Positions 1 to 64,000 of a stretch of 64,000 bases of DNA are shown here, one piece after another. The DNA comes from Blepharisma japonicum. Lineage: Eukaryota; Ciliophora; Heterotrichea; Heterotrichida; Blepharismidae. Numbering within the stretch: the stretch's first letter is position 1; every line of letters starts with the position of its first letter. A program made the translations under genes and the position numbers. The notes beneath the pieces were generated by a model. That model saw only the letters and a program-made list of their open reading frames with translations. It was not told the DNA's origin and ran no database searches. The DNA lies in contig CATKHK010000016.1 in assembly GCA_949751835.1 (NCBI GenBank), forward strand, positions 310,001-374,000. Direction: 5' to 3'.

Positions 1-838
1 AAATGCTCTCTTAGCAAATAGTTATCTCCAAATTACAGTTTAAATTAGCAGGCACACTAAGGAATATCTTCCTGGTAAAGGATCTAGTGAGAAGAATTCA
101 CAATTTTTTGAGGGTCGTGCCCTTCACAACAAGAGATAATATCCTGAAGATGTGACGTTCTGTTTGGTGGTTGGAAAAAAAATTCTATTTGAACTGAACG
201 CAGTTGAAGTTCTAGCATTTGTGGAAAGATGACTCACTGTTCAGAGTGAAGATTGATCTCGTTTCCAGACCTGATGGCAAGAGATTGAAATTTATTAAGG
301 CTCATAAAGATTTTAGTCAAAAAAATTCAAATTTTCCTTGCATTATTGAATTATACAGCATGAAATTATTATGCTGATATGCCTCAAAATTCATTTTTTA
401 CACGCAAATTCAAATTAGCATTATATTCTCTTCTCAAATGTGTTTACAATCTAACTATTTTTCTCCTATTTGAAATTCCTTTTTATGTTATTATATATTG
501 ATTTTGATCATCTCAAATAAAATAGAAAAAGAATCACAAGGATACAGCATATTGGAAAGGATTGCTTGAGCTTAACTGGATAAAGCTTCAAAAAATGCGT
601 TATTAGTTTCATCATCATATAAAATTTTATACTTTATAATATTTTTTTGCAGACAATTTATGACCAAACTTGTATTAGAAGCTATAGCAATAGAAATAAA
701 ATAAATCTAATATTATATGTAAAGTATAATTTTTTAATCTTCAATAAATTTCTATTTTCTTTTTGTAATTCAATTAAATTCTAAATTAAAGCAACGTCAT
801 TTTTCTTGAAATTTTGGCCATAACAATTCAGAATCAAT
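1..838 (+). other. Unassigned region with an interrupted open frame
   Basis: With UGA read as Trp, one plus-strand frame is open from about 15 to 576 except for a single TAG at 213-215. The first half reads like protein, with patches such as ILKMWRSVWWLEKKFYLNW and DLVSRPDGKRLKF. The part after about 380 is AT-rich and unconvincing. I recognise no family. It could be the decayed 3' end of a gene that starts left of the window, or chance. The 600-838 stretch is plain AT-rich DNA upstream of the zinc-finger gene. Confidence 0.3.
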
Positions 839-1387
839 ATGGACCTTCAAACAAACATCAGTTTAAGCTCCCAGATTTGCAAAAGCCACTTTACTACTCA
901 CATTCAGAACGACAACAGAATCCTTTTCAAATGCACAACCTGTACTAAAACATTTTTCTCATTATCTCAAATGAGAGATCACATAATCGCTGAATTCGAC
1001 CTAGATAAAGAGTTGGTTGATTTCTTGAATTTTGAAATGGGAATAGGTCAATATAGCGATGATAGTGACATTCAGACAAGTTCACCTGTGTCTGAGGATA
1101 ATTCTAATTTTGAACCTATAGAATGCTATAAGTGCTTGAAAATATGCAAAGGTTCCAAAGGACTTAACCAACATTTAGGAAAAAGACATTCGGATGATAA
1201 AAATAAAGAAATATGCGAAGTGTGCGGGAAAAGTTTTAAGCATAAGTATGCTGTGAATTTTCATATAAATCAGGTTCACGCCAAGGCAACTAGAGTTAAA
1301 TGCCAAGTTTGTGGCAAACAGTTGTACAACAAATATGTGCTGTCGCAACATTTGAAGAAAGAGCATTCTATTCAGTCTCTTAGTTAG
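839..1387 (+). CDS. C2H2 zinc-finger protein
   Basis: A complete 182-aa reading frame that starts at the first ATG after an AT-rich leader and ends at TAG. Four Cys2His2-like fingers are visible: one near residues 31-49 (CTTCTKTF), one near 95-118 (CYKCLKICKGSKGLNQH), and two at the C-terminus (CEVCGKSF...H and CQVCGKQL...HLKKEH). An acidic, Ser-rich linker at about 72-92 separates the first finger from the rest. Fingers of this kind usually bind DNA, sometimes RNA or protein, so a nuclear role is likely, but the target cannot be read from sequence. The stop lies only 21 bp before the next start. No intron and no in-frame UGA. Confidence 0.8.
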   Translation: MDLQTNISLSSQICKSHFTTHIQNDNRILFKCTTCTKTFFSLSQMRDHIIAEFDLDKELVDFLNFEMGIGQYSDDSDIQTSSPVSEDNSNFEPIECYKCLKICKGSKGLNQHLGKRHSDDKNKEICEVCGKSFKHKYAVNFHINQVHAKATRVKCQVCGKQLYNKYVLSQHLKKEHSIQSLS

Positions 1388-1408
1388 TTTATAATTGAAA
1401 TAATATTA

Positions 1409-2170
1409 ATGGATCGAATATCCCCAAAATTCCTTCCAAGGCCTGAAGCGCCAGGCCCATGACTTCCTAAGCCAATTAAAGAAAATGAAACAACAGCCCG
1501 CGAGGAAACTGATGAGTGGTTCGAGCAAAATAAGTCTCTCAACAGCAAGATTGCAGATCTCAGAAACGAAATCTTAGATTATAAGAAAGATAACAGCGAT
1601 TTATTAAAGAAGGCTAACTTACTTGAAAACGAAAATACAGGATTGTTGAGGAAAGTTGCAGGGCTTGAAAAAGAAATTCAGGACTTAAAAAATCAACCTA
1701 GATCTTCAGTAAGTGATTTCGGAAGTAGAGAGAACAAATACGAGCTAGAAAACGAAAATCTAACACTTAAAAAAGAAATAGAAGAGAAAAACAATAAGCT
1801 CCACAATATAGCTCTAAATAATTTTGCGCTAAGAGCTAAATTGATCACTTGGGTCAGAACTAATGAAATAGAAAAACAAAGGAAAGTCCCAGCTGAAGAA
1901 AAATACAGAGACATAAGACAAGAAGTTGAATTCACTCCTAATAAAACCCAAAAATTTAAAGCAGTGCCTCCTATCAGTCCAAGAGCGAAAATAAGAAATG
2001 ATAATCGATCTTCTCTGGATAGAATGATAAAAGATCTTCAATATCGGCCAGTTATTCCTAAAATAGAAGTTGAATCGAATAATCCTTTTAATTTTTTGGC
2101 AATGGTTTTGATATCATTTTTGGCAGGATTTTTCTTATTCCGTATTATACCCAATATGCCTTATAAGTAA
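1409..2170 (+). CDS. Coiled-coil, tail-anchored membrane protein
   Basis: A 253-aa protein. The ATG at 1409 is the only good start, and the frame stays open because a UGA at codon 18 is read as Trp. After a Pro-rich N-terminus, residues about 35-140 are heptad-like and rich in Glu, Lys, Asn and Leu, as in a coiled coil. A basic linker follows. The last 30 residues hold one hydrophobic segment (FLAMVLISFLAGFFLFRII) with only a short polar tail, the layout of a tail-anchored protein of the ER, mitochondrial or Golgi surface. I recognise no family. It resembles golgin or tether-type proteins in layout only. Confidence 0.75.
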
Positions 2171-2290
2171 TTAAATCTTATTAAAAATTCTTAGATAAAA
2201 ATTTTCAATCTGGAGAAGTTTCCAAAAATTTTTAACTTATTTTTTGCATTTTTCAACAATAATTTTAACGTTATACATTAAAAAAAATCA

Positions 2291-3610
2291 ATGCAGCCTA
2301 ATTTATCAATGAAGCCTCTATGCACACCGAAATTATCATGCCAATCCAGCTTAAAATGTGCAGACAGATTTTTACCAAACCGTTCGTCTATCAACCTCCT
2401 TACAAGCTTCGACATGGTCAAAGAAGACAAAAGTCCAAGCTTCGTCGGAAATGTGTCAGAGGACCAGCAAGCTGGATATTCAGCCCTTCTAAAGACCCAG
2501 CTCTTACAGAACAGCAAAAGCATTTTGAATTCTAACAGTATTTTTAAATACTCCCAAGAGACACACTTAAAAGAAAACATTCAGCTAGGGTTTTCAGGAG
2601 AAGAACTTTACTCCCCATTAAAATCTCAAAGAAGTATCCCTAAGTCTCCTTATAAAGTCTTAGACGCCCCTTCACTCCAAGATGACTTCTACTTGAACCT
2701 CCTGGACTGGTCATCACACAATACTTTAAGTGTAGGATTAGGGCCATGCGTCTATCTATGAAATGCTTCAACTTCAAAAGTCACGAAGCTATGCGACTTA
2801 GGGCTTAGCGATTCTGTTACAAGTGTTTGTTGGTCTCCAAACGGAGATTATATCACTGTTGGCACAAATCAAGGAAATTCACTACTTTGGGATGTGAATA
2901 GGACAAAACTTATTAGGACTTTTTCTGGACACTCAGGAAGAGTTGGCTCAATGGCTTGGAGTAGTAAAGTTTTATCCACAGGATCAAGGGATAGACAGAT
3001 TCTTCATAGAGATGTAAGGTCTCCTGAAGAATATATTGGCAGACTTATAGGGCATAAGCAAGAGGTGTGCGGACTTAAGTGGTCATTTGACGAACAGCAG
3101 CTAGGTTCAGGAGGAAATGACAACAAACTAATACTTTGGAATTTACAGTCACCGTCGCCTATTATTAAATTCCATCAGCATGTGGCAGCTGTGAAAGCGA
3201 TTGCTTGGTCTCCTCACCAGCATGGACTTTTAGCATCTGGAGGAGGTACAGCTGATAGGACAATCAGATTTTGGAACACACTTACTAATGAAGAATTGCA
3301 TCATGTCGATACAGGCTCACAGGTTTGCAACCTAATGTTTTCGAAAAACAGCAATGAACTTGTATCGACTCATGGATACTCACAAAACCAAATTGTGCTT
3401 TGGCAATATCCAGGATTTCAAAAAGTTGCTACACTTACTGGGCATACTTACAGAGTCTTATATTTATGTATGTCTCCAGATGGGCAAACCATTGTGACAG
3501 GTGCTGGTGATGAAACTTTGAGGTTTTGGAATTTATTCCCTAGCAGCAAAGAAACTGCAGAATCAGGTCTACAAAACTCAATGTTTCCATCTTATCTTGA
3601 CTTGCGATAA
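2291..3610 (+). CDS. Cdh1/Fizzy-related APC/C activator
   Basis: A 439-aa WD40 protein matching Cdh1 (Fzr), the co-activator that brings substrates to the anaphase-promoting complex in late mitosis and G1. A C-box-like motif DRFLPNRS lies at residues 25-32. The Cdh1/Cdc20 signature VLDAPSLQDDFYLNLLDWS precedes seven WD repeats with family motifs such as SGSRDRQILHRDVR, QEVCGLKWS and AWSPHQHGLLASGGGTADR. The protein ends in Leu-Arg, close to the usual Ile-Arg tail that docks on the APC/C. A UGA at 2759-2761 falls inside the first blade (CVYLWNAST), where the family has Trp, and is strong evidence for the code. Several Cdh1-specific stretches favour Cdh1 over Cdc20. No introns. Confidence 0.95.
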
Positions 3611-3729
3611 TCAAATGACACAATGTAATTCAATATGCATAAATAATCATTTTTGATGCTAAAATTTTTCTAGTAATTAGCTTAATTTAAATTAAATTAC
3701 GCCTTGCTACAAGAAATGATGTGAATAAA

Positions 3730-4551
3730 TTAATTTGTATTTATTTTCAATGTTTCAAGTATTTTTTCTATATCAGATTTTTCATCTTGAATTCAACACT
3801 CGGATAAAATTGTAAAAGAATATTTTTTAAGCTTTGCCAAAGGCGTTCTAGGGGTATTCATAATAGGTATTTTTATTCCCTTATATAATCTTTTAATCGT
3901 GCAATTATTTGGTGATATAGTTGTAAAATATTTATCAGAATTGACGAAGTGTATAAAAGGAGCCTTAAGTGTTGGACTTGTAGAAGGTGATAATGACAGT
4001 CTCAATTCTAACGTTTTTGAAGGCCTTTCAAGTGAAAAAATCTTATCATACAATTCTAATCCTTCTTTTAAAGCAGGAAAGCTTTTTCTTTCACTAGGAG
4101 TTAATGAGCATTTTGATAAGTCCTTAACTAAATCCTCATCAATCCTACGATGCTTACTGTAAAAAGCACCGCTTATAGGAGATAAATTCAGTCCTTTCGG
4201 GATTTTCTGGAATGGATTGATAGGGCTTGAACAACTTGGTGAACTCGGATGATGCAGCCTTTTGTATTTTGTTTTCAATAAGGAATAGCTTTCTTCTTTT
4301 TTAATAGAAAATGACAATGCGCCTTTGTATTTTTTGTCAAGAATTTTCTTTTTGTATGAGTTGCTGGGAAGAGCTGGTAAGCTGCTTATATTTTTTGAGG
4401 ATAAAAGGGTTAAAGAGTCTATGTTAGTTGATGAGGTTTTTGTCAGAGTAAGCGGGCTTAATCTTAGCTTTTCCTTCTTCATATTAATATTTGATATGCA
4501 TGTTAAATTATTTATTCTATCTTGAAGACCACTCGAGCTTAAAATGTTCAT
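3730..4551 (-). CDS. Uncharacterised Ser/Lys-rich protein
   Basis: A 273-aa minus-strand frame that converges on Cdh1. The frame runs through a UGA (Trp, codon 253) for 20 more residues to TAA. The sequence is Ser-, Lys- and Pro-rich with many SP/TP sites (RLSPLTL, NLSPIS, SLTPSERKS, LSLSPSTSP) and few hydrophobic clusters, so most of it is probably disordered and open to proline-directed phosphorylation. No domain or localisation signal is clear. It lies head-to-tail with the kinesin gene, 65 bp apart. Function unknown. Confidence 0.7.
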
Positions 4552-4616
4552 TTTAAGGTTGTGAATTTTTTTATCAGAATTAAGATTTTATTATAGGTAA
4601 TTAATACAAGTTTAAA

Positions 4617-6803
4617 TTAAATGATACCAATAGCACTCTTTTTGAGCTCTAGTTCTGCAAGTTTTCTTGCGTGATTTTCAATTGGCTGCAAAAGCAGTTT
4701 GTTGAATTTATTTTTTCTTAAAAGATTTGGCTCTTCTTTTGGGTCTCCAATGCTTGGGAGTCTGCTACTTAATTGTTTCAATTCTATTGGTATAAGAGGC
4801 ATTGTACTGAAATTTTTAGAGTTTTTTGTGTTTTCATCTTGAATTTTGAGGTTGTATTTTAAGTTTTTTGAATTTTTCTCATTGATATGTCTTTTAGCAT
4901 GATCAGCTGATTCATTTCTTAAATGATTTTTGGTATCATTATCAAATACAATATATTTTTCTTCTACAAGCTCTCTTACTTGTGCTTGAGGTAACTTTGG
5001 AAAAAGTAGTTGCTTCTGCTGCAATATAAAAGTAGGGACTTTTCATTTATGATTTATTTCATCATAAGTTGATTTACTTTTAATTGTTCTCAGCTCTTTT
5101 GCAGGCATCAGATTTTCAAATATTTTGTGCAAGAGCTCGTTTTCTTTTTCTTTTTCCCTAATTTCTTCTAAAAATTCTTCCTTTTCAGTTTCGTGCTCAT
5201 GATTTAGATCAGAAATTTCTGATAATGACGCTGCATAGATGCCTCTTAATCTTTTTACAATTTTTCTTAGATCTTCGAGCTCTTCTTGCATTGACTGATA
5301 ATTTTTTTCTTTTAAAATCATTTCTTCTTCGATTTTCCTGTGATCTTCAATAAGCTGTTTTTCCTTTTTCTTTTGCTTTTTTAGTTTCAATCGATACTGT
5401 CTTATAGCTCTTAGCTTTTCCTGCTCTGATTTATTTATTGCTTCTCCACCAATAATTAATTGCTTTTGAAGATCAGAAATGATTTCTTCTGGGTTTTGCT
5501 CATTACATGTTTTATCTAAATCTGTATCTTTTTCATTTGTATTAGATCTTTCTCCATCACTTTCTTCAGATTGTCCTGATGGTTCACTTGAATATTTTTG
5601 AACTGGCTGATCATATAATCCTTCTGCACCATTGTTTGGGCTAATAAGAATTAGATCATTTGTTTTTGATGGTTTTTCTATTTCAATAATTTTTTCTACT
5701 GGTTCTCTATCCTGATGCTCCATCAAGAGCCTTTTAAGCCTTTGAATTTCTTCAGCATAAGATCTCAGTAATGCATCTTTTGGGTCTTCATTTATCTTTG
5801 GTTTATTTTTTATGAATTTTGCTCTACTCGCATATCTCAAAGTGCTCAATGATTCTTCATAATTATAATCAGCAGGCGAAATGACAGCAATCATGACAGT
5901 TTTTGTGTTGCCTCCTAAAGAATCCTGGAGTAGCATAGTCAGCTTGCTGTCTCTATAAGGGATATGTGAACTTCCATCTACCAGTGAGCTAATCACATTT
6001 CCTAATGCATGTAGAGATAAATTGATTTTTATGCCTTCTTTAAGCCTTTCCCCCTCAGCTCCTGTCTTTTTCTGTCTCTCAGATCCTGCAAGATCTACCA
6101 AATTAAGCTTTCCCGCTTTTACCAGTGTTCTTCCATCTACTTCTTCTGAGGTTTCTACATTAATAGTAAAAATGGCATGAGACCTTGAAGATCTCTCATT
6201 CATATTTGTTTCTTTAGTAATCCTATGCTTATTCCCATATTCCATAAGTTTCTCTATGTCTTGAACAGACTTCACCGGATGCATTGATAAATTTTTGACA
6301 TAAATTCCTTTGTCTGCTGATTCTTTTAGCTCAAGTTTTAAATTTGCGTCATTGCTTATTAGGTCTCTTATTTCTTCATTATAAATTTCTGTATATGAGC
6401 ACCGGACAAGGAAACATTTTGAAGATCCAGACTCAGCAATACATCCAAATATGTGGGAAAAAGAATTTGGAATGATCCCTTGCAATTGTTCATTTCCTGG
6501 AACACCAACCATTGTGAATGTCTTTCCACAACCTGTTTGACCATATGCAAAAATTGTCCCATTGTAGCCTTCTAATACGCTTTCCACTAATGGAAAAGCA
6601 GTTTCGTCATAGATTTGCTGCTGAGTGTAAGTTTCGTCATAAATAGCATCGAAGGCAAACGGTTTTGATATTGATTTTGGATCAAGTATACTTAACTGGT
6701 TTATATCTTTGTCTACTTCAATTATATTTGAGTTTTTTCTGGAAATTTCAGATGAATTCAAAGGGCGAACTCGAATAGCAACTTTTACGGATTCTTGAGA
6801 CAT
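4617..6803 (-). CDS. Kinesin-2 family motor (KIF3/OSM-3 type)
   Basis: A 728-aa kinesin with an N-terminal motor (about residues 4-345). The P-loop GQTGCGKT lies at 88-95, followed by switch [10 protein letters not shown] and switch [10 protein letters not shown]. The neck [17 protein letters not shown] is the hallmark of kinesin-2, the anterograde motor of intraflagellar transport, which fits a heavily ciliated cell. A coiled-coil stalk at about 440-570 is followed by a basic, low-complexity tail. With the standard code the protein would stop at 5043, but that UGA is read as Trp and the frame continues in step for 142 codons to TAA at 4617. Sequence alone does not separate homodimeric (OSM-3) from heterotrimeric (KIF3) members. 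No introns. Confidence 0.95.
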
Positions 6804-7100
6804 AAATGACAGTTAAATTTCAATATGGCGCTATGGATTCATAAATTTTTGACTTGGAAAATATATGTGCTTAATTCATGAAAATTTTAGAATTTTTATA
6901 AAAAATTCAATTAAATCAAATGAGAAAATAATAAATCTGGCTCGATATTTATTTAAAAGAAAAATTATGCTGGACTATAATTTTATTATGCTATAGCACA
7001 CCAAAGCATATCTTGCATATACAGCCTCAATATTAAGTTAATCTACTTTTTAGTAGCTACTTCTTAGAAGAATAGAAATTATAGTTGATCGATCTATTAT

Positions 7101-9527
7101 TTATTTCTTAGTATCATTGATCACCTTCAAGAATGAGAATGGTGTAAACTTAATCCCTTCTCCTTTATAGAACTTGCTTTGGAACTCGACCCAATGAAGT
7201 CTCAGCGCATGCAAGAAACATTCCATAGCATCCATACACATTAGCACTCCTACAGTCACATTCGCAAACACAAAGAACCCTACCACAACCAAGACAGGGT
7301 TTGAGGTTTCAATTGTCCCAGCCAAACACTTATCAAAGAAGACTTTAGAAAGTTGTCCATGTGCAAGGGACAGAGCCCACAATCTGAGATATGAAGCAGT
7401 ATTACTGACAGCTCCTAAGACGTACTCAATAGTTTCGATCATCTGATGGATAAATTCTTCGCCAAAATCAAATTCTTTGTGTCCTGTGCCAGGTTTAGGA
7501 GCTTGTGACCCTACTTCGTCTTCAAAGTGTTGATAGCCTACTTGCTGGTTTCCTCCATGCCCTGCTTGAGCTGCTCGTTCATGTTGCCATTTAAGAATGA
7601 AAGGTTTAGGAATGAGCATAATAGGAACACAAATAACAGCTATCAGTAAAAGAATAAGCTGGATGCTTTCTTGAGTCCCCTCTTCTCCATAAAGAGACTT
7701 TGATTCACCTAAAGATCCCATCTTTAAAGCCATGTTCATCAAAATAGTGATAAGGTTAGGTGCGTTATCATTCCAGTTGTAGTGCCATTCGCTGCACCAT
7801 TTGATGAAAATCATTAAAATCATGTAGCCGAAGAAACAGACCATGAAGAGAAGCTGTGGAATAAACTCGAAAATAAAGTTGACAGAGTTTTTGAAGTGAA
7901 TTGAGTTTACTCCTTTGAAGAAGTTTCCGCAAATCATCTGTGTGACACCGAAAACGACTGAAATTTTCATTTTGAAGCTGTTGAAGAACACAAGCTCGTT
8001 GTCGGCTCTGTACCACACAGGGTCCATACCGAATGGATAAACTGAATCCTTAGTGTATTGTTCGTCTCCATCTTTCTTTGACCATCTTGTTCCGAAGAAA
8101 TCAAATGGAATCCCTAAGAAATCATTATAAATCAGCCCACAGTACATAGCACATAGCCCCATCATAAGTAATAAGTATCTAATTGGGACTGCTGCTTTAA
8201 ACATGCTTGCTGAGCTTTCAATTTGGCGTCTTTGGAAAATAAGGTAAAGCGCGAATAAAGTCAATAAAGAGCCGTGACCCACATCGCCGAACATAATTCC
8301 AAAGAGGAATGGGAAGGTGACACAAGTAAAGAGAGCTGGGTTAGCTTCTTGGTAGACTGGCACACCATAAGTATCAACGATTTCTTGGAATGGAATTGTA
8401 AAGTCATTGAGCTTGAAGTAGGTAGGAGGGATTTGATCTTCTGGGAAACCTCCTTCAACTTCTCTAAGTTGTCCACTTGCGAACCCTGGCTGTCTCGCAA
8501 ATTCATTTAGGATACCAATTACGCTTTGTTCTTGGGACTTAGGACACCAGCAGTTTCCGTAGAAAATGTTATTTTGGATGGTAAACATGTTAAGGTTGTG
8601 GTAAATTGCTTTTTCTTTGATGATAAACAGTCTTTGTTCTTCAATAAGGGAGCATGGGTTTTCAGTGTGCTTAGTCGAGGCTAATTTCTGAAGAAGTCCC
8701 ATAATGTTTTCTTTGGTTCTCTGCGCAACTTCATTGTTTGTATTGATTTCGTCTTCATTTTGTCTGAAATCTGTAGCAAGCTGCTCTTGATCACTTGGAA
8801 CGTCATAACGTCTTATGCCAATTGTGTCACAGATTCTTGCAAGCTTATTGCTGATGATTGACTGCTCATCTCCTTGGTAAAGAATGAAAAACACTGATTT
8901 TTCAAGTGGCTCGTCAGTTTTTGGATCTTTCAATGGTTCTTCAATGTCGTGGAAAATAGTCAATGCATTTCCTCTGGTGACTCTAAAAACCATTCTCTTA
9001 AATCTTACCATATCTTCTTTATCAATAATCCCTGCAAGTCTTTTGAACAGTGAAAATCCCATTCCACCTTCTCCAAAAGTTTCCTTTGCATGCTTCAAGA
9101 CCAGTCTTTTTTCAATAAGACTATTGCAGCTGGTCTGGAAATCTTCGTAGTTTTTAAGCTGAATACCTAAGTTTTTTTCATAGGACTCTAAGTCAGCCTC
9201 CAATGTTTCAAAGTAAGTTTGGGCTGGAGTATTTGATGAGTCAAGTTCATCGTCAATTTGGTCTAGTACTAGCTTGATGTCTTTGGCTGGAGTGATTTGG
9301 ATTTTGAACCTTTCTTGTTCTTGCATCAGGAAGCGAATTCTCCTTTCAGCTTCTTCACACCTGCGGATATATGAGGCATAGCGACGATTGAAGACTGTTT
9401 GGTCAGCATTTAAGTCAACGAATTGGAGGACTGATAGTTTTCCGAGCTGATTGAGGATTCTCCAGCCCATGTCTGCTTGCATGATGAGGTTGTAATAACC
9501 CATCTTCTCTGATCGCAGAAGACCCAT
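7101..9527 (-). CDS. V-type H+-ATPase subunit a
   Basis: An 808-aa, full-length subunit a of the membrane sector of the vacuolar proton pump. The N-terminal cytosolic half opens with the family signature around MGLLRSEKM...GKLSVLQFVDLN. It is followed by about eight membrane helices, including FPFLFGIMFGDVGHGSLL and the segment TASYLRLWALSLAHGQLS, whose Arg is the residue essential for proton translocation in this family. The C-terminus LHWVEFQSKFYKGEG is also conserved. It would sit in acidic compartments such as food vacuoles and the contractile vacuole system. One uninterrupted frame with no in-frame UGA. 297 bp separate it from the kinesin start. Confidence 0.97.
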   Translation of the reverse strand: MGLLRSEKMGYYNLIMQADMGWRILNQLGKLSVLQFVDLNADQTVFNRRYASYIRRCEEAERRIRFLMQEQERFKIQITPAKDIKLVLDQIDDELDSSNTPAQTYFETLEADLESYEKNLGIQLKNYEDFQTSCNSLIEKRLVLKHAKETFGEGGMGFSLFKRLAGIIDKEDMVRFKRMVFRVTRGNALTIFHDIEEPLKDPKTDEPLEKSVFFILYQGDEQSIISNKLARICDTIGIRRYDVPSDQEQLATDFRQNEDEINTNNEVAQRTKENIMGLLQKLASTKHTENPCSLIEEQRLFIIKEKAIYHNLNMFTIQNNIFYGNCWCPKSQEQSVIGILNEFARQPGFASGQLREVEGGFPEDQIPPTYFKLNDFTIPFQEIVDTYGVPVYQEANPALFTCVTFPFLFGIMFGDVGHGSLLTLFALYLIFQRRQIESSASMFKAAVPIRYLLLMMGLCAMYCGLIYNDFLGIPFDFFGTRWSKKDGDEQYTKDSVYPFGMDPVWYRADNELVFFNSFKMKISVVFGVTQMICGNFFKGVNSIHFKNSVNFIFEFIPQLLFMVCFFGYMILMIFIKWCSEWHYNWNDNAPNLITILMNMALKMGSLGESKSLYGEEGTQESIQLILLLIAVICVPIMLIPKPFILKWQHERAAQAGHGGNQQVGYQHFEDEVGSQAPKPGTGHKEFDFGEEFIHQMIETIEYVLGAVSNTASYLRLWALSLAHGQLSKVFFDKCLAGTIETSNPVLVVVGFFVFANVTVGVLMCMDAMECFLHALRLHWVEFQSKFYKGEGIKFTPFSFLKVINDTKK

Positions 9528-10203
9528 TTTATAATTATCACCATTTATCTGATAGCTTATAAAGTTTCTAAAGAATTCTCAGTGAAAAGTTTTCCAGTAA
9601 TTTTAACTGAATAATTATTATTTTGATTAATGTATTAATATTTAGTATATACATTATTTTTTTGATAAATAAAATTGATGAAAACATTTAATTTATAGAT
9701 GCAAATTGCTAATAAATCTGCTTGTGAGTTAAGATAAATATTTGGATAATAAAAGGATATAAAATCAAAGTATGAGTAAATAATATTTAATGTCAAAAAC
9801 AATAACAATAATGCATATCATTTTTATGCCTAAAATAAACAAATGCATATGAAAGGATGTGGAATGAAGGTCTCATAAGCTATGTTTGATATTTATTAAT
9901 TTATAAGGCTAAGATACATGCTATGATAAATTTAAAAGATAAATATTAAAAACCAAAAAATGATTTAAATCGCTCAATTTTCAAATCAGACAATTGAATA
10001 TCTTAATCATTTTAATAGACAATAAATAAAAGCCACTTATATATCTAAATATTGGTTCCTTAATAAAATCAATCTCTCGTAATTATTTTTTGCTAATAAA
10101 TATAAATCTAACTACATAAAGCTAATTTGCTTCCCCAACTTGACACGTGGCTCATAAATCTTTTTGCCATATTCTATTTTCATACCAATCTATCTGATCA
10201 TAA
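9528..10203. other. AT-rich divergent intergenic region
   Basis: This 676-bp stretch separates the divergently transcribed V-ATPase and phosphotransferase genes and so must hold both promoters. I see no reading frame under UGA=Trp, no tRNA-like sequence and no clear repeat. Confidence 0.6.
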
Positions 10204-11286
10204 ATGGCATTTATCAAACAAGAAAATTTAAAATATCTCACAGAATCCAAGTATAACACTTCAGGATACTCATGGCTTGATAAGAAACTTAATCCATTTT
10301 GGGATTGGTTTATTGAGCTCTTACCAAAATCAATGGCTCCAAATCTCATTACATTGATTGGCTTTATTTGCATTATTTTATCATATGTTCTAATGCTACC
10401 ATTCGGCACTACATTTGAAGAGCCTATCCCTCCAATAATTTTATTTATTTCAGCATTTATGATATTTATGTATCAAACTTTTGATGCAATTGATGGGAAG
10501 CAATCAAGAAGAATTAACCAATCATCACCTTTAGGAATGCTTCTGGATCATGGCTGTGACTCATTAACAACCTCATTTATTGCTCTCACTATACTGCAAG
10601 GGATGTCACTAGGTCTTAATAAGCATACAATATATATGTATATTGCGACCCAAACAAGCTTTTTTCTGATAACATGAGAAGAATACCATACTCATTGTTG
10701 CAGAACACAGTTTATGAATTGGGGTGTTACTGAAGCTCAATATATGACTATGATGGTGTTAATTCTTACAGTAATTTTTGGACCTGGCATATGGCAGGTA
10801 AGTATAATTGGCGGTATTACCGTTGTTGAATTCATCCTCCATATCAATATGGGTTTTGCAAATATAGCGAATATTTTTGTTTTATTTAATGTATTCAAGA
10901 ATTCTGAAAAGAAAAGAGAAACTATTCTATCACTGATACCTGTATTTATTATGGATATGAATATGGTTCTTATAGCATCAAAAAGTATGATGGTTAATTA
11001 TGCACCAATAATATTGATCTTGCATGGGCTGATATTTTCTGAATTATGTATAAAGCTTATTATTTCAAGCGTGTCGAAAATGACATTTCAATGGTTTCAA
11101 GCTGAATTAGTTATAGAGTTTTTATTTGCAGCTGCAGTCCTTATCTTGGACAAGCAATCCATTTTGATTGCAATCGTTGCCTTTTTAGTTTGCATCGTTT
11201 GAAGATACTGCTTTTTTGTATGGAATGTTGTATATCAAATTAGTGAATTTTTAAATATACCGGTTTTTAAGGTGAAAACCAACTAA
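10204..11286 (+). CDS. CDP-alcohol phosphatidyltransferase (choline/ethanolamine type)
   Basis: A 360-aa membrane enzyme of the Kennedy pathway, which transfers phosphocholine or phosphoethanolamine from CDP to diacylglycerol in ER or Golgi membranes. The family motif D-G-x2-A-R-x8-G-x3-D-x3-D is present as DAIDGKQSRRINQ...GMLLDHGCDS, with Ser in place of the usual Ala and all Asp/Gly residues kept. About eight hydrophobic helices follow. In-frame UGAs at codons 158 and 333 are read as Trp and join what would otherwise be separate frames. The natural end is TAA at 11284-11286. The donor headgroup cannot be decided from sequence. No introns. Confidence 0.92.
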
Positions 11287-11504
11287 TGCTAATTATAATT
11301 CAAATAAGCATCGCATCTTTATTATAATTTAACTATATGTATTTTTTGATACATTTTAGCACTTTCAGTCTATTTATCAGACTATTTACATGCTGGAAAC
11401 AAGAAATTCCTAAAAAATGAGCTGTTAAGCACATTAATTATCCTACTCAATATCTAAATTTAAAAACAATATTTTTAATAATAAAACCTTTTATACTGAG
11501 AAAG

Positions 11505-12386
11505 ATGATAGATAGACTTCAAGAACTCAAAGGGGCTTCAAATAACCCTTCCCATGAAATTTTACTTTCAGATGTCCAGCCATCATCAGGCCCAAATATG
11601 CAATTTATGCTCCAAATTCGTAGAGCTCAAAAATCAATTGAACGAGTCCGATCCAATACTGAGCAAATAAGAATTTTAAAAGATGAGTTCAATCAATGCA
11701 CCCAGCCAGAGCAAGAAGTTAAAATTAATAAGCAGCTCAAAGAATTAATCGACGTAAACAACGGAGAATTAAATTCAGTTCGTGACATTGCAGAAACCCT
11801 AGCAAAAGCAATCGAAGATGGTCGTGGGAATGCCAGTGAAACAGAAACAAGAATGCGAGCTACGATGCATGCAACCTTGATCAAGCAGTTTCAACAAGCT
11901 CTCGGAGAAGCAGAAAAGGCCCAAAATGTTTTCACAGAAGCAGCTAGAAATAAAACAGCAAATCAGCTTAGAATGGTAGACGAAAATATTTCTGATGAAG
12001 TCATCGAACAGTGCTTAGAAGACCCTAGGCAAGCACAAATGATGGTCGAAAAGAAAATGATAGGAGCTCACTCTGAAATAATTCAGATGGTAAATAATAT
12101 TGAAAGCAGGCTCGAAGATATAAAAATGCTCGAACAAAATATAAATATCATGCACAGGATGTTTCTTGATCTTGCAGCACTTGTTCACTCTCAAGGAGAG
12201 CTTTTGAATAGTGTAGAAAAGCACGTTGATAATGCTTCAGATTATGTTAAAAAAGCTGAAAAAGCGCTTGAAGGAGCTAAAGGGTATCAACAAAAAGCAA
12301 GATGGAAAAAGTGCTGCATATTAGTCGCATTATTGATTATACTTATTGTGATCATCGTTCCTACTGTCACAGCCAAAACTTTATAA
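11505..12386 (+). CDS. Syntaxin-type Qa-SNARE
   Basis: A 293-aa syntaxin that drives membrane fusion. The N-terminal region (about 25-150) has the charged helices of an Habc domain. The SNARE helix lies at about 190-255 and contains the zero-layer glutamine in ALVHSQGELLNS, which marks it as a Q-SNARE, and its layout is that of plasma-membrane-type syntaxins. A single C-terminal anchor (CCILVALLIILIVIIVPTV) follows, with a Cys pair next to it that could be palmitoylated. No introns, no UGA. It stands alone between intergenic stretches of 218 and 449 bp. Confidence 0.92.
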   Translation: MIDRLQELKGASNNPSHEILLSDVQPSSGPNMQFMLQIRRAQKSIERVRSNTEQIRILKDEFNQCTQPEQEVKINKQLKELIDVNNGELNSVRDIAETLAKAIEDGRGNASETETRMRATMHATLIKQFQQALGEAEKAQNVFTEAARNKTANQLRMVDENISDEVIEQCLEDPRQAQMMVEKKMIGAHSEIIQMVNNIESRLEDIKMLEQNINIMHRMFLDLAALVHSQGELLNSVEKHVDNASDYVKKAEKALEGAKGYQQKARWKKCCILVALLIILIVIIVPTVTAKTL

Positions 12387-12835
12387 CTGTAAAGTCTTAA
12401 TATATTACAATTTTAAAATTTCATTTTTAAAGATTAGTCATTAGATTCATTACAGCTAAAGCTCTAGAAATTTTTATTTCGAGAGCTTGCATAGATATGA
12501 CTATTTTAGGGTAGTTATTTATACGTCTAGAAAAAATCATTACATTTACCATGCCATAGACTGTTCTTTTTTAATTGACGGGAACCCAAAACCAAGAGGA
12601 TCACTGATGCTGCAGCAGAATAAACTGATTATTTTGTCTAGATCATATTATCCCAAGACTGCACAATTTTATAACTCTCATTCAATTAAATATAAGTTCT
12701 AAACTACTTTAACAATTTTATAAGAAAAATTCTTTTTGCTATATAATATACTTATTATTTTATAATTTTATTAAATATTTTTACAAATAATTTGCATACA
12801 AACTATTTAATGAAGGATTTTTTACTGTTTTAATA
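12387..12835 (+). other. Intergenic region with a possible small remnant frame
   Basis: A plus frame is open from about 12464 to 12702 and encodes a somewhat protein-like stretch (FLIDGNPKPRGSLMLQQNK), but it lacks an ATG near its start and resembles nothing I know. An imperfect inverted repeat near 12461-12485 (CTCTAGAAAT / ATTTCGAGAG) lies just downstream of the syntaxin gene and could form a 3'-UTR hairpin. The remainder is AT-rich. Confidence 0.3.
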
Positions 12836-13483
12836 ATGTATGCCTCCAAAGCATTAATTATTCTGGTCAGGTCAAATCTCGCTTTGCCTCATTCTGAAAT
12901 AATCAACTCATTAATATCAAGAGGATGCTGTGGCCATCTTGTATGGAAAACTTCAGACACCTTGCTTAGATCTCTCTGCACAAACTCTCCAGCAGATTTT
13001 GATCTTTTTTCGAATCTTTCAGTTGAAGTTCCACATACTCAATTATTAATTACAAACATAGAGGCAGATGTCGCAAATAGCAAGAAAAAACTAGTCATTG
13101 TAGTTCTTGATACGACTGGTCATGAAAGCGAAACTCTCCAAATAATTGAAAACTTGATAACATCTTATATTGATCTGTTTAGAATTTCTTTTATCTTAGA
13201 GCCTTGCGAGTTTCCACAGGAAAGAGAAAACAACTCAATAATCTCGGATATTCTTCCAAAGCAATCATATAATTTCAAAGATTGCGTTGATATATCTGAA
13301 TCAATAAACAGAAATGTCTCTGCATTCTATGCAGATTATGAAAAAAATTACACAAGAATCGACTGAAACCAAGGCTTGGAAGAAGCAATGAAAGAAAAAG
13401 GAGGCAATCAAATTATCTTAGCAGATAATTATCTAAAAGAGATAGGATTCAGACTAGGACTTTGCCCAAAATATGGGTCATAA
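12836..13483 (+). CDS. Uncharacterised 215-aa protein
   Basis: A frame from ATG at 12836, continued through a UGA (Trp, codon 177) to TAA at 13481-13483. The N-terminal half alternates hydrophobic strands and polar loops (KALIILVRSN, KKLVIVVLDTTG, LFRISFILEP), suggesting an alpha/beta fold of small-GTPase or Rossmann size. The C-terminus is helical and charged (NQGLEEAMKEKGGN). No catalytic or nucleotide-binding motif is clear. The strand pattern loosely recalls adaptin-binding p34-like proteins, but I would not assign it. It converges on the TPR gene, 34 bp away. Confidence 0.65.
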
Positions 13484-13517
13484 TTAACCATACTCTTAAA
13501 ATAAGCTTATTTATGTG

Positions 13518-14793
13518 TTAAAGAGTCCACATTGGAATATGCAGATGGACTGCTCTAGCAGCCCAATAAGTCAAATTCCTTGACAATTCACTTGCTTTTT
13601 CTAATAATTCTTGAGCTTCTTTTTCCTTTTTTTGCTTCTTCAAAACTGAGGCATAAACTTCATTTACAAAAATCTCATTATAATCCCCTCTCTATGTTAT
13701 TATTACCCCGCTCACCAGCCCAAGAGCTTTGGTTAAAACTTTTTCTGCCTCATTGTATTCTTTTTGTAATTTTAAGAAAACTCCTGTTAGTGCTAAAGAT
13801 CTCCCAGCATTTTGCTTATCGATTTCTTCATAAAATGCTAAAGCACACTTAAGCCATTTTATGGCTTCCTTCAGGCTAATTTTCAAATACCTCTAAGTTT
13901 GCGCTTTGAAGATGGACTTCTGAGATATTTGTAAGGGAAATTCCACAAATAGATGATTTTAAACCAGGCTTATTGCTTGGGTCGACTTTGTAAATATCAG
14001 GCAGCCCTTCGAAATATTGAATGGCTCTTTGAAAACTTGTTACTGAATCTGTAAATTCCAATGCTGCAGCTCTATATTCAGACTCTTGATAGGTCTCTCC
14101 TTCTTTAATAGTGATAGATTCGGGTTTTTCAAATGATAAAAGATGCCACCATTGAGCACAGCCTAAATTGTGATAGAGTTCAGGCTGCTGTGGGTTTGCT
14201 GCTATAAGAGAAGATAAAAGCTTTTTAGATTCCCATATGTTTTCCCCTTTAAGTAGATAAGCTATCGCCAGCACATTTTTGACGAATTCCTCATTTATAA
14301 GACTAGACTTTTCTTCTAATAGTTTCTTAGCTAAATCTATACCCTTATCAATATTTGTATCTAAATACTGCATAAGTAGAGTTTCGTAGGAGCAAGAAAG
14401 CTGCTTTGGATATAAGCTTTCCCTTTCTTTGAAATTTTTTACTATCTCTTCTAGTAGCCTTTCACACATACTTTTCTTATTTTCGATCCGAAATATAAAA
14501 GCTAATCTTTTAAGGAGAATATTATAAGGTGGCTCACCATATAGCCCTCTTTCTTCAGCAATGCTCAAGCATTGAATGAGTTTTTGCTCGACAATTGGAA
14601 ATTTTCCTTCTTCTATGCTTTCTAATGCCTCCAAATACTCGTCAATGTTTTGAACCTCTTTAATTCCTATAGGATTTTCAAACTGTGGAGCAATTCCTGC
14701 GAAAAATCTTCTTGCAAGCCTGAGCATATTTAATATTTTATTGTGCATGATTTTTAAGTTAACTTTGTGATAGGCATGGACATCATAAATCAT
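13518..14793 (-). CDS. TPR-repeat protein, possibly mitochondrial
   Basis: A tetratricopeptide-repeat protein of about 412 aa; such proteins are scaffolds for protein contacts. Near the N-terminus, MLRLARRFFAGIAPQF looks like a mitochondrial presequence, so an internal Met may be the true start. TPR-like helices fill the rest (YHNLGCAQWW, EAIKWLKCALAFYEEID, YNEAEKVLTKALGLV). A consensus 15-nt intron lies at 13692-13706 (GTAATAATAACATAG). A second site at 13876-13890 (GTATTTGAAAATTAG) fits the intron pattern, but removing it leaves a one-base frame shift. A 22-nt GT-AG intron (13869-13890) would restore the frame, or one base may be extra. A TTC19-like role is possible but unproven. Confidence 0.75.
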
Positions 14794-15160
14794 TCTCCTC
14801 CTTAGGCTTGAGCTTTTGCTTCTTAAATTCAGAATATTAAATGTAATTATTATGTCTCTATTGAATTTTTAACCTTAGAGAGTTTTAAGAGATTAAATAA
14901 AAATTTTGAAAACTTATTCATTTGCTTAAATTTTGCATTTACTTGTATGAATTAAATGCTAATATTTTACAATGTTAGAATTTTATAAAAATTACCCTCT
15001 AAGTTGCTTGCATAATAAAATATTAAAAATCTTATCTATTGCTAAGATCTCTTTTAGAATTTCAAATAGAATTTGTACATCAATACAAATATATATAAAT
15101 CCTATATAAATTAAATCCCATAAATAAAATTAATCAAAAAAACAAAAAATTTAAGTTTTC
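14794..15160. other. Upstream region of the telomerase-RNA candidate
   Basis: This 367-bp AT-rich stretch lies between the divergent TPR gene and the candidate RNA gene. It holds TATA-like boxes near the RNA start and no reading frame of note. Confidence 0.5.
15092..15109 (+). promoter_or_regulatory. TATA-like boxes upstream of the RNA gene
   Basis: Two TATATAAA-like boxes (near 15092-15100 and 15103-15109) lie 50-70 bp before the first stem of the candidate telomerase RNA. Ciliate telomerase RNA genes are known to use external RNA polymerase III promoters with a TATA element. In DNA this AT-rich the match alone is weak. Confidence 0.35.
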
Positions 15161-15357
15161 GCGGGAATTAAAGATGGGTTGGCAGCGCATCTCTCCGGTT
15201 TCGGCCGCATTCACCCTAACACCAGTAACCTTTGTAAGGTTCCTCACTCAGTTCCTCCAAAGGAGCTGAGAGCGCAGCCAGATGATATCCTGCAGTTGTG
15301 GAGCACATGCTCAGGCTCTGCCGATCACAGCTTCTACAGGCTATCTAAACCCTTTTT
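15161..15357 (+). ncRNA. Candidate telomerase RNA (TER)
   Basis: A GC-rich, structured island in AT-rich DNA. Positions 15212-15223 read CACCCTAACACC, exactly 1.5 copies of the 8-nt heterotrich telomere repeat (CCCTAACA), which is the usual template length ratio in ciliate TERs. The element fits the ciliate TER plan. Stem I (15179-15188 with 15272-15281, 9 pairs including one G-U, plus one A-A mismatch) encloses the template. A small hairpin precedes it. Downstream are a hairpin AACCTT/AAGGTT and a second hairpin whose CAAAGG can pair back to CCTTTG as a pseudoknot. A 3' stem-loop (GAGC-ACAT-GCTC inside GCAG/CTGC, with outer CCTG/CAGG) corresponds to stem IV. The bases before the template (CATTCA) match those in the Tetrahymena RNA. 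A T5 run at 15353-15357 is a pol III terminator. The 5' end is approximate. There is no protein-coding signal. Confidence 0.85.
15353..15357 (+). terminator. RNA polymerase III T-run terminator
   Basis: Five T residues follow immediately after the 3' stem-loop of the candidate telomerase RNA, as expected for pol III termination. Confidence 0.6.
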
Positions 15358-15949
15358 ATATCAATATAAAGTAAATTGCTTATTTGAATTGCTTTAGTTT
15401 GAAGCTTTTACATTTTCTTATTTCTGAAATCTACTAATTAACGCTAATGGATACTTTTATTTCTCTTATTTGCTGTCTGAAAATCTTAAAATTCGTTAAT
15501 TATTATGAGTTTTATATAGGATATAAATATGAAATACATATAAGATTTTAAGTATTTTTCATATGTCTTATTTACATTATCTTATTTTTTGATGATCAAA
15601 ATAAATAGCCCATCATCTAAAACCTTATATATGTGAACAATTTTACTAATTATATTTAGTTTCTGATTATTTATGAGAAAATAATTTAAAATTTTTAAAA
15701 TTAAAGGCAATAACCTTTACTTAAATTTTTAGACTTAAAGTTCTCATTATATAGCTCTTCTAAAATCTAAAGGAGGTATTTGCTCATTAACAGTCAAAAA
15801 ATATTAAAATTGATTTTTAACCACTGTTTTATTCTTTATAATGTCTAAATAAAATGCCATAATTAATTCTACCAATTTTATGTGAATAATTTCAGAAAGC
15901 CCTTCGTTGTGCTAATCTTGATGACAACTGGGGAAACAATTATAATAAA
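15358..15949. other. Intergenic region
   Basis: 592 bp of AT-rich sequence between the candidate telomerase RNA and the cathepsin L-like gene. I see no open frame, repeat or RNA-like island. Confidence 0.5.
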
Positions 15950-16999
15950 ATGGAAGGTTACTTTGCAGTAGAATCCAAATCCAAGAAGAGGTTCTTGGCA
16001 GTCCTTGGCCTACTGGCCATCGTCGGAGTTGTGGCAACCGTTGCAGTTGCATCAAGCTCAACCCAAACTCCAGCCATTGCTCAACTCCAGATCGAGGAGC
16101 AAGAGTTCGCTGATTTCATTGCCCAATACAACAAGGTATACACCAGTGAAGAAGAATACGCCTATAGGTTCAAGATTTTCAGAGACAACTCTGCTTACAT
16201 CCGTGTCTTCAACAGCCAAGAAAACACCTTTTACCTTGGAGTCAACAAGTTCTCAGACTTAACCTTCGCTGAATTCAAGATGATTTACACCCCTAGGAAA
16301 TTCCAACCAATTACCGATGCTGAAGTTGCTGAATTCGATGTCTCAGCTGTCCCAACTCAAGTTGACTGGTCCCAAAAAGGAGCTGTTACCCCAATTAAAA
16401 ATCAAGGACAATGCGGAAGCTGTTGGTCATTCTCAACTACTGGATCTACTGAAGGTGCATGGTTCTTGGCCGGCCACACCTTAACTTCTCTTTCAGAGCA
16501 ACAACTTATGGATTGCTCATATTCTTATGGAAATGAAGCTTGCAATGGAGGAGATATGACAGCTGCAATGAAATACATCATTGCTAACGGAGGGATTACA
16601 ACTGAAGCCAACTATCCTTACACTGCTAAGGATGGCCTTTGCAACAAGACTAAGGCTAAGGAAGTTGCAGCCACTCTTTCAAGCTACAAGGCAGTCCAAG
16701 CAGACAACACTGATCAACTCTACGCTGCAGTTGCTCAGCAACCAGTCTCAGTTGCTGTTGAAGCTGACCAATCTGCTTGGCAAAACTATAAGGGAGGAAT
16801 TGTGTCCAAAGACTGTGGAACTGCTTTAGACCATGGCGTCTTAGTTGTTGGATACAACCAGGTTAATACCCCTCCATACTGGAAAGTTAAGAACTCTTGG
16901 GGAGCTGACTGGGGTGAGGCTGGATACATCAGAATTGCAGTCGTTGCAGGAAAAGGTGTTTGCGGTATCCAGATGCAACCAGTATACCCAATAGTTTAA
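15950..16999 (+). CDS. Cathepsin L-like cysteine protease (C1A)
   Basis: A 349-aa papain-family preproenzyme. A hydrophobic signal anchor lies at about residues 15-35. The I29 inhibitory propeptide follows (FADFIAQYNKVYTSEEEYAYRFKIF...NKFSDLT), with ERFNIN-like spacing. The mature enzyme starts near VPTQVDWSQKGAVTPIKNQG. All catalytic residues are present: Gln and Cys in NQGQCGSCWSF, His in LDHGVLVVGY and Asn in VKNSWGADWG. It probably acts in food vacuoles or lysosomes. Codons are richer in C-ending choices than in neighbouring genes, which suggests high expression. It is only distantly related to the cathepsin B-like array 14 kb away. No introns. Confidence 0.96.
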   Translation: MEGYFAVESKSKKRFLAVLGLLAIVGVVATVAVASSSTQTPAIAQLQIEEQEFADFIAQYNKVYTSEEEYAYRFKIFRDNSAYIRVFNSQENTFYLGVNKFSDLTFAEFKMIYTPRKFQPITDAEVAEFDVSAVPTQVDWSQKGAVTPIKNQGQCGSCWSFSTTGSTEGAWFLAGHTLTSLSEQQLMDCSYSYGNEACNGGDMTAAMKYIIANGGITTEANYPYTAKDGLCNKTKAKEVAATLSSYKAVQADNTDQLYAAVAQQPVSVAVEADQSAWQNYKGGIVSKDCGTALDHGVLVVGYNQVNTPPYWKVKNSWGADWGEAGYIRIAVVAGKGVCGIQMQPVYPIV

Positions 17000-17530
17000 A
17001 AATAATCATCATTTATTGCTTAATTTGTGCTCTCTTTTTTATATTTGTTTCTTGAATTAGTCAAGATTTATAAAACCTTTAAAAGCTGCTTTTGATACTA
17101 TTGGTTCACTTTTTTAGTATTGGCACTCCGAGCATCAATACTAAAAAATTGATATTTTCTCTAACAAATATTTATATTTTTTATACCTTTGGCTTCTTAA
17201 AATGTATTTTTTAACGTCGCAAATCTTTGATTTGAAATCTAGAATTTTCCTAACCTTCATTTTTTTATTAATTTTCTTTTAATTATCGACGAGTTTAAAA
17301 TTTATTTATATATACAGATCTAAACTTCTAATTTGTTTTTAAGACCATCAAGTATATTATCAAGCCATACTAAAACCTCTTGAGATACCCTAAATATTAC
17401 CTATTACTGCAATTTATTAGTGTAATTAATAAGATTAAATTTTAAGAAGATTCTCTTATTATTTATTAATTAGAAAGCTATATGTGAATCAATTTTTCGA
17501 TTTGCATTCCAACTAGGAAATTTATAAAAT
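17000..17530. other. Intergenic region with a perfect hairpin
   Basis: 531 bp between the protease and Sec24 genes, mostly AT-rich. Its only clear structure is the 13-bp inverted repeat listed separately. Confidence 0.5.
17110..17148. repeat. Perfect 13-bp inverted repeat
   Basis: TTTTTTAGTATTG (17110-17122) is followed by a 13-nt GC-richer spacer and its exact reverse complement (17136-17148). It lies 110 bp past the cathepsin L stop. It could be a 3'-end hairpin, a tiny foldback element or a small RNA source. Confidence 0.7.
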
Positions 17531-19981
17531 ATGGCACAGCAAGGTGATCATAGAGCTCGTTTACCTCATTTGCAAAGGCCTCTCTATCAAGAAGCTGAGC
17601 CAATCTCTTCACGGCCTGATATCTCTCAACAAAGCCAGCTCCCTAACACAATGGCCGAACGAAGGATCCAAGCAGAGCAGCCAAAGGAAGTAAAAGTTCA
17701 TACAGAAACACTTCCAAGACCTTTGGAAAGATATGACGATTTTTTAGGTCAATTCACTGCTATGGGACAGCTTCCACCTCCTATTTTAGAAAATATTATT
17801 GCAAAAGAACAAGCTGTCACCTCCCCACGTTTTCTCCGTTTTACATGCACTCAATGTGCAATAGATGAAAGCACACAAAAGTCAACAGGTCTGCCACTTG
17901 CTGCAGTTTGGCACCCACTTGCTGATATCTGCCCAGGAGAGGACACAATCCCAATTCTTAATAAAATCCCCTTCCGATGCAATCGATGTTTGGCATTTGT
18001 CAGTCCTCATTTTCGATTTGTGGAAGGAGGAAGAAAATGCATATGCAATATCTGCGGGCTTGTTCAAGATACACCAGATGAGTATTTTAATGATAGAAAT
18101 AACAAGCCTGAGCTTTGGGCTGGGACTTATGAATTCATTGCTCCAGGAGATTACTCAAATCGGCCTCCAATGGCTCCACTATTTTTCTTTTGCATTGATA
18201 TCTCATCGAATTCTATATCTTTAGGCCTCCCTCAGCAGATCTTGACATCAATAAAAGGAGTGCTTGATTATATCTCTTTTCCTGAAAAATGCAGTATTGG
18301 AGTGATGACGTTTGATACTTCTATGCAGTTCTATAAGATTGGCTCTACTGGAGAAGTCTCAGAAATCTTGATAACCGATGTTGATGACCCTTTTATCCCT
18401 GAAAGTGTGGCTGGGCTTACTTATAATGTGGCTGAACAGCGAGAACAGCTGGATGGGCTATTAGACAGGCTGCTTGCTTGGGATTTTACACAACCTCCTA
18501 AAGTAAATTTATCAGCTGCTGCAATAGCTGACGGGATGAAAAACTATTTATTAAAAGGAAGAGGAGGAAGAGTCCTTATCTTCACTTCTCAGCTTGGCAC
18601 TGTTGGAAAAGGAAAATTGACTAATAGAGTTGACCCTAAACTTTTTAATACAGATAAAGAAAAAACAATGTACGCTCCTCTTGAGAGTTATGTAACTTTA
18701 GCCCAAGAGTGCACGTCTGAAGATATTTGTATTGATATTTTCCTATGTTCAGGACAGTATGCTGACGCTCCTTCATTAGCTGCGCTTTGTTCTCAAACTG
18801 GAGGTGATTTGCATTATTATCCCAATTTCAATGTAGGATTTGACGGAGAGCGCATGTATTATCAAATTTTCCGAACTTTGACAAGGACACAAGGCTTCCA
18901 AGCAGTTATGAGGGCAAGATGCAGCAATGGTATCGCAATTGATCAATATATTGGAAAATTCAAAAGAAAAGGACCTGTCGAAATGGAGCTAGCCTGTATC
19001 GATTCTGATAAAACAATAGTTATCATGCTTAAGCATGACTCAAAATTACAAGAAGACATTGATTTGCATGTCCAATGTGCAATGCTTTATACAAGCCAAT
19101 ATGGGCAAAGGCTTATAAGAATTTTCAATGGAGTCATAAAAAGCACAAAAACGATTCCTAATATATTTAAAGGGGGAGATACTGATGCGATAGCAAACGT
19201 TATTGCCAGACAAAGCGCTTATTCGATTTATGAAGAAGCGATAGGAACTGTTAGAGAAAAATGGCATGCAAGTATGATAACGATGCTGACGATGCATAGA
19301 ATGACTGTTGGAGATGGAGAAATGAACATGATTTTGGTACCTGAGAGCTTAAAAATGGTCCCTCTTTATAGTAACACAGCTATGAAACTTCCAGCTTTTG
19401 CATTAAGTGGGGTACCGATTGACGCAAGGCTTTTTTCAGTGCACGCACTATTAGGTATGAATATCCGTCAAACAAGGATGCATTTTTATCCGTCCATTTA
19501 TAGTTTGCATGACATTTCAGATCAGCCTCAGCAGCCAGGAACTCTAAATAATGCTGAGCTCCTTATCCTTCCTAATTTAGTTCCATGCTCTTTGCAATAT
19601 ATTCAATCCAATGGAGTCTATTTATTGTTTAATGGCGAAATTATGCTACTTTTTATAGGAAGAAATGCAGATCAAGAATTTTTACAAAATGTTTTTGGCG
19701 TCTCTCAGTTTGACGAGTTAAGTGAAAACCCTGAATTGTGGGCTCTAAATGACTATGGAAATGATGAGTCAGCAAAAGTGCTAGCTATAATAGATGAGGT
19801 CAGGAAAAGAAGTCCATCAGCTTATCCATCTTTGCATTGACTCTTTGAAGGGAAAGGGGATGATTTCATTTTAAGAAGGTTCATGGTGGAAGATTCGACA
19901 TCTGGAGAAATGAGTTATAGCGATTATTTATTAAGAATCCACAAAATAGTACTGAATAAAATTGCTGAAAGAAGAGGATAA
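17531..19981 (+). CDS. COPII coat subunit Sec24
   Basis: An 816-aa Sec24, the cargo-binding subunit of the COPII coat at ER exit sites. After a Gln/Pro-rich, disordered N-terminus comes a zinc finger (FRCNRC...CICNICG, about 150-180). The Sec23/24 trunk follows (PLFFFCIDISSNSISLGL and FTSQLGTVGKGKL), then beta-sandwich, helical and gelsolin domains. The frame runs through a UGA (Trp, codon 770, in PSLHWLFEGKGDDF) to TAA at 19979, adding 46 residues that complete the C-terminus. No introns. Confidence 0.95.
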
Positions 19982-20010
19982 TTAAGTATAATTCTAGATA
20001 AATTATAATT

Positions 20011-20643
20011 ATGATTCTAAAAAGGAAATTTGCTAGTGTAAAAATCGGCTCAGTTTTTGATTTTATTCCTGCTGTTGAGCTGGAAAAGGCAGTTAGAGTA
20101 AATAGAATTACACCTCAGGAAGCTTATGATACAAAAAAAGCTGACTTAACGAGATATTATAACAGAAAGCTGATGCTTCACATTAAATATCAGCAATGGG
20201 TATTCCAAATTTAGGACGATTTCTTCTACATTTACCACTCAGCTTGCCAGTTTAACCATGGCGTTGATATAGCGACACACATTATTGCGGCGCATGGGTA
20301 TGTGATAGCTTATAAGAACACAACGAAAGTATCTAATATTTAGGCTTATCAAATTTTAGACAAATTAGAAAAAAATCCAGGTGTAGACCTTTCGAAGACT
20401 TTTATTAAAACTTGAGAAGAATTAAACAAATTAGGAATCGCTCCTGTCACTCCTGAGTGGGCTGTTGTAGTTGGCATGTGTTCAGCTGTAGCTTTGGGAA
20501 CTCCAACCCAATTACCTAAATTAATGAGCCACTTACAAACCCCAAGAGCTGCTTGGCATTATGAGCTTAGACCTTGAAGGTATCCAAACTACCAACGGGA
20601 GATAGCTGACGATTTTAGATTTACTCAAAGAGGAGAACACTAG
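20011..20643 (+). CDS. Uncharacterised 200-aa protein, two 15-nt introns
   Basis: Two introns, GTATTCCAAATTTAG (20200-20214) and GTATCTAATATTTAG (20329-20343), each contain an in-frame stop. Removing them gives a continuous 200-aa frame that also uses UGA twice as Trp. The protein is basic at the N-terminus (MILKRKFASVKIGSVFDF), which could be a mitochondrial presequence. It has a central part rich in His, Ala and aromatic residues (YIYHSACQFNHGVDIATH) and a Trp-containing C-terminus (AAWHYELRPWRYPNYQRE). The next gene is a mitoribosomal protein. I do not recognise the family; a ciliate-specific mitochondrial subunit is a guess. Confidence 0.75.
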
Positions 20644-20710
20644 CCTATATAATATATAAATTATGATCTCATAAGGCTCTTATAATTATTATGCAATAAT
20701 CATAATTTTT

Positions 20711-21058
20711 ATGCTCGCATCAAAAATTTTTAGAGGCTTGAAAATCTTTACAAAAGAAGAAGTTTTAAACCCAGCTAAAAACTATAAAGATCTATATGAA
20801 TTGGCTTCTCAATATAGATGCAAAGGTGTAGGCTTTCATTTTTGGAGGTCTACATGGCCTCCGAAATCCTATTACACAATTACTAAGATGGATTTGAAAG
20901 ATCCGAGCCATGGAAAAGCTTGGGGAATTCTGACTTGAAAAGGAAAGAAAGGGGTAAAAGAAGAAAGAATTGCATCACCATTAAAGAAAGGAACTTGGAG
21001 ATTTAAGATCCCTGAATTGAACATTGAGCCAGAAGAAAGTATAAAAGGGAAAAAATAA
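20711..21058 (+). CDS. Mitochondrial ribosomal protein mS34
   Basis: A 115-aa protein with the mS34 (MRPS34) pattern: a short basic N-terminus, LYELASQYRCKGVGFHFWRS, then YYTITKMDLKDPSHGKAWGILTWKGKK, where HGKAWG-x3-WxGK is typical of the family. The Trp after GILT is encoded by UGA at 20936-20938. mS34 is a small-subunit mitoribosome protein. The ATG at 20711 is preceded by AT-rich leader. The assignment rests on the motif and the right size. Confidence 0.7.
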
Positions 21059-21285
21059 AATTAACTACATCTATTTGGGAAAATAGTTTTATAAGTGTAA
21101 ATCTTTATAAACAGACTATATAAATCCAGCATATCTTTATATTTTAAAGAAGATTCTTTTCTCAAAGCAGTTAAAATGGATAAGTTATTTTTGAGAAATA
21201 ATTTTTTCATTGATCTATTTAAATTTTTCGTGCCAAAAATCCATCAAACAACAATATAGTAGTCTCCTTAAGTTTTCTTATATAA

Positions 21286-22788
21286 ATGGACCAACCAAGA
21301 ACACCTAAAAGGGCTGAAACAAGAGAAGAGCCTCAAATATCTGCAGCAGCTCGAGAAAAAGCAGAAGCCGCCAAAGCTTTCATCGCTGAAAAATACTCCA
21401 AGAAAAAGCGTGAAGATATTGAAAATCGTGAATATTGGGACGAAATAAACAAAAGAATGGCTGAGCTTAATCTTTCTGAAACCGAGCAGCGAATGGTTAG
21501 AGAAGAGATCATGCACAAAGAAGCTGAACGACTTCGGAGCTTGCGGGCCCGCACCAGCATTTTTGATTTTGAACCGATAACAATCATAGGCCGTGGCGCA
21601 TTTGGAGAAGTTAGAGTTGTCCGTCACAAATCTTCAGGAGAAATCCTGGCTCTGAAGAAAATGAACAAAACTGAAATGATCCGAAAAAACCAGACCCAGC
21701 ATGTGAGGGCTGAAAGAAATGTATTAGCCAAAGCCAATAACCCCTGGATTGTTGAGCTTAAATACTCTTTTCAAGACGAAAAATACTTGTATTTAGCAAT
21801 GGAGTACCTGCAAGGGGGTGATTTGATGACTGTTTTGATTAAAAGAGATATTCTTCCTCAAGATGAGGCCAAGTTTTATATAGCTGAGATGGTTTTAGCT
21901 GTAGAGTCTGTGCATAAATTGAACTATATACATAGAGATATCAAACCAGATAATGTTTTGATTGGTAGGGATGGACATATAAAATTATCTGACTTTGGAC
22001 TTTGTAAATTAAGCGATATTCAGACTGATAATATGTATTCAAATTTAAGCAAGCTAGAAGATGAGGCTAAAGCAAAGCAGTATATGGAAAGGCGAACCGA
22101 CTATAAGAGGAACCGGACTCTTGCTTACTCAACTGTAGGCACCCCTGACTATATAGCTCCAGAAGTGTTTGGAAGAGGAGGGTACACTGAAATAGTTGAC
22201 TGATGGAGCGTTGGTGTTATTTTATTTGAAATGGTTGTAGGGTATCCTCCTTTCTTCTCAGATGAACCATCTATAACTTGCCAAAAAATTTTGCACTGGA
22301 GAAACACTTTATCAATACCAAGAGAAGCAAACTTGAGGCACTCCACTTGCGATTTGATAAGAAAACTAGTTTGTGACGCTGGAGATAGGCTTGGGTCTCG
22401 TGGAGTTGATGAAATCAAAGCACATCCTTTCTTTAACGGAATAGACTGGGAAAATATGAGAAACACAAGGGCACCATGAACCCCTGAGGTATTTTTTATT
22501 TAGCTAAGAAATGATTATGACTCATCAAATTTCGATAATTTTGATGAAGTGGAGCCGTTTTATCCCCCACAAGAGTCAAGGAAGAAAAAAGGAAAAAAAG
22601 ACAGCAATTTTATCAATTATACTTTTAAGAAGGTAGATGAGGACCGAGCAGCTATATTGATTAGTGCTTTGAATGAGCTTGAAGCTATCAAAAAAACAAA
22701 CTCAAGTTTAAGGCAGGAGAGTTCTCCCTCTCAAGGAAGTTACCCGAAGAAGATAGTGCTAAACTCTCAAGAACTCTATTCAGATTAA
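21286..22788 (+). CDS. NDR-family AGC protein kinase (copy 1)
   Basis: A 495-aa NDR/LATS-type kinase. These kinases act with Mob proteins in cell-cycle exit, morphogenesis and cortical patterning. An N-terminal helical Mob-binding region is followed by the kinase: IIGRGAFGEVRVV, ALKKM, HRDIKPDNVL and SDFGLCK. The NDR-specific insert precedes the T-loop AYSTVGTPDYIAPEVF. The hydrophobic motif NFINYTFKK lies near the C-terminus. UGA at 22201 supplies the first Trp of the conserved VDWWSVGVIL. A 15-nt intron, GTATTTTTTATTTAG (22489-22503), interrupts the C-terminal extension. A diverged paralogue lies about 1.3 kb downstream in opposite orientation. Confidence 0.96.
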
Positions 22789-22833
22789 TGATGATTTTTT
22801 AATAGTTACTATAACTAAAAATGCCATATTTTA

Positions 22834-24045
22834 ATGTTGGCGAGAAGATTTTCCACAGTTGCCCTCAAAGTAATAATCATCTAGAGAACTCCTTTATATG
22901 ATTATCACAAAGATGTGGCTGGGGCCAAAATGGGTGCTTATGAAGGCTACGAAATGCCAGCTTATTATGGACATCACAAAGAAACCACAATGACGGAGCA
23001 TTTGACTATCAAAAAAAAGGCAGGCTTATTTGACATTAGTCATATGGGACAGCTTAAAATTCATGGAAAACATAGAATTGAGTTTATTAATTATCTTACA
23101 GTCTCTGACCTAAACAAAATCCCTGTGAGATCTTGCTTGCAATCGTTATTGATGATGCCAAACGGCGGAATTAAAGATGAAATAACTATTCAGAAATTCG
23201 AAGGATATATAGGACTCGTCGTAAACGCAGGGTGCAGGGAAAAAGACTTTGATTATCTTTTTAATCATATGCTGGAGTGGAGAAGTAAAGGAAGAGATGT
23301 GATAGTAGAAGAATTAAAAGATCAATGCCTTTTGTCATTAAATGGACCATCAGCATCTGGGTATCTCCAAGGACAAGTCTCTTGCGACCTCCCAACAACT
23401 AGATATATGCAAGTCCGAGAAGCTAAATTAGATTATATTGATGATGTGCATATAACAGTGATGAGGTCTGGACACACAGGAGAAGATGGCTTTGATATAT
23501 CTATCAGCTCAGAAGGAGCTCTGAAATGGTTAGAAATGATAAATGAAAGTGGGCTACGCGATAAGTATTATTTCTGCGGGCTAGACGCAAGAGATTCATT
23601 AAGACTTGAAGCTGGGAAATGTAATTATTGCAATGATATGGATGAAAATCTTACCCCTATAGAAGCCGATCTAGTAGATAGAATTCCTATGTCGAAGCTA
23701 TCTACAGGAGGATGGATAGGTCATGAAGCTGTTATGGCACAAAGAGGTCAGCTTGAGCGCCAAAAATTTGAGGGCCAGCGAATAAGAGTTGGGTTTTCTG
23801 CTGAAAAAGATGGACCTTCTGCAAGAAGAGGAGCAAATCTTTTTGTAGCTGAAGATGAAATAGCCGGTGTCGTCACTTCAGGAGCATACAGCCCCTTTTT
23901 AAATAAAGGAGTCGGAATGGCCCTGATCAAAAGAGGCAGAGCTCCCTATACAAATCACATTTTCAAAGCAAAGCTGAATAAAAATAAAATCGTCAAAGTC
24001 AAAATCGAAAAAGGGGCAATAACCCCACACAATTATTATGACTAA
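22834..24045 (+). CDS. Glycine cleavage T-protein (aminomethyltransferase), mitochondrial
   Basis: A 398-aa GcvT, the tetrahydrofolate-dependent T subunit of the mitochondrial glycine cleavage system. The true ATG is at 22834. It encodes MLARRFSTVALK, a mitochondrial presequence, and is joined to the rest by removing the 15-nt intron GTAATAATCATCTAG (22870-22884), which contains an in-frame TAG. The joined sequence RTPLYDYHKDVAGAKM matches the GcvT N-terminus. Further family motifs are GLFDISHMGQL, LSLNGPSASGYL, GHTGEDGFDIS, GLDARDSLRLEAG and GVVTSGAYSPFLNKGVGM. It sits between the two NDR kinases and ends 22 bp from the convergent second copy. Confidence 0.95.
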
Positions 24046-24067
24046 TAAAACATAAAGAAACTATTAC

Positions 24068-25531
24068 TTACAGCTCTCCATTATATAACTCCTCAGATGA
24101 TGGGATATAATTAATTGGTTGGTTTTCCCTAGCAGTCGAGTTCCTTATAGCTTCGAGCTCCTCAATCGCACTTGTCAGTCCAGTTCGCTGCTTTTCTACG
24201 TCTTTTTTAAAAGTGTAGCCAACAAAGTTTACATCTTTTTTCTGAGGTCTTTTTTTGTTACTTATAGGAGGGTAAAAAGGCTCAGTTTCTTCAAATTGTT
24301 CGAAATTCGAAATGTCAGTTTCGCCTCGGAGTTCTGGGACGTAAGGAGCGTCTTGAGCTCGTATATTGTTCCAGTCAACTCCTGCGAAGAAAGGATGGGC
24401 TTTTATTTCTGCGACTCCTCGGATTCCAAGCCTTGTATTAGGCTCACAGATTAGTTTTCTTATCAAATCAATTGCAGCATGACTTAGTCTGGCTTCTCTT
24501 GGGATTGTGAAGTAGTTTTGCCAGTTAATGATTTTTTGACAGACTTCTTTAGGCTTGTCAGCATAAAATGGAGGGTAGCCTACAAGCATTTCAAATAAAA
24601 TAACACCAACTGACCACCAGTCTACCGTTTCTGTATACCCTTGTCGAGAAAACACTTCTGGAGCTATATAATCAGGTGTTCCTACTGTCGAAAACGCTAA
24701 TTTTCTATTTCTATGGAACTCACTCCTTCTATCCACATATTGTTTAAGCCTTTCTTCCTCTAATTTCCTCAACACTTCTCTGCTTTGTGAAGGAAATATT
24801 TCTGCGTGCTTAGAAAGGCCGAAGTCTGACAACTTTATATGTCCTCTATTATCAATAAGTATATTATCAGGTTTTAAGTCTCTATGTATATAGTTCATTT
24901 TATGTACTGAATCTACAGCAAGTATGATTTCTGCTATATAAAATCTGCTTTCTGCTTCAGTCAAGATGTTTTTCTTTATCAATAAATTCATAAAATCTCC
25001 TCCTCCTAAATATTCCATCGCCAGATACAAATATTTTTCGTCTTGAAAAGAATATTTCAAGTCCACAATCCATGGATTTTCTGAATGTGCAAGAACATCT
25101 CGTTCAGCTTTTATGTGCTGGATTTGATTTTTACAGATCATTTCAGACTTGTCCATCTTCTTGAGGGCGAAGACTTCGCCGGTTCCTTTCTTCCTGACCA
25201 CTCTCACTTCTCCAAATGCGCCCTTTCCTATGATTGAGATGGGTTCGAAATCGTAAACAGTTATTTTTTGGCGTTTTTCGCGAAGTAGCTCAGCTTCTTT
25301 GTGAAGAATTTCTTGCTTAATCATATGCCGTTCTGCTGAGGACAAGCAGAGTTCTTCCATAATTTTGTTAAGTTCTTGTCACTCTTCTCGACGTCCTTCC
25401 TCTTCTTCTTTAAGCTTAGAAAATCTCCCTTCTATGTAGGCTTTGGCGAGCTGTGCTCGGTCACGAGTGACTGAGGATATTTTTTCTCCTTCTTCTTTGC
25501 GTCGTTGGGTTGCTGGTCTGGGGCTGGCCAT
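24068..25531 (-). CDS. NDR-family AGC protein kinase (copy 2)
   Basis: A 487-aa paralogue of copy 1. The ATG at 25531 is used because the frame runs through a UGA near codon 52 (REEWQELNKIMEEL), aligned to a Trp in copy 1. Kinase motifs are complete: IIGKGAFGEVRVV, HRDLKPDNIL, SDFGLSK, the NDR T-loop AFSTVGTPDYIAPEVF and the hydrophobic motif NFVGYTFKK. Unlike copy 1 it has no intron and uses UGG for both Trp of VDWW. The pair most likely arose by inverted duplication, but the low nucleotide similarity makes it old. Confidence 0.96.
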
Positions 25532-25796
25532 TTGAATGAATTTATATTATTTAAAAGTTTGACAAATAATGAATCTTCGAGGATTGTTACAGTCTATTTA
25601 TAAAAGAAAATGAATTGTTAAATAGATGAGGATAATTAATTGTTTTGGTGTTTTTTTATAGGATGATGAATGGTTATAGCATATTAAATTATAAAAAAAT
25701 TTAAAGAAGTTGCTGTAAATCTTGCCATTATTTAATTCAAAAATTATTTATAAGAAAATTAGGATTGAGGTTTTCAATAAAGATAAGGACCAGTAA

Positions 25797-26099
25797 ATGT
25801 TAATATTAGTAAAGATTATTGATGAGCTATCTATTGAACTGCGAGGCCTTTATAGGCACCTTGTTTCTCTAACCACCTGAAGTCATGCTCTTCGCATCGC
25901 TTCTTTTGCATGGGCTCACGCACCAATATGGAGTGAAATAGGCTGGATCGCGCTGACTTCTCATCAATTACTTAGTTCAATACTATTTAGCATTGGGGCT
26001 GTCTGCTATCTAGTGAGAGAATGAACAAAGTTAGACATTACTGAACGATGCTGCTATATTTCTAAAGTTCATAAAACTCTTCTGGATATAATCACCTAA
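25797..26099 (+). CDS. Small uncharacterised membrane protein (100 aa)
   Basis: A 100-aa frame that appears only when UGA is read as Trp: two UGA and three UGG codons. It starts at ATG 25797 and ends at TAA 26097. It is protein-like in composition: LRGLYRHLVSLTTWSHALRI, then a hydrophobic stretch (LTSHQLLSSILFSIGAVCYL) followed by VREWTKLDITERC. The bases are noticeably less AT-rich than the flanks, which supports coding. One or two membrane helices are likely. The pattern resembles small peroxisomal or mitochondrial membrane proteins, but I cannot assign it. Confidence 0.6.
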
Positions 26100-26874
26100 T
26101 ACTTCTCTCCTTTTACTAGATCCCAAAACAACATACAACATTATAAACTCCCTCCACTCTGCTTAATAATTTGTATAACGACATCTTTCTGCAACGAACT
26201 CTTCATATATTTATTATTGCTTTTAAAATGGTGAAAAAACCTATTTCAAATAGAAAAAGATTTTGACAGTTAAATATTCTCAAAAAAGAAATAATTAGTG
26301 TGATTTTAATAATTGAGATTTTCATTATTTTTAATACTAATTAGCCTTATTTTAATTATTTAAATTGCAATCTGAATTACGTAGTCGAATAATACAGCAT
26401 GCTATTAAAAATTTTGCAAATTTGTATAAGACATTATTCAATTAAATAAGTTTTCTCTAAAATAATATATAGACATTAGACTATTTAATAAATATTATTA
26501 GATAAATAAAAGGAAAGCTTATTTGATATTTACTCTGAAATAAGCAATATTATCTAACTACCTCTATTTAATTCTTAAGGCGTTATTATATTTTTCTCTC
26601 TTAATAATGATACAAAATTTAAAATAAAACTATAAAATCTATAAATATTAACAATATTTGCAATTACAATATCGATAAGATGCAATACAATTAATCGTTT
26701 TCAATTATATTATAATGTCGTAAATTCTCAGATGATTATCAACCATACTTCTGTATTTAAGTATCATATCTTATATATAAATTAAGTAATAGCTAAAGAT
26801 AAAAGGATAATTCATGTCCTGAATCCTATTGCGTAAGTTCATAATATTGAAATTTTGAATCAGACATAAAATTA
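26100..26874. other. AT-rich intergenic region
   Basis: 775 bp upstream of the voltage-sensor/cyclase gene. No coding frame, no clear repeat and no structured RNA island were seen. Confidence 0.5.
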
Positions 26875-29343
26875 ATGGCAAACCCCACCTTAGATATTCA
26901 ATTGAATAGATTTCCTGGGAATCTAGACGAGCTAGATTCGGCACAAAATTATTTTAAAGGATATGACTGTATTAAAAATATCCCTTTATACTGAGACAAA
27001 GACGGTGTAAAAGTGAAGTCCAAGCTTTCCAAGTTATCGTCAGCAATACTTAAAAACTGGGTTGTTCAAGCATTTCTAATGCTCCTAACAATCTTCGCTT
27101 TATTTGGTGAAGACATCCGACTTTTAGCTACAGAAAAATCAGCTGATGACTATTTTTTTGCAATAGCATTAGTCTGCTTTATATTCTTTGCTGTAGAAAT
27201 ATTATTGTCTTCCCTATCAAAAGATAAATATTTCAATAGTTTTTTCTTCTGGCTTGACATCTTGGCAACTCTTACCCTTATACTTGATGTAGGCTGGGTA
27301 TGAGATTTTGCGACTGGTGAAAATCATAGCCAAGACTCTGAAGACGTCCAAAAAAGCCATATTTCTCTGAACGAATTGGAAGAAATTACTGGTCCGAGGA
27401 ACATAAGGTTTATGAGAATATTTAGAGTGGTAAGACTTGTCAGAATTGTAAAGATTTACAAATTAGCAGTTGAGCAAGACTTACAAAAAAAGGAAAAAAA
27501 AGGAGACAAAAGAATTGAAATCCAATTTAGAGGAGATGATGCGATTTTTGTGGAGGTTTTAGATGAAATACCTCAGAACAGAGATATTGATTATGATAAC
27601 TGGGAAGACCAAGTTTCGCACTCTTCAAGCTTATTTTCTATGAGATCGATGTCGTCTGAAGGCCACCCCATTGATCCTCAATCTACTGGCTTGAATTTTG
27701 ATATACCTCCTAATATGGTTGTTATAAATAATGAAGCAAGAAAAAATAATGAAAATAACGACCCGAAACCAGACCCTGAAGCAAAACTTGGAAACCGGCT
27801 GACTGATGTTATAATGAACAGAGTAATCATGCTAGTTATAGGAGCTGTATTTGTTTTTCCGATATTCTACCCGTCTCTTTACCTAAATGACTACAAATTT
27901 TTGGAGTTTGGGCTGCAGTGCATTTATGATGTTATCCACGATCATAAAGAATTTGATATAGCTTGGAATTCATATATAGACTCATATAAAGACTTAAATG
28001 ACCCTTTAATTTATCTCCAAGCAAAAAACAAAAAATTATGGAAAGGAGGAATCAATTTAGATGAATTAAGACTATGTGAAGTCCTAATTTTTACTGTTGA
28101 CAAAATGGATCCAGACTACTACTATTGGATGGTCGCAGTTTTCAATATGAAAAGTACGAGTAAGATGGAAGCCTGAATGAGTATGGTTAGAACAGCCTTT
28201 ATGTGTTTTATGATTGGAATCGCTTCTATGTTGCTCACAAAAGGAACTAAGGACATATTGCTTAAACCGCTTGAAAAAATGACTGATAGAATACAAAAAA
28301 TGTCTAAAGACCCTATATTAGCTGTACAATACGAAGAATATGAATCATTCCAAAAAGGCGCATTATCTCACAAAAAGAAAAAAAAGCAAAAAGTTGCTGA
28401 AGAGATAAAACTACTAGAGAATGCTATCACAAAAATCGGCGCACTATTATCAATAGGATTCGGAGAAATCGGCGCAGAAATCATCGCTTCTAATATGAGG
28501 AGCAATGGAGGCGAAATTAATCCATTAATACCAGGAAGACGGTGCTTCTGTATTTTTGGAGTTTTATGCATCAAAAGTTTGCAAGAAATTTCTCATGATT
28601 TAAAAGAAGACACGGTTCAACTTATAAATAAAATTTCTCTCATTGCTCATCATACTGCTAGTAAATATTCAGGCTTTGCAAGTAAAATATATAGGGAAAA
28701 ACTGATAATAATATGAAAATTCCCTGATGAATGTATTGATTTAGATGTTTTTAGCAATGCAAAGGTAGGATTGAATGATAATTTCTATGTGAAGGAAATT
28801 GCAGATATGGCTATTATTTGCTTTGCGAAAATTTTAGGAGAATTGAAGAAAAATCAAACGATGCTAAGTAATGGATATAGTAAGGAAATAAGAAAAATTA
28901 TTTATGATAATTGCGATAAGATAGGTATTGGACTTCATCAAGGATGGGGATTGGAAGGGACTATAGGTAGTGATTTGAAAATCGATCCTATTTATTTATC
29001 TCCAAATCTAGAATTTGCAATTAAATTGACAGATTTGACAAAAATGCACGATGCTCCAATCTTAATAAGTGAAGATATGTATAAAATTTGCTCAAAAGCA
29101 ACCAAGTCCAAGCTTAAAAAAGTAGACAAGGCTATGATAACTGAAGAAAAGCAAATTAATGTATATGGGTGCGACTTAGATTTAAGCAAAATTAATCCAA
29201 TTGAATCTGAACCTGAAATCTCTGAGAAAAATAGAGTTTTGAATAGAATAGCAAGAGAGAAACTAAGAGAATTATCTAAAAGTGGAGAATATCAAATTTC
29301 AAAATTATGGGAAGAAGATGAAGATTTAAAAAATATGAAATAG
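26875..29343 (+). CDS. Voltage-sensor domain fused to a nucleotide-cyclase-like domain
   Basis: An 822-aa protein joined through four in-frame UGA (Trp) codons. Residues about 62-196 form a four-helix voltage sensor; S4 reads RFMRIFRVVRLVRIVKIYKL with a basic residue every third position. An acidic linker follows. Then come a helix (about 315-335), a roughly 100-aa loop, a second helix (about 435-455) with a HAMP-like region, and a class III cyclase-like domain (about 510-780; GIGLHQGWGLEGTIG and APILISEDMY). Ciliates are known for cyclases fused to channel modules. No K+ selectivity GYG is visible. The two metal-binding Asp of active cyclases are absent (FGVLCIKS and YREKLIIIWKFP where F-x-D-I and G-D are expected), so this may be a regulatory pseudo-cyclase. 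Confidence 0.85.
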
Positions 29344-29412
29344 TCCACTGAGCAGTAAATAGAATTTATTTATAGAAATTCACTATACGTTAATATGCTT
29401 TTAATAATAATT

Positions 29413-30186
29413 TTAGTTATCTGCAAATCGATACGATTTTCTAAATGCAATCTGATATGGCTCATAGTCAGCGGGTGCTACATCTACAGCTGGGTATTTT
29501 TCAAATCTTCTTATAACTGCTTCTATTCCTTTCAAATATCGTGGATATTGTCTCTTACCGCAATTTTGCCATTTTCTATTCGGATTTTTCTTGCAGTCCA
29601 CTACATGCCAAAGCATTTGTTGGATACACAAAAAAATTTCTTTGCATTTATGGCATTTACTTTTTCTTATACTTTTATGGGTCTTATATGCTCTAAGACT
29701 TGGGATAATAGTGTCGCACACTTTGCATTGAAATTGTCCTACATCCCTATATTTTTTTCTCAGCAAATAGCCTGGGTCTCTTTCAGGAGATGGGCTGGAA
29801 GAAGAAACTCTTTCTTTATTTTTATTTTTTTTTCTCTTCTTGGTAGGATATTCTTCTTCTCTATCTGAGAGGTATTCTAATTCGCTAAAATCAAACTCTT
29901 CAGATACATAGTTGGATAAATCAGACTGTTCTTCTTCCTCCTCATTGAATTCATTATTTCCCTCTTGAGATTTCAATTCGTCTCAAGTTTTGCTTTTCTT
30001 AGAGACTGATTTAGAACTTTTGTTTTGCTTGGGTTTTGATTCTGATTTTTTACTTCTCTTAGGAGTTGATGCAGCACTTTTACTTTGTTTGGAATTTGAT
30101 GCTGAGCTTTGACTTTTTGATTTATCTGTCCCGCTTTCACTTTCTGATATCAAACATATAAACGGTGGGGATTCTTTTTGTGCCAT
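29413..30186 (-). CDS. Zinc-finger protein with Ser/Lys-rich N-terminus
   Basis: A 257-aa protein. The ATG at 30186 is taken because the frame upstream has no other ATG before a stop. The first 70 residues are a Ser/Lys/Gln low-complexity region, and a UGA (Trp, 29983) then leads into an acidic stretch and a basic KKRKKNKNKER patch that may be a nuclear signal. The C-terminal half has Cys/His clusters: CKVCDTIIPSLRAYKTH, then CHKCKEIF...H. This suggests two C2H2-like fingers, the second imperfect. Its target is unknown. It may be related in type, not closely in sequence, to the finger protein at the left edge. Confidence 0.7.
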
Positions 30187-30367
30187 AAATTTAGAATTTG
30201 ATAATCTTCTTATAGGGGCTAAATCATAAGCGTAAAAATCCAAATAATTTTTTATTTACACATGTATGTTAATTTATTAGAAAATCTATATAAATTTTCA
30301 TATAAATATCTTGGGTTTTAGATTCATATTTATAAATAAGTCTTATGATAATAATTTTTTTATTATT

Positions 30368-31273
30368 TTAAACTGCAGGTAGTCCAGCAACACCATTGCT
30401 ATCAATTCCACATTCTCCAAAAGCTATCCAGAAGAACCCATTAATACCCCAGCTGGCACCCCAAGAGTTAGCAACAATCCAATAGTTAGTTTGCCCTTGA
30501 ACTCCCCATCCAACAATTTTGACTGAATGATTTCCAACAAAGTTCCCAGTAGTGTGTTTATAAACACCGCTTGTATATGAATAAAAATCTTGGTAAACTT
30601 GGAAAGTAACTTCAATTGGGCCGTTTTGCAGAACCTCAGCCTGAATTGATGCAGGTGAGCTGAAAGTGTTTACTGATGAAGCCTTGTAAAATTGCATAGT
30701 AGATCCATTGGAGCATTTATTGTTGCAAACTTGATTAACAGCAGCATATGGGGTGCAGGTTTGGGATGGGATACCATTAGATTGCATGAAATACCAAGCA
30801 TAAACAGCATATCCACCGCCACAACCATAACTTACGCTGTCACAGTTGACGAGATATTGAGGGGAAAGGACAACATTTATTGTGCTGTTTGAAAAAATGC
30901 AGAGTCTATCTGAAAGAGCTTCACTTGCTCCAAAAGCCCAACAAGAACCACAATTTCCTTGATTAAGGATTGGATGAATGCAAGAAGGCCATTTTTGTCT
31001 GGCATCAAAAGCGGATGGGGCTTGTAGGTGGTCTAAGAGCTTACCCCAGTTTTTTTCTGGGAAGAAGTTATAGATAATTTCGGCTGAGGCGTATTGCCTG
31101 GCTTCTCCAATTGTCATTTGACCGACCCAATCAGAGGAGGCTGTCCATGAATCTTGGCTTTGGTTGATGTGGTCTATTTGCTCTTGTGTCATCACAAGGT
31201 CAGAATCTTTAAGTCTAAAAGCTGGACTTGCAAATGCTGCTAAGACGAAACCCAAGAATATGATGTTGTTCAT
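30368..31273 (-). CDS. Cathepsin B-like protease, array unit 1
   Basis: A 301-aa preproprotease with a signal peptide (MNNIIFLGFVLAAFASPAF), a short propeptide with WTASSDWVGQMTIGEA, and a papain-fold mature part from about residue 90. The catalytic set is complete: NQGNCGSCWAFGASEA (Cys), FVGNHSVKIVGWG (His) and WIVANSWGASWG (Asn). The His-containing occluding loop of true cathepsin B is not evident, so endopeptidase rather than dipeptidyl activity is likely. It would be secreted or delivered to food vacuoles. It is the most diverged of the three active units and has the weakest match to the shared upstream element. No intron, no UGA. Confidence 0.95.
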   Translation of the reverse strand: MNNIIFLGFVLAAFASPAFRLKDSDLVMTQEQIDHINQSQDSWTASSDWVGQMTIGEARQYASAEIIYNFFPEKNWGKLLDHLQAPSAFDARQKWPSCIHPILNQGNCGSCWAFGASEALSDRLCIFSNSTINVVLSPQYLVNCDSVSYGCGGGYAVYAWYFMQSNGIPSQTCTPYAAVNQVCNNKCSNGSTMQFYKASSVNTFSSPASIQAEVLQNGPIEVTFQVYQDFYSYTSGVYKHTTGNFVGNHSVKIVGWGVQGQTNYWIVANSWGASWGINGFFWIAFGECGIDSNGVAGLPAV

Positions 31274-31471
31274 ATTTATTATTTCCCCATAAATTATCTC
31301 CTTAACATTTCATAATTTTATGAATTTATTTGTCATATAAAATTATGATTCTTTCTATTTTCTGTTTTAATAAATAAAATTATAAACGATCTTACAAAAT
31401 TTGAAGGCAGTTATTCAAATTAGATAATTAGTAAAAAATGAAGCCATTAAAGATAAACTGATATTAAATAT

Positions 31472-32398
31472 CTAAACTAAAGCAGTTCCTGCAACAGCTT
31501 GACTATCAATTCCACATTGTCCGAAGGCAATATTGAAGAATCCTTGAATACCCCAGGAAGTTCCCCATGAATTAGCCACAACCCAGTAGTTGGTTCCGTT
31601 CTGTGTCCCCCATCCAACAACCTTAACGCAATGGTTTCCTAAAAATTTTCCAGTAGTGTGCTTGTAAATTCCTCCAGAGTAGCTCATGAAATCTTGATAA
31701 ACTTGGAAAGTGACTTCAATTGGACCTCCAGCAAGAATTGCAGCTTGCATTGATGATGGCCCACTGTATGTGTTTACAGATGAAGCCTTATAAACTTGCA
31801 TTTGGGATCCATTTGAGCAAGTACTTGGGCAGGTTGAGTCTTGTCCTAAGTATGGAACACAAGAGTAGGTAGGGACACCATGGTCCTTCATCCAGAGCCA
31901 AGCCAAGTCTGCAATGCCTCCATTGCATGCGAAGTTTTCTTTGTCGCATTCAAGGAGATACTGAGGAGACAGAACAACATTGATTGAGCCTTTTGAAGCT
32001 ATACAAAGTCTGTCTGAAAGAGCTTCAGTAGCACCGAATGCCCAGCATGATCCACATTGCTCTTGGTTAAGAATAGGATGAACGCAATTAGGCCATTGTT
32101 GTCTTGAATCAAAAGATGATGGAGGTGTGATGCTGTCTAAAAGTGCACCCCAATCTTTTTCTGGGAAATTTCTTGGTTCTCCGCTGGCAGATGCATAGCT
32201 TTTGGCATCTCCAATAGTCATTTGGCCAACCCAATCAGCTGATGCTGTCCAAGAGTCTTGGCTTTGATTAATAAGATCAATCATTTCTTGTGGTGCAACG
32301 AGGTCTGAGTCTTTTAGGGCTGGGGACGCATTTTTAAAGCTAACTGAGGGTCCGGAGATTGCAAGAGCAATAAGTGAAGCAATGACAAGATATTTCAT
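31472..32398 (-). CDS. Cathepsin B-like protease, array unit 2
   Basis: A 308-aa secreted protease: signal peptide MKYLVIASLIALAISGPS, then propeptide, then mature domain. Catalytic residues are intact in NQEQCGSCWAFGATEA, LGNHCVKVVGWG and WVVANSWGTSWG. A small insertion near residue 20 (FKNASPALKDSD) sets it apart from units 1 and 3. The many Cys residues of the family (CDKENFACNGG, CPSTCSNGS) are kept, so the disulfide-bonded fold should form. Expected to digest protein in vacuoles or outside the cell. Confidence 0.95.
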   Translation of the reverse strand: MKYLVIASLIALAISGPSVSFKNASPALKDSDLVAPQEMIDLINQSQDSWTASADWVGQMTIGDAKSYASASGEPRNFPEKDWGALLDSITPPSSFDSRQQWPNCVHPILNQEQCGSCWAFGATEALSDRLCIASKGSINVVLSPQYLLECDKENFACNGGIADLAWLWMKDHGVPTYSCVPYLGQDSTCPSTCSNGSQMQVYKASSVNTYSGPSSMQAAILAGGPIEVTFQVYQDFMSYSGGIYKHTTGKFLGNHCVKVVGWGTQNGTNYWVVANSWGTSWGIQGFFNIAFGQCGIDSQAVAGTALV

Positions 32399-32765
32399 TT
32401 TTATTTCACCAATTAATTTTTCCCCAGATAATAAATCTTAAAAAATTAATTTTGAAAGGTGGGCATTTTAGATCAGAGCTATAAAAATAGCGAAATCAAA
32501 TTTTTATTAGCCAAAATAATATAGTTTTGAGATAATTTATAAAGAATTCAATTAAAATTAAGGTTCGAAATTAAAGAATCCAGAGATATAATGAGATACA
32601 TTTATATATATAAAAATAAGCAGCCTTTATTATATTCTAACCTTATTTATAATTGGAAGCACTTAAGAATTTTTGGTTGTCTACTTGATTAAAAGTATAT
32701 TAAAATGTTTTAATCTTAGCTAGAAAATTCAAAAAATATATCTTAAATGTTATTTAGCTTTAAAC
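32399..32765. other. Array spacer between units 2 and 3
   Basis: 367 bp of AT-rich sequence upstream of unit 2 and downstream of unit 3. Nothing recognised apart from expected promoter sequence. Confidence 0.4.
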
Positions 32766-33665
32766 TTAAGCGCTTCCAGCTACACCTTGGCTATCAATTC
32801 CGCATTGTCCGAAGGCAATCCAGAAGAATCCTTGAAGACCCCAAGAAGTTCCCCAAGAGTTAGCAACAATCCAGTAGTTAGTTCCGCTTTGGTTTCCCCA
32901 TCCAATGATTTTGACGCAGTGGTTTCCTACGAATTCTCCTTTGGTGTGCTTGTAGATACCGCCAGAGTATGACATGAAGTCTTTGTAAACTTGGAAAGTA
33001 ACTTCAACTGGGCCTCCTGCCATAATTGCAGCTTGGATTGATGATGGGCCACTGTATGTGTTTACAGATAAAGCCTTGTAGAATTGAAGTGAAGATCCAT
33101 CAGAGCACTTGGTAGGGCAAGTTCCATCTGCTGCAATATAAGGAACACATGAGTATGTTGGAAGTCCGGTATCTTTCATGAATCTCCAGGCAAGATCTGC
33201 GTAACCACCGTTGCATCCGTAGTTTTGGGAATCACAAGATACGAGATATTGTGGGGACAAAGTGACATTAACTGTTCCATTAGTAGCAATGCATAGTCTA
33301 TCTGAAAGAGCTTCAGATGCTCCAAATGCCCAGCAAGAGCCGCATTGTTCTTGATTAAGGATTGGATGTACGCATCCAGGCCATTGTGTTCTTGAATCGA
33401 AGGAAGCTGGAGCTGAGAGGTAGTTTATTAGTGCACCCCAGTCTTTTTCTGGGAATTCTCTAGGTCTTGAGATTGAAGAAGCTCTAAGTTTGGCTTCAGC
33501 AATTGTCATTTGGCCAACCCATTCAGAAGATGCAGTCCATGAGTCTTGGATGCTGTTGATTTCATCAATCATTTCTTGTGGACACACGAGGTCTGAATCT
33601 TCAAGGTGAATTGCAGGTCCTGACAGAGCTAGAACAATGAAGGCTGCAAAAGCAAAATATTTCAT
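32766..33665 (-). CDS. Cathepsin B-like protease, array unit 3
   Basis: A protease of about 299 aa. The start is placed at the ATG encoding MKYFAFAAFIVLALSG, which matches the signal peptide of the other units; an ATG 15 bp upstream in frame is less likely. The active site is complete: NQEQCGSCWAFGASEA, VGNHCVKIIGWG and WIVANSWGTSWG. The C-terminus lacks the last few residues seen in unit 2. It shares more sequence with unit 2 than with unit 1. A CCATAT-N8-ATATGG palindrome lies 29 bp upstream of the start. Confidence 0.95.
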   Translation of the reverse strand: MKYFAFAAFIVLALSGPAIHLEDSDLVCPQEMIDEINSIQDSWTASSEWVGQMTIAEAKLRASSISRPREFPEKDWGALINYLSAPASFDSRTQWPGCVHPILNQEQCGSCWAFGASEALSDRLCIATNGTVNVTLSPQYLVSCDSQNYGCNGGYADLAWRFMKDTGLPTYSCVPYIAADGTCPTKCSDGSSLQFYKALSVNTYSGPSSIQAAIMAGGPVEVTFQVYKDFMSYSGGIYKHTKGEFVGNHCVKIIGWGNQSGTNYWIVANSWGTSWGLQGFFWIAFGQCGIDSQGVAGSA

Positions 33666-34497
33666 TTTATAAGTTACCACTAGAATTTCTTCCCCATATC
33701 ATCGAAAATATGGAGTGTTCAAATGACGTAAGCTTTGATGATAAAAGAAGGCAAAAATATATTAGAAAAGCATAAGCTAAGCATCACTAGCTAGATTCTA
33801 TATAGCAAATGCGAATCATTTGGTATAAGAGCCACCTCTGTGCACATTGCCCTTGATAAACAATATTAAAATCAGTGTATTTATTGCTTATTTTCAAACT
33901 TTTATTAGTAATTTAATTTCTAACTAATAGAAAAAGATCTAATGCAGAATAATCACATAGAGAGAGAAAAATAAAGATCCTTGCACTATATTTTCTTTAA
34001 ATAATTGATTTATGAATATAATTGATATTATATGCTTGCAGTAATTTCTTACTATCTATCTTCCAGGTGCGAAATTTCGATCAGTGTTTAGAATTAGCTT
34101 AATTTGATTCATCTAAAAGGATTTCGAAAGATATTTGAACTACTTTAATGATTTTCGATCTTCGACAATAATAGTTATAATTAATACTTTTTGATCCACT
34201 TTATCAATAATTTTGAATGTTACTTTGTATAAAAAAACAGTAGAACAAAAAATAAAAAATATTTTGGCTTAAAAATATACTAGACTTATGATAAATATAT
34301 TATCCTAAGAATTCAAAACTCATTATCACTCTATTTTTTAAGTGAGAGGTTTGACTTTTCTTTTTATACAAAAGACTCTTTGGATCATAATGATTTGCAT
34401 GTGCAATTTCTCCTTATGCCATTTGAAGGTACAATTTTATATAAATATTTGAAAAATAAATTTTTAATATAAGGCATATTAGATTAATAAATGCTAA
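33666..34497. other. Array spacer between units 3 and 4
   Basis: About 830 bp, AT-rich. It marks the change from catalytically intact to catalytically dead units. Its last 60 bp (next to unit 4's stop) are nearly identical to the sequence beside fragment unit 5. No gene seen. Confidence 0.45.
33694..33713 (-). promoter_or_regulatory. Palindromic upstream element, unit 3
   Basis: CCATAT, eight bases, then ATATGG: a perfect 6-bp dyad 29 bp before the unit 3 start codon, at the position where most array units have a related block. Confidence 0.5.
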
Positions 34498-35418
34498 TTA
34501 GCCTTGAATATATGGAGCTCCAGCCACAGCTTGTTTATCGATGCCGCACTGTCCAAAAGCAATATAAAAGTAACCTTGTAGACCCCAACGAGTTCCCCAA
34601 GAGTTCGCCGCAATCCAGTAGTTAGAGCCATTTTGGTTTCCCCATCCAATAAGTTTAACACTGGTGTACCCGAAAGGAACCCCTATTGCGTGCTTATAAA
34701 TGCCTCCCTTATAGGACAGAAAATCTTGGTAAAGATCAAGAGTAGCTTCAACTGGACCGTTTGCTAATATTTCAGCTTGTATAGCTGCTGTTCCATTAAA
34801 CGAGTTTACAGATGCAGCCTTGTAGAAATAGAATTCGTCTCCAAAAGAGCACGAATTAGGACAAACCTCATCTGTGTTTAATATATGGAAAGGAAGGCAT
34901 TTTGCTGTAGGGATTCCATAAGTTTTCATGAAATTCCAAACAGAATCAGCGCTACCAAAACTGCATCTATCATCATAAGAAATATCACATAATATCAGAT
35001 ATTGAGGAGACAAAACAACATTAGTTTTACCATTTGTAACAATGCAAAATCTGTCTGAAAGAGTTTCGCTTGCTGCAAAAGCCCATCCAGCATTGCATAA
35101 CTCATCATCAAGAATAGGGTGAATGCAGTTTGGCCATTTTGTCCTGGAATCGAAAGATGTTGGAATTGAGAGGTAGTCTGACAGCGAACCCATGCTTTTT
35201 ACTAGAAATTCTCGAGGTCCTGGCTTTACGGATCCTTTACGCTTGGCTTCAGCAATAGTCATATTGCCTACCCATTCAGAAGACGCAATCCAAGAGTTTT
35301 GGATCCTGTTGATTTCATCAATCATTTCTTGTGGGACAGCAAGATCTGAGTCTTTAAGCTGAATTGCAGGCCCAGATAGGGCGAGCACAAATGATAATAT
35401 AAACGAAAGATATTTCAT
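34498..35418 (-). CDS. Cathepsin B-like pseudo-protease, array unit 4
   Basis: A 306-aa open frame whose start is set at the family signal peptide MKYLSFILSFVLALSG; in-frame codons further upstream are not similar to other units. The fold is kept, including the Cys residues, but the catalytic Cys is Gly (DDELCNAGWAF) and the catalytic His is Thr (FGYTSVKLIGWG); only the Asn remains (AANSWG). It cannot be a cysteine protease. An intact frame with these changes suggests a kept binding, decoy or inhibitor-like role, or a very recent loss. It is closest to fragment unit 5 in sequence and flank. Confidence 0.85.
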   Translation of the reverse strand: MKYLSFILSFVLALSGPAIQLKDSDLAVPQEMIDEINRIQNSWIASSEWVGNMTIAEAKRKGSVKPGPREFLVKSMGSLSDYLSIPTSFDSRTKWPNCIHPILDDELCNAGWAFAASETLSDRFCIVTNGKTNVVLSPQYLILCDISYDDRCSFGSADSVWNFMKTYGIPTAKCLPFHILNTDEVCPNSCSFGDEFYFYKAASVNSFNGTAAIQAEILANGPVEATLDLYQDFLSYKGGIYKHAIGVPFGYTSVKLIGWGNQNGSNYWIAANSWGTRWGLQGYFYIAFGQCGIDKQAVAGAPYIQG

Positions 35419-36283
35419 TTTATTATTCTCCTCAAGGATTTTATCTCCACATCGCCTGTAATATGGCGAATTTTCATTGAAGGGATATATTTTGATATTA
35501 TGGGTTAAAAGAAAGAAAATATAAAAACCATCATGAGAAGTCAAAGTTTATTAGATTTGGTTCTAAGGTTTTAGTTCCCTCATTTAGCGGTATAAAGTAG
35601 AGTGCATTCACATCTCACATTCATTTTCTTGAAGAAAGCATGATTTATATTAGATTGTACATATATGATAGTTGACTCTCTTTCACCAGACATCAGACAA
35701 TCTATCTCTGAAGCTTTGCATTGCGTAGAGACTAGTACAGTTATAATCTCCAGTCTTCTATTCACAACCTTGATTTTGGTTTAATCTGTTTGCTATCCTA
35801 CTTTAAGATTTCTAGGTCTATTTCCCCGATAATAAAGCCTAACTCTAATACAATCATAAAGATTTAGTAAAAAAACTCACTAGGAACACTTTTATTTTTA
35901 AGAATGGCTCAAAGTCCATTGAGCTTCTGCTTCATAGGCATTCTTTTCTTAAAGAGTCTAGATAATCAGAATTAAATTTTACAATTTAAAAGCAATCAAC
36001 TTGTTTTCATTCTATGTATGAATTATAAGTATTAGATATATATAGCCACTTATTGATCGATAGTTTATTAAATACTCTAATGATTATAATTATGTCTAAA
36101 AATCGTAGAAAAAATTTCCAAGTATATGCTTAACTTTTAGCTTTTCTTTATTACTAGAAAAGATTTTTTAGTCTCAATGATTTCCATATGTGTTTTCGAT
36201 TAGGTCGTTTGAGTGATAATTTCATAAAAAATATTCAAATATACAATTTTTGATATAAGGCATATTAGATTAATAAATTCTAA
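35419..36283. other. Array spacer between units 4 and 5
   Basis: About 860 bp. A 61-codon minus frame at 35580-35765 has no ATG start and no family resemblance, and I do not call it. The rest is AT-rich. Confidence 0.4.
35447..35466 (-). promoter_or_regulatory. Palindromic upstream element, unit 4
   Basis: CCACAT, eight bases (CGCCTGTA), then ATATGG, 29 bp before the unit 4 start. It is followed by the shared GCGAATTTTCATTGAA block. Confidence 0.5.
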
Positions 36284-36498
36284 TTAGCCTTAAATATATG
36301 GAGCTCCAGCCACAGCTTATTTATCGAAGCCGCATTGTCCAAAAGCAATATAAAAGTATCCTTGTAGACTCCAACGAGTTACCAAAGAGTTCGCCGCAAT
36401 CCAATAATCTGTGCCATTTTGGTTTCCCCATCCTATTATCTTCACACTGGTAGTTCCTACAAGATCGCCTGTTGTATCTTATAAATGCCTCGCTTATA
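36284..36498 (-). pseudogene. Cathepsin B-like 3' fragment, array unit 5
   Basis: A C-terminal remnant of about 70 codons, nearly identical to the end of unit 4. It keeps a readable WIAAN stretch followed by SLQGYFYIAFGQCG. It carries an early stop near its end, and the Trp-Gly of the NSWG motif is altered (ANSLVTRWS). The homology ends abruptly at about 36498, where foreign-looking sequence begins. The 5' three-quarters of the gene is missing. Confidence 0.85.
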
Positions 36499-37800
36499 AA
36501 TAAATGGAACTGAAACATCCTCTGCTGCAGCTTCAAATTTAGCATCAGTTGCAGGCATTGATGCAAGGAACATAACAAAATGGTGAGAAGTTTGGCAGCA
36601 AGGCGTAAGCTCTGAAAACGACAAGAAATTTGAGCTAGCCTTAAAAGCATATTATTATATACAATGTAAGCGCATTTGAAAAAAGGATGGCAGAGGAGGT
36701 TAGCAAACTCAGAGCACAAGTACAAATACTTGCAAAGCAAAAATTAAGCAGAGATGAAATAGAATCTCATGCCATTAGGGATGATCCTGCGGTTAAAAAC
36801 AATCCTAAGCTTAAGAGCTATTACGAAGCCCTATACGACAGGCTACACAGTGCCCTTAACGAGGCTGAAGTGATTTGTGGAGGAGGAAATATCGCAATCA
36901 ATACTTCAAGCGTTAAGGTTTTTGCCTTATCTAAGGCTATAGAGCTTACTCTATTCGTAGGAAAGTTGCTTAGCAACGCCTTTTCTGGGGCTGTTGAAAA
37001 AATAAACGAAAACAATATAAAAATATGCGATAAAGCTTAAAAGCACGATAGATTCAAATCCTTCAGAAAGGAAAAACGTCATTAAAAAGGCATCAGAGAC
37101 GATTGCTTTAAATAACAGGAATAAAATAGATAGCATCGAAACAAATCCTGAAGTAGAAAACTGGATAAACAAGGGGTTATCGATAGATGCAGGGATTTTT
37201 TACTGTAGACGTAGACTATATGCTTTATCAAAACAAGCCGTAGATCTTAGGTTGTATATTCGCTTTAAAGATAATATATGCCATTGAAAACGATCATATC
37301 ATGCAAGCCAGTAGTTCCGATTTAACGGTGTTGTAAATAGCTTTTGTAGTGCCTTCTTCGTATCAGTTTTCTAAAGGTAAGACTGTAAGCGTAAACAACG
37401 AACAGAAAGTATTTTTGCTTCTTGGGATAAGCCATGATAGCCCATTACTTAATGATTTAGGCTTTCTTAAGAAATTAAACAGAGTTACAGGCTTATCCGT
37501 TCCTAAAGTCATAGATCTTAGTAATGAACTTGCAAAGCTTGGCCACAATATAGCTGAGTTTGTAACAGAACTTAATTATAAATCTTTAGGCAGTTTAATG
37601 ATAAGCCTTGAAGAGGCTAAAGTTATAGTTAGGTAGTGAACTTGTACTTAGTCACGATATAGCAGAGTTTGTACAAAGCTTGATGCTGAGTTTTTAGGTA
37701 GTTTCAAATGATGAGTTTTGAATATACCTCGAATGGGATGGCTAGCATTGCATAAAATGTTAGGTTATAACGATTAGTGTTATGACGCTTTAAGATGTAT
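36499..37800 (+). other. Foreign-looking coding segment inside the array
   Basis: About 1.3 kb with a plus-strand coding feel, opposite to the array, and a composition and codon style unlike its neighbours. The clearest frames are 36687-37040 (117 codons, starting MAEEVSKLRAQVQILAKQK) and 37349-37636 (95 codons). The second is followed by a degraded repeat of its own motif (GHNIAEFV, later SHDIAEFV). The segment is not intact as a gene. I do not recognise the family. The run of tightly spaced frames and the codon style suggest a bacterial source such as an intracellular symbiont, but this is inference. It abuts fragment unit 5 on one side and the flank of unit 6 on the other. Confidence 0.55.
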
Positions 37801-38433
37801 CAATTTAACTTATTTATTAAGGTAAGACATATAGCATATTCCATTAAGCTATTGACAATGCATAAGAAACAGCATCAAAAGAATTGATAAATTTTAAAAA
37901 AATTGTTATAAAATATTGCAAATGTCCAAGAAATAAAATAAAAAAAAATATTAAAAAAATTAATATTAAATCATTTAGCATAAATAAGACTTTTGTGAAG
38001 GTTGAAATAATGATTATAGAATCCTTTTGCTTCTTTAACTTCATTTTAGTAGTAGTTCATTTAGCTAGATTGTTTAAACTTTTCAATTTTCAGCCATATC
38101 TATTATTTCCTTGGTTAGTTAAGTTTCAAAATATCCCTAAAACCAAATTACATTGTTTATTTAAATGAATATCATGCTTATATTCTTATTGTTTATTCTA
38201 CGATACCTTCTTAAGAAATTAAATATTAAACTTTAAAAGCTGAATAAAATTACATTAAAATCGTTTTATGAATTTGCAAAATTTTTGATAAAAATTAGGA
38301 ATAAATTGCTATGAACAGAAGTTTCCTTTTTGTTCATGAGCATTTATTTTGATTTTTTCGAGGCTGAATTTTTATTAAAACATATAAAATTTTTATAAGC
38401 TCACGCTTAGATTATTAAACGCTAATATCTGGG
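37801..38433. other. Array spacer downstream of unit 6
   Basis: About 630 bp, AT-rich. From about 37880 to 38420 it is clearly related to 46845-47307, the spacer beside unit 11, including TTGTTATAAAATATTGCAAA and a shared stretch near each gene's stop. This shows that units 6 and 11 were copied with their flanks. Confidence 0.6.
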
Positions 38434-39369
38434 CTATTTGATATTTGAAATATCAGGAAGCCCAGCTACAGCAGCACTATCGATGCCACATTGTCCAAAA
38501 GCAATATAAAAGTATCCTTGGAGACCCCAAGTACTTCCCCAAGAGTTAGCTACGATCCAGTAATTCGTTCCATTTTGGTTTCCCCACCCAATAATTTTCA
38601 CGCTAGTGTATCCTAATAGAGTCCCTGTTGTATGCTTATAAACGCCCCCTTTATAGGTTTGAAGATCTTGATAAACTTTCATTGTAGCTTCAACTGGACC
38701 ATTTGTCATTATTTCTGCTTGAATAGACGATGGGCTACTAAAAGTATTTATTGACTTAGTCTTGTATAATTTTATCGGGGTTCCCCAACGGCATGTACCA
38801 TCAGGGCAGTATTGATCTCAGTCTCCAGGATGATAAGGAAAGCATTCTATTGAAGTGATGCCTGTAGTTTTCATATAATCCCAGCATGATTCAGCACTTC
38901 CTCCATAGCACATTTTTTGAGACATAGTGTCATCACAAATTATTAGATAAAGAGGGGAAAACGTGACATTAAATGCTCCCTTTGTTGCAATACAAAACCT
39001 GTCTGTCATAGTTCCAGCCGCAGCAAATGCCCAGCCGCCACCACTACAATCTGAACCGTTTCATAATGGCTTTGTACAATTAGACCATTGAATTCTTGAA
39101 TCGAAAGATGCAGGAACTGAGAGGTAGTCTAAAAGTGCACCCCAATCTTTTTCTGGAAACTTTTTAGTTGGCAATATTGAAGATGCATAAAGTTTGGCTT
39201 TTGCAAATGTCATATTCCCGACCCACTCAGAAGACGCAATTCATGAGTCTTGGATTCGGTTAATTTCATCGATCATTTCTTGTGGAGCAGCAAGATCTGA
39301 ATCTTTAGGCTGAATAGCAGGCCCTGAAAGGGCTAGCACAAAGAGTGCTACAAACAAAAGATATTTCAT
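38434..39369 (-). CDS. Cathepsin B-like pseudo-protease, array unit 6
   Basis: A complete 311-aa frame once three UGA codons are read as Trp, each at a place where related units have Trp (QDSW, PLW) or in a variable loop. The signal peptide is MKYLLFVALFVLALSG. The catalytic Cys is replaced by Gly (SDCSGGGWAF), His by Thr (LGYTSVKIIGWG), and Asn is kept (VANSWG). The region from propeptide to C-terminus is intact with the structural Cys. Together with units 4, 8 and 9 it forms a group of open but catalytically dead paralogues. Confidence 0.85.
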
Positions 39370-40209
39370 TTTATTATTTCACCAAGATGATTTAATTTTA
39401 TATCGCCGATAAAATGGCGAATTTTTATTGAATAAATAAATCTTTTAGGAAGTTATCGAAACAATTTATCAATTGTAATAATTTTTATAATTATTCACTA
39501 AATATGATAGAAGAAATAGCAGCATATTTAAGTAATATGCCTTATTAAAGAATCCGTGAAATAATATTAGATTAAATCAATTATAGCTTATCCGCTGATG
39601 CAGATCGTGGTCCTTTAACATGTAGCCATTCTAATGGGCTTCATGTCTTGCATATCTCTCAATAATTTTCTTAATAAAAAAATGATGGAAATATAATGTA
39701 ATGTAAAAAGTTTAGCATTATGGAGTCATCTCCTTTTCAAAATTTCAATGCTGATTAATTGAAAAACTTAATTATTTCAAGTTATTTTTGCTGGATAATG
39801 GAATTTTCTTCAATCTTTCTGTAACATATATATCTTGACTCATATGGCATTTTCCTTTAGAAAAATCCTAAAAAGGAATGTTGGAGTTCCTAGAGAAGCT
39901 AAAGAGATGTTTAAAAAATTCTTGAAGAAACTAAAAATTAAGGAAAAAAAAAGCTGATCGGTAGCTCTCCACATGAATTAACCTTTAGACTTTTAAAGAT
40001 AGTAAATATAAAATTTCAAGATAAATAAGCATAATTTATAGCGTTTATTGATCTGAAAGGTTTTTAATAATAAATTGGGAAATTATTATATTAAAGAATT
40101 TTTATGAGCTATTATTTTTTGTTTGCTCTATAAACCATTTCTGCTTAGAGTATTAAAATATGAATTTTTTATAAGATCACGCTTAGATTATTAAACGCTA
40201 GTGGTTGGG
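39370..40209. other. Array spacer between units 6 and 7
   Basis: About 840 bp without a gene. Positions about 39840-40209 are related to 42370-42727, the spacer beside unit 9, so fragment unit 7 and unit 9 share downstream flanks. Confidence 0.5.
39396..39420 (-). promoter_or_regulatory. Palindromic upstream element, unit 6
   Basis: Two overlapping dyads: TTTTAT/ATAAAA (39396-39414) and TCGCC/GGCGA (39403-39420), 27-51 bp before the unit 6 start. Confidence 0.5.
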
Positions 40210-40487
40210 CTATTTGATATTTGAAAGATCAGAAGGACCAGCTACAGCAGTGCTATCGATGCCACACTATCCAAAAGCAATAAAAAAGTATCCTTTGAGA
40301 CCCCAAGTACTTCCTCAAGAGGTGGCTGCGATCCAGTAATTCGTTCAATTTTGGTTTCCCCACCCAATAATTTTCACGCTGGTGTATCCTACAGGAATCC
40401 CTAATGCATGCTTATAAATGCCTCCTTTATAAGTTTGGAAATCTTGATAAACAACCATTGTCGCTTCAACTGGACCATTTGCCATTA
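40210..40487 (-). pseudogene. Cathepsin B-like 3' fragment, array unit 7
   Basis: About 92 codons from the C-terminal third, readable from NGPVEATMVVYQDFQTYKGG to the family end AVAGPSDLSNIK. It has one premature TAG (CAG to TAG in FGQCG) and a Gly-to-UGA change. The His position is Thr (VGYTSVK) and the Asn position is Thr (AATSWG), the same replacement as in unit 9. Homology ends at about 40487; upstream sequence is unrelated and AT-rich. Confidence 0.85.
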
Positions 40488-41288
40488 GATGAATATTAAT
40501 AGTTAATTCATTTAAAAAATTTAAGTATTTAAAGAAATCAAGATACTTTAATGATAATATCTTTTGTGCATTTAAAATTAATATGCATGAAGAGATCGGA
40601 TAAATTTTATTTGAGAGCAATAAGTATAAGACTATATTTTCAGACCAAATCATTAAAAATTTAATTGATAACAAAGCAAGCTTCATAGATTGATTCATGT
40701 TTTTTAAATTTATAGCTTTCATTCACTACAAAATAGCGCTTTGGAGTTGGAGGAGAAAAAAAAATATTATGACACTTGACTTTAAAGAGAAGCTGTTGCA
40801 TTATTCGTATCATACTCGCCATATCTTAAGCTGAGTTTGAGTATAGTAAGGATAGCAGTTATATATGATTTAGTTGAAAGATAAATTTAAATCCTTCAGA
40901 GATCGTATCTACAAAGTATAAGAAATTGTAAAATTAAATCTAGTCCATATCGTTTTCTTTTTTTCCATTTTATTTTAAGGTGAATTTTAATTTTTCAGAA
41001 TTCTGTTTAATATCTATTTTCACATAATGAAAAATAAATTTTGCTTAACGACCAGATTTGGTTACTAAATTGATTTTGATTTACCAAATTTATTTACTAG
41101 ACTTCCTAAACTTTAACTAGGCTACTGCATTTATCCTAGACCTGAAGTTATAATTAAATAGAAAGAGCTCGGCTGCTTTTTATTTTATCAATCCCTTCAT
41201 TATTATGTAGAATATTTTTTTAAAAAAATGCTGTAAAGCATAGAATTTTAAAAGTTATGTTTTATATGTCTGTTTTTAAAGATGCTAT
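40488..41288. other. Array spacer between units 7 and 8
   Basis: About 800 bp. Unrelated AT-rich sequence replaces the 5' part of unit 7. A minus frame at about 40500-40722 runs into the fragment but resembles no other unit and looks fortuitous. Confidence 0.4.
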
Positions 41289-42206
41289 TTATGATTTAAA
41301 ATGAGGATTTCCAGCTATAGCTTCTACGTCAATATCGCATTGACCAAAGGCGATCCAAAAATATCCTTGTAGACCCCAATTAGTTCCCCAAGCATTAGCT
41401 GCTATCCAGTAGTTTACTCCATTCTGATTACCCCATCCAATCAATTTAACAGAAGTGTATCCCACAAGAGATCCTGTCGTGTGCTTATAAATACCTCCTT
41501 TATAAGTCATAAAATCTTGATATACTGTCATTGTAGCTTCAACAGGCCCTCCTTCTAAAATTCCAGCTTGGATTTCTGCCTGGCCCTGAAATGTAACAAC
41601 TTTTTTGGATCTATATATCGTAAAGAGGCCTAATGGATGGCAGAAATTAGGGCATTCTTTAACCTCGCCTATCAAACTATTAGGAATGCAACTTGCTGTA
41701 GCTGTTCCATATTCATGTAAAAATGCCCAAGCTGTATCAGCTGTTCCATCTATGCATGAAGGGCTTAAGGTCATGCAAAGGACGAGAAATGCTGAAGATA
41801 GCTCAATATTAGTGGTACCATTTGAAGCAATGCAGAATCTATCTGAAAGGACATCAGCAGCTGCAAACGCCCAACCAGCATGGCAATTGTTATCATTTTG
41901 AATTGGATGAATGCATTTAGGCCATTGCTGCCTTGCATCAAAAGATTTTGGAGTAGAGAGGTGGCTTAATAGCATACCCCAGTCTTTTTTTGGGAATTTG
42001 CTAAGCTCTGGCATTTGGGCTGCCCTCTTCTTGGCTTCAGCAATTGTCATGTTGCCAACCCAATCAGCAGAAGCAGTCCATGAATCTTGAACTCTATTAA
42101 TTTCATCAATCATTTCTTGTGGAGCAACAAGATCTGACTCTTTAACCTGAACAGCAGGACCTGAAAAAGCTAAAACAAAAATTGAAAGAAGCAAAAAATA
42201 TTTCAT
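41289..42206 (-). CDS. Cathepsin B-like pseudo-protease, array unit 8
   Basis: A 305-aa complete frame with no UGA. Signal peptide MKYFLLLSIFVLAFSG. The catalytic Cys is Gly (DNNCHAGWAFAAAD) and His is Thr (VGYTSVKLIGWG); Asn is kept (AANAWG, with Ser changed to Ala). The central region (SSAFLVLCMTLSPSC and ECPNFCHPLGLF) is the most diverged of the open units, so this copy is older than the unit 9/11 pair. The frame and Cys pattern are preserved despite loss of the active site. Confidence 0.87.
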   Translation of the reverse strand: MKYFLLLSIFVLAFSGPAVQVKESDLVAPQEMIDEINRVQDSWTASADWVGNMTIAEAKKRAAQMPELSKFPKKDWGMLLSHLSTPKSFDARQQWPKCIHPIQNDNNCHAGWAFAAADVLSDRFCIASNGTTNIELSSAFLVLCMTLSPSCIDGTADTAWAFLHEYGTATASCIPNSLIGEVKECPNFCHPLGLFTIYRSKKVVTFQGQAEIQAGILEGGPVEATMTVYQDFMTYKGGIYKHTTGSLVGYTSVKLIGWGNQNGVNYWIAANAWGTNWGLQGYFWIAFGQCDIDVEAIAGNPHFKS

Positions 42207-42727
42207 TTATTATTGTAATTATTTCACCACTAGCAATTATTTCCACATCAACAATAATGTGGCGAATCATTTTAAACTAAATATATTTGTGCAAACGAGA
42301 ATTAGATGCGATTACTGAGCATAGAAATAGCTTATGTTTGCTAAAAAAAATAATAGGGGCTGAAAGAGCTGAAGGAATTAGAAAAACTCTGAAGAAGATG
42401 TTGGAGAACTTGACAAGGTTGAGAGCAATGCTGAAAAATCCTTGAAGAAATAAAAAAAATAAAAAGAAAAAAGGCATTAAGGCTGGCCAGTAGTTTTCAT
42501 AACTTGAGTTGAGCTTTAACTTTTGAAAAGAGTAAATGCAAAAACTTAAAAGATAAATATATTTAATTTAAAGTATTTATTGATCTGCAATGCTTTTAAT
42601 AATGAATTGGGAAAAAATATTGAGGAAGAATTTCCTTTGATTTGCTCTATAAACAATTTCTGCTTAGAGTATTAAAATATGAATTTTTATAGCTCATGCT
42701 TTAAATTATTAAACGCGAGTAGTATGG
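42207..42727. other. Array spacer between units 8 and 9
   Basis: 521 bp related over most of its length to 39840-40209. It holds the unit 8 upstream element and no gene. Confidence 0.5.
42243..42262 (-). promoter_or_regulatory. Palindromic upstream element, unit 8
   Basis: CCACAT, eight bases, then ATGTGG: a perfect dyad. It differs from unit 3 (CCATAT/ATATGG) by a change in both arms that keeps the symmetry. It lies 37 bp before the start. Confidence 0.5.
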
Positions 42728-43660
42728 CTACTTGATAGTTGAAAGATCAGGAGGTCCAGCTACAGCATTGCTGTCGATGCCACACTGTCCAAAAGCAATA
42801 TAAAAGTATCCTTTGAGACCCCAAGCATCTCCCCAAGAGGTAGCTGCGATTCAGTAATTCGTTCCATTTTGGTTTCCCCACCCAATAATTTTCACGCAGG
42901 TGAATCCTACAGGAACTCCTAATGCATGCTTATAAATGCCTCCTTTATAGGTTTCGAAATCTGCATAAACAGTCATTGTAGATTCAACTGGACCATTTGT
43001 CATTATTTCTGCTTGAATAGACGATGGGCTACTAAAAGTATTCACAGACAAAGTCTTGTATAAAGTTATCGGGGTTCCCCATTTGCACTCATCATAAGGG
43101 CAATCTATATCTGTATCACCAGGATGATAAGGAAAGCATTCTATTGAAGTGATCCCTGTAGTTTTCATATAATCCCAACATAATTCAGCAGTTCCTCCAG
43201 TGCACATCAGTTGCGCAGTGTCATCACAACTTATTAAATATTGAGGGGAGAATGTGATATTGAATGTTCCATTTGTTGCAATACAAAATCTATCTGTCAT
43301 AGTTTCAGCTGCAGCAAATGCCCAGCTGCCACCATTGCAATTATAACCATACCATAATGGTTTTGTGCATTTAGGCCACTGCTTTCTTGAATCGAAAGAT
43401 GCAGGAATTGAGAGGTAGTCTAAAAGTGCACCCCAATCTTTTTCTGGAAATCTTTTAGGTGTCAATATTGAAGATGCGTAAAGTTTGGCTTCTGCAAATG
43501 TCATATTCCCGACCCACTCGGAAGACGCAATTCATGAGTCTTGGATTCTGTTAATTTCATCAATCATTTCTTGTGGAGCCACAAGATCTGAGTCTTTAGG
43601 CTGAATAGGAGGCCCTGAAAGGGCTAGCACAAAGAGTGCTACAAACAAAAGATATTTCAT
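42728..43660 (-). CDS. Cathepsin B-like pseudo-protease, array unit 9
   Basis: A 310-aa complete frame through UGA codons read as Trp, such as the one in QDSW and the one in NYW. All three catalytic residues are lost: Cys to Ser (NCNGGSWAF), His to Thr (VGFTCVKIIGWG) and Asn to Thr (IAATSWG). The signal peptide MKYLLFVALFVLALSG and the disulfide Cys remain. It is the most thoroughly inactivated copy that still has an open frame. It forms a duplicate pair with disrupted unit 11, including shared flanks on both sides. Confidence 0.85.
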
Positions 43661-44769
43661 TTTATAATGTTTTAATCACTATTATTATTTCACCACGATG
43701 AGTTTATTTTATATCGCCTATAAAATGGTGAATTTTCATTGAATGAATAAGTCTTTGTGTAGATATATAAATTGGAGTTATTTTTCGCGATTAAGAGTCA
43801 ACTGGTACGCCTTGAAGTTTTTATCTTAAGCAATTAGTAAAGGAATTCTTAGTTATCAAAACAATTTATCAATTATAATAATATTTATAATTTTCACTAA
43901 TTATAGTAGAAGAAATAAAGAAGTAGCATACTTAAGTAAGTATTTTATTAAATAAATTTGTTAAGTCATGTCAGATTAAGCCACTTGGTATCTATTTAAA
44001 GCGGCATTCCTAGTTTTTAATCTGCCACATTAGCAAACTTTAATGCCATCAAAATTGAATTTTCTATTAGAGTTTGAGAAAAAACGAGAAAAGCGATGAC
44101 TGCTGTATAATTAACGATAGTCTTTTCGTATATGGAATATAGCCAAAACCTACATTGTTTAACTCTTAAATAGCAGTTCATCCAAGCTTAGAAGAAAACT
44201 AATAATTCATTTTAATTAAAGCTACAAAAGGTAATGCTTTGAATATGCGCATAAAGAATTTTTATTATTTTCGATAAAATTGGACGCAGTTTATCAATAA
44301 TTGCAATTTTTATATTGTTAAAAGTTCGCTTTTCTAGTTCTAATAAGCCCAGCAGCAAGCTCTAATGACAAGAGATTTTTGAATCTTCTATCATTCCTTA
44401 GAGACAAGAATTATAAAAGCGAATACTGCAATATAATTAGCAATAGATCTTTTGCACATAAAATTTATGCCATAGCTTATATTACTTAGCTCTTATAATA
44501 ATAGCTTAAGGTATTAGGATGTGTAATTAAAAAATAATCTCTCAATAATGATTAGAGTAAGAAATAAAAATTTCTGCACAGAAATTACTATTCTATTTTC
44601 TTATAATAAAGAAAATCCAATGAAAAGCTTTATTCAATGTAATAAAATTATTTTATAATAAAAATAGAAATTAGCTTATATTACTCTATTATTGATTATC
44701 AGCAAGGCATGTTTATTTCAAGGGCATTTTATTTAATTTAAAAAATAAATAAATGAATGCTCATTAGCA
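43661..44769. other. Array spacer between units 9 and 10
   Basis: 1.1 kb related to 48255-49225. It contains an internal direct repeat: about 44060-44200 resembles about 44390-44520 (both include AGCG-A-TACTG-like and TTAACTC/TTAGCTCTTA stretches), while the copy B spacer has only one. No gene seen. Confidence 0.5.
43706..43726 (-). promoter_or_regulatory. Palindromic upstream element, unit 9
   Basis: ATTTTATA, TCGCC, TATAAAAT: a perfect 8-bp dyad 46 bp before the start, identical to that of unit 11. Confidence 0.5.
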
Positions 44770-45876
44770 TTAAACATTAGGAGCTCCAGCTACAGCTTGG
44801 GTGTCAATTCCACACTCTCCAAATGCAATCCAGAAATATCCTTTTATACCCCAAAGAGTTCCCCAACAGTTGGCCCCAATCCAGTAGTTCGTTCCATTTT
44901 GATTACCCCATCCTATAAGCTTTACACTGGAAGGTCCTACAAGTTTCCCTTTCGTGTGCTTGTAAATACCTCCCTTATAGGTTACGAAATCTTCATAGAC
45001 ACTCATAGTAGTCTCAACTGGGCCATTTGCCAGAATTGCTGCCTGGATAGATGATACGCCACTATAGGAGTTTACAGATGCGGCTTTATAAAATTGGAGT
45101 GATGCTCCTGAGTTACATTTAGTAGGGCATGGGTCATCTATTCCAGTAAGAACTTTCAAAAGCAGTTAACAGTTTGGAAGTAAAAATAAGACGGAAAGCC
45201 AAACTTATTCTGGCTTGAACTGCTCAATAAAAATTATTATTTGTTTAGTTAGGTACGGAGAAATAAGTTTGGTTAGACAAAATAATGGTTTACAGTCTTG
45301 ATTATTCGCTTTTGATGACCCAAAAAGGAATATGCTTCATGAATGGAAAGGAATACACGATGCCGAAGGAGTTCCGGTTTGTTTAAGAAAATTTCAAGCA
45401 TGGTCAGCGTATCCTCCATTACATTCGTTGTCGTATTGGATATCGCAAACTATTAAATACCCAGGAGACAGCACCACATTAATATTTTTATTTGAAGCGA
45501 TACAAAGTCTATCCGAAAGAGCTCCAGCAGCTGAATATGCCCAACCGCCATAGCATCCATCGTCGTTTTGGATAGGATGAATACAATCAGGCCATTGAGT
45601 TCTTGAATCAAAAGATGCTGGGATTGAGAGGTAGTTTAAGACAGCACCTCAATCATATTCTGGAAATTCTCGAGTTTTTGGTTGTAAAGAAACTTTACGT
45701 TTGGCTTCAGCAATTGTCATTTGGCCAACCCATTCAGAAGAAGCAATCCATAAGTCTTGGATTTGATTAATTTCATCAATCATTTCTTGTGGGGCAATAA
45801 GATCTGAATCTTTAGGCTCGATAGCTGGGCTTGATAGGGATAAAACGAAGAGCGTAATAAACAAGATATATTTCAT
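44770..45876 (-). pseudogene. Cathepsin B-like array unit 10, disrupted by an insertion
   Basis: Start (MKYILFITLFVLSLSS), propeptide and first half are readable with UGA as Trp. After IPFHSWS a 192-bp insertion (45141-45332) interrupts the gene; beyond it the frame resumes at IDDPCPTKC and runs to the normal end. The insertion length is a multiple of three but contains stop codons in the gene's frame. Catalytic Cys is Gly (GCYGGWAY), His is Ser (VGPSSVKLIGWG) and Asn is kept (GANCWG). If the insertion is not spliced or excised, only a truncated product of about 220 aa could be made. Confidence 0.85.
45141..45332. mobile_element. 192-bp TA-flanked insertion (IES- or MITE-like)
   Basis: All paralogues align straight through this site, so it is a gain in unit 10. 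Removing 45141-45332 restores TCTATGC, as in unit 12. The inserted piece is bounded by TA on both sides (target duplicated) and has short inverted ends TTCC...GGAA. TA-bounded segments with terminal symmetry are typical of ciliate internal eliminated sequences and small Tc1-like or MITE elements. It has no coding capacity and no GT-AG ends, so it is not an intron. Confidence 0.7.
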
Positions 45877-46471
45877 TTATTCAACTTTTAATTATCTGTA
45901 TCCATATCACTTATTATGGTGAATTTTCAATTAATAATAAAGTTTAATGCTAAATTAAGATAATTCTAATCTAATCTTAAACAATTGTAATGCAATTCTA
46001 AAGTTTAGTAAGATTATATTTTTAATTATTAGCGAAATATATGAATTACCTATTTAATTTAAAAGAAGACTAAAAATGGGAGAAAAATAGAAATAATATA
46101 ATTTTCATATTTTATAAAAAAGCCTTATCATGTAAATTTAATCCACCATCATGCTTAATGCTCAGCAAATTATAAAGCAAATTTGCTAATAAAAATTAGA
46201 ATTTGGTTTAAACATATCTTAAATATTTCCTTCCAAAAATTCAGTATTCAATAAGACTCATATTCAATGCTCTATAGGACTATAAGGAAAATTTATTATA
46301 ACTCTAAAGGCATGATAATATATTTTTACTAAGAATCTATTCTTTTCGTATATTATCTACACATTCTAATATAGCTGCAACAAATACTCTTAATTTAATT
46401 TTTATTAATGCATTAAAATAATTAATCTAAATTTAAAACAATTTATTTGAAGCTTAACTTATTAGATAGAA
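45877..46471. other. Array spacer upstream of unit 10
   Basis: About 600 bp related to 50140-50713 along its whole length, leading up to a truncated STIMATE start. Contains the unit 10 element and no gene. Confidence 0.5.
45902..45919 (-). promoter_or_regulatory. Palindromic upstream element, unit 10
   Basis: CCATA, eight bases, then TATGG, followed by TGAATTTTCAATTAA, 26 bp before the unit 10 start. Confidence 0.45.
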
Positions 46472-46600
46472 ATGAGATCTTTATTCAGCAGAGGTTCTGT
46501 GAAATGCAATCTTTTTGAATTTTGATTGGTTTATTTAAGGAATCCAAGGCTTTCTGTCTTTTTCCTCTCTTATAAGATGCTTTAACAAAGTAAAAGTGTA
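46472..46600 (+). pseudogene. Truncated 5' copy of the STIMATE-like gene
   Basis: From ATG 46472 the sequence follows the start of the intact gene at 50714 (RSLFSRGSVKCNLFEF against GSLFSRGSGECKLFGD) and shares the leader upstream. It decays with several substitutions, an early in-frame stop and a small deletion. The match fades at about 46600, well short of the first third of the gene. It marks the right end of duplicated segment A. Confidence 0.8.
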
Positions 46601-47307
46601 ATAAATATTTTTGAAAAAAATAGTGTCATTATTTAAAATAAAAGTTAGATTTTTGAGCAAATGTCCCTGTTGGTCAAATTCATCATAGCAAATTTTATAC
46701 TAGCACAAAAATCAAGGCAGAGGAATATTGATAATATATCCATGAGACTGGGAATTTAAAAATTGAATAAAGCTAAAGGAAAGAATTAAGAAAAAGAATT
46801 GAGTGCTTAAGGAAAAAATAAAGTTAGATAAATACGGTTTTTACAAAATTGTTTATAAAATATTGCAAATGTTCAAGAAATAAAATTAAAAAATATTAAA
46901 AAACAAATAAGCAATAATATTAAATATTGAGCATATATAAGGCTTTTGAGAAGGTAAAATAATTATTATAGAAACTTTTTCATTTCTTTAACTTCATTTA
47001 CCTAAATTGTTTATTTTTTCAATTCTAAGCCAATATCAATTATTTCCTAAGTTTGTTAGTTTAAAAATATTCCTAAAATTGCGTTGTTTATCTAAAAAAA
47101 TATCAAGCTTATATTCTTATTATTTATACTATAATACCATTTTAAGAAGTTAATAAACTGAATAAAATTAGTTTAAAGTGTTTTATACATATTAGGAATA
47201 AATTATTATGAAAATAATTTCCTTTTTATTTATGAGCTATTATTTTTTGATTTATCCTATTCAGGTTCTTTATTATAATATAAATTTTTTATAACGCGCT
47301 TAGATTA
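46601..47307. other. Array spacer between the STIMATE fragment and unit 11
   Basis: About 700 bp. The part from about 46845 is homologous to 37880-38420 beside unit 6. The 46600-46840 part, including the junction after the truncated STIMATE copy, matches nothing else seen in the window. Confidence 0.5.
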
Positions 47308-48254
47308 TTAAACCTTAGTAGTTGGGATATTTGAAAGATCAGAAGGCCCAGCTACAGCAGCACTATCGATGCCGCACTGCCCAAAAGCAATATAAAAGTA
47401 TCCTTGGAGACCCCAAGTACTTCCCCAAGAGTTAGCTGCAATCCAATATTTCGTTCCATTTTGGTTTCCCCACCCAATAATTTTCACTCTGTTGTATCCT
47501 ACAAGAGTCCCTGTTGTATACTTATAAATACCTCCTTTATAGGTTTGGAAATCTTGATAAACTTTCATTGTAGATTCAACTGGACCATTTGCCATTATTT
47601 TTTTTTGAATAGACGATGGACCGCTGAAAATTTTCACAGATTGAGTCTTGTATAAAGTTATCCTTAATCCCAAACGACACGCATTAACAGGACAATATTG
47701 ATTTCAGCCGCCATAAATATAAGGAAAGCATTTTATTGAAGTGATCCCTGTAGTTTTCATATACTCTCAGCAATCCTCAGCGCTTCCTCCATAGCACATT
47801 TTTTGAGCATTTGTTTCATCGCAACTTATTAAATATTGAGGGGAAAATGTGATATTGAATACTCCCTTTGTTGCAATACAAAACCTGTCTGTCATAGTTT
47901 CAGCTGCAGCAAATGCCCAGCTGCCACCAGTACAATCTGCACCGTTCCATAATGGTTTTGTGCAATTGGGCCATTGCGTTCTTGAATCAAAAGTTGCTGG
48001 AATTGAGAGGTAGTCTAAAAGTACACCCCAATCTTTTTCTGGAAATCTTTTAGGTGTCAATATTAAGGCTGCATAAAGTTTGGCTTCTGCAAATGTCATC
48101 TCCCAACCCATTCAGAAGACACAATTCATGAGTCTAAGATTCTGTTAATTTCATCAATCATTTCTTGTGGAGCAACAAGATCTGAGTCTTTAGGCAGAAT
48201 AGGAGGCCCTGAAAGGGCTAGCACAAAGAGTTCCACAAACAAAAGATATTTCAT
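47308..48254 (-). pseudogene. Cathepsin B-like array unit 11, frameshifted
   Basis: Starts at an ATG with the family signal peptide (MKYLLFVELFVLALSG) but loses one base just after WVG (GGGAATATGACA in unit 9, GGGAGATGACA here), which shifts the frame. The remainder reads well from MTFAEAKLYAA to the end AAVAGPSDLSNI with UGA as Trp. Catalytic Cys is Ser (CTGGSWAF), His is Asn (VGYNRVKIIGWG), Asn is kept (AANSWG). It is the duplicate of unit 9. Unless the shift is an assembly error, only a short peptide could be made. Confidence 0.8.
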
Positions 48255-49225
48255 TTTATTATTTCACCACTATGAATTTATTTTATATCGCCTATAAAAT
48301 GGTGAATTTTCATTGAATAATAAGTCTTGCATAATATATAAATTGAAGTTATTTTAAGCAATAATTGTAAATCAAATGGGATGCTTTGAGATTTTTATAT
48401 AAAAGCAATTAAAATAAAGAATATAATACTTAGTTATGAGCACAATTTATCATCTGTAATAATTTTAATAATTTTTTACTAAATATGGTAAAAGAATTAT
48501 AAATAGCATATTTCTATAAGCATCTTATTCAAGAAATTTGTTATCATATTAGATTAAACCAATTGGCGTTTTGTTTAAAGTTCAAATTTCTAGTTTCTAA
48601 TACTCCACATTAGCAAGCTTTAATGACATAAATGTTTGAAAAGCAAAGACTTTTATATAATTAGGGATAGACCTTTGACATATGAAATTTAGCCAAAGTG
48701 CGCATTTTTAACTCTTAAAATATGAGTTTATCTAAGCTTAGAAGAATGCTAATAATTCCTATTAATGAACACTGTAAATGATAGCGCTTTGATAATGCGT
48801 ATTAAGGGTTTTCCTCGTTTTCAATCGACTTGAATGCAGTTTATCAAAAATTGCAAATTTATATATATTTTCATAATCGAAAAATAAATAGAAAAGAATC
48901 AGATATAAACAAAAGGTGCATTATAGATAAATAATCTGTATTTTAAAATTAATACTTATGTATAAGGATTTATCCATTTAGAGCCTTATCATCATGCAAG
49001 AAATGCCTTATACCCATTTTGGTTAATGAAATAAAAAATTCTACACAGAAAATTACTTATAATAAAGGAAAACCAATAAACAGTTTTATTCAATGTAATA
49101 AAAATATTTTGTAAAGCACATAGAAATATTTTTATTACTACTCTATAATTGATTATCTGTAAAGCATGATTATTCAAGCATATTTATATTTATTTTAAAA
49201 AAGAATAAATCAATGCTCATTAGCA
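48255..49225. other. Array spacer between units 11 and 12
   Basis: About 970 bp related to 43661-44769, but with one copy of a block that is doubled there. Holds the unit 11 element. No gene seen. Confidence 0.5.
48280..48300 (-). promoter_or_regulatory. Palindromic upstream element, unit 11
   Basis: ATTTTATA, TCGCC, TATAAAAT: a perfect 8-bp dyad 26 bp before the unit 11 start. Confidence 0.5.
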
Positions 49226-50139
49226 TTAAACATTAGGAGCTCCAGCTACAGCTTGGGTGTCAACTCCACACTGTCCAAACGCAATCCAGAAATATCCTTT
49301 TATACCCCAAAGAGTTCCCCAATTGTTGGCCTCAATCCAGTAGTTCGTTCCATTTTGATTACCCCATCCTATAAGCTTTACGCTCTCAGATCCTACAAGA
49401 CTTCCTTTTGTGTATTTATAAATACCTCCTCTATAAGTATAGAATCTTCGTAGATATTCATAGTAGTCTCAACTGGGCCATTCGCCAAAATGGCAGCTTG
49501 GATAGATGATGGGCCACTATAGGCAGTTACAGACGCGGCTTTATAAAATTGGAGTGATGCTCCTGATGTACATTTAGTAGGGCATGGATCATCTATGCTC
49601 CATGCGTGGAAAGGAATGCATGATTCCAAAGGAGTTGCGTATTGTTTAAGAAAATTTCAAGCATGGTCAGTGTATCCTCCACTGCATCTGTTGTCGTATT
49701 GGATATCACATGTTATTACATACCCAGGAGATAGCACTACATTAATATTGTTATTAGAAGCAATGCAAAATCTATCAGAAAGAGCTCCAGTGGCTGAATA
49801 TGCCCAAGCACCATTGCAATCCCCAACATTTTGGATAGGATGAATACAATTAGGCCATTGAGTTCTTGAATCAAAAGATGCTGGGACTGAAAGGTAGTTT
49901 AAGACTGCGCCCCAGTCATATTCTGGAAATTCTCGAGTTTTTGGCTGTAAGGAAACTTTACGTTTAGCTTCTGCAATTGTCATTTGGCCAACCCATTCAG
50001 AAGACGAAATCCATGAGTCTTGGATTTGGTTGATTTCATCAATCATTTCTTGTGGGGCAACAAGATCTGAATCTTTAGGCTGAACAGCTAGGCCTGATAG
50101 GGCTAAAACGAATAGTGTAAAAACCAAGAGATATTTTAT
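49226..50139 (-). pseudogene. Cathepsin B-like array unit 12, start lost and frameshifted
   Basis: The position of the family start codon reads ATA (IKYLLVFTLFVLALSG), and one base is missing near 49440, so the last 75 codons are in another frame. Otherwise it is long and readable, including NCIHPIQNVGDCNGAWAY (Cys to Ala), VGSESVKLIGWG (His to Ser) and WIEANNWG (Asn kept). It is the duplicate of unit 10 but lacks the 192-bp insertion, so it shows the empty target site. Confidence 0.82.
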
Positions 50140-50713
50140 TTATATAACCTTTAAGATTTTGTCTCCATATCACCTATAATATGGCGAATATTCAATTAAT
50201 AAATAAAATTTAATGCTAAATTAAGATATTTCAAGCCTAATCTTAATCGATTATAATGCAATTCTGAAATTTAGTAAGGCGCAATATTTACTTATGAATG
50301 AAATTTATAAATTATGTATTTATTTTAAAAGAAGACTAAAAATGGGTGAAAAATATAATTAAAAATTTCATATTTTATACAAGAGTTTATCTATAGATAA
50401 TTAAATTGTCATAATGTTTGAATTTTCGGCAAATAATAAGTAAATTTACGAATAAAAATTAGAATTTGGTTTAAACATATCTTAATCGCCTCCTTCCAAA
50501 AATTCAGTATTATATAAGGATATTTTGCTATGGGACTAAAAACAGTGATAATATATTTTTACTATGAAACTATTCTTTTTCGATATCATCTAATTATTCA
50601 AACATGGTTGTTATAGAAATGAATACTTTTAATTTAATTTCCATCTAATATAATAAAATAACTAATAATCTAAATTTAAAACAATTTATTTGAAGTTAAC
50701 TTATTAGATAGAA
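50140..50713. other. Divergent spacer between the array and the STIMATE gene
   Basis: 574 bp of AT-rich sequence holding the unit 12 element and the leader of the STIMATE-like gene. Related along its length to 45877-46471. Confidence 0.5.
50165..50184 (-). promoter_or_regulatory. Palindromic upstream element, unit 12
   Basis: CCATAT, eight bases, ATATGG, then CGAATATTCAATTAA: the same dyad as unit 3, 26 bp before the former start. Confidence 0.5.
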
Positions 50714-51475
50714 ATGGGATCTTTATTCAGCAGAGGCTCTGGAGAATGCAAGCTTTTTGGAGATTTCGGATGGTTCATTCAAGGAATCCTAGGATTTCTG
50801 TCCTTTTCCTCTCTTATAAGTAATTTTTACACAGTAAAAAAATACACCGAAAAGCCCCGTCGAAGCTGGAAAATTTGGTTCATGGACACTTCAAAGCAGG
50901 GCCTCAGCGCAGGGCTACTTCATATGTTGAATTTAGCTGTAGCATATATGATTGAGCACAACAACCCTGAATCCAACCAATGTACGTGGTATTTTCTGAA
51001 TTTCACGATTGACACATTATTAGGGATGGCCATATGTTATCTTCTCCTAAACTTAATTGAAGGGTTATTCTCGAAATCCGAAACCTTTTCCTTTACCTCT
51101 GGACTCTATGGAATTCCTCCTAGATGGGGACTATGGGCTTATCAGGTTTGGCTCTGACTGGGCATTACTATTATAACCAAAGGCGTTTTAATCGGAATTG
51201 TGCTTCTTTTCCACGCAGCTTTGGAGTTTATTGGAGATTTGCTGTTAAGCCCTATATCGGATTATCCAAACTTAGAGCTTATGATGGTAATGATTGTGAT
51301 ACCTTTTATATTAAACTCTCTAATGTTTTGAATTACAGACAGCTTTTTGAAGAACACCAAGAACCAAATAGCTGAAGTTAAAAAGTCATCAGCTATTTCG
51401 ATGGAATTACTTGAAAATGACGACACAAGTACGAGGGATGGGTTCAGCGTGGATGATGGCTATGGGATCAATTAA
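50714..51475 (+). CDS. STIMATE/TMEM110-like ER membrane protein
   Basis: A 253-aa multi-pass protein of the TMEM110 family. In animals it sits at ER-plasma membrane junctions and promotes STIM-dependent calcium entry; fungal members are vacuolar membrane proteins. Family features are CKLFGDFGWFIQGILGFLSF near the N-terminus, the conserved RRSWKIWFMDTSKQGLSAG, and helices around NFTIDTLLGMAICYLLLNL and RWGLWAYQVWLW. UGA at 51155-51157 and a later UGA are read as Trp, carrying the frame to TAA at 51473. The C-terminal tail is acidic and probably cytosolic. Its 5' end was copied into the cathepsin array (46472-46600). Confidence 0.9.
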
Positions 51476-51569
51476 CTGATGAAATAAATAGAGGTTTAAG
51501 AAACGTGTAAATAAATAGGATAACATGGAATAAACCTAAGATAGCACCATTTCCTAATAATAATATTAG

Positions 51570-54389
51570 ATGCCAGAGCAGACCAAGCCTTGCTATCTAA
51601 TAATTGATTACGAAGTGCTATCCCCTCCATCCAACCAAGAAATTGCCAAAATTTTAGAAAAAGGCACAGAAGAAGAAAAAATTGACGCAATGAAAACTTT
51701 GATTTTAATGATACTTCAAGATGACCACTACCCCAGAATGATAATGACAATAGTCCAGCACGCAATGAGAGTAGAGTCCAAAGATATGAAAAAATTACTT
51801 CTACTTTACTGGGAAGCCATTGAAAAAACTAATCCAGATGGGACTATCAAAGATGAAATGGTCATGCTCTGCAATGCTTTGAGAAACGACCTGCTTAGTC
51901 CTAATGAATTTGTGAGAGCAAAAACTCTTCGTTTAGTTGCCAAGATGAAGTATAGAGAAATGATGGACAGCTTGCTTCAGCCTGTGGTCGACAATCTTAA
52001 TCATCGCCATCCTTATGTGAGGAGAAACGCTGTTATGTGTGTCTACAGTATTTATATGTCATTTGGCGACAGCTTGCTGCCAGACGCAGTTGAAAAAGTA
52101 GATGAACTTTTGAAGAGTGAGACTGATTTAAGTACACGTAGGAATGCATTGCTCTTTTTGTTTGAAGCCCAGCCAGAAGTAGCTATGAAATATTTAAGCT
52201 CGGTATTGGCTGATGAAGAAGATAATAACTCATCATATGGAGCAAGTGCTGATATTTTACAGCTTGTCGTGCTTGATGAACTTAAAAGGGTTTGTAAAGC
52301 AAATCCACAGGAAAAAGGAAGACATATGAAATCTATCTTCCAATTAGCAAATTCTAGCAAGTCACAAAGTGTGCTTTTTGAGTGTGCGTCTACTATTATT
52401 CAATTGACAAAATCCCCTAATGCAGTAAAAACAGCTATTTCTACATATATCAAGCTTCTTAATGATCCTAGTGCAGATAATAACGTAAAATTGTTAGTTT
52501 TAGAAAAACTAGCTGATATAAGACCACAGTTTCCAAAGCTTTTGCAAGAGCAAGCTGTAGATTTATTAAGATCCTTATCAAGCCCTTCTAATGATATCAG
52601 AAAAAAGTGCTTAGATCTTGTGCTGGAACTCTTATCATCGCGAAATGTGGAAGAAATTGTCAGAATCCTTAAAAAAGAACTTTTAAATGTTCAAGGACAA
52701 AAAGAAGAATTCCCATACCAAGAGCTTTTGATTGTGGCTCTTCACAAGTGTGCAGTCAGTTTCCCTGATATCACAGGTCAATTAGGACTTGTTGAAGTTT
52801 TAATGGACTGCTGCTTGCTTCAAGCTTCAACTTCAGCAGAAGTGGCTAGCTTTGTCCAGCAGCTAATGTCCAGCTATCAGTCTTTGCAGAGCAATATTAT
52901 TGATAAGCTTCATCATATTTTTGCTGAAATTTCTTCTCCACAGGTCTATAGAAGTGCATTGTGGATGCTATCAGAGTACACAAAAGACCCATCAAAAACA
53001 ATAGTATTGATTCTCAACACAATTGGTGAAGGACCATTTATCAATAAAAGAGAAAGAATTGCCCATACAGAAGCTGCTAAAGATGAGCAAGAACAAATTC
53101 ATCGTACAGTGATTTTGCCAGATGGGACTTATGGCACACAGATTATATCAACTTTTGATTTTTCAAGGCCAAAAAGTGTAAGTGGTCTTAGGAAGCTGTT
53201 GACTGAGGTAGAAGAAGTTGATTTTTATTTAGTTACTGCCATAGCTATTGCTCTAACAAAATTATTATATAAAGTTGAAGAAAAAAACCGAGAAAACTAC
53301 AAGCAAGACATCTTGTTAATCCTTTGTGGGCTAGTACAGCTGCGAACTTACCCATTGAAAAACAAAGCTGAAAAAGAATACAGTGAAGTCCCATTTTCTA
53401 TTGACCCAGACAATTTCGAAAGGATTTTGCAATGTTTCCAAACACTTACAGGCATAATATATCCTGACTGGCTTCAAGGAGGAAAAGAGCTTTACAGTCA
53501 TTGTCAAACAATTGCGAAACAAATAGAAGAGCAGCTAGAAGACGAAAAGTTTATTACCCAGCCTGACGATTTACTTACCATTAAGCAGCTTAGAGGAAGA
53601 GAAGGGATTAATGATATGGACTTCATTGAAGAAGATGCCTTTAAAGCCATATTCCAAGACACTGATGAAGATTATGGCAAAAGAGTCAGCAGGGTCCGAC
53701 AACTGACTGGTCTTGGCGATCCAGTCTATGTAGAATGTATGATGAGGATGCATTTATATGACATTGTACTAGAGTTCTCAGTTTTCAATAAATCCAGCGA
53801 AACTCTTCAAAATTTGACACTAGAGCTTGCTTCACAAGGGGACTTAAAAATGGTAGAAAAACCTTTACCAATCAATTTAGCACCTGGAAAATCAGCGCAG
53901 ATTAAAGCAAGTGTTAAAGTTAGCAGCTCTGAGGCTGGGGTCATTTTTGGAAATTTAACTTATGATTCTCCGAAAGGAGGAAATCTAAACTTAATCACCT
54001 TAAATGAAATCAGTATTGACGCAATTGAATATATACACCCAGCCACCTGCAATGAGACTCATTTCAGACAGCTATGGCAAGACTTTAAATGGGAAAGTCC
54101 AGTATCAGTGAATAGCCCTAAAACCAACCTTCTGGACTATGTCCAAAAACTATCAAAAATGTCTAATATGTCCATTTTGACATCTGAAAATGTGATGCTT
54201 TGCAGTGACTACTTCTTGGTCTGCAACTTGTATGGGCAGTCTAGGTTTGCTGAAGATGCTCTTATGAATGTGTCAATAGAAAGAAAAGAAAATGGAATTA
54301 CTGGAAATATTAGGATAAGAGCCAAGACTGAAGGCATGGCAAAATGCTTAGGAGAACGAGTTGGTGGAATTACCCAACATATTAAATAA
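51570..54389 (+). CDS. Coatomer subunit beta (beta-COP)
   Basis: A 939-aa beta-COP, the adaptin-like subunit of the COPI coat that returns proteins from Golgi to ER. The N-terminal HEAT-repeat solenoid includes the conserved LLLYWEAIEKTNPDG, MVMLCNALRNDLLSPNEFVR and LNHRHPYVRRNAVMCVYSIY. A conserved appendage follows in the C-terminal third (DPVYVECMMRMHLYDIVLEF, CNETHFRQLWQDFKWES). Full length for the family, one uninterrupted frame, and 27 bp before the next gene. Pairs functionally with the Sec24 gene 30 kb away (opposite transport direction). Confidence 0.97.
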   Translation: MPEQTKPCYLIIDYEVLSPPSNQEIAKILEKGTEEEKIDAMKTLILMILQDDHYPRMIMTIVQHAMRVESKDMKKLLLLYWEAIEKTNPDGTIKDEMVMLCNALRNDLLSPNEFVRAKTLRLVAKMKYREMMDSLLQPVVDNLNHRHPYVRRNAVMCVYSIYMSFGDSLLPDAVEKVDELLKSETDLSTRRNALLFLFEAQPEVAMKYLSSVLADEEDNNSSYGASADILQLVVLDELKRVCKANPQEKGRHMKSIFQLANSSKSQSVLFECASTIIQLTKSPNAVKTAISTYIKLLNDPSADNNVKLLVLEKLADIRPQFPKLLQEQAVDLLRSLSSPSNDIRKKCLDLVLELLSSRNVEEIVRILKKELLNVQGQKEEFPYQELLIVALHKCAVSFPDITGQLGLVEVLMDCCLLQASTSAEVASFVQQLMSSYQSLQSNIIDKLHHIFAEISSPQVYRSALWMLSEYTKDPSKTIVLILNTIGEGPFINKRERIAHTEAAKDEQEQIHRTVILPDGTYGTQIISTFDFSRPKSVSGLRKLLTEVEEVDFYLVTAIAIALTKLLYKVEEKNRENYKQDILLILCGLVQLRTYPLKNKAEKEYSEVPFSIDPDNFERILQCFQTLTGIIYPDWLQGGKELYSHCQTIAKQIEEQLEDEKFITQPDDLLTIKQLRGREGINDMDFIEEDAFKAIFQDTDEDYGKRVSRVRQLTGLGDPVYVECMMRMHLYDIVLEFSVFNKSSETLQNLTLELASQGDLKMVEKPLPINLAPGKSAQIKASVKVSSSEAGVIFGNLTYDSPKGGNLNLITLNEISIDAIEYIHPATCNETHFRQLWQDFKWESPVSVNSPKTNLLDYVQKLSKMSNMSILTSENVMLCSDYFLVCNLYGQSRFAEDALMNVSIERKENGITGNIRIRAKTEGMAKCLGERVGGITQHIK

Positions 54390-54416
54390 GCCCTTCGAAA
54401 TTAAATAAAATTAAAT

Positions 54417-56669
54417 ATGTCTACTGGAGAGCCTACAAAGAGGCAAAAGATAGAAGGTAAAGATCCAATCGAGTCTTCAAATATATCTTTAAAAAATATT
54501 TCTCAGAATACTAAATTAGCTGAAAATACTGAGTTGACTAGACTTTCTCAGGAAAACGCAAGATTGAGTAGCGAGAATAACAAGCTGAATGACTATATCT
54601 CAAAGCACAATAGCTCCTGGAAAAAACTGGTCAGAGACATAAATGCACTATGCCAAGCTTACTCCTATGAAAAGTGTAATATAGAGTTAGTTGAAGGCGG
54701 CAGCCCATTTTCCTTCTTAATTCAAGACGAAGAAGGTCTTAGTCAGATGTCTGAACTCACTAGAAATGGGTTTAGGCAGCTCCTAGGCGTCATTTCCAAG
54801 CTGAAAAGTGGAATACCTCAAGATGAAATTGGCAAGAAAAACAGTGAATTGACTGATTCGTACGTAAAAGTGAGTTTTATATAGGCGTGCTCTGACATCA
54901 GTGAATATCAGCGAGAAATACAACGTCTAAAAGATACTTTGTCAAGGACAGTTCAAGAACAGACCCGCACTGAAGCTACTGTTGAAGATCTCAAGTTTAC
55001 CAATCAGTCTTTGACCACTAAATTAAGTGCGGTGGAAATCGCGCTAAAATGCAAGTGCCCCTGCCGATGTGGCGCCCGCAAATCAGAGACAGTATCCACT
55101 GACGAGGACTCTCAAGATATAAAAGAACTTAAAAATTCCCTCAGCAAGCTTCAAGACGAAAGAGACCATCTGAAAACAAATCTCGAAGAGCAGATACAAA
55201 GGGCCCAGAAAATGCAAATAGAGCTAGAAGTCTCTGAGGAGCGTTTTGTGCGAACTAAGGCTTTTAAAAGCTTGATAGCCCAGGCGAAGACCATGATAAA
55301 AAACCATGATACCATTAAGAAGAAAAATGAAGAGCTTCAGAAAATCAATGATGAGTTCAATGAGGCCAAAGAAAGAGAAATCGCAGGAGTTATTGCTGAA
55401 GAGGAAAAAAAAATTCTAGCTCTCTATGAAGAGATAGGGAACTTAAAAAGCAAAATAATTAACATCACAAAAGAAAGAGATGAGGCTAGATTTGAGTACG
55501 AAGCGCTAAAAAAGGATAAAAACACACAAAGGGATACGGAGCATTTCCAGAAACATATTGAAGAGCTAGAACAGCAGAAGCTGAATTTGAAAAAAAAGAT
55601 TGCAGATTTGAAAAAAGACAAACTCGAGCTGGAAACTAAGAGCATGGAAGACTTAAAGGCAATTTATGAGCTCAAAGACAATCTCCACTTAAAAGAAATA
55701 GAAATCAGCAATATGAAGACAGTCCCAGACGAAAACGTCGCAGGAGAAAACGAAATTGAGCTTGACGTCAGGCTTAAAGAACAAAGAAACCAAATTTTGG
55801 AGCTAAAGCAGCACGCCAAAGCCAAAGACCACATAATCGCCAAGCTTGAAGGGCATGTAAAAAACTTAAAACAAGAAGTCAAAAATGAAAGAAAAAACAA
55901 CGAAAACCTCATCAATGAAATCGAAGTCACAGGAAATGCCTACGAAGAAACAATGAAGAAAAACAAAGTCCTAGTCAACCTGCTCGACGAAAAAGAAAAA
56001 AATCACATCCAGCTCATGAACGAAAGAGTTAAAGAAAGCAACTGGAAAATCCTGCGTGAAAAAGAAAAACAAGCCTATGAAGCAATAATCACAAATAAAG
56101 ACGAAACTATTGCAAAACTTAAAGAAGTAGTCAAAGAAGCAGAAAACAAGCTTAAATTCCAAAGCGATTTTACCTCATCTTTGGAAAGTAAGCTTAAAAC
56201 TTTTGAAGACCGATTGAGGCACTATTACAACCAGAATGAAGAAGTTTTGAGAAAAAATGAAGAGCTAATGATAGCAAAAAAAGAATGGCATGATAAGTTA
56301 TTGAAGACAGAAAAACTCAGCATTAAAAGTGCAACAGACGCCATACAGTTTCAGCTTATGTATCAACAAGCTGTGAAACAGATGAAAATTTATGAGGAAA
56401 AATGGCGCAAGGCAAAGGAATATGAAAAATTTACATCGGCTAATGACATTATCAATAATGAGCTCACGAAGTATAGAGTAAGAAATATTTAGAATATGGT
56501 AAGGTGTAGCATTTGCTGTGCAAGGCCGAAAGATGCACTGATCACGAAGTGTTTTCATACGTTTTGCAGGAAGTGCCTTGAGGATAGCATAGCCAATAAG
56601 AAGAGAAAATGCCCAACCTGTATGGGAAAGTACACTTTGGATGATGTGAAGGGTATTCTGTGGAAATAA
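54417..56669 (+). CDS. Bre1-type RING E3 ubiquitin ligase
   Basis: A 740-aa protein. Two 15-nt introns, GTGAGTTTTATATAG (54870-54884) and GTAAGAAATATTTAG (56478-56492), each hide a stop; splicing joins a long coiled coil (about residues 30-680) to a C-terminal C3HC4 RING (CSIC...CFHTFCRKC...CPTC, ending DDVKGILWK). A long coiled coil with a terminal RING is the layout of Bre1/RNF20-RNF40, which monoubiquitinates histone H2B during transcription. A Cys-rich patch near residue 200 (CKCPCRCGAR) is unusual. Without the second intron the RING would be missed entirely. Confidence 0.88.
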
Positions 56670-56723
56670 CTAATAATGAAACTTTATTAAATTCGCAAAA
56701 AAAATTAATATTTATTATCAAAT

Positions 56724-58406
56724 ATGAAATACCTCGTAATTTGTGGTGGGACTGTAAGCGGCATTGGCAAAGGCACAATCGTAAGTAGTATTGGAGTAAT
56801 ATTAAAAGCCTGCGGCTATAAGCTTACTGCAATTAAAATCGATCCATATCTAAATATTGATGCAGGAACAATGAGCCCATATGAGCATGGCGAGGTATTT
56901 GTGTTGGACGATGGTGGGGAAGTGGACTTGGACTTAGGAAATTACGAAAGGTTTTTAAACCTGACACTTACTTGGGACCACAATATTACTACCGGGAAAA
57001 TATATAAAAATATCATAGAGAAAGAAAGGCGCGGCGATTACCTTGGGAAAACTGTTCAGGTTGTGCCTCACGTAACAGATGAGATTCAGAACTGGATTTT
57101 CAGGGTTTCCGAGCAGCTTATTTTTGACAGAGACACAAATGAAGAATCAAAGCCTGAAATCTGCCTAGTAGAAGTGGGAGGAACTGTGGGAGATATTGAA
57201 GGCGCAACTTATTTTGAAGCTCTAAGGCAGCTTATTTTAAAGGTGGGACTTGAAAACGTTTGCTTGCTTTTCACAAGTTTCGTCCCTCACCTTAAAGGAT
57301 CAGGAGAATTAAAAACAAAACCGACACAACATGGAAATAAAGAATTAAGGTCACTTGGCTTAATTGCTGATATGATAGTCTGCAGAAGCGAAGTCGCACT
57401 AGACATGGCCACAAAAGAAAAAATTGCTTTATTTACCAATGCAAGACCAGATCGTGTCTTCTGCTGCGAAGATGTGAATACAGTCTATAAGGTCCCAGTT
57501 CAGCTTGAAAGCCAAGGGATTTCTAAACAAATTTGTGATAAGCTAAACATAGAATGGCGCAGCCCAAACCTTTCAAGATACATTAGTTATGTAAGCCAAT
57601 GGGAAAGACTAAAAGAAGATAACTCGACAGTAACAATTGTAATAGTTGGAAAATACACAGAAAGTCAAGACGCTTATATGTCGTTAGTTAAAGCTCTTTT
57701 CCATGCTGCGATGGCTTGCAAGAGAAAATTGAATCTTACATGGGTAGAATCTGAAAATCTAGAAAATCGTGAGCATCCTGATTGGCAAAAAGTTTACGAA
57801 AGTGAAGGAGTTTTGGTGGCTGGAGGATTTGGAGGGAGAGGTGCAGAAGGAAAGATTTTGACAGTTCAGTATGCAAGAGAAAATAAAAAACCTATGCTAG
57901 GGATTTGTCTAGGAATGCAGATGGCTGTGATAGAATACGCAAGAAATGTGCTAGGATTGAGTGCTAATTCTACTGAAGTCGATGAGAACACAGAGAATCC
58001 AGTTATAATTGATATGCCTGATTTTGATAAAGAAAACAAAGGACACACCATGAGACTAGGCTCAAAACCTACAAGCGTGACTCAAGATTCTTTAGCATAT
58101 AGGCTTTACAATGGAGCATCAGTAGTATGGGAAAGACATCGTCACAGATTTGAAGTAAACCCTCAATATATTTCTAGATTTGAGGAAGCAGGGCTTATTT
58201 TCTCAGGCAAAGACCCTACCAATACCAGAATGGAAATAGTTGAGCTTTCTCAGCAAACCCACCCATTCTTCATTGGCACGCAATACCACCCAGAATTCAA
58301 AACTTCCCCTTTCACCCCATCTCCTATCTACTACGGTTTCATTTTAGCAGCCATTAACCTCTTGCCTTCAGGTTTAATCGACTCACAGCACATAGAGTTT
58401 AATTAA
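56724..58406 (+). CDS. CTP synthase
   Basis: A 560-aa cytosolic CTP synthase, which converts UTP to CTP using glutamine. The N-terminal synthetase domain has GGTVSGIGKGTIVSS, IKIDPYLNIDAGTMSPYEHG and the family stretch SGELKTKPTQHG. The C-terminal glutamine amidotransferase domain has the nucleophile Cys in LGICLGMQMAVIEY and the His-Glu pair in GTQYHPEFKT. Size and domain order are standard. No UGA and no intron. It lies 54 bp after the Bre1 gene and 28 bp before PRMT5. Confidence 0.98.
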   Translation: MKYLVICGGTVSGIGKGTIVSSIGVILKACGYKLTAIKIDPYLNIDAGTMSPYEHGEVFVLDDGGEVDLDLGNYERFLNLTLTWDHNITTGKIYKNIIEKERRGDYLGKTVQVVPHVTDEIQNWIFRVSEQLIFDRDTNEESKPEICLVEVGGTVGDIEGATYFEALRQLILKVGLENVCLLFTSFVPHLKGSGELKTKPTQHGNKELRSLGLIADMIVCRSEVALDMATKEKIALFTNARPDRVFCCEDVNTVYKVPVQLESQGISKQICDKLNIEWRSPNLSRYISYVSQWERLKEDNSTVTIVIVGKYTESQDAYMSLVKALFHAAMACKRKLNLTWVESENLENREHPDWQKVYESEGVLVAGGFGGRGAEGKILTVQYARENKKPMLGICLGMQMAVIEYARNVLGLSANSTEVDENTENPVIIDMPDFDKENKGHTMRLGSKPTSVTQDSLAYRLYNGASVVWERHRHRFEVNPQYISRFEEAGLIFSGKDPTNTRMEIVELSQQTHPFFIGTQYHPEFKTSPFTPSPIYYGFILAAINLLPSGLIDSQHIEFN

Positions 58407-58434
58407 GAAAATTCTTCTAATAATTCACATAAAA

Positions 58435-60240
58435 ATGTTTCCCTGTCCAGAGTTTCCATGGCAGCTTTATGTAGGAAAAGAAACAAACTACCCAGCTAAT
58501 ATTCAACAAGAGCTACAAAAAGCTGTAAACGAAAGCTTTGATTTCCTCAGAGTCCCTTTATCACACCCAAGATATAGCCAACACCCTGATATTAAAAGAA
58601 ATAATGCATTTACAAGATCTGACTTTTGCCTTCCAAGCGACCAATGGAATAATTGCATACAAGGGAAATGCAACCCTAATATAAACCCTGACTCAAGCTG
58701 CCCGAAATTGAGAGAAAAATGGGAAAAAGAAATGGGAAGACAGATTGACTGGGCAGTCCATTTAGGAGTAAACGCTATTGTACTGCCAACTCCTCAGCTA
58801 CATTGTACGAATTTTGCGAGGATTTTGAACCAGTATTTGGAAAAAGGATTTTATTATCAAAAAGTGCATGTAGAAATTCCTGCTGATAAGTGGGAAAATT
58901 GGAATGCGCTGAGATGTATGGTAGGGCCGTCCACTGCGCTTGGAGTGTCTTTAGTAATAACTAAAGAGCTACCGGAAGAGAAAATATTAGACCGATGATT
59001 AGGAGAGCCTATTATGAATATTCATGTTCCTAGACACATTTTCCTGAAAAATAAACAAGGGTTTCCAGTTTTGCCAAAAGAGCATCAGGTTTTTATACAA
59101 AAATTATTTAAATTAAAAGCATCTGTGCTAATAGGCTCCGCCAGGGATGCAGAACAAATAAGAGGATATGTTTGCTATTTATTCAAAAATCAGCCACGCG
59201 TATTTTTTATGTAGCTAAATAAAATTCAGTCTTTTTCTATAGACTATTGGGATAATTTGCAAATCCCTCTGCAGCCTTTGATGCATAATTTAGAGTCCAT
59301 GACTTATGATATTTTTGAAAAAGACACAGTTAAATACATTTTATATGAAAACGCTATTTATTCAGCGTTAAAAGATAATGAGAATTACAGAGTTATTATG
59401 GTTGTTGGAGCTGGCCGAGGTCCAATAGCATCTGCTGCTTTAAGAGCTGGAAGAAAAGCTCAAAGAAGCATAAAGGTTTATGCCCTTGATAAAAATCCTA
59501 ATGCTATTGTGACACTTTATAACCTATTAAGTAAGATATAAATAGGTACTGATTGGGCTGGAGAAAATATCGAAGTAATCGAAAGTGATATGAGGGAATG
59601 AAAACCAGAAGAAAAAGCTGATATTTTAGTTAGCGAACTGCTAGGAAGCTTTGGAGATAACGAGCTTGAGCCTGAATGCTTAGAATGCGCAAAACACTTA
59701 GTCAAAGAAGGCGGAATCAGCATCCCTTGTGAATCAATTTCCTATTTATCCCCAATCTCCTCACAGAAAAACTGAACCAACGCAATCACAGTTGAAAAAG
59801 TCTCAGAGACTCCTTATGTTTCTATGCTACACAATTTTTACTCCCCATGGACAACCCAAAAATGTTTCCAATTCAACTATCCATCCCCAAGCTCAAATTA
59901 TTCAAGATTTTCTTCTTTTAAATTTCCCGTTACAACTCCTCTCACAATTCATGGCTTTGGAGGCTATTTTGAGTCAAAATTATATAAAGACATAACTCTT
60001 TCAACAGTCCCAGAAACGCACTCTAAGGATATGTGTTCTTGGTTTCCTATGTATTTTCCAATAAAAGAGCCCATTTTTTGTCCTGGAGAGTCAGAAATTG
60101 AAATTTCAGTATGGAGGTGCTGTGGGAGCGGAAAAGTGTGGTATGAGTGGGCTATTAATATGTGGAAGGATGGAATGCTGTATAAGTCTTCAGGCTTGCA
60201 CAATCCAAATGGGAAAACATATTGGATAGGAGTTAGATAA
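58435..60240 (+). CDS. Protein arginine methyltransferase 5 (PRMT5)
   Basis: A 591-aa type II arginine methyltransferase that makes symmetric dimethylarginine on Sm proteins and histones. Two 15-nt introns, GTATTTTTTATGTAG (59200-59214) and GTAAGATATAAATAG (59531-59545), are removed, and several UGA codons are Trp. The order is a TIM-barrel-like N-terminus, [19 protein letters not shown] with the PRMT5-specific Phe, SAM-binding VVGAGRGP, the double-Glu loop [15 protein letters not shown], and a beta-barrel ending GKTYWIGVR. It is complete. It converges on the next gene, 21 bp apart. Confidence 0.96.
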
Positions 60241-60261
60241 AACTAAATTAAATAGATTAGA

Positions 60262-63200
60262 TTATTGTTCATATGATAGATCGTTAGCTGGGGTCAGAGA
60301 CCTAAGCCTTTCTCTAGTAACTTCAAGATTATGCAGAATTTTCCTGACCTCTTCTGTTTCAGGGAGAAGGCCACTATACTCACCTGCAGTTTCTTCCAAA
60401 ATTTGGATTGGTCTAATTTCAGATTGTTTTTGGCTATAAAGTGCAGTATTTTCTAGCTCTTCCAGTGCTGGGGTTGATTTTTTATATCTGTACTCTTTTT
60501 GTTGGATTTCTGCTAGTTGGGCTTTCACACTTTCAAGTTCCAGCGCAGACTGACAAAGCTTATGAATCCTCTGCCTTACACTTTCATCAATTCTATGCCC
60601 ACTCAGCGCAAGTAAAACCATTGCAGTGTCCTCTTCTTGTTTTAGCTTTTCAATTTGGTTTTGCAAGCTTGCTATTTCTTTTTTCATATTTTTTCCTTTT
60701 GCTTCCTCTTCTTCTTTTACCTTATGTAAATTTTCAATTTCACTTGTAATTTGTAGCACCTCCTCTTTATCATGAGCCAGTTTATTTCTACACCTCTGCA
60801 CTGATTCCATAAGCTGCCTCAACGTTTGTTCTCCATTACTTATAGCGTTTCTTAGCTGCTCAAGCTCACTTTTATGTTTTGCTTCTTCTTTGTTCATTTT
60901 TTGGTTAATTATTTCAATTTCACTTAAAACTTGGTGCTTGTGGGCTTCGACCCTTTCAAGGGTTTCTGTTAGTTTTGCTACTCTGGTGCTGAGAGATTGG
61001 GCTTGTTGTTTAAGAACATTAACGGTTTCCTCTTCAGTTTGTCTTTGGTCTTTGCTGTCATCTAGCCTCTGTTCTTCATTTACAAGCAGGTTTTGTTTTT
61101 CTATTAAAACTCGTTCAGTGTTATTAAGCTCTTGTTTTTTCTGATTCAGCTGGTGCAGAACAGTGTCTGCTTCATAGTTTTTATTGACGATAGTTTCATC
61201 AATAGACCTGAGCTCTAATTTATTGTTCCTTATGATTTCTTCTAGCGCTTTAAGCTCTTGTGTAGAAGACTCCATTTTATTTTTCAGTCTCTCGTACTCG
61301 CTTTGTTTTTGCTCTAAATCTGAATCTAATTGTGCCATTTTTCTGTTTTTCTGGGCGAAATTTTGACTTAGAATGTCTACATCTTGTTGGATTCTGCTAA
61401 ATGTAGTTTCTGCGTTTTCAATTTTGCCTTCAATTTCTTTCATTACTTGTTGCCGATTTTTTATTGCAGATTCTATAAGTTCTCTTTCTAATAAATCAGC
61501 TTCATTTTTTTTCTTTATATATGAAGCTTCTTCTTCTTTTCTTGCCAGTTGTGCAGAGCAGTCATTTATTAAAGACTGTAAATTATGGACTTCTTTTTGT
61601 TTGTCAGCAATAAGTTGTTTGATATTTTCTAGTTCTCTATAGACTACAACCTGCTCATCAGTTTGCTTGCTTTTTAGCCTAAGAAGCAATTTTTCTTGTT
61701 CTTTGATTTCTAGATCTAAATTCCTTGTGCGATCTTCAAGCTTGGCAGCTTGGAATTTTATGTTGTTTAGTTCAGCTTCAGAGTCTATTCGGTCTGATTT
61801 TAGCTGCTTATAGTGATTTTTCGCAGTTTGGATATCAGTCATTAAATCTTCATATTTTTTTGCTTCAGATTCATGGATAGATTGGATGTGTTGGTAATCT
61901 CGAAGAGTTTTTTCTCGAAGATCTTCATAAGATTTGATTGAATCTTTGAGTGAAAATGAATGCTCTTCAAGCTTGATGTTGTCTCTTTCTAAGCTAGCTT
62001 TAAGCTTTTGTAATTCATTTGTGGCTTGATTTAGTTGTCTCACCTGTTCATCTAGGGTCCGTTTTTCAGACCTTATCATGTCAATTTGCAGCTTTTCTTT
62101 TTCAATTTGGTCCTTTGCCAGTTTCAGCGATTCCCACTCTTCTTGCAGCTCTTTTGTGTTACTTTCATACATTTCAACGAATTTCTCTTTATTAACCTTA
62201 AACCTTTCCACTTTTTCCATACTTTCATTAAGCTCTGCTATAGCCTGCTCTATCCTTTTAACCATAGTGAAAAGATCTGGTGTAGAATTTGCATTAAATT
62301 CAACTTCTAGCACATCAGCTACTTTTCTTATTGCAATTAACGCTCTATCCCTCTCATCTTCAGCAGTTTTTACAATTTTAAGATCTCTTATTTCATTTCT
62401 TGCAGTATGAACTTCTAAATCCAGCTCATATTTATTTTTTCTGATAATTTCGATTTTTTCATTTAATTCATCTTTCAGTAATGATTGATTTCTAATGTTT
62501 TCTTGCAGATTTTCTAGCTCTTTGGTTTTTTTCTCACAGTCTTCTATTAAGCTTTGATATTGTCCTGCTTTGTGCTCACAATATCCTTTCATTTTAGAAA
62601 GCTTGTCTTTTTCACTTGCTTCTTTTAACTCATATTCAGTTTCTAGCTGTTTAATTTTGTCTTTTAATCGATTTTGTTCTTCAATGAGCTCGTCTATCTT
62701 AGATTGAGCACTTTTTATATCTTCATTTTCTGAAAATTCTTTAAGTCTGTTTTCACTGAGCAGCCATTGGCCTTCTAATTGTGTTAGCTTTTCTTTCGTT
62801 TCCTGAAGCTCTTTCTCTAGTTTAATTTTATTTTTTTTTGAAATTTCTTCTTGCTCTTTATAAGCATCAAGCTTTGCGCTGAGTTTGGAAATTTCTTGTT
62901 CATATTTTTCAATATTTGGCCTTTTGCTTAGCTCTTCAACAAGTTCTTGGTATTTTGAGGTCAAATGCTGAATGGTGGCTTCATCAATTCTTTTTGAGGC
63001 AGCAAGCTCTACATATTGTTCATTTCCTGAAAGTTTTCTTGATAAATGGTCCTTCATGCTGTCAGCCCAACGAATAATGGCTTTAGGAATGTCATCTGAT
63101 TCCCCATCCCATGGATTTTCGCTGACTAACCCTCATAGTGTTCTTAAACTTTCCCACATCTTTTTTGCGTGATTTGTAGATCGTATTGGACTTGGGCTTG

Positions 63201-64000
63201 ATTTACTGAATTTTGTTATAAGAGTGTCACATTCTTCTATTTTTCTCTGCCTATCTTCTATTAAATATTCTTTTTCTTCTATATCTTTGGTATAATCAGA
63301 TCTTTTTTTTGTGAGTTTTGATAAGTCATTTTTTAGACTTTGCTTTTTAATTTCCAGCTCAGGGATCAAACTTAATATTTCTTCTTTTCGTTGACATAGG
63401 GAAATTTCAGTATCTTTATCTATAGAAAAAGTCTTCGAGTTTCTTTCCCCTTGGTTAGATCTAGGCCTTTTAAGATCTCCTGTGGTTTTTCTATATCTTC
63501 CAGGTTCTTCTTTCCATCTAGGTGTTGAATCAGAATAACCAGAGCTTTCTTTTAGATCAATTATTTCATTTTCTAATGCACTTATTTGGTTGTTTGCATC
63601 ATTAAAATCTTGAATGACATTTTCATATTGATATTCCATTTCTGTGATAAATTCTGCGAGATCTGATATTTCATTTTCTAGCTTCTGTCTATTATTCTCA
63701 ATAGAATTTTCACTTTCATCAAAATCGAACTCATCTCTCAGCCCCATAAGCTGCTCTTCCTTCTTCTGCGACAATTCCCTTGCACTCCCAATTTTCATCT
63801 GCAAATTTTCTGACTCATCCCTAAGTTTCTCTGCTTTGCTAAGCAGCAGTTTCATTTCCCTTTTCTTAACATTGATTTTTTCATTCGTATCCCCTTGTAG
63901 TGTGCTTTCAATGCTTTCCAGTTCCCTTTTAAGTTTTCCTATTTCAGCTTCTATTTGTTCTAATTCATTCTTTACTCCATCAATTTGTCTATCAACCCCT
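60262..64000 (-). CDS. Giant coiled-coil protein (C-terminal 1245 aa, continues past the edge)
   Basis: A minus-strand frame open from the right edge of the window to TAA at 60262. UGA at 63133-63135 is read as Trp (RTLWGLVSENPWDG) and joins two long frames. Almost the entire visible part is coiled coil, rich in Glu, Lys, Gln and Leu with few prolines. A short non-coiled hinge lies around 63050-63200, and a Ser/Arg/Lys-rich linker (SDSTPRWKEEPGRYRKTTGD) around 63450-63530. There is no head or motor domain in view. Candidates are a centrosomal, basal-body or cortical filament protein. The start lies outside the window, so the full size is unknown. Confidence 0.85.

Follow-up and report, generated by a model that had tools for sequence, protein, structure and literature searches.

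A strong candidate for a telomerase RNA gene in Blepharisma or a closely related heterotrich ciliate

The stretch of DNA analyzed here (“the window”, 64,000 nucleotides, corresponding to C16:310001-374000 within an assembly of 224 contigs and 45.2 Mb) harbors, between AT-rich flanks, a GC-rich island that had already caught the eye in a preliminary description of the sequence, and that lies between a minus-strand ORF with no Pfam match (13876-14793) and a plus-strand gene for a papain-family protease (15950-16999). No ORF that overlaps the island exceeds 98 codons, and a search of the genome found no second copy of the locus. The island seems to encode an RNA of some 177-182 nt, proposed here at 15176-15357 on the plus strand (as are all of its elements given below) on the basis of its promoter spacing, terminal helix, fold and terminator, with a 5′ end that is good to within a few nucleotides. 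The preliminary description had the gene span 15161-15357; its 3′ end, placed at a run of five thymines, stands, and its 5′ end has been moved, because the distance from the promoter and a helix of GGGUU with AACCC (15176-15180/15348-15352) both point to a start near 15176, with the end at the T5, so that the RNA probably begins there and not at 15161.

About 60 nt ahead of the predicted RNA lies TCCCATAA (15116-15123), which looks like the upstream sequence element of a type 3 (snRNA-type) Pol III promoter and is followed, exactly 34 nt after its first base, by the TATA-like element TTTAAG (15150-15155), while the T5 Pol III terminator noted in the preliminary description is present at 15353-15357. 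The very same arrangement, TCCCATAA-26-TTTAAG, is seen at the U6 and SRP RNA genes of this genome, and the consensus TCCCWTAA is found at -60 to -64 of U6, SRP RNA, RNase P RNA and the candidate: relative to the model start, TCCCATAA or TCCCTTAA is located at -61 (U6), -64 (SRP) and -63 (RNase P), and the hexamer 34 nt after the first base of the element is TTTAAG at the former two and TTTAGA, with one mismatch, at RNase P. The RNase MRP gene (L109, C132:35600-35801), for which no TCCCWTAA/TTTARG pair was found, may have another promoter or a 5′ end farther upstream; among these four reference genes, three have the upstream element and two the exact pair. The upstream element alone means little, since TCCCWTAA is hardly more frequent genome-wide than its reversed control (3480 vs. 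3385 occurrences). For TCCCWTAA and TTTARG at the exact spacing, around 4 chance pairs would be expected genome-wide if TTTARG were as frequent as in the window and around 15 if it were as frequent as in the flanking intergenic DNA, and the chance of meeting such a pair at a given locus, with a placement freedom of 20 nt, amounts to approximately 3e-6 (arithmetic from these counts). The pair occurs once in the window, at the candidate, and, in some 140 kb of scanned sequence made up of the window and loci of the same genome (overlaps included), its only other occurrences are those at U6 and SRP. The combination of the upstream element with CCCTAAC at 75-104 nt is not enriched genome-wide (3 places vs. 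5 for the control), and the other two places where CCCATAAA is combined with CCCTAAC (L016 and L018) were rejected, the telomeric match being, by reading, at most 8 nt long at both. Judging by these motifs, the candidate has a type 3 Pol III-like promoter, from which we infer its use by Pol III.

Inside the predicted RNA, the 12-mer CACCCTAACACC (15212-15223), readable as CACC-CTAA-CACC, is the complement of over one unit of the telomere repeat of its own genome, whose contig ends carry TGTTAGGG arrays. The bases flanking it are T and A, both of which break the repeat, so the putative template is exactly 12 nt, or 1.5 repeats of 8 nt, just as the preliminary description had it; its assignment as a template draws upon its openness in the predicted fold and the register of telomere starts (both detailed below). 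Taken by itself, the 12-mer is weak evidence, its frequency being close to that expected by chance: CACCCTAACACC isolated by such flanking breaks is found at three places of the 45.2 Mb genome, and the reversed control at two. Its weight comes from the promoter, terminator and fold that accompany it. The other two isolated copies (L010 and L011), as read by eye, lie in apparent protein-coding sequence, one of which looks like a protein disulfide isomerase gene, and internal copies in which the repeat is extended by one base also occur among the matches listed. A second CCCTAACAC at 17641-17649 of the window falls within a Sec23/Sec24-like gene (17531-19981) and looks like chance.

The 181 nt RNA of 15176-15356 has a predicted minimum free energy of -62.7 kcal/mol (z -3.2), which only 1 of 500 shuffled sequences reached, and a longer, 197 nt version (15160-15356) folds more weakly (z -1.95, with 7 of 200 shuffles as low). 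In the predicted fold, the two ends of the molecule are joined by a terminal helix, P1, in which GGGUU (15176-15180) pairs with AACCC (15348-15352) with probabilities of 0.99, 0.99, 0.99, 0.86 and 0.47. Next to it comes the stem that had been said to enclose the template, stem I, formed by GGC-A-GCGC (15181-15188) and GCGC-A-GCC (15272-15279) with pair probabilities of 0.99-1.0. Just 5′ of the template is a hairpin of CGGU with GCCG (15196-15207, pair probabilities 0.74-0.82), a candidate template boundary element, and 3′ of it are predicted a hairpin AACCUU-UGU-AAGGUU (15227-15241) and a 10 bp hairpin CUCAGUUCCU-CCAA-AGGAGCUGAG (15247-15270). The 3′ stem-loop of the preliminary description is likewise predicted, at 15284-15345 (pair probabilities 0.87-1.0), in the place where stem IV would be sought; it is predicted to branch into a three-way junction (15301-15304/15309-15312 and 15314-15316/15320-15322), which is to be taken as a hint only, given that shuffles of the 3′ domain reached its energy in 51 of 1000 cases and had a branched fold in 72 of 1000.

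The template itself is predicted to sit in an open loop that stem I closes, with a mean unpaired probability of 0.92 vs. 0.40 for the whole RNA, and 5 of the 170 twelve-base windows (the template included) are as open. When the template was kept and its flanks were shuffled, none of 300 sequences were as stable, 18 were as open at the template, 121 had as many enclosing pairs and 8 matched both the openness and the enclosing pairs. A second set of energy parameters left the minimum free energy fold unchanged and gave a template openness of 0.77. The predicted openness of the template is, by itself, unexceptional.

A pseudoknot had also been proposed at the outset, and its segments do exist, with CCTTTG at 15229-15234 and CAAAGG, inside the 10 bp hairpin, at 15258-15263. 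Their pairing, which might give an H-type pseudoknot of 6 + 5 bp (11 bp), is no better than chance, as an equally good one arose in 69 of 300 shuffled versions of the 48 nt core, and a long-range helix of 6 bp or more in 174 of the 300; both segments are, moreover, used by the two stable nested hairpins of the predicted fold. The pseudoknot was, at this chance level, dropped as support for a telomerase RNA.

No Rfam family reaches its threshold at the candidate: a scan up to an E-value of 10 gave four matches, all far below threshold, of which plasmodium_snoR11 (E 8.9) overlaps the 5′ part. A better match to another RNA family, such as RNase P or SRP RNA, would have counted against the telomerase RNA reading in the preliminary description, and none was found; covariance models of U6 (92.8 bits), SRP RNA (126.9), RNase P (78.6) and RNase MRP (100.5) have one match each in this genome, all of them away from the candidate, where none of the four match. 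The model of the known ciliate telomerase RNAs (RF00025, Telomerase-cil, cut-off 52 bits) has no match within 15000-15500 at E-values up to 10; its best match in the genome, scored for 48 of 4240 first-look candidates, lies elsewhere and attains 22.7 bits (E 5.33), and sub-threshold matches of this kind also occur in 6 of 14 control genomes. The RNA is therefore not assigned to RF00025, and the miss is taken here as distance from the members of that model. Local alignment with a presumed Tetrahymena telomerase RNA sequence gave no significant similarity, with 400 of 500 shuffles scoring as high. As a mere remark, made after the fact, CAUUC directly precedes the template in both the candidate and that presumed Tetrahymena sequence. 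Among viral contigs, 82 stretches contain TTCACCCTAACACC; nhmmer found no match in them, and the 91 short blastn rows against these stretches, 85 of which are over the 12-mer, include none longer than 25 bases.

The telomeres of this assembly are TGTTAGGG arrays at contig ends, and CCCTAACA is given as the C-strand telomere unit of Blepharisma stoltei in a passage of PMC9942806. This agreement, along with the use of TGA as a sense codon in the TERT gene described below, is the ground on which the DNA is attributed to a Blepharisma-like heterotrich. To be called telomeric, an end was required to have two units within its last 60 bases, and 170 of the 448 contig ends were examined (ten chosen for their telomeric matches, the left ends of C1-C42 minus two already included, and both ends of C70-C129); L123, the left end of C4, has a single unit and was left out, and C69 was re-read by eye past one shortened unit. 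That shortened repeat unit, at the left end of C69 (L119), is set in an otherwise regular telomere array. The 20 telomeric ends so obtained start in TTAGGGTG (9), TAGGGTG (6), AGGG (2), GGGTG (1), GGTG (1) and GTG (1), i.e., 15 of the 20 in TTAGGG or TAGGG (probability 1.4e-5 under a random phase with AT-rich flanks) and 5 elsewhere in the repeat. The idea of a register was formed after the first eight clean junctions had been seen, and, among the ends fetched later, 6 of 10 start in TTAGGG or TAGGG (probability 0.03). The telomere starts, hence, have a preferred phase. A template of CACC-CUAA-CACC with a 4 nt overlap and a DNA end placed just past its 3′ CACC would yield TTAGGGTG as the first added bases, and a default template position of this sort is known from work on Tetrahymena telomerase. 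The preferred phase fits this permutation, which RNA is used not being proven thereby.

A gene for the protein partner is present in the same genome as the candidate: an uninterrupted frame on C125 (L021 2639-5419; P0001), in which TGA is a sense codon, encodes a TERT of 926 aa with the RNA-binding (PF12009) and reverse transcriptase (PF00078) domains above the Pfam cut-off and the TEN domain (PF11474) below it. Its best relative of solved structure is the TERT of 6d6v (E 1.6e-46), which we take to be the Tetrahymena enzyme, and 12 relatives in the protein collection (908-940 aa, 40-58% identity) all keep D559, D718 and D719, taken here to be the catalytic aspartates. The La-domain proteins gave four matches, with one (L108) below the La cut-off; two of them (L105 on C5 and L106 on C19) share a C-terminal DUF3223 and have no Pfam RRM match, and L107 combines its La-domain match with WD40-like ones. 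None of the four could be assigned as a homologue of p65, the La protein of the telomerase holoenzyme.

Given the sequence itself, the promoter match, the predicted fold, the TERT gene and the preferred telomere register, we are highly confident that the candidate is a telomerase RNA gene, that of Blepharisma or a closely related heterotrich ciliate, with bounds near 15176 and 15357, as the preliminary description had supposed before the promoter spacing and the telomere-start register were added to its arguments. Pol III, driven by TCCCATAA and TTTAAG, would transcribe approximately 180 nt, starting near 15176 and ending at the T5 of 15353-15357, and stem I would close the core, leaving 5′-CACCCUAACACC-3′ single-stranded within it. 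TERT, which presumably binds this RNA, would pair the GGTG of a DNA 3′ end with the 3′ CACC of the template and copy CUAA and the 5′ CACC into TTAGGGTG, until copying stops at the putative boundary hairpin 5′ of the template; slipping back by the 4 nt CACC overlap would then set up the next 8 nt repeat. At fresh macronuclear breaks devoid of telomeric sequence, the default position would give TTAGGG as the first added bases.

How else might such a locus be explained? It might be the gene for some other structured Pol III RNA (7SK-like, snoRNA-like or of an unknown family) in which a telomeric 12-mer has arisen by chance; its promoter and terminator are, indeed, generic for small Pol III genes, neither the fold nor the pseudoknot is specific for a telomerase RNA, and RF00025 has no match there. 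Set against this are the position of the 12-mer in the open loop of the predicted fold, the lack of any Rfam family at threshold and the fact that, with only 3 isolated copies in 45.2 Mb, the 12-mer is unlikely to have landed by chance within the few kilobases occupied by such genes, which together make another Pol III RNA improbable. Still less credible is a chance island, either untranscribed or the decayed copy of a small-RNA gene, as, even with the 12-mer alone being near the chance level, the exact promoter spacing, the T5 and the stable fold are there on the same strand and in the proper order, and no second copy that could have been the source of decay was found.

Could the true telomerase RNA, with a template of another permutation or length, be encoded elsewhere, the candidate being something else? 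The search for isolated 12-mers did cover the permutation CACCCTAACACC only; the looser scan described above, however, gave three places, two of which were the rejected ones, and the telomere starts fit the CACCCTAACACC permutation, which leaves this explanation with a negligible probability in our estimation.

Heterotrichs diverged close to the root of the ciliate tree. A heterotrich telomerase RNA, possibly that of Stentor, has likely been predicted by Fajkus et al. (2021), and telomerase RNAs for TGTTAGGG telomeres may already be described in that paper. The statement in the preliminary description that a heterotrich telomerase RNA is not known to have been described might, likewise, not hold, given a passage of PMC9498494 according to which searches for telomerase RNA led to the TGTTAGGG type of telomere among green algae, ciliates and stramenopiles. 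Among the papers searched, none joins telomerase RNA with either Blepharisma or Stentor, and a text search for TGTTAGGG gave no title on a telomere topic among the matches listed. The candidate is probably a telomerase RNA of a known kind that has not been described previously. In the relevant passages of PMC12133305, telomerase RNA is portrayed as so divergent that its detection is highly challenging, and a search strategy is given that combines the upstream element with a template within 200 nt; in a part of PMC11441545, the telomeres and telomerase of Loxodes, from the sister group, are stated to have eluded detection by its authors. The candidate could serve as a starting model for the telomerase RNA in Stentor, Condylostoma and Loxodes, and a Blepharisma telomerase RNA would be a handle on telomere addition to non-telomeric ends, which, as reported in a passage of PMC9942806, has 46,705 potential alternative sites in Blepharisma stoltei, most of them seen in one read.

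Compared with the general plan of the ciliate telomerase RNAs (Tetrahymena type, RF00025; taken in part also from reviews), the candidate is alike in its size near 180 nt, its Pol III-type promoter and T-run end, its 1.5-repeat template in a stem-closed loop with a hairpin 5′ of it, its hairpins 3′ of the template and its 3′ stem-loop. It is unlike them in leaving RF00025 unmatched, in having a template for 8 nt TTAGGGTG repeats, an extra terminal helix joining its ends and a 3′ stem-loop that is predicted to branch, and in its want of a convincing pseudoknot. Vertebrate and fungal telomerase RNAs have the CR4/5 three-way junction, with which the candidate shares the predicted branching of its 3′ stem into two short hairpins, the longer one first, this being a single-sequence prediction of a kind seen, as mentioned, in shuffles as well. 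The upstream element and TATA-like box at a fixed spacing are, by description, like those of the telomerase RNA genes of plants and other Diaphoretickes (type 3 Pol III), and a closing stem P1 is described for the plant telomerase RNA in a passage of PMC12133305. It is conceivable, if rather doubtful, that the heterotrich telomerase RNA is a mosaic, in which a ciliate core and Pol III gene are combined with a plant-like P1 and a CR4/5-like junction in place of the simple stem IV of Tetrahymena. Were that so, heterotrichs would have kept an ancestral architecture that was later trimmed in other ciliates, and the default template position would set the start of addition at the great many alternative macronuclear ends of Blepharisma.
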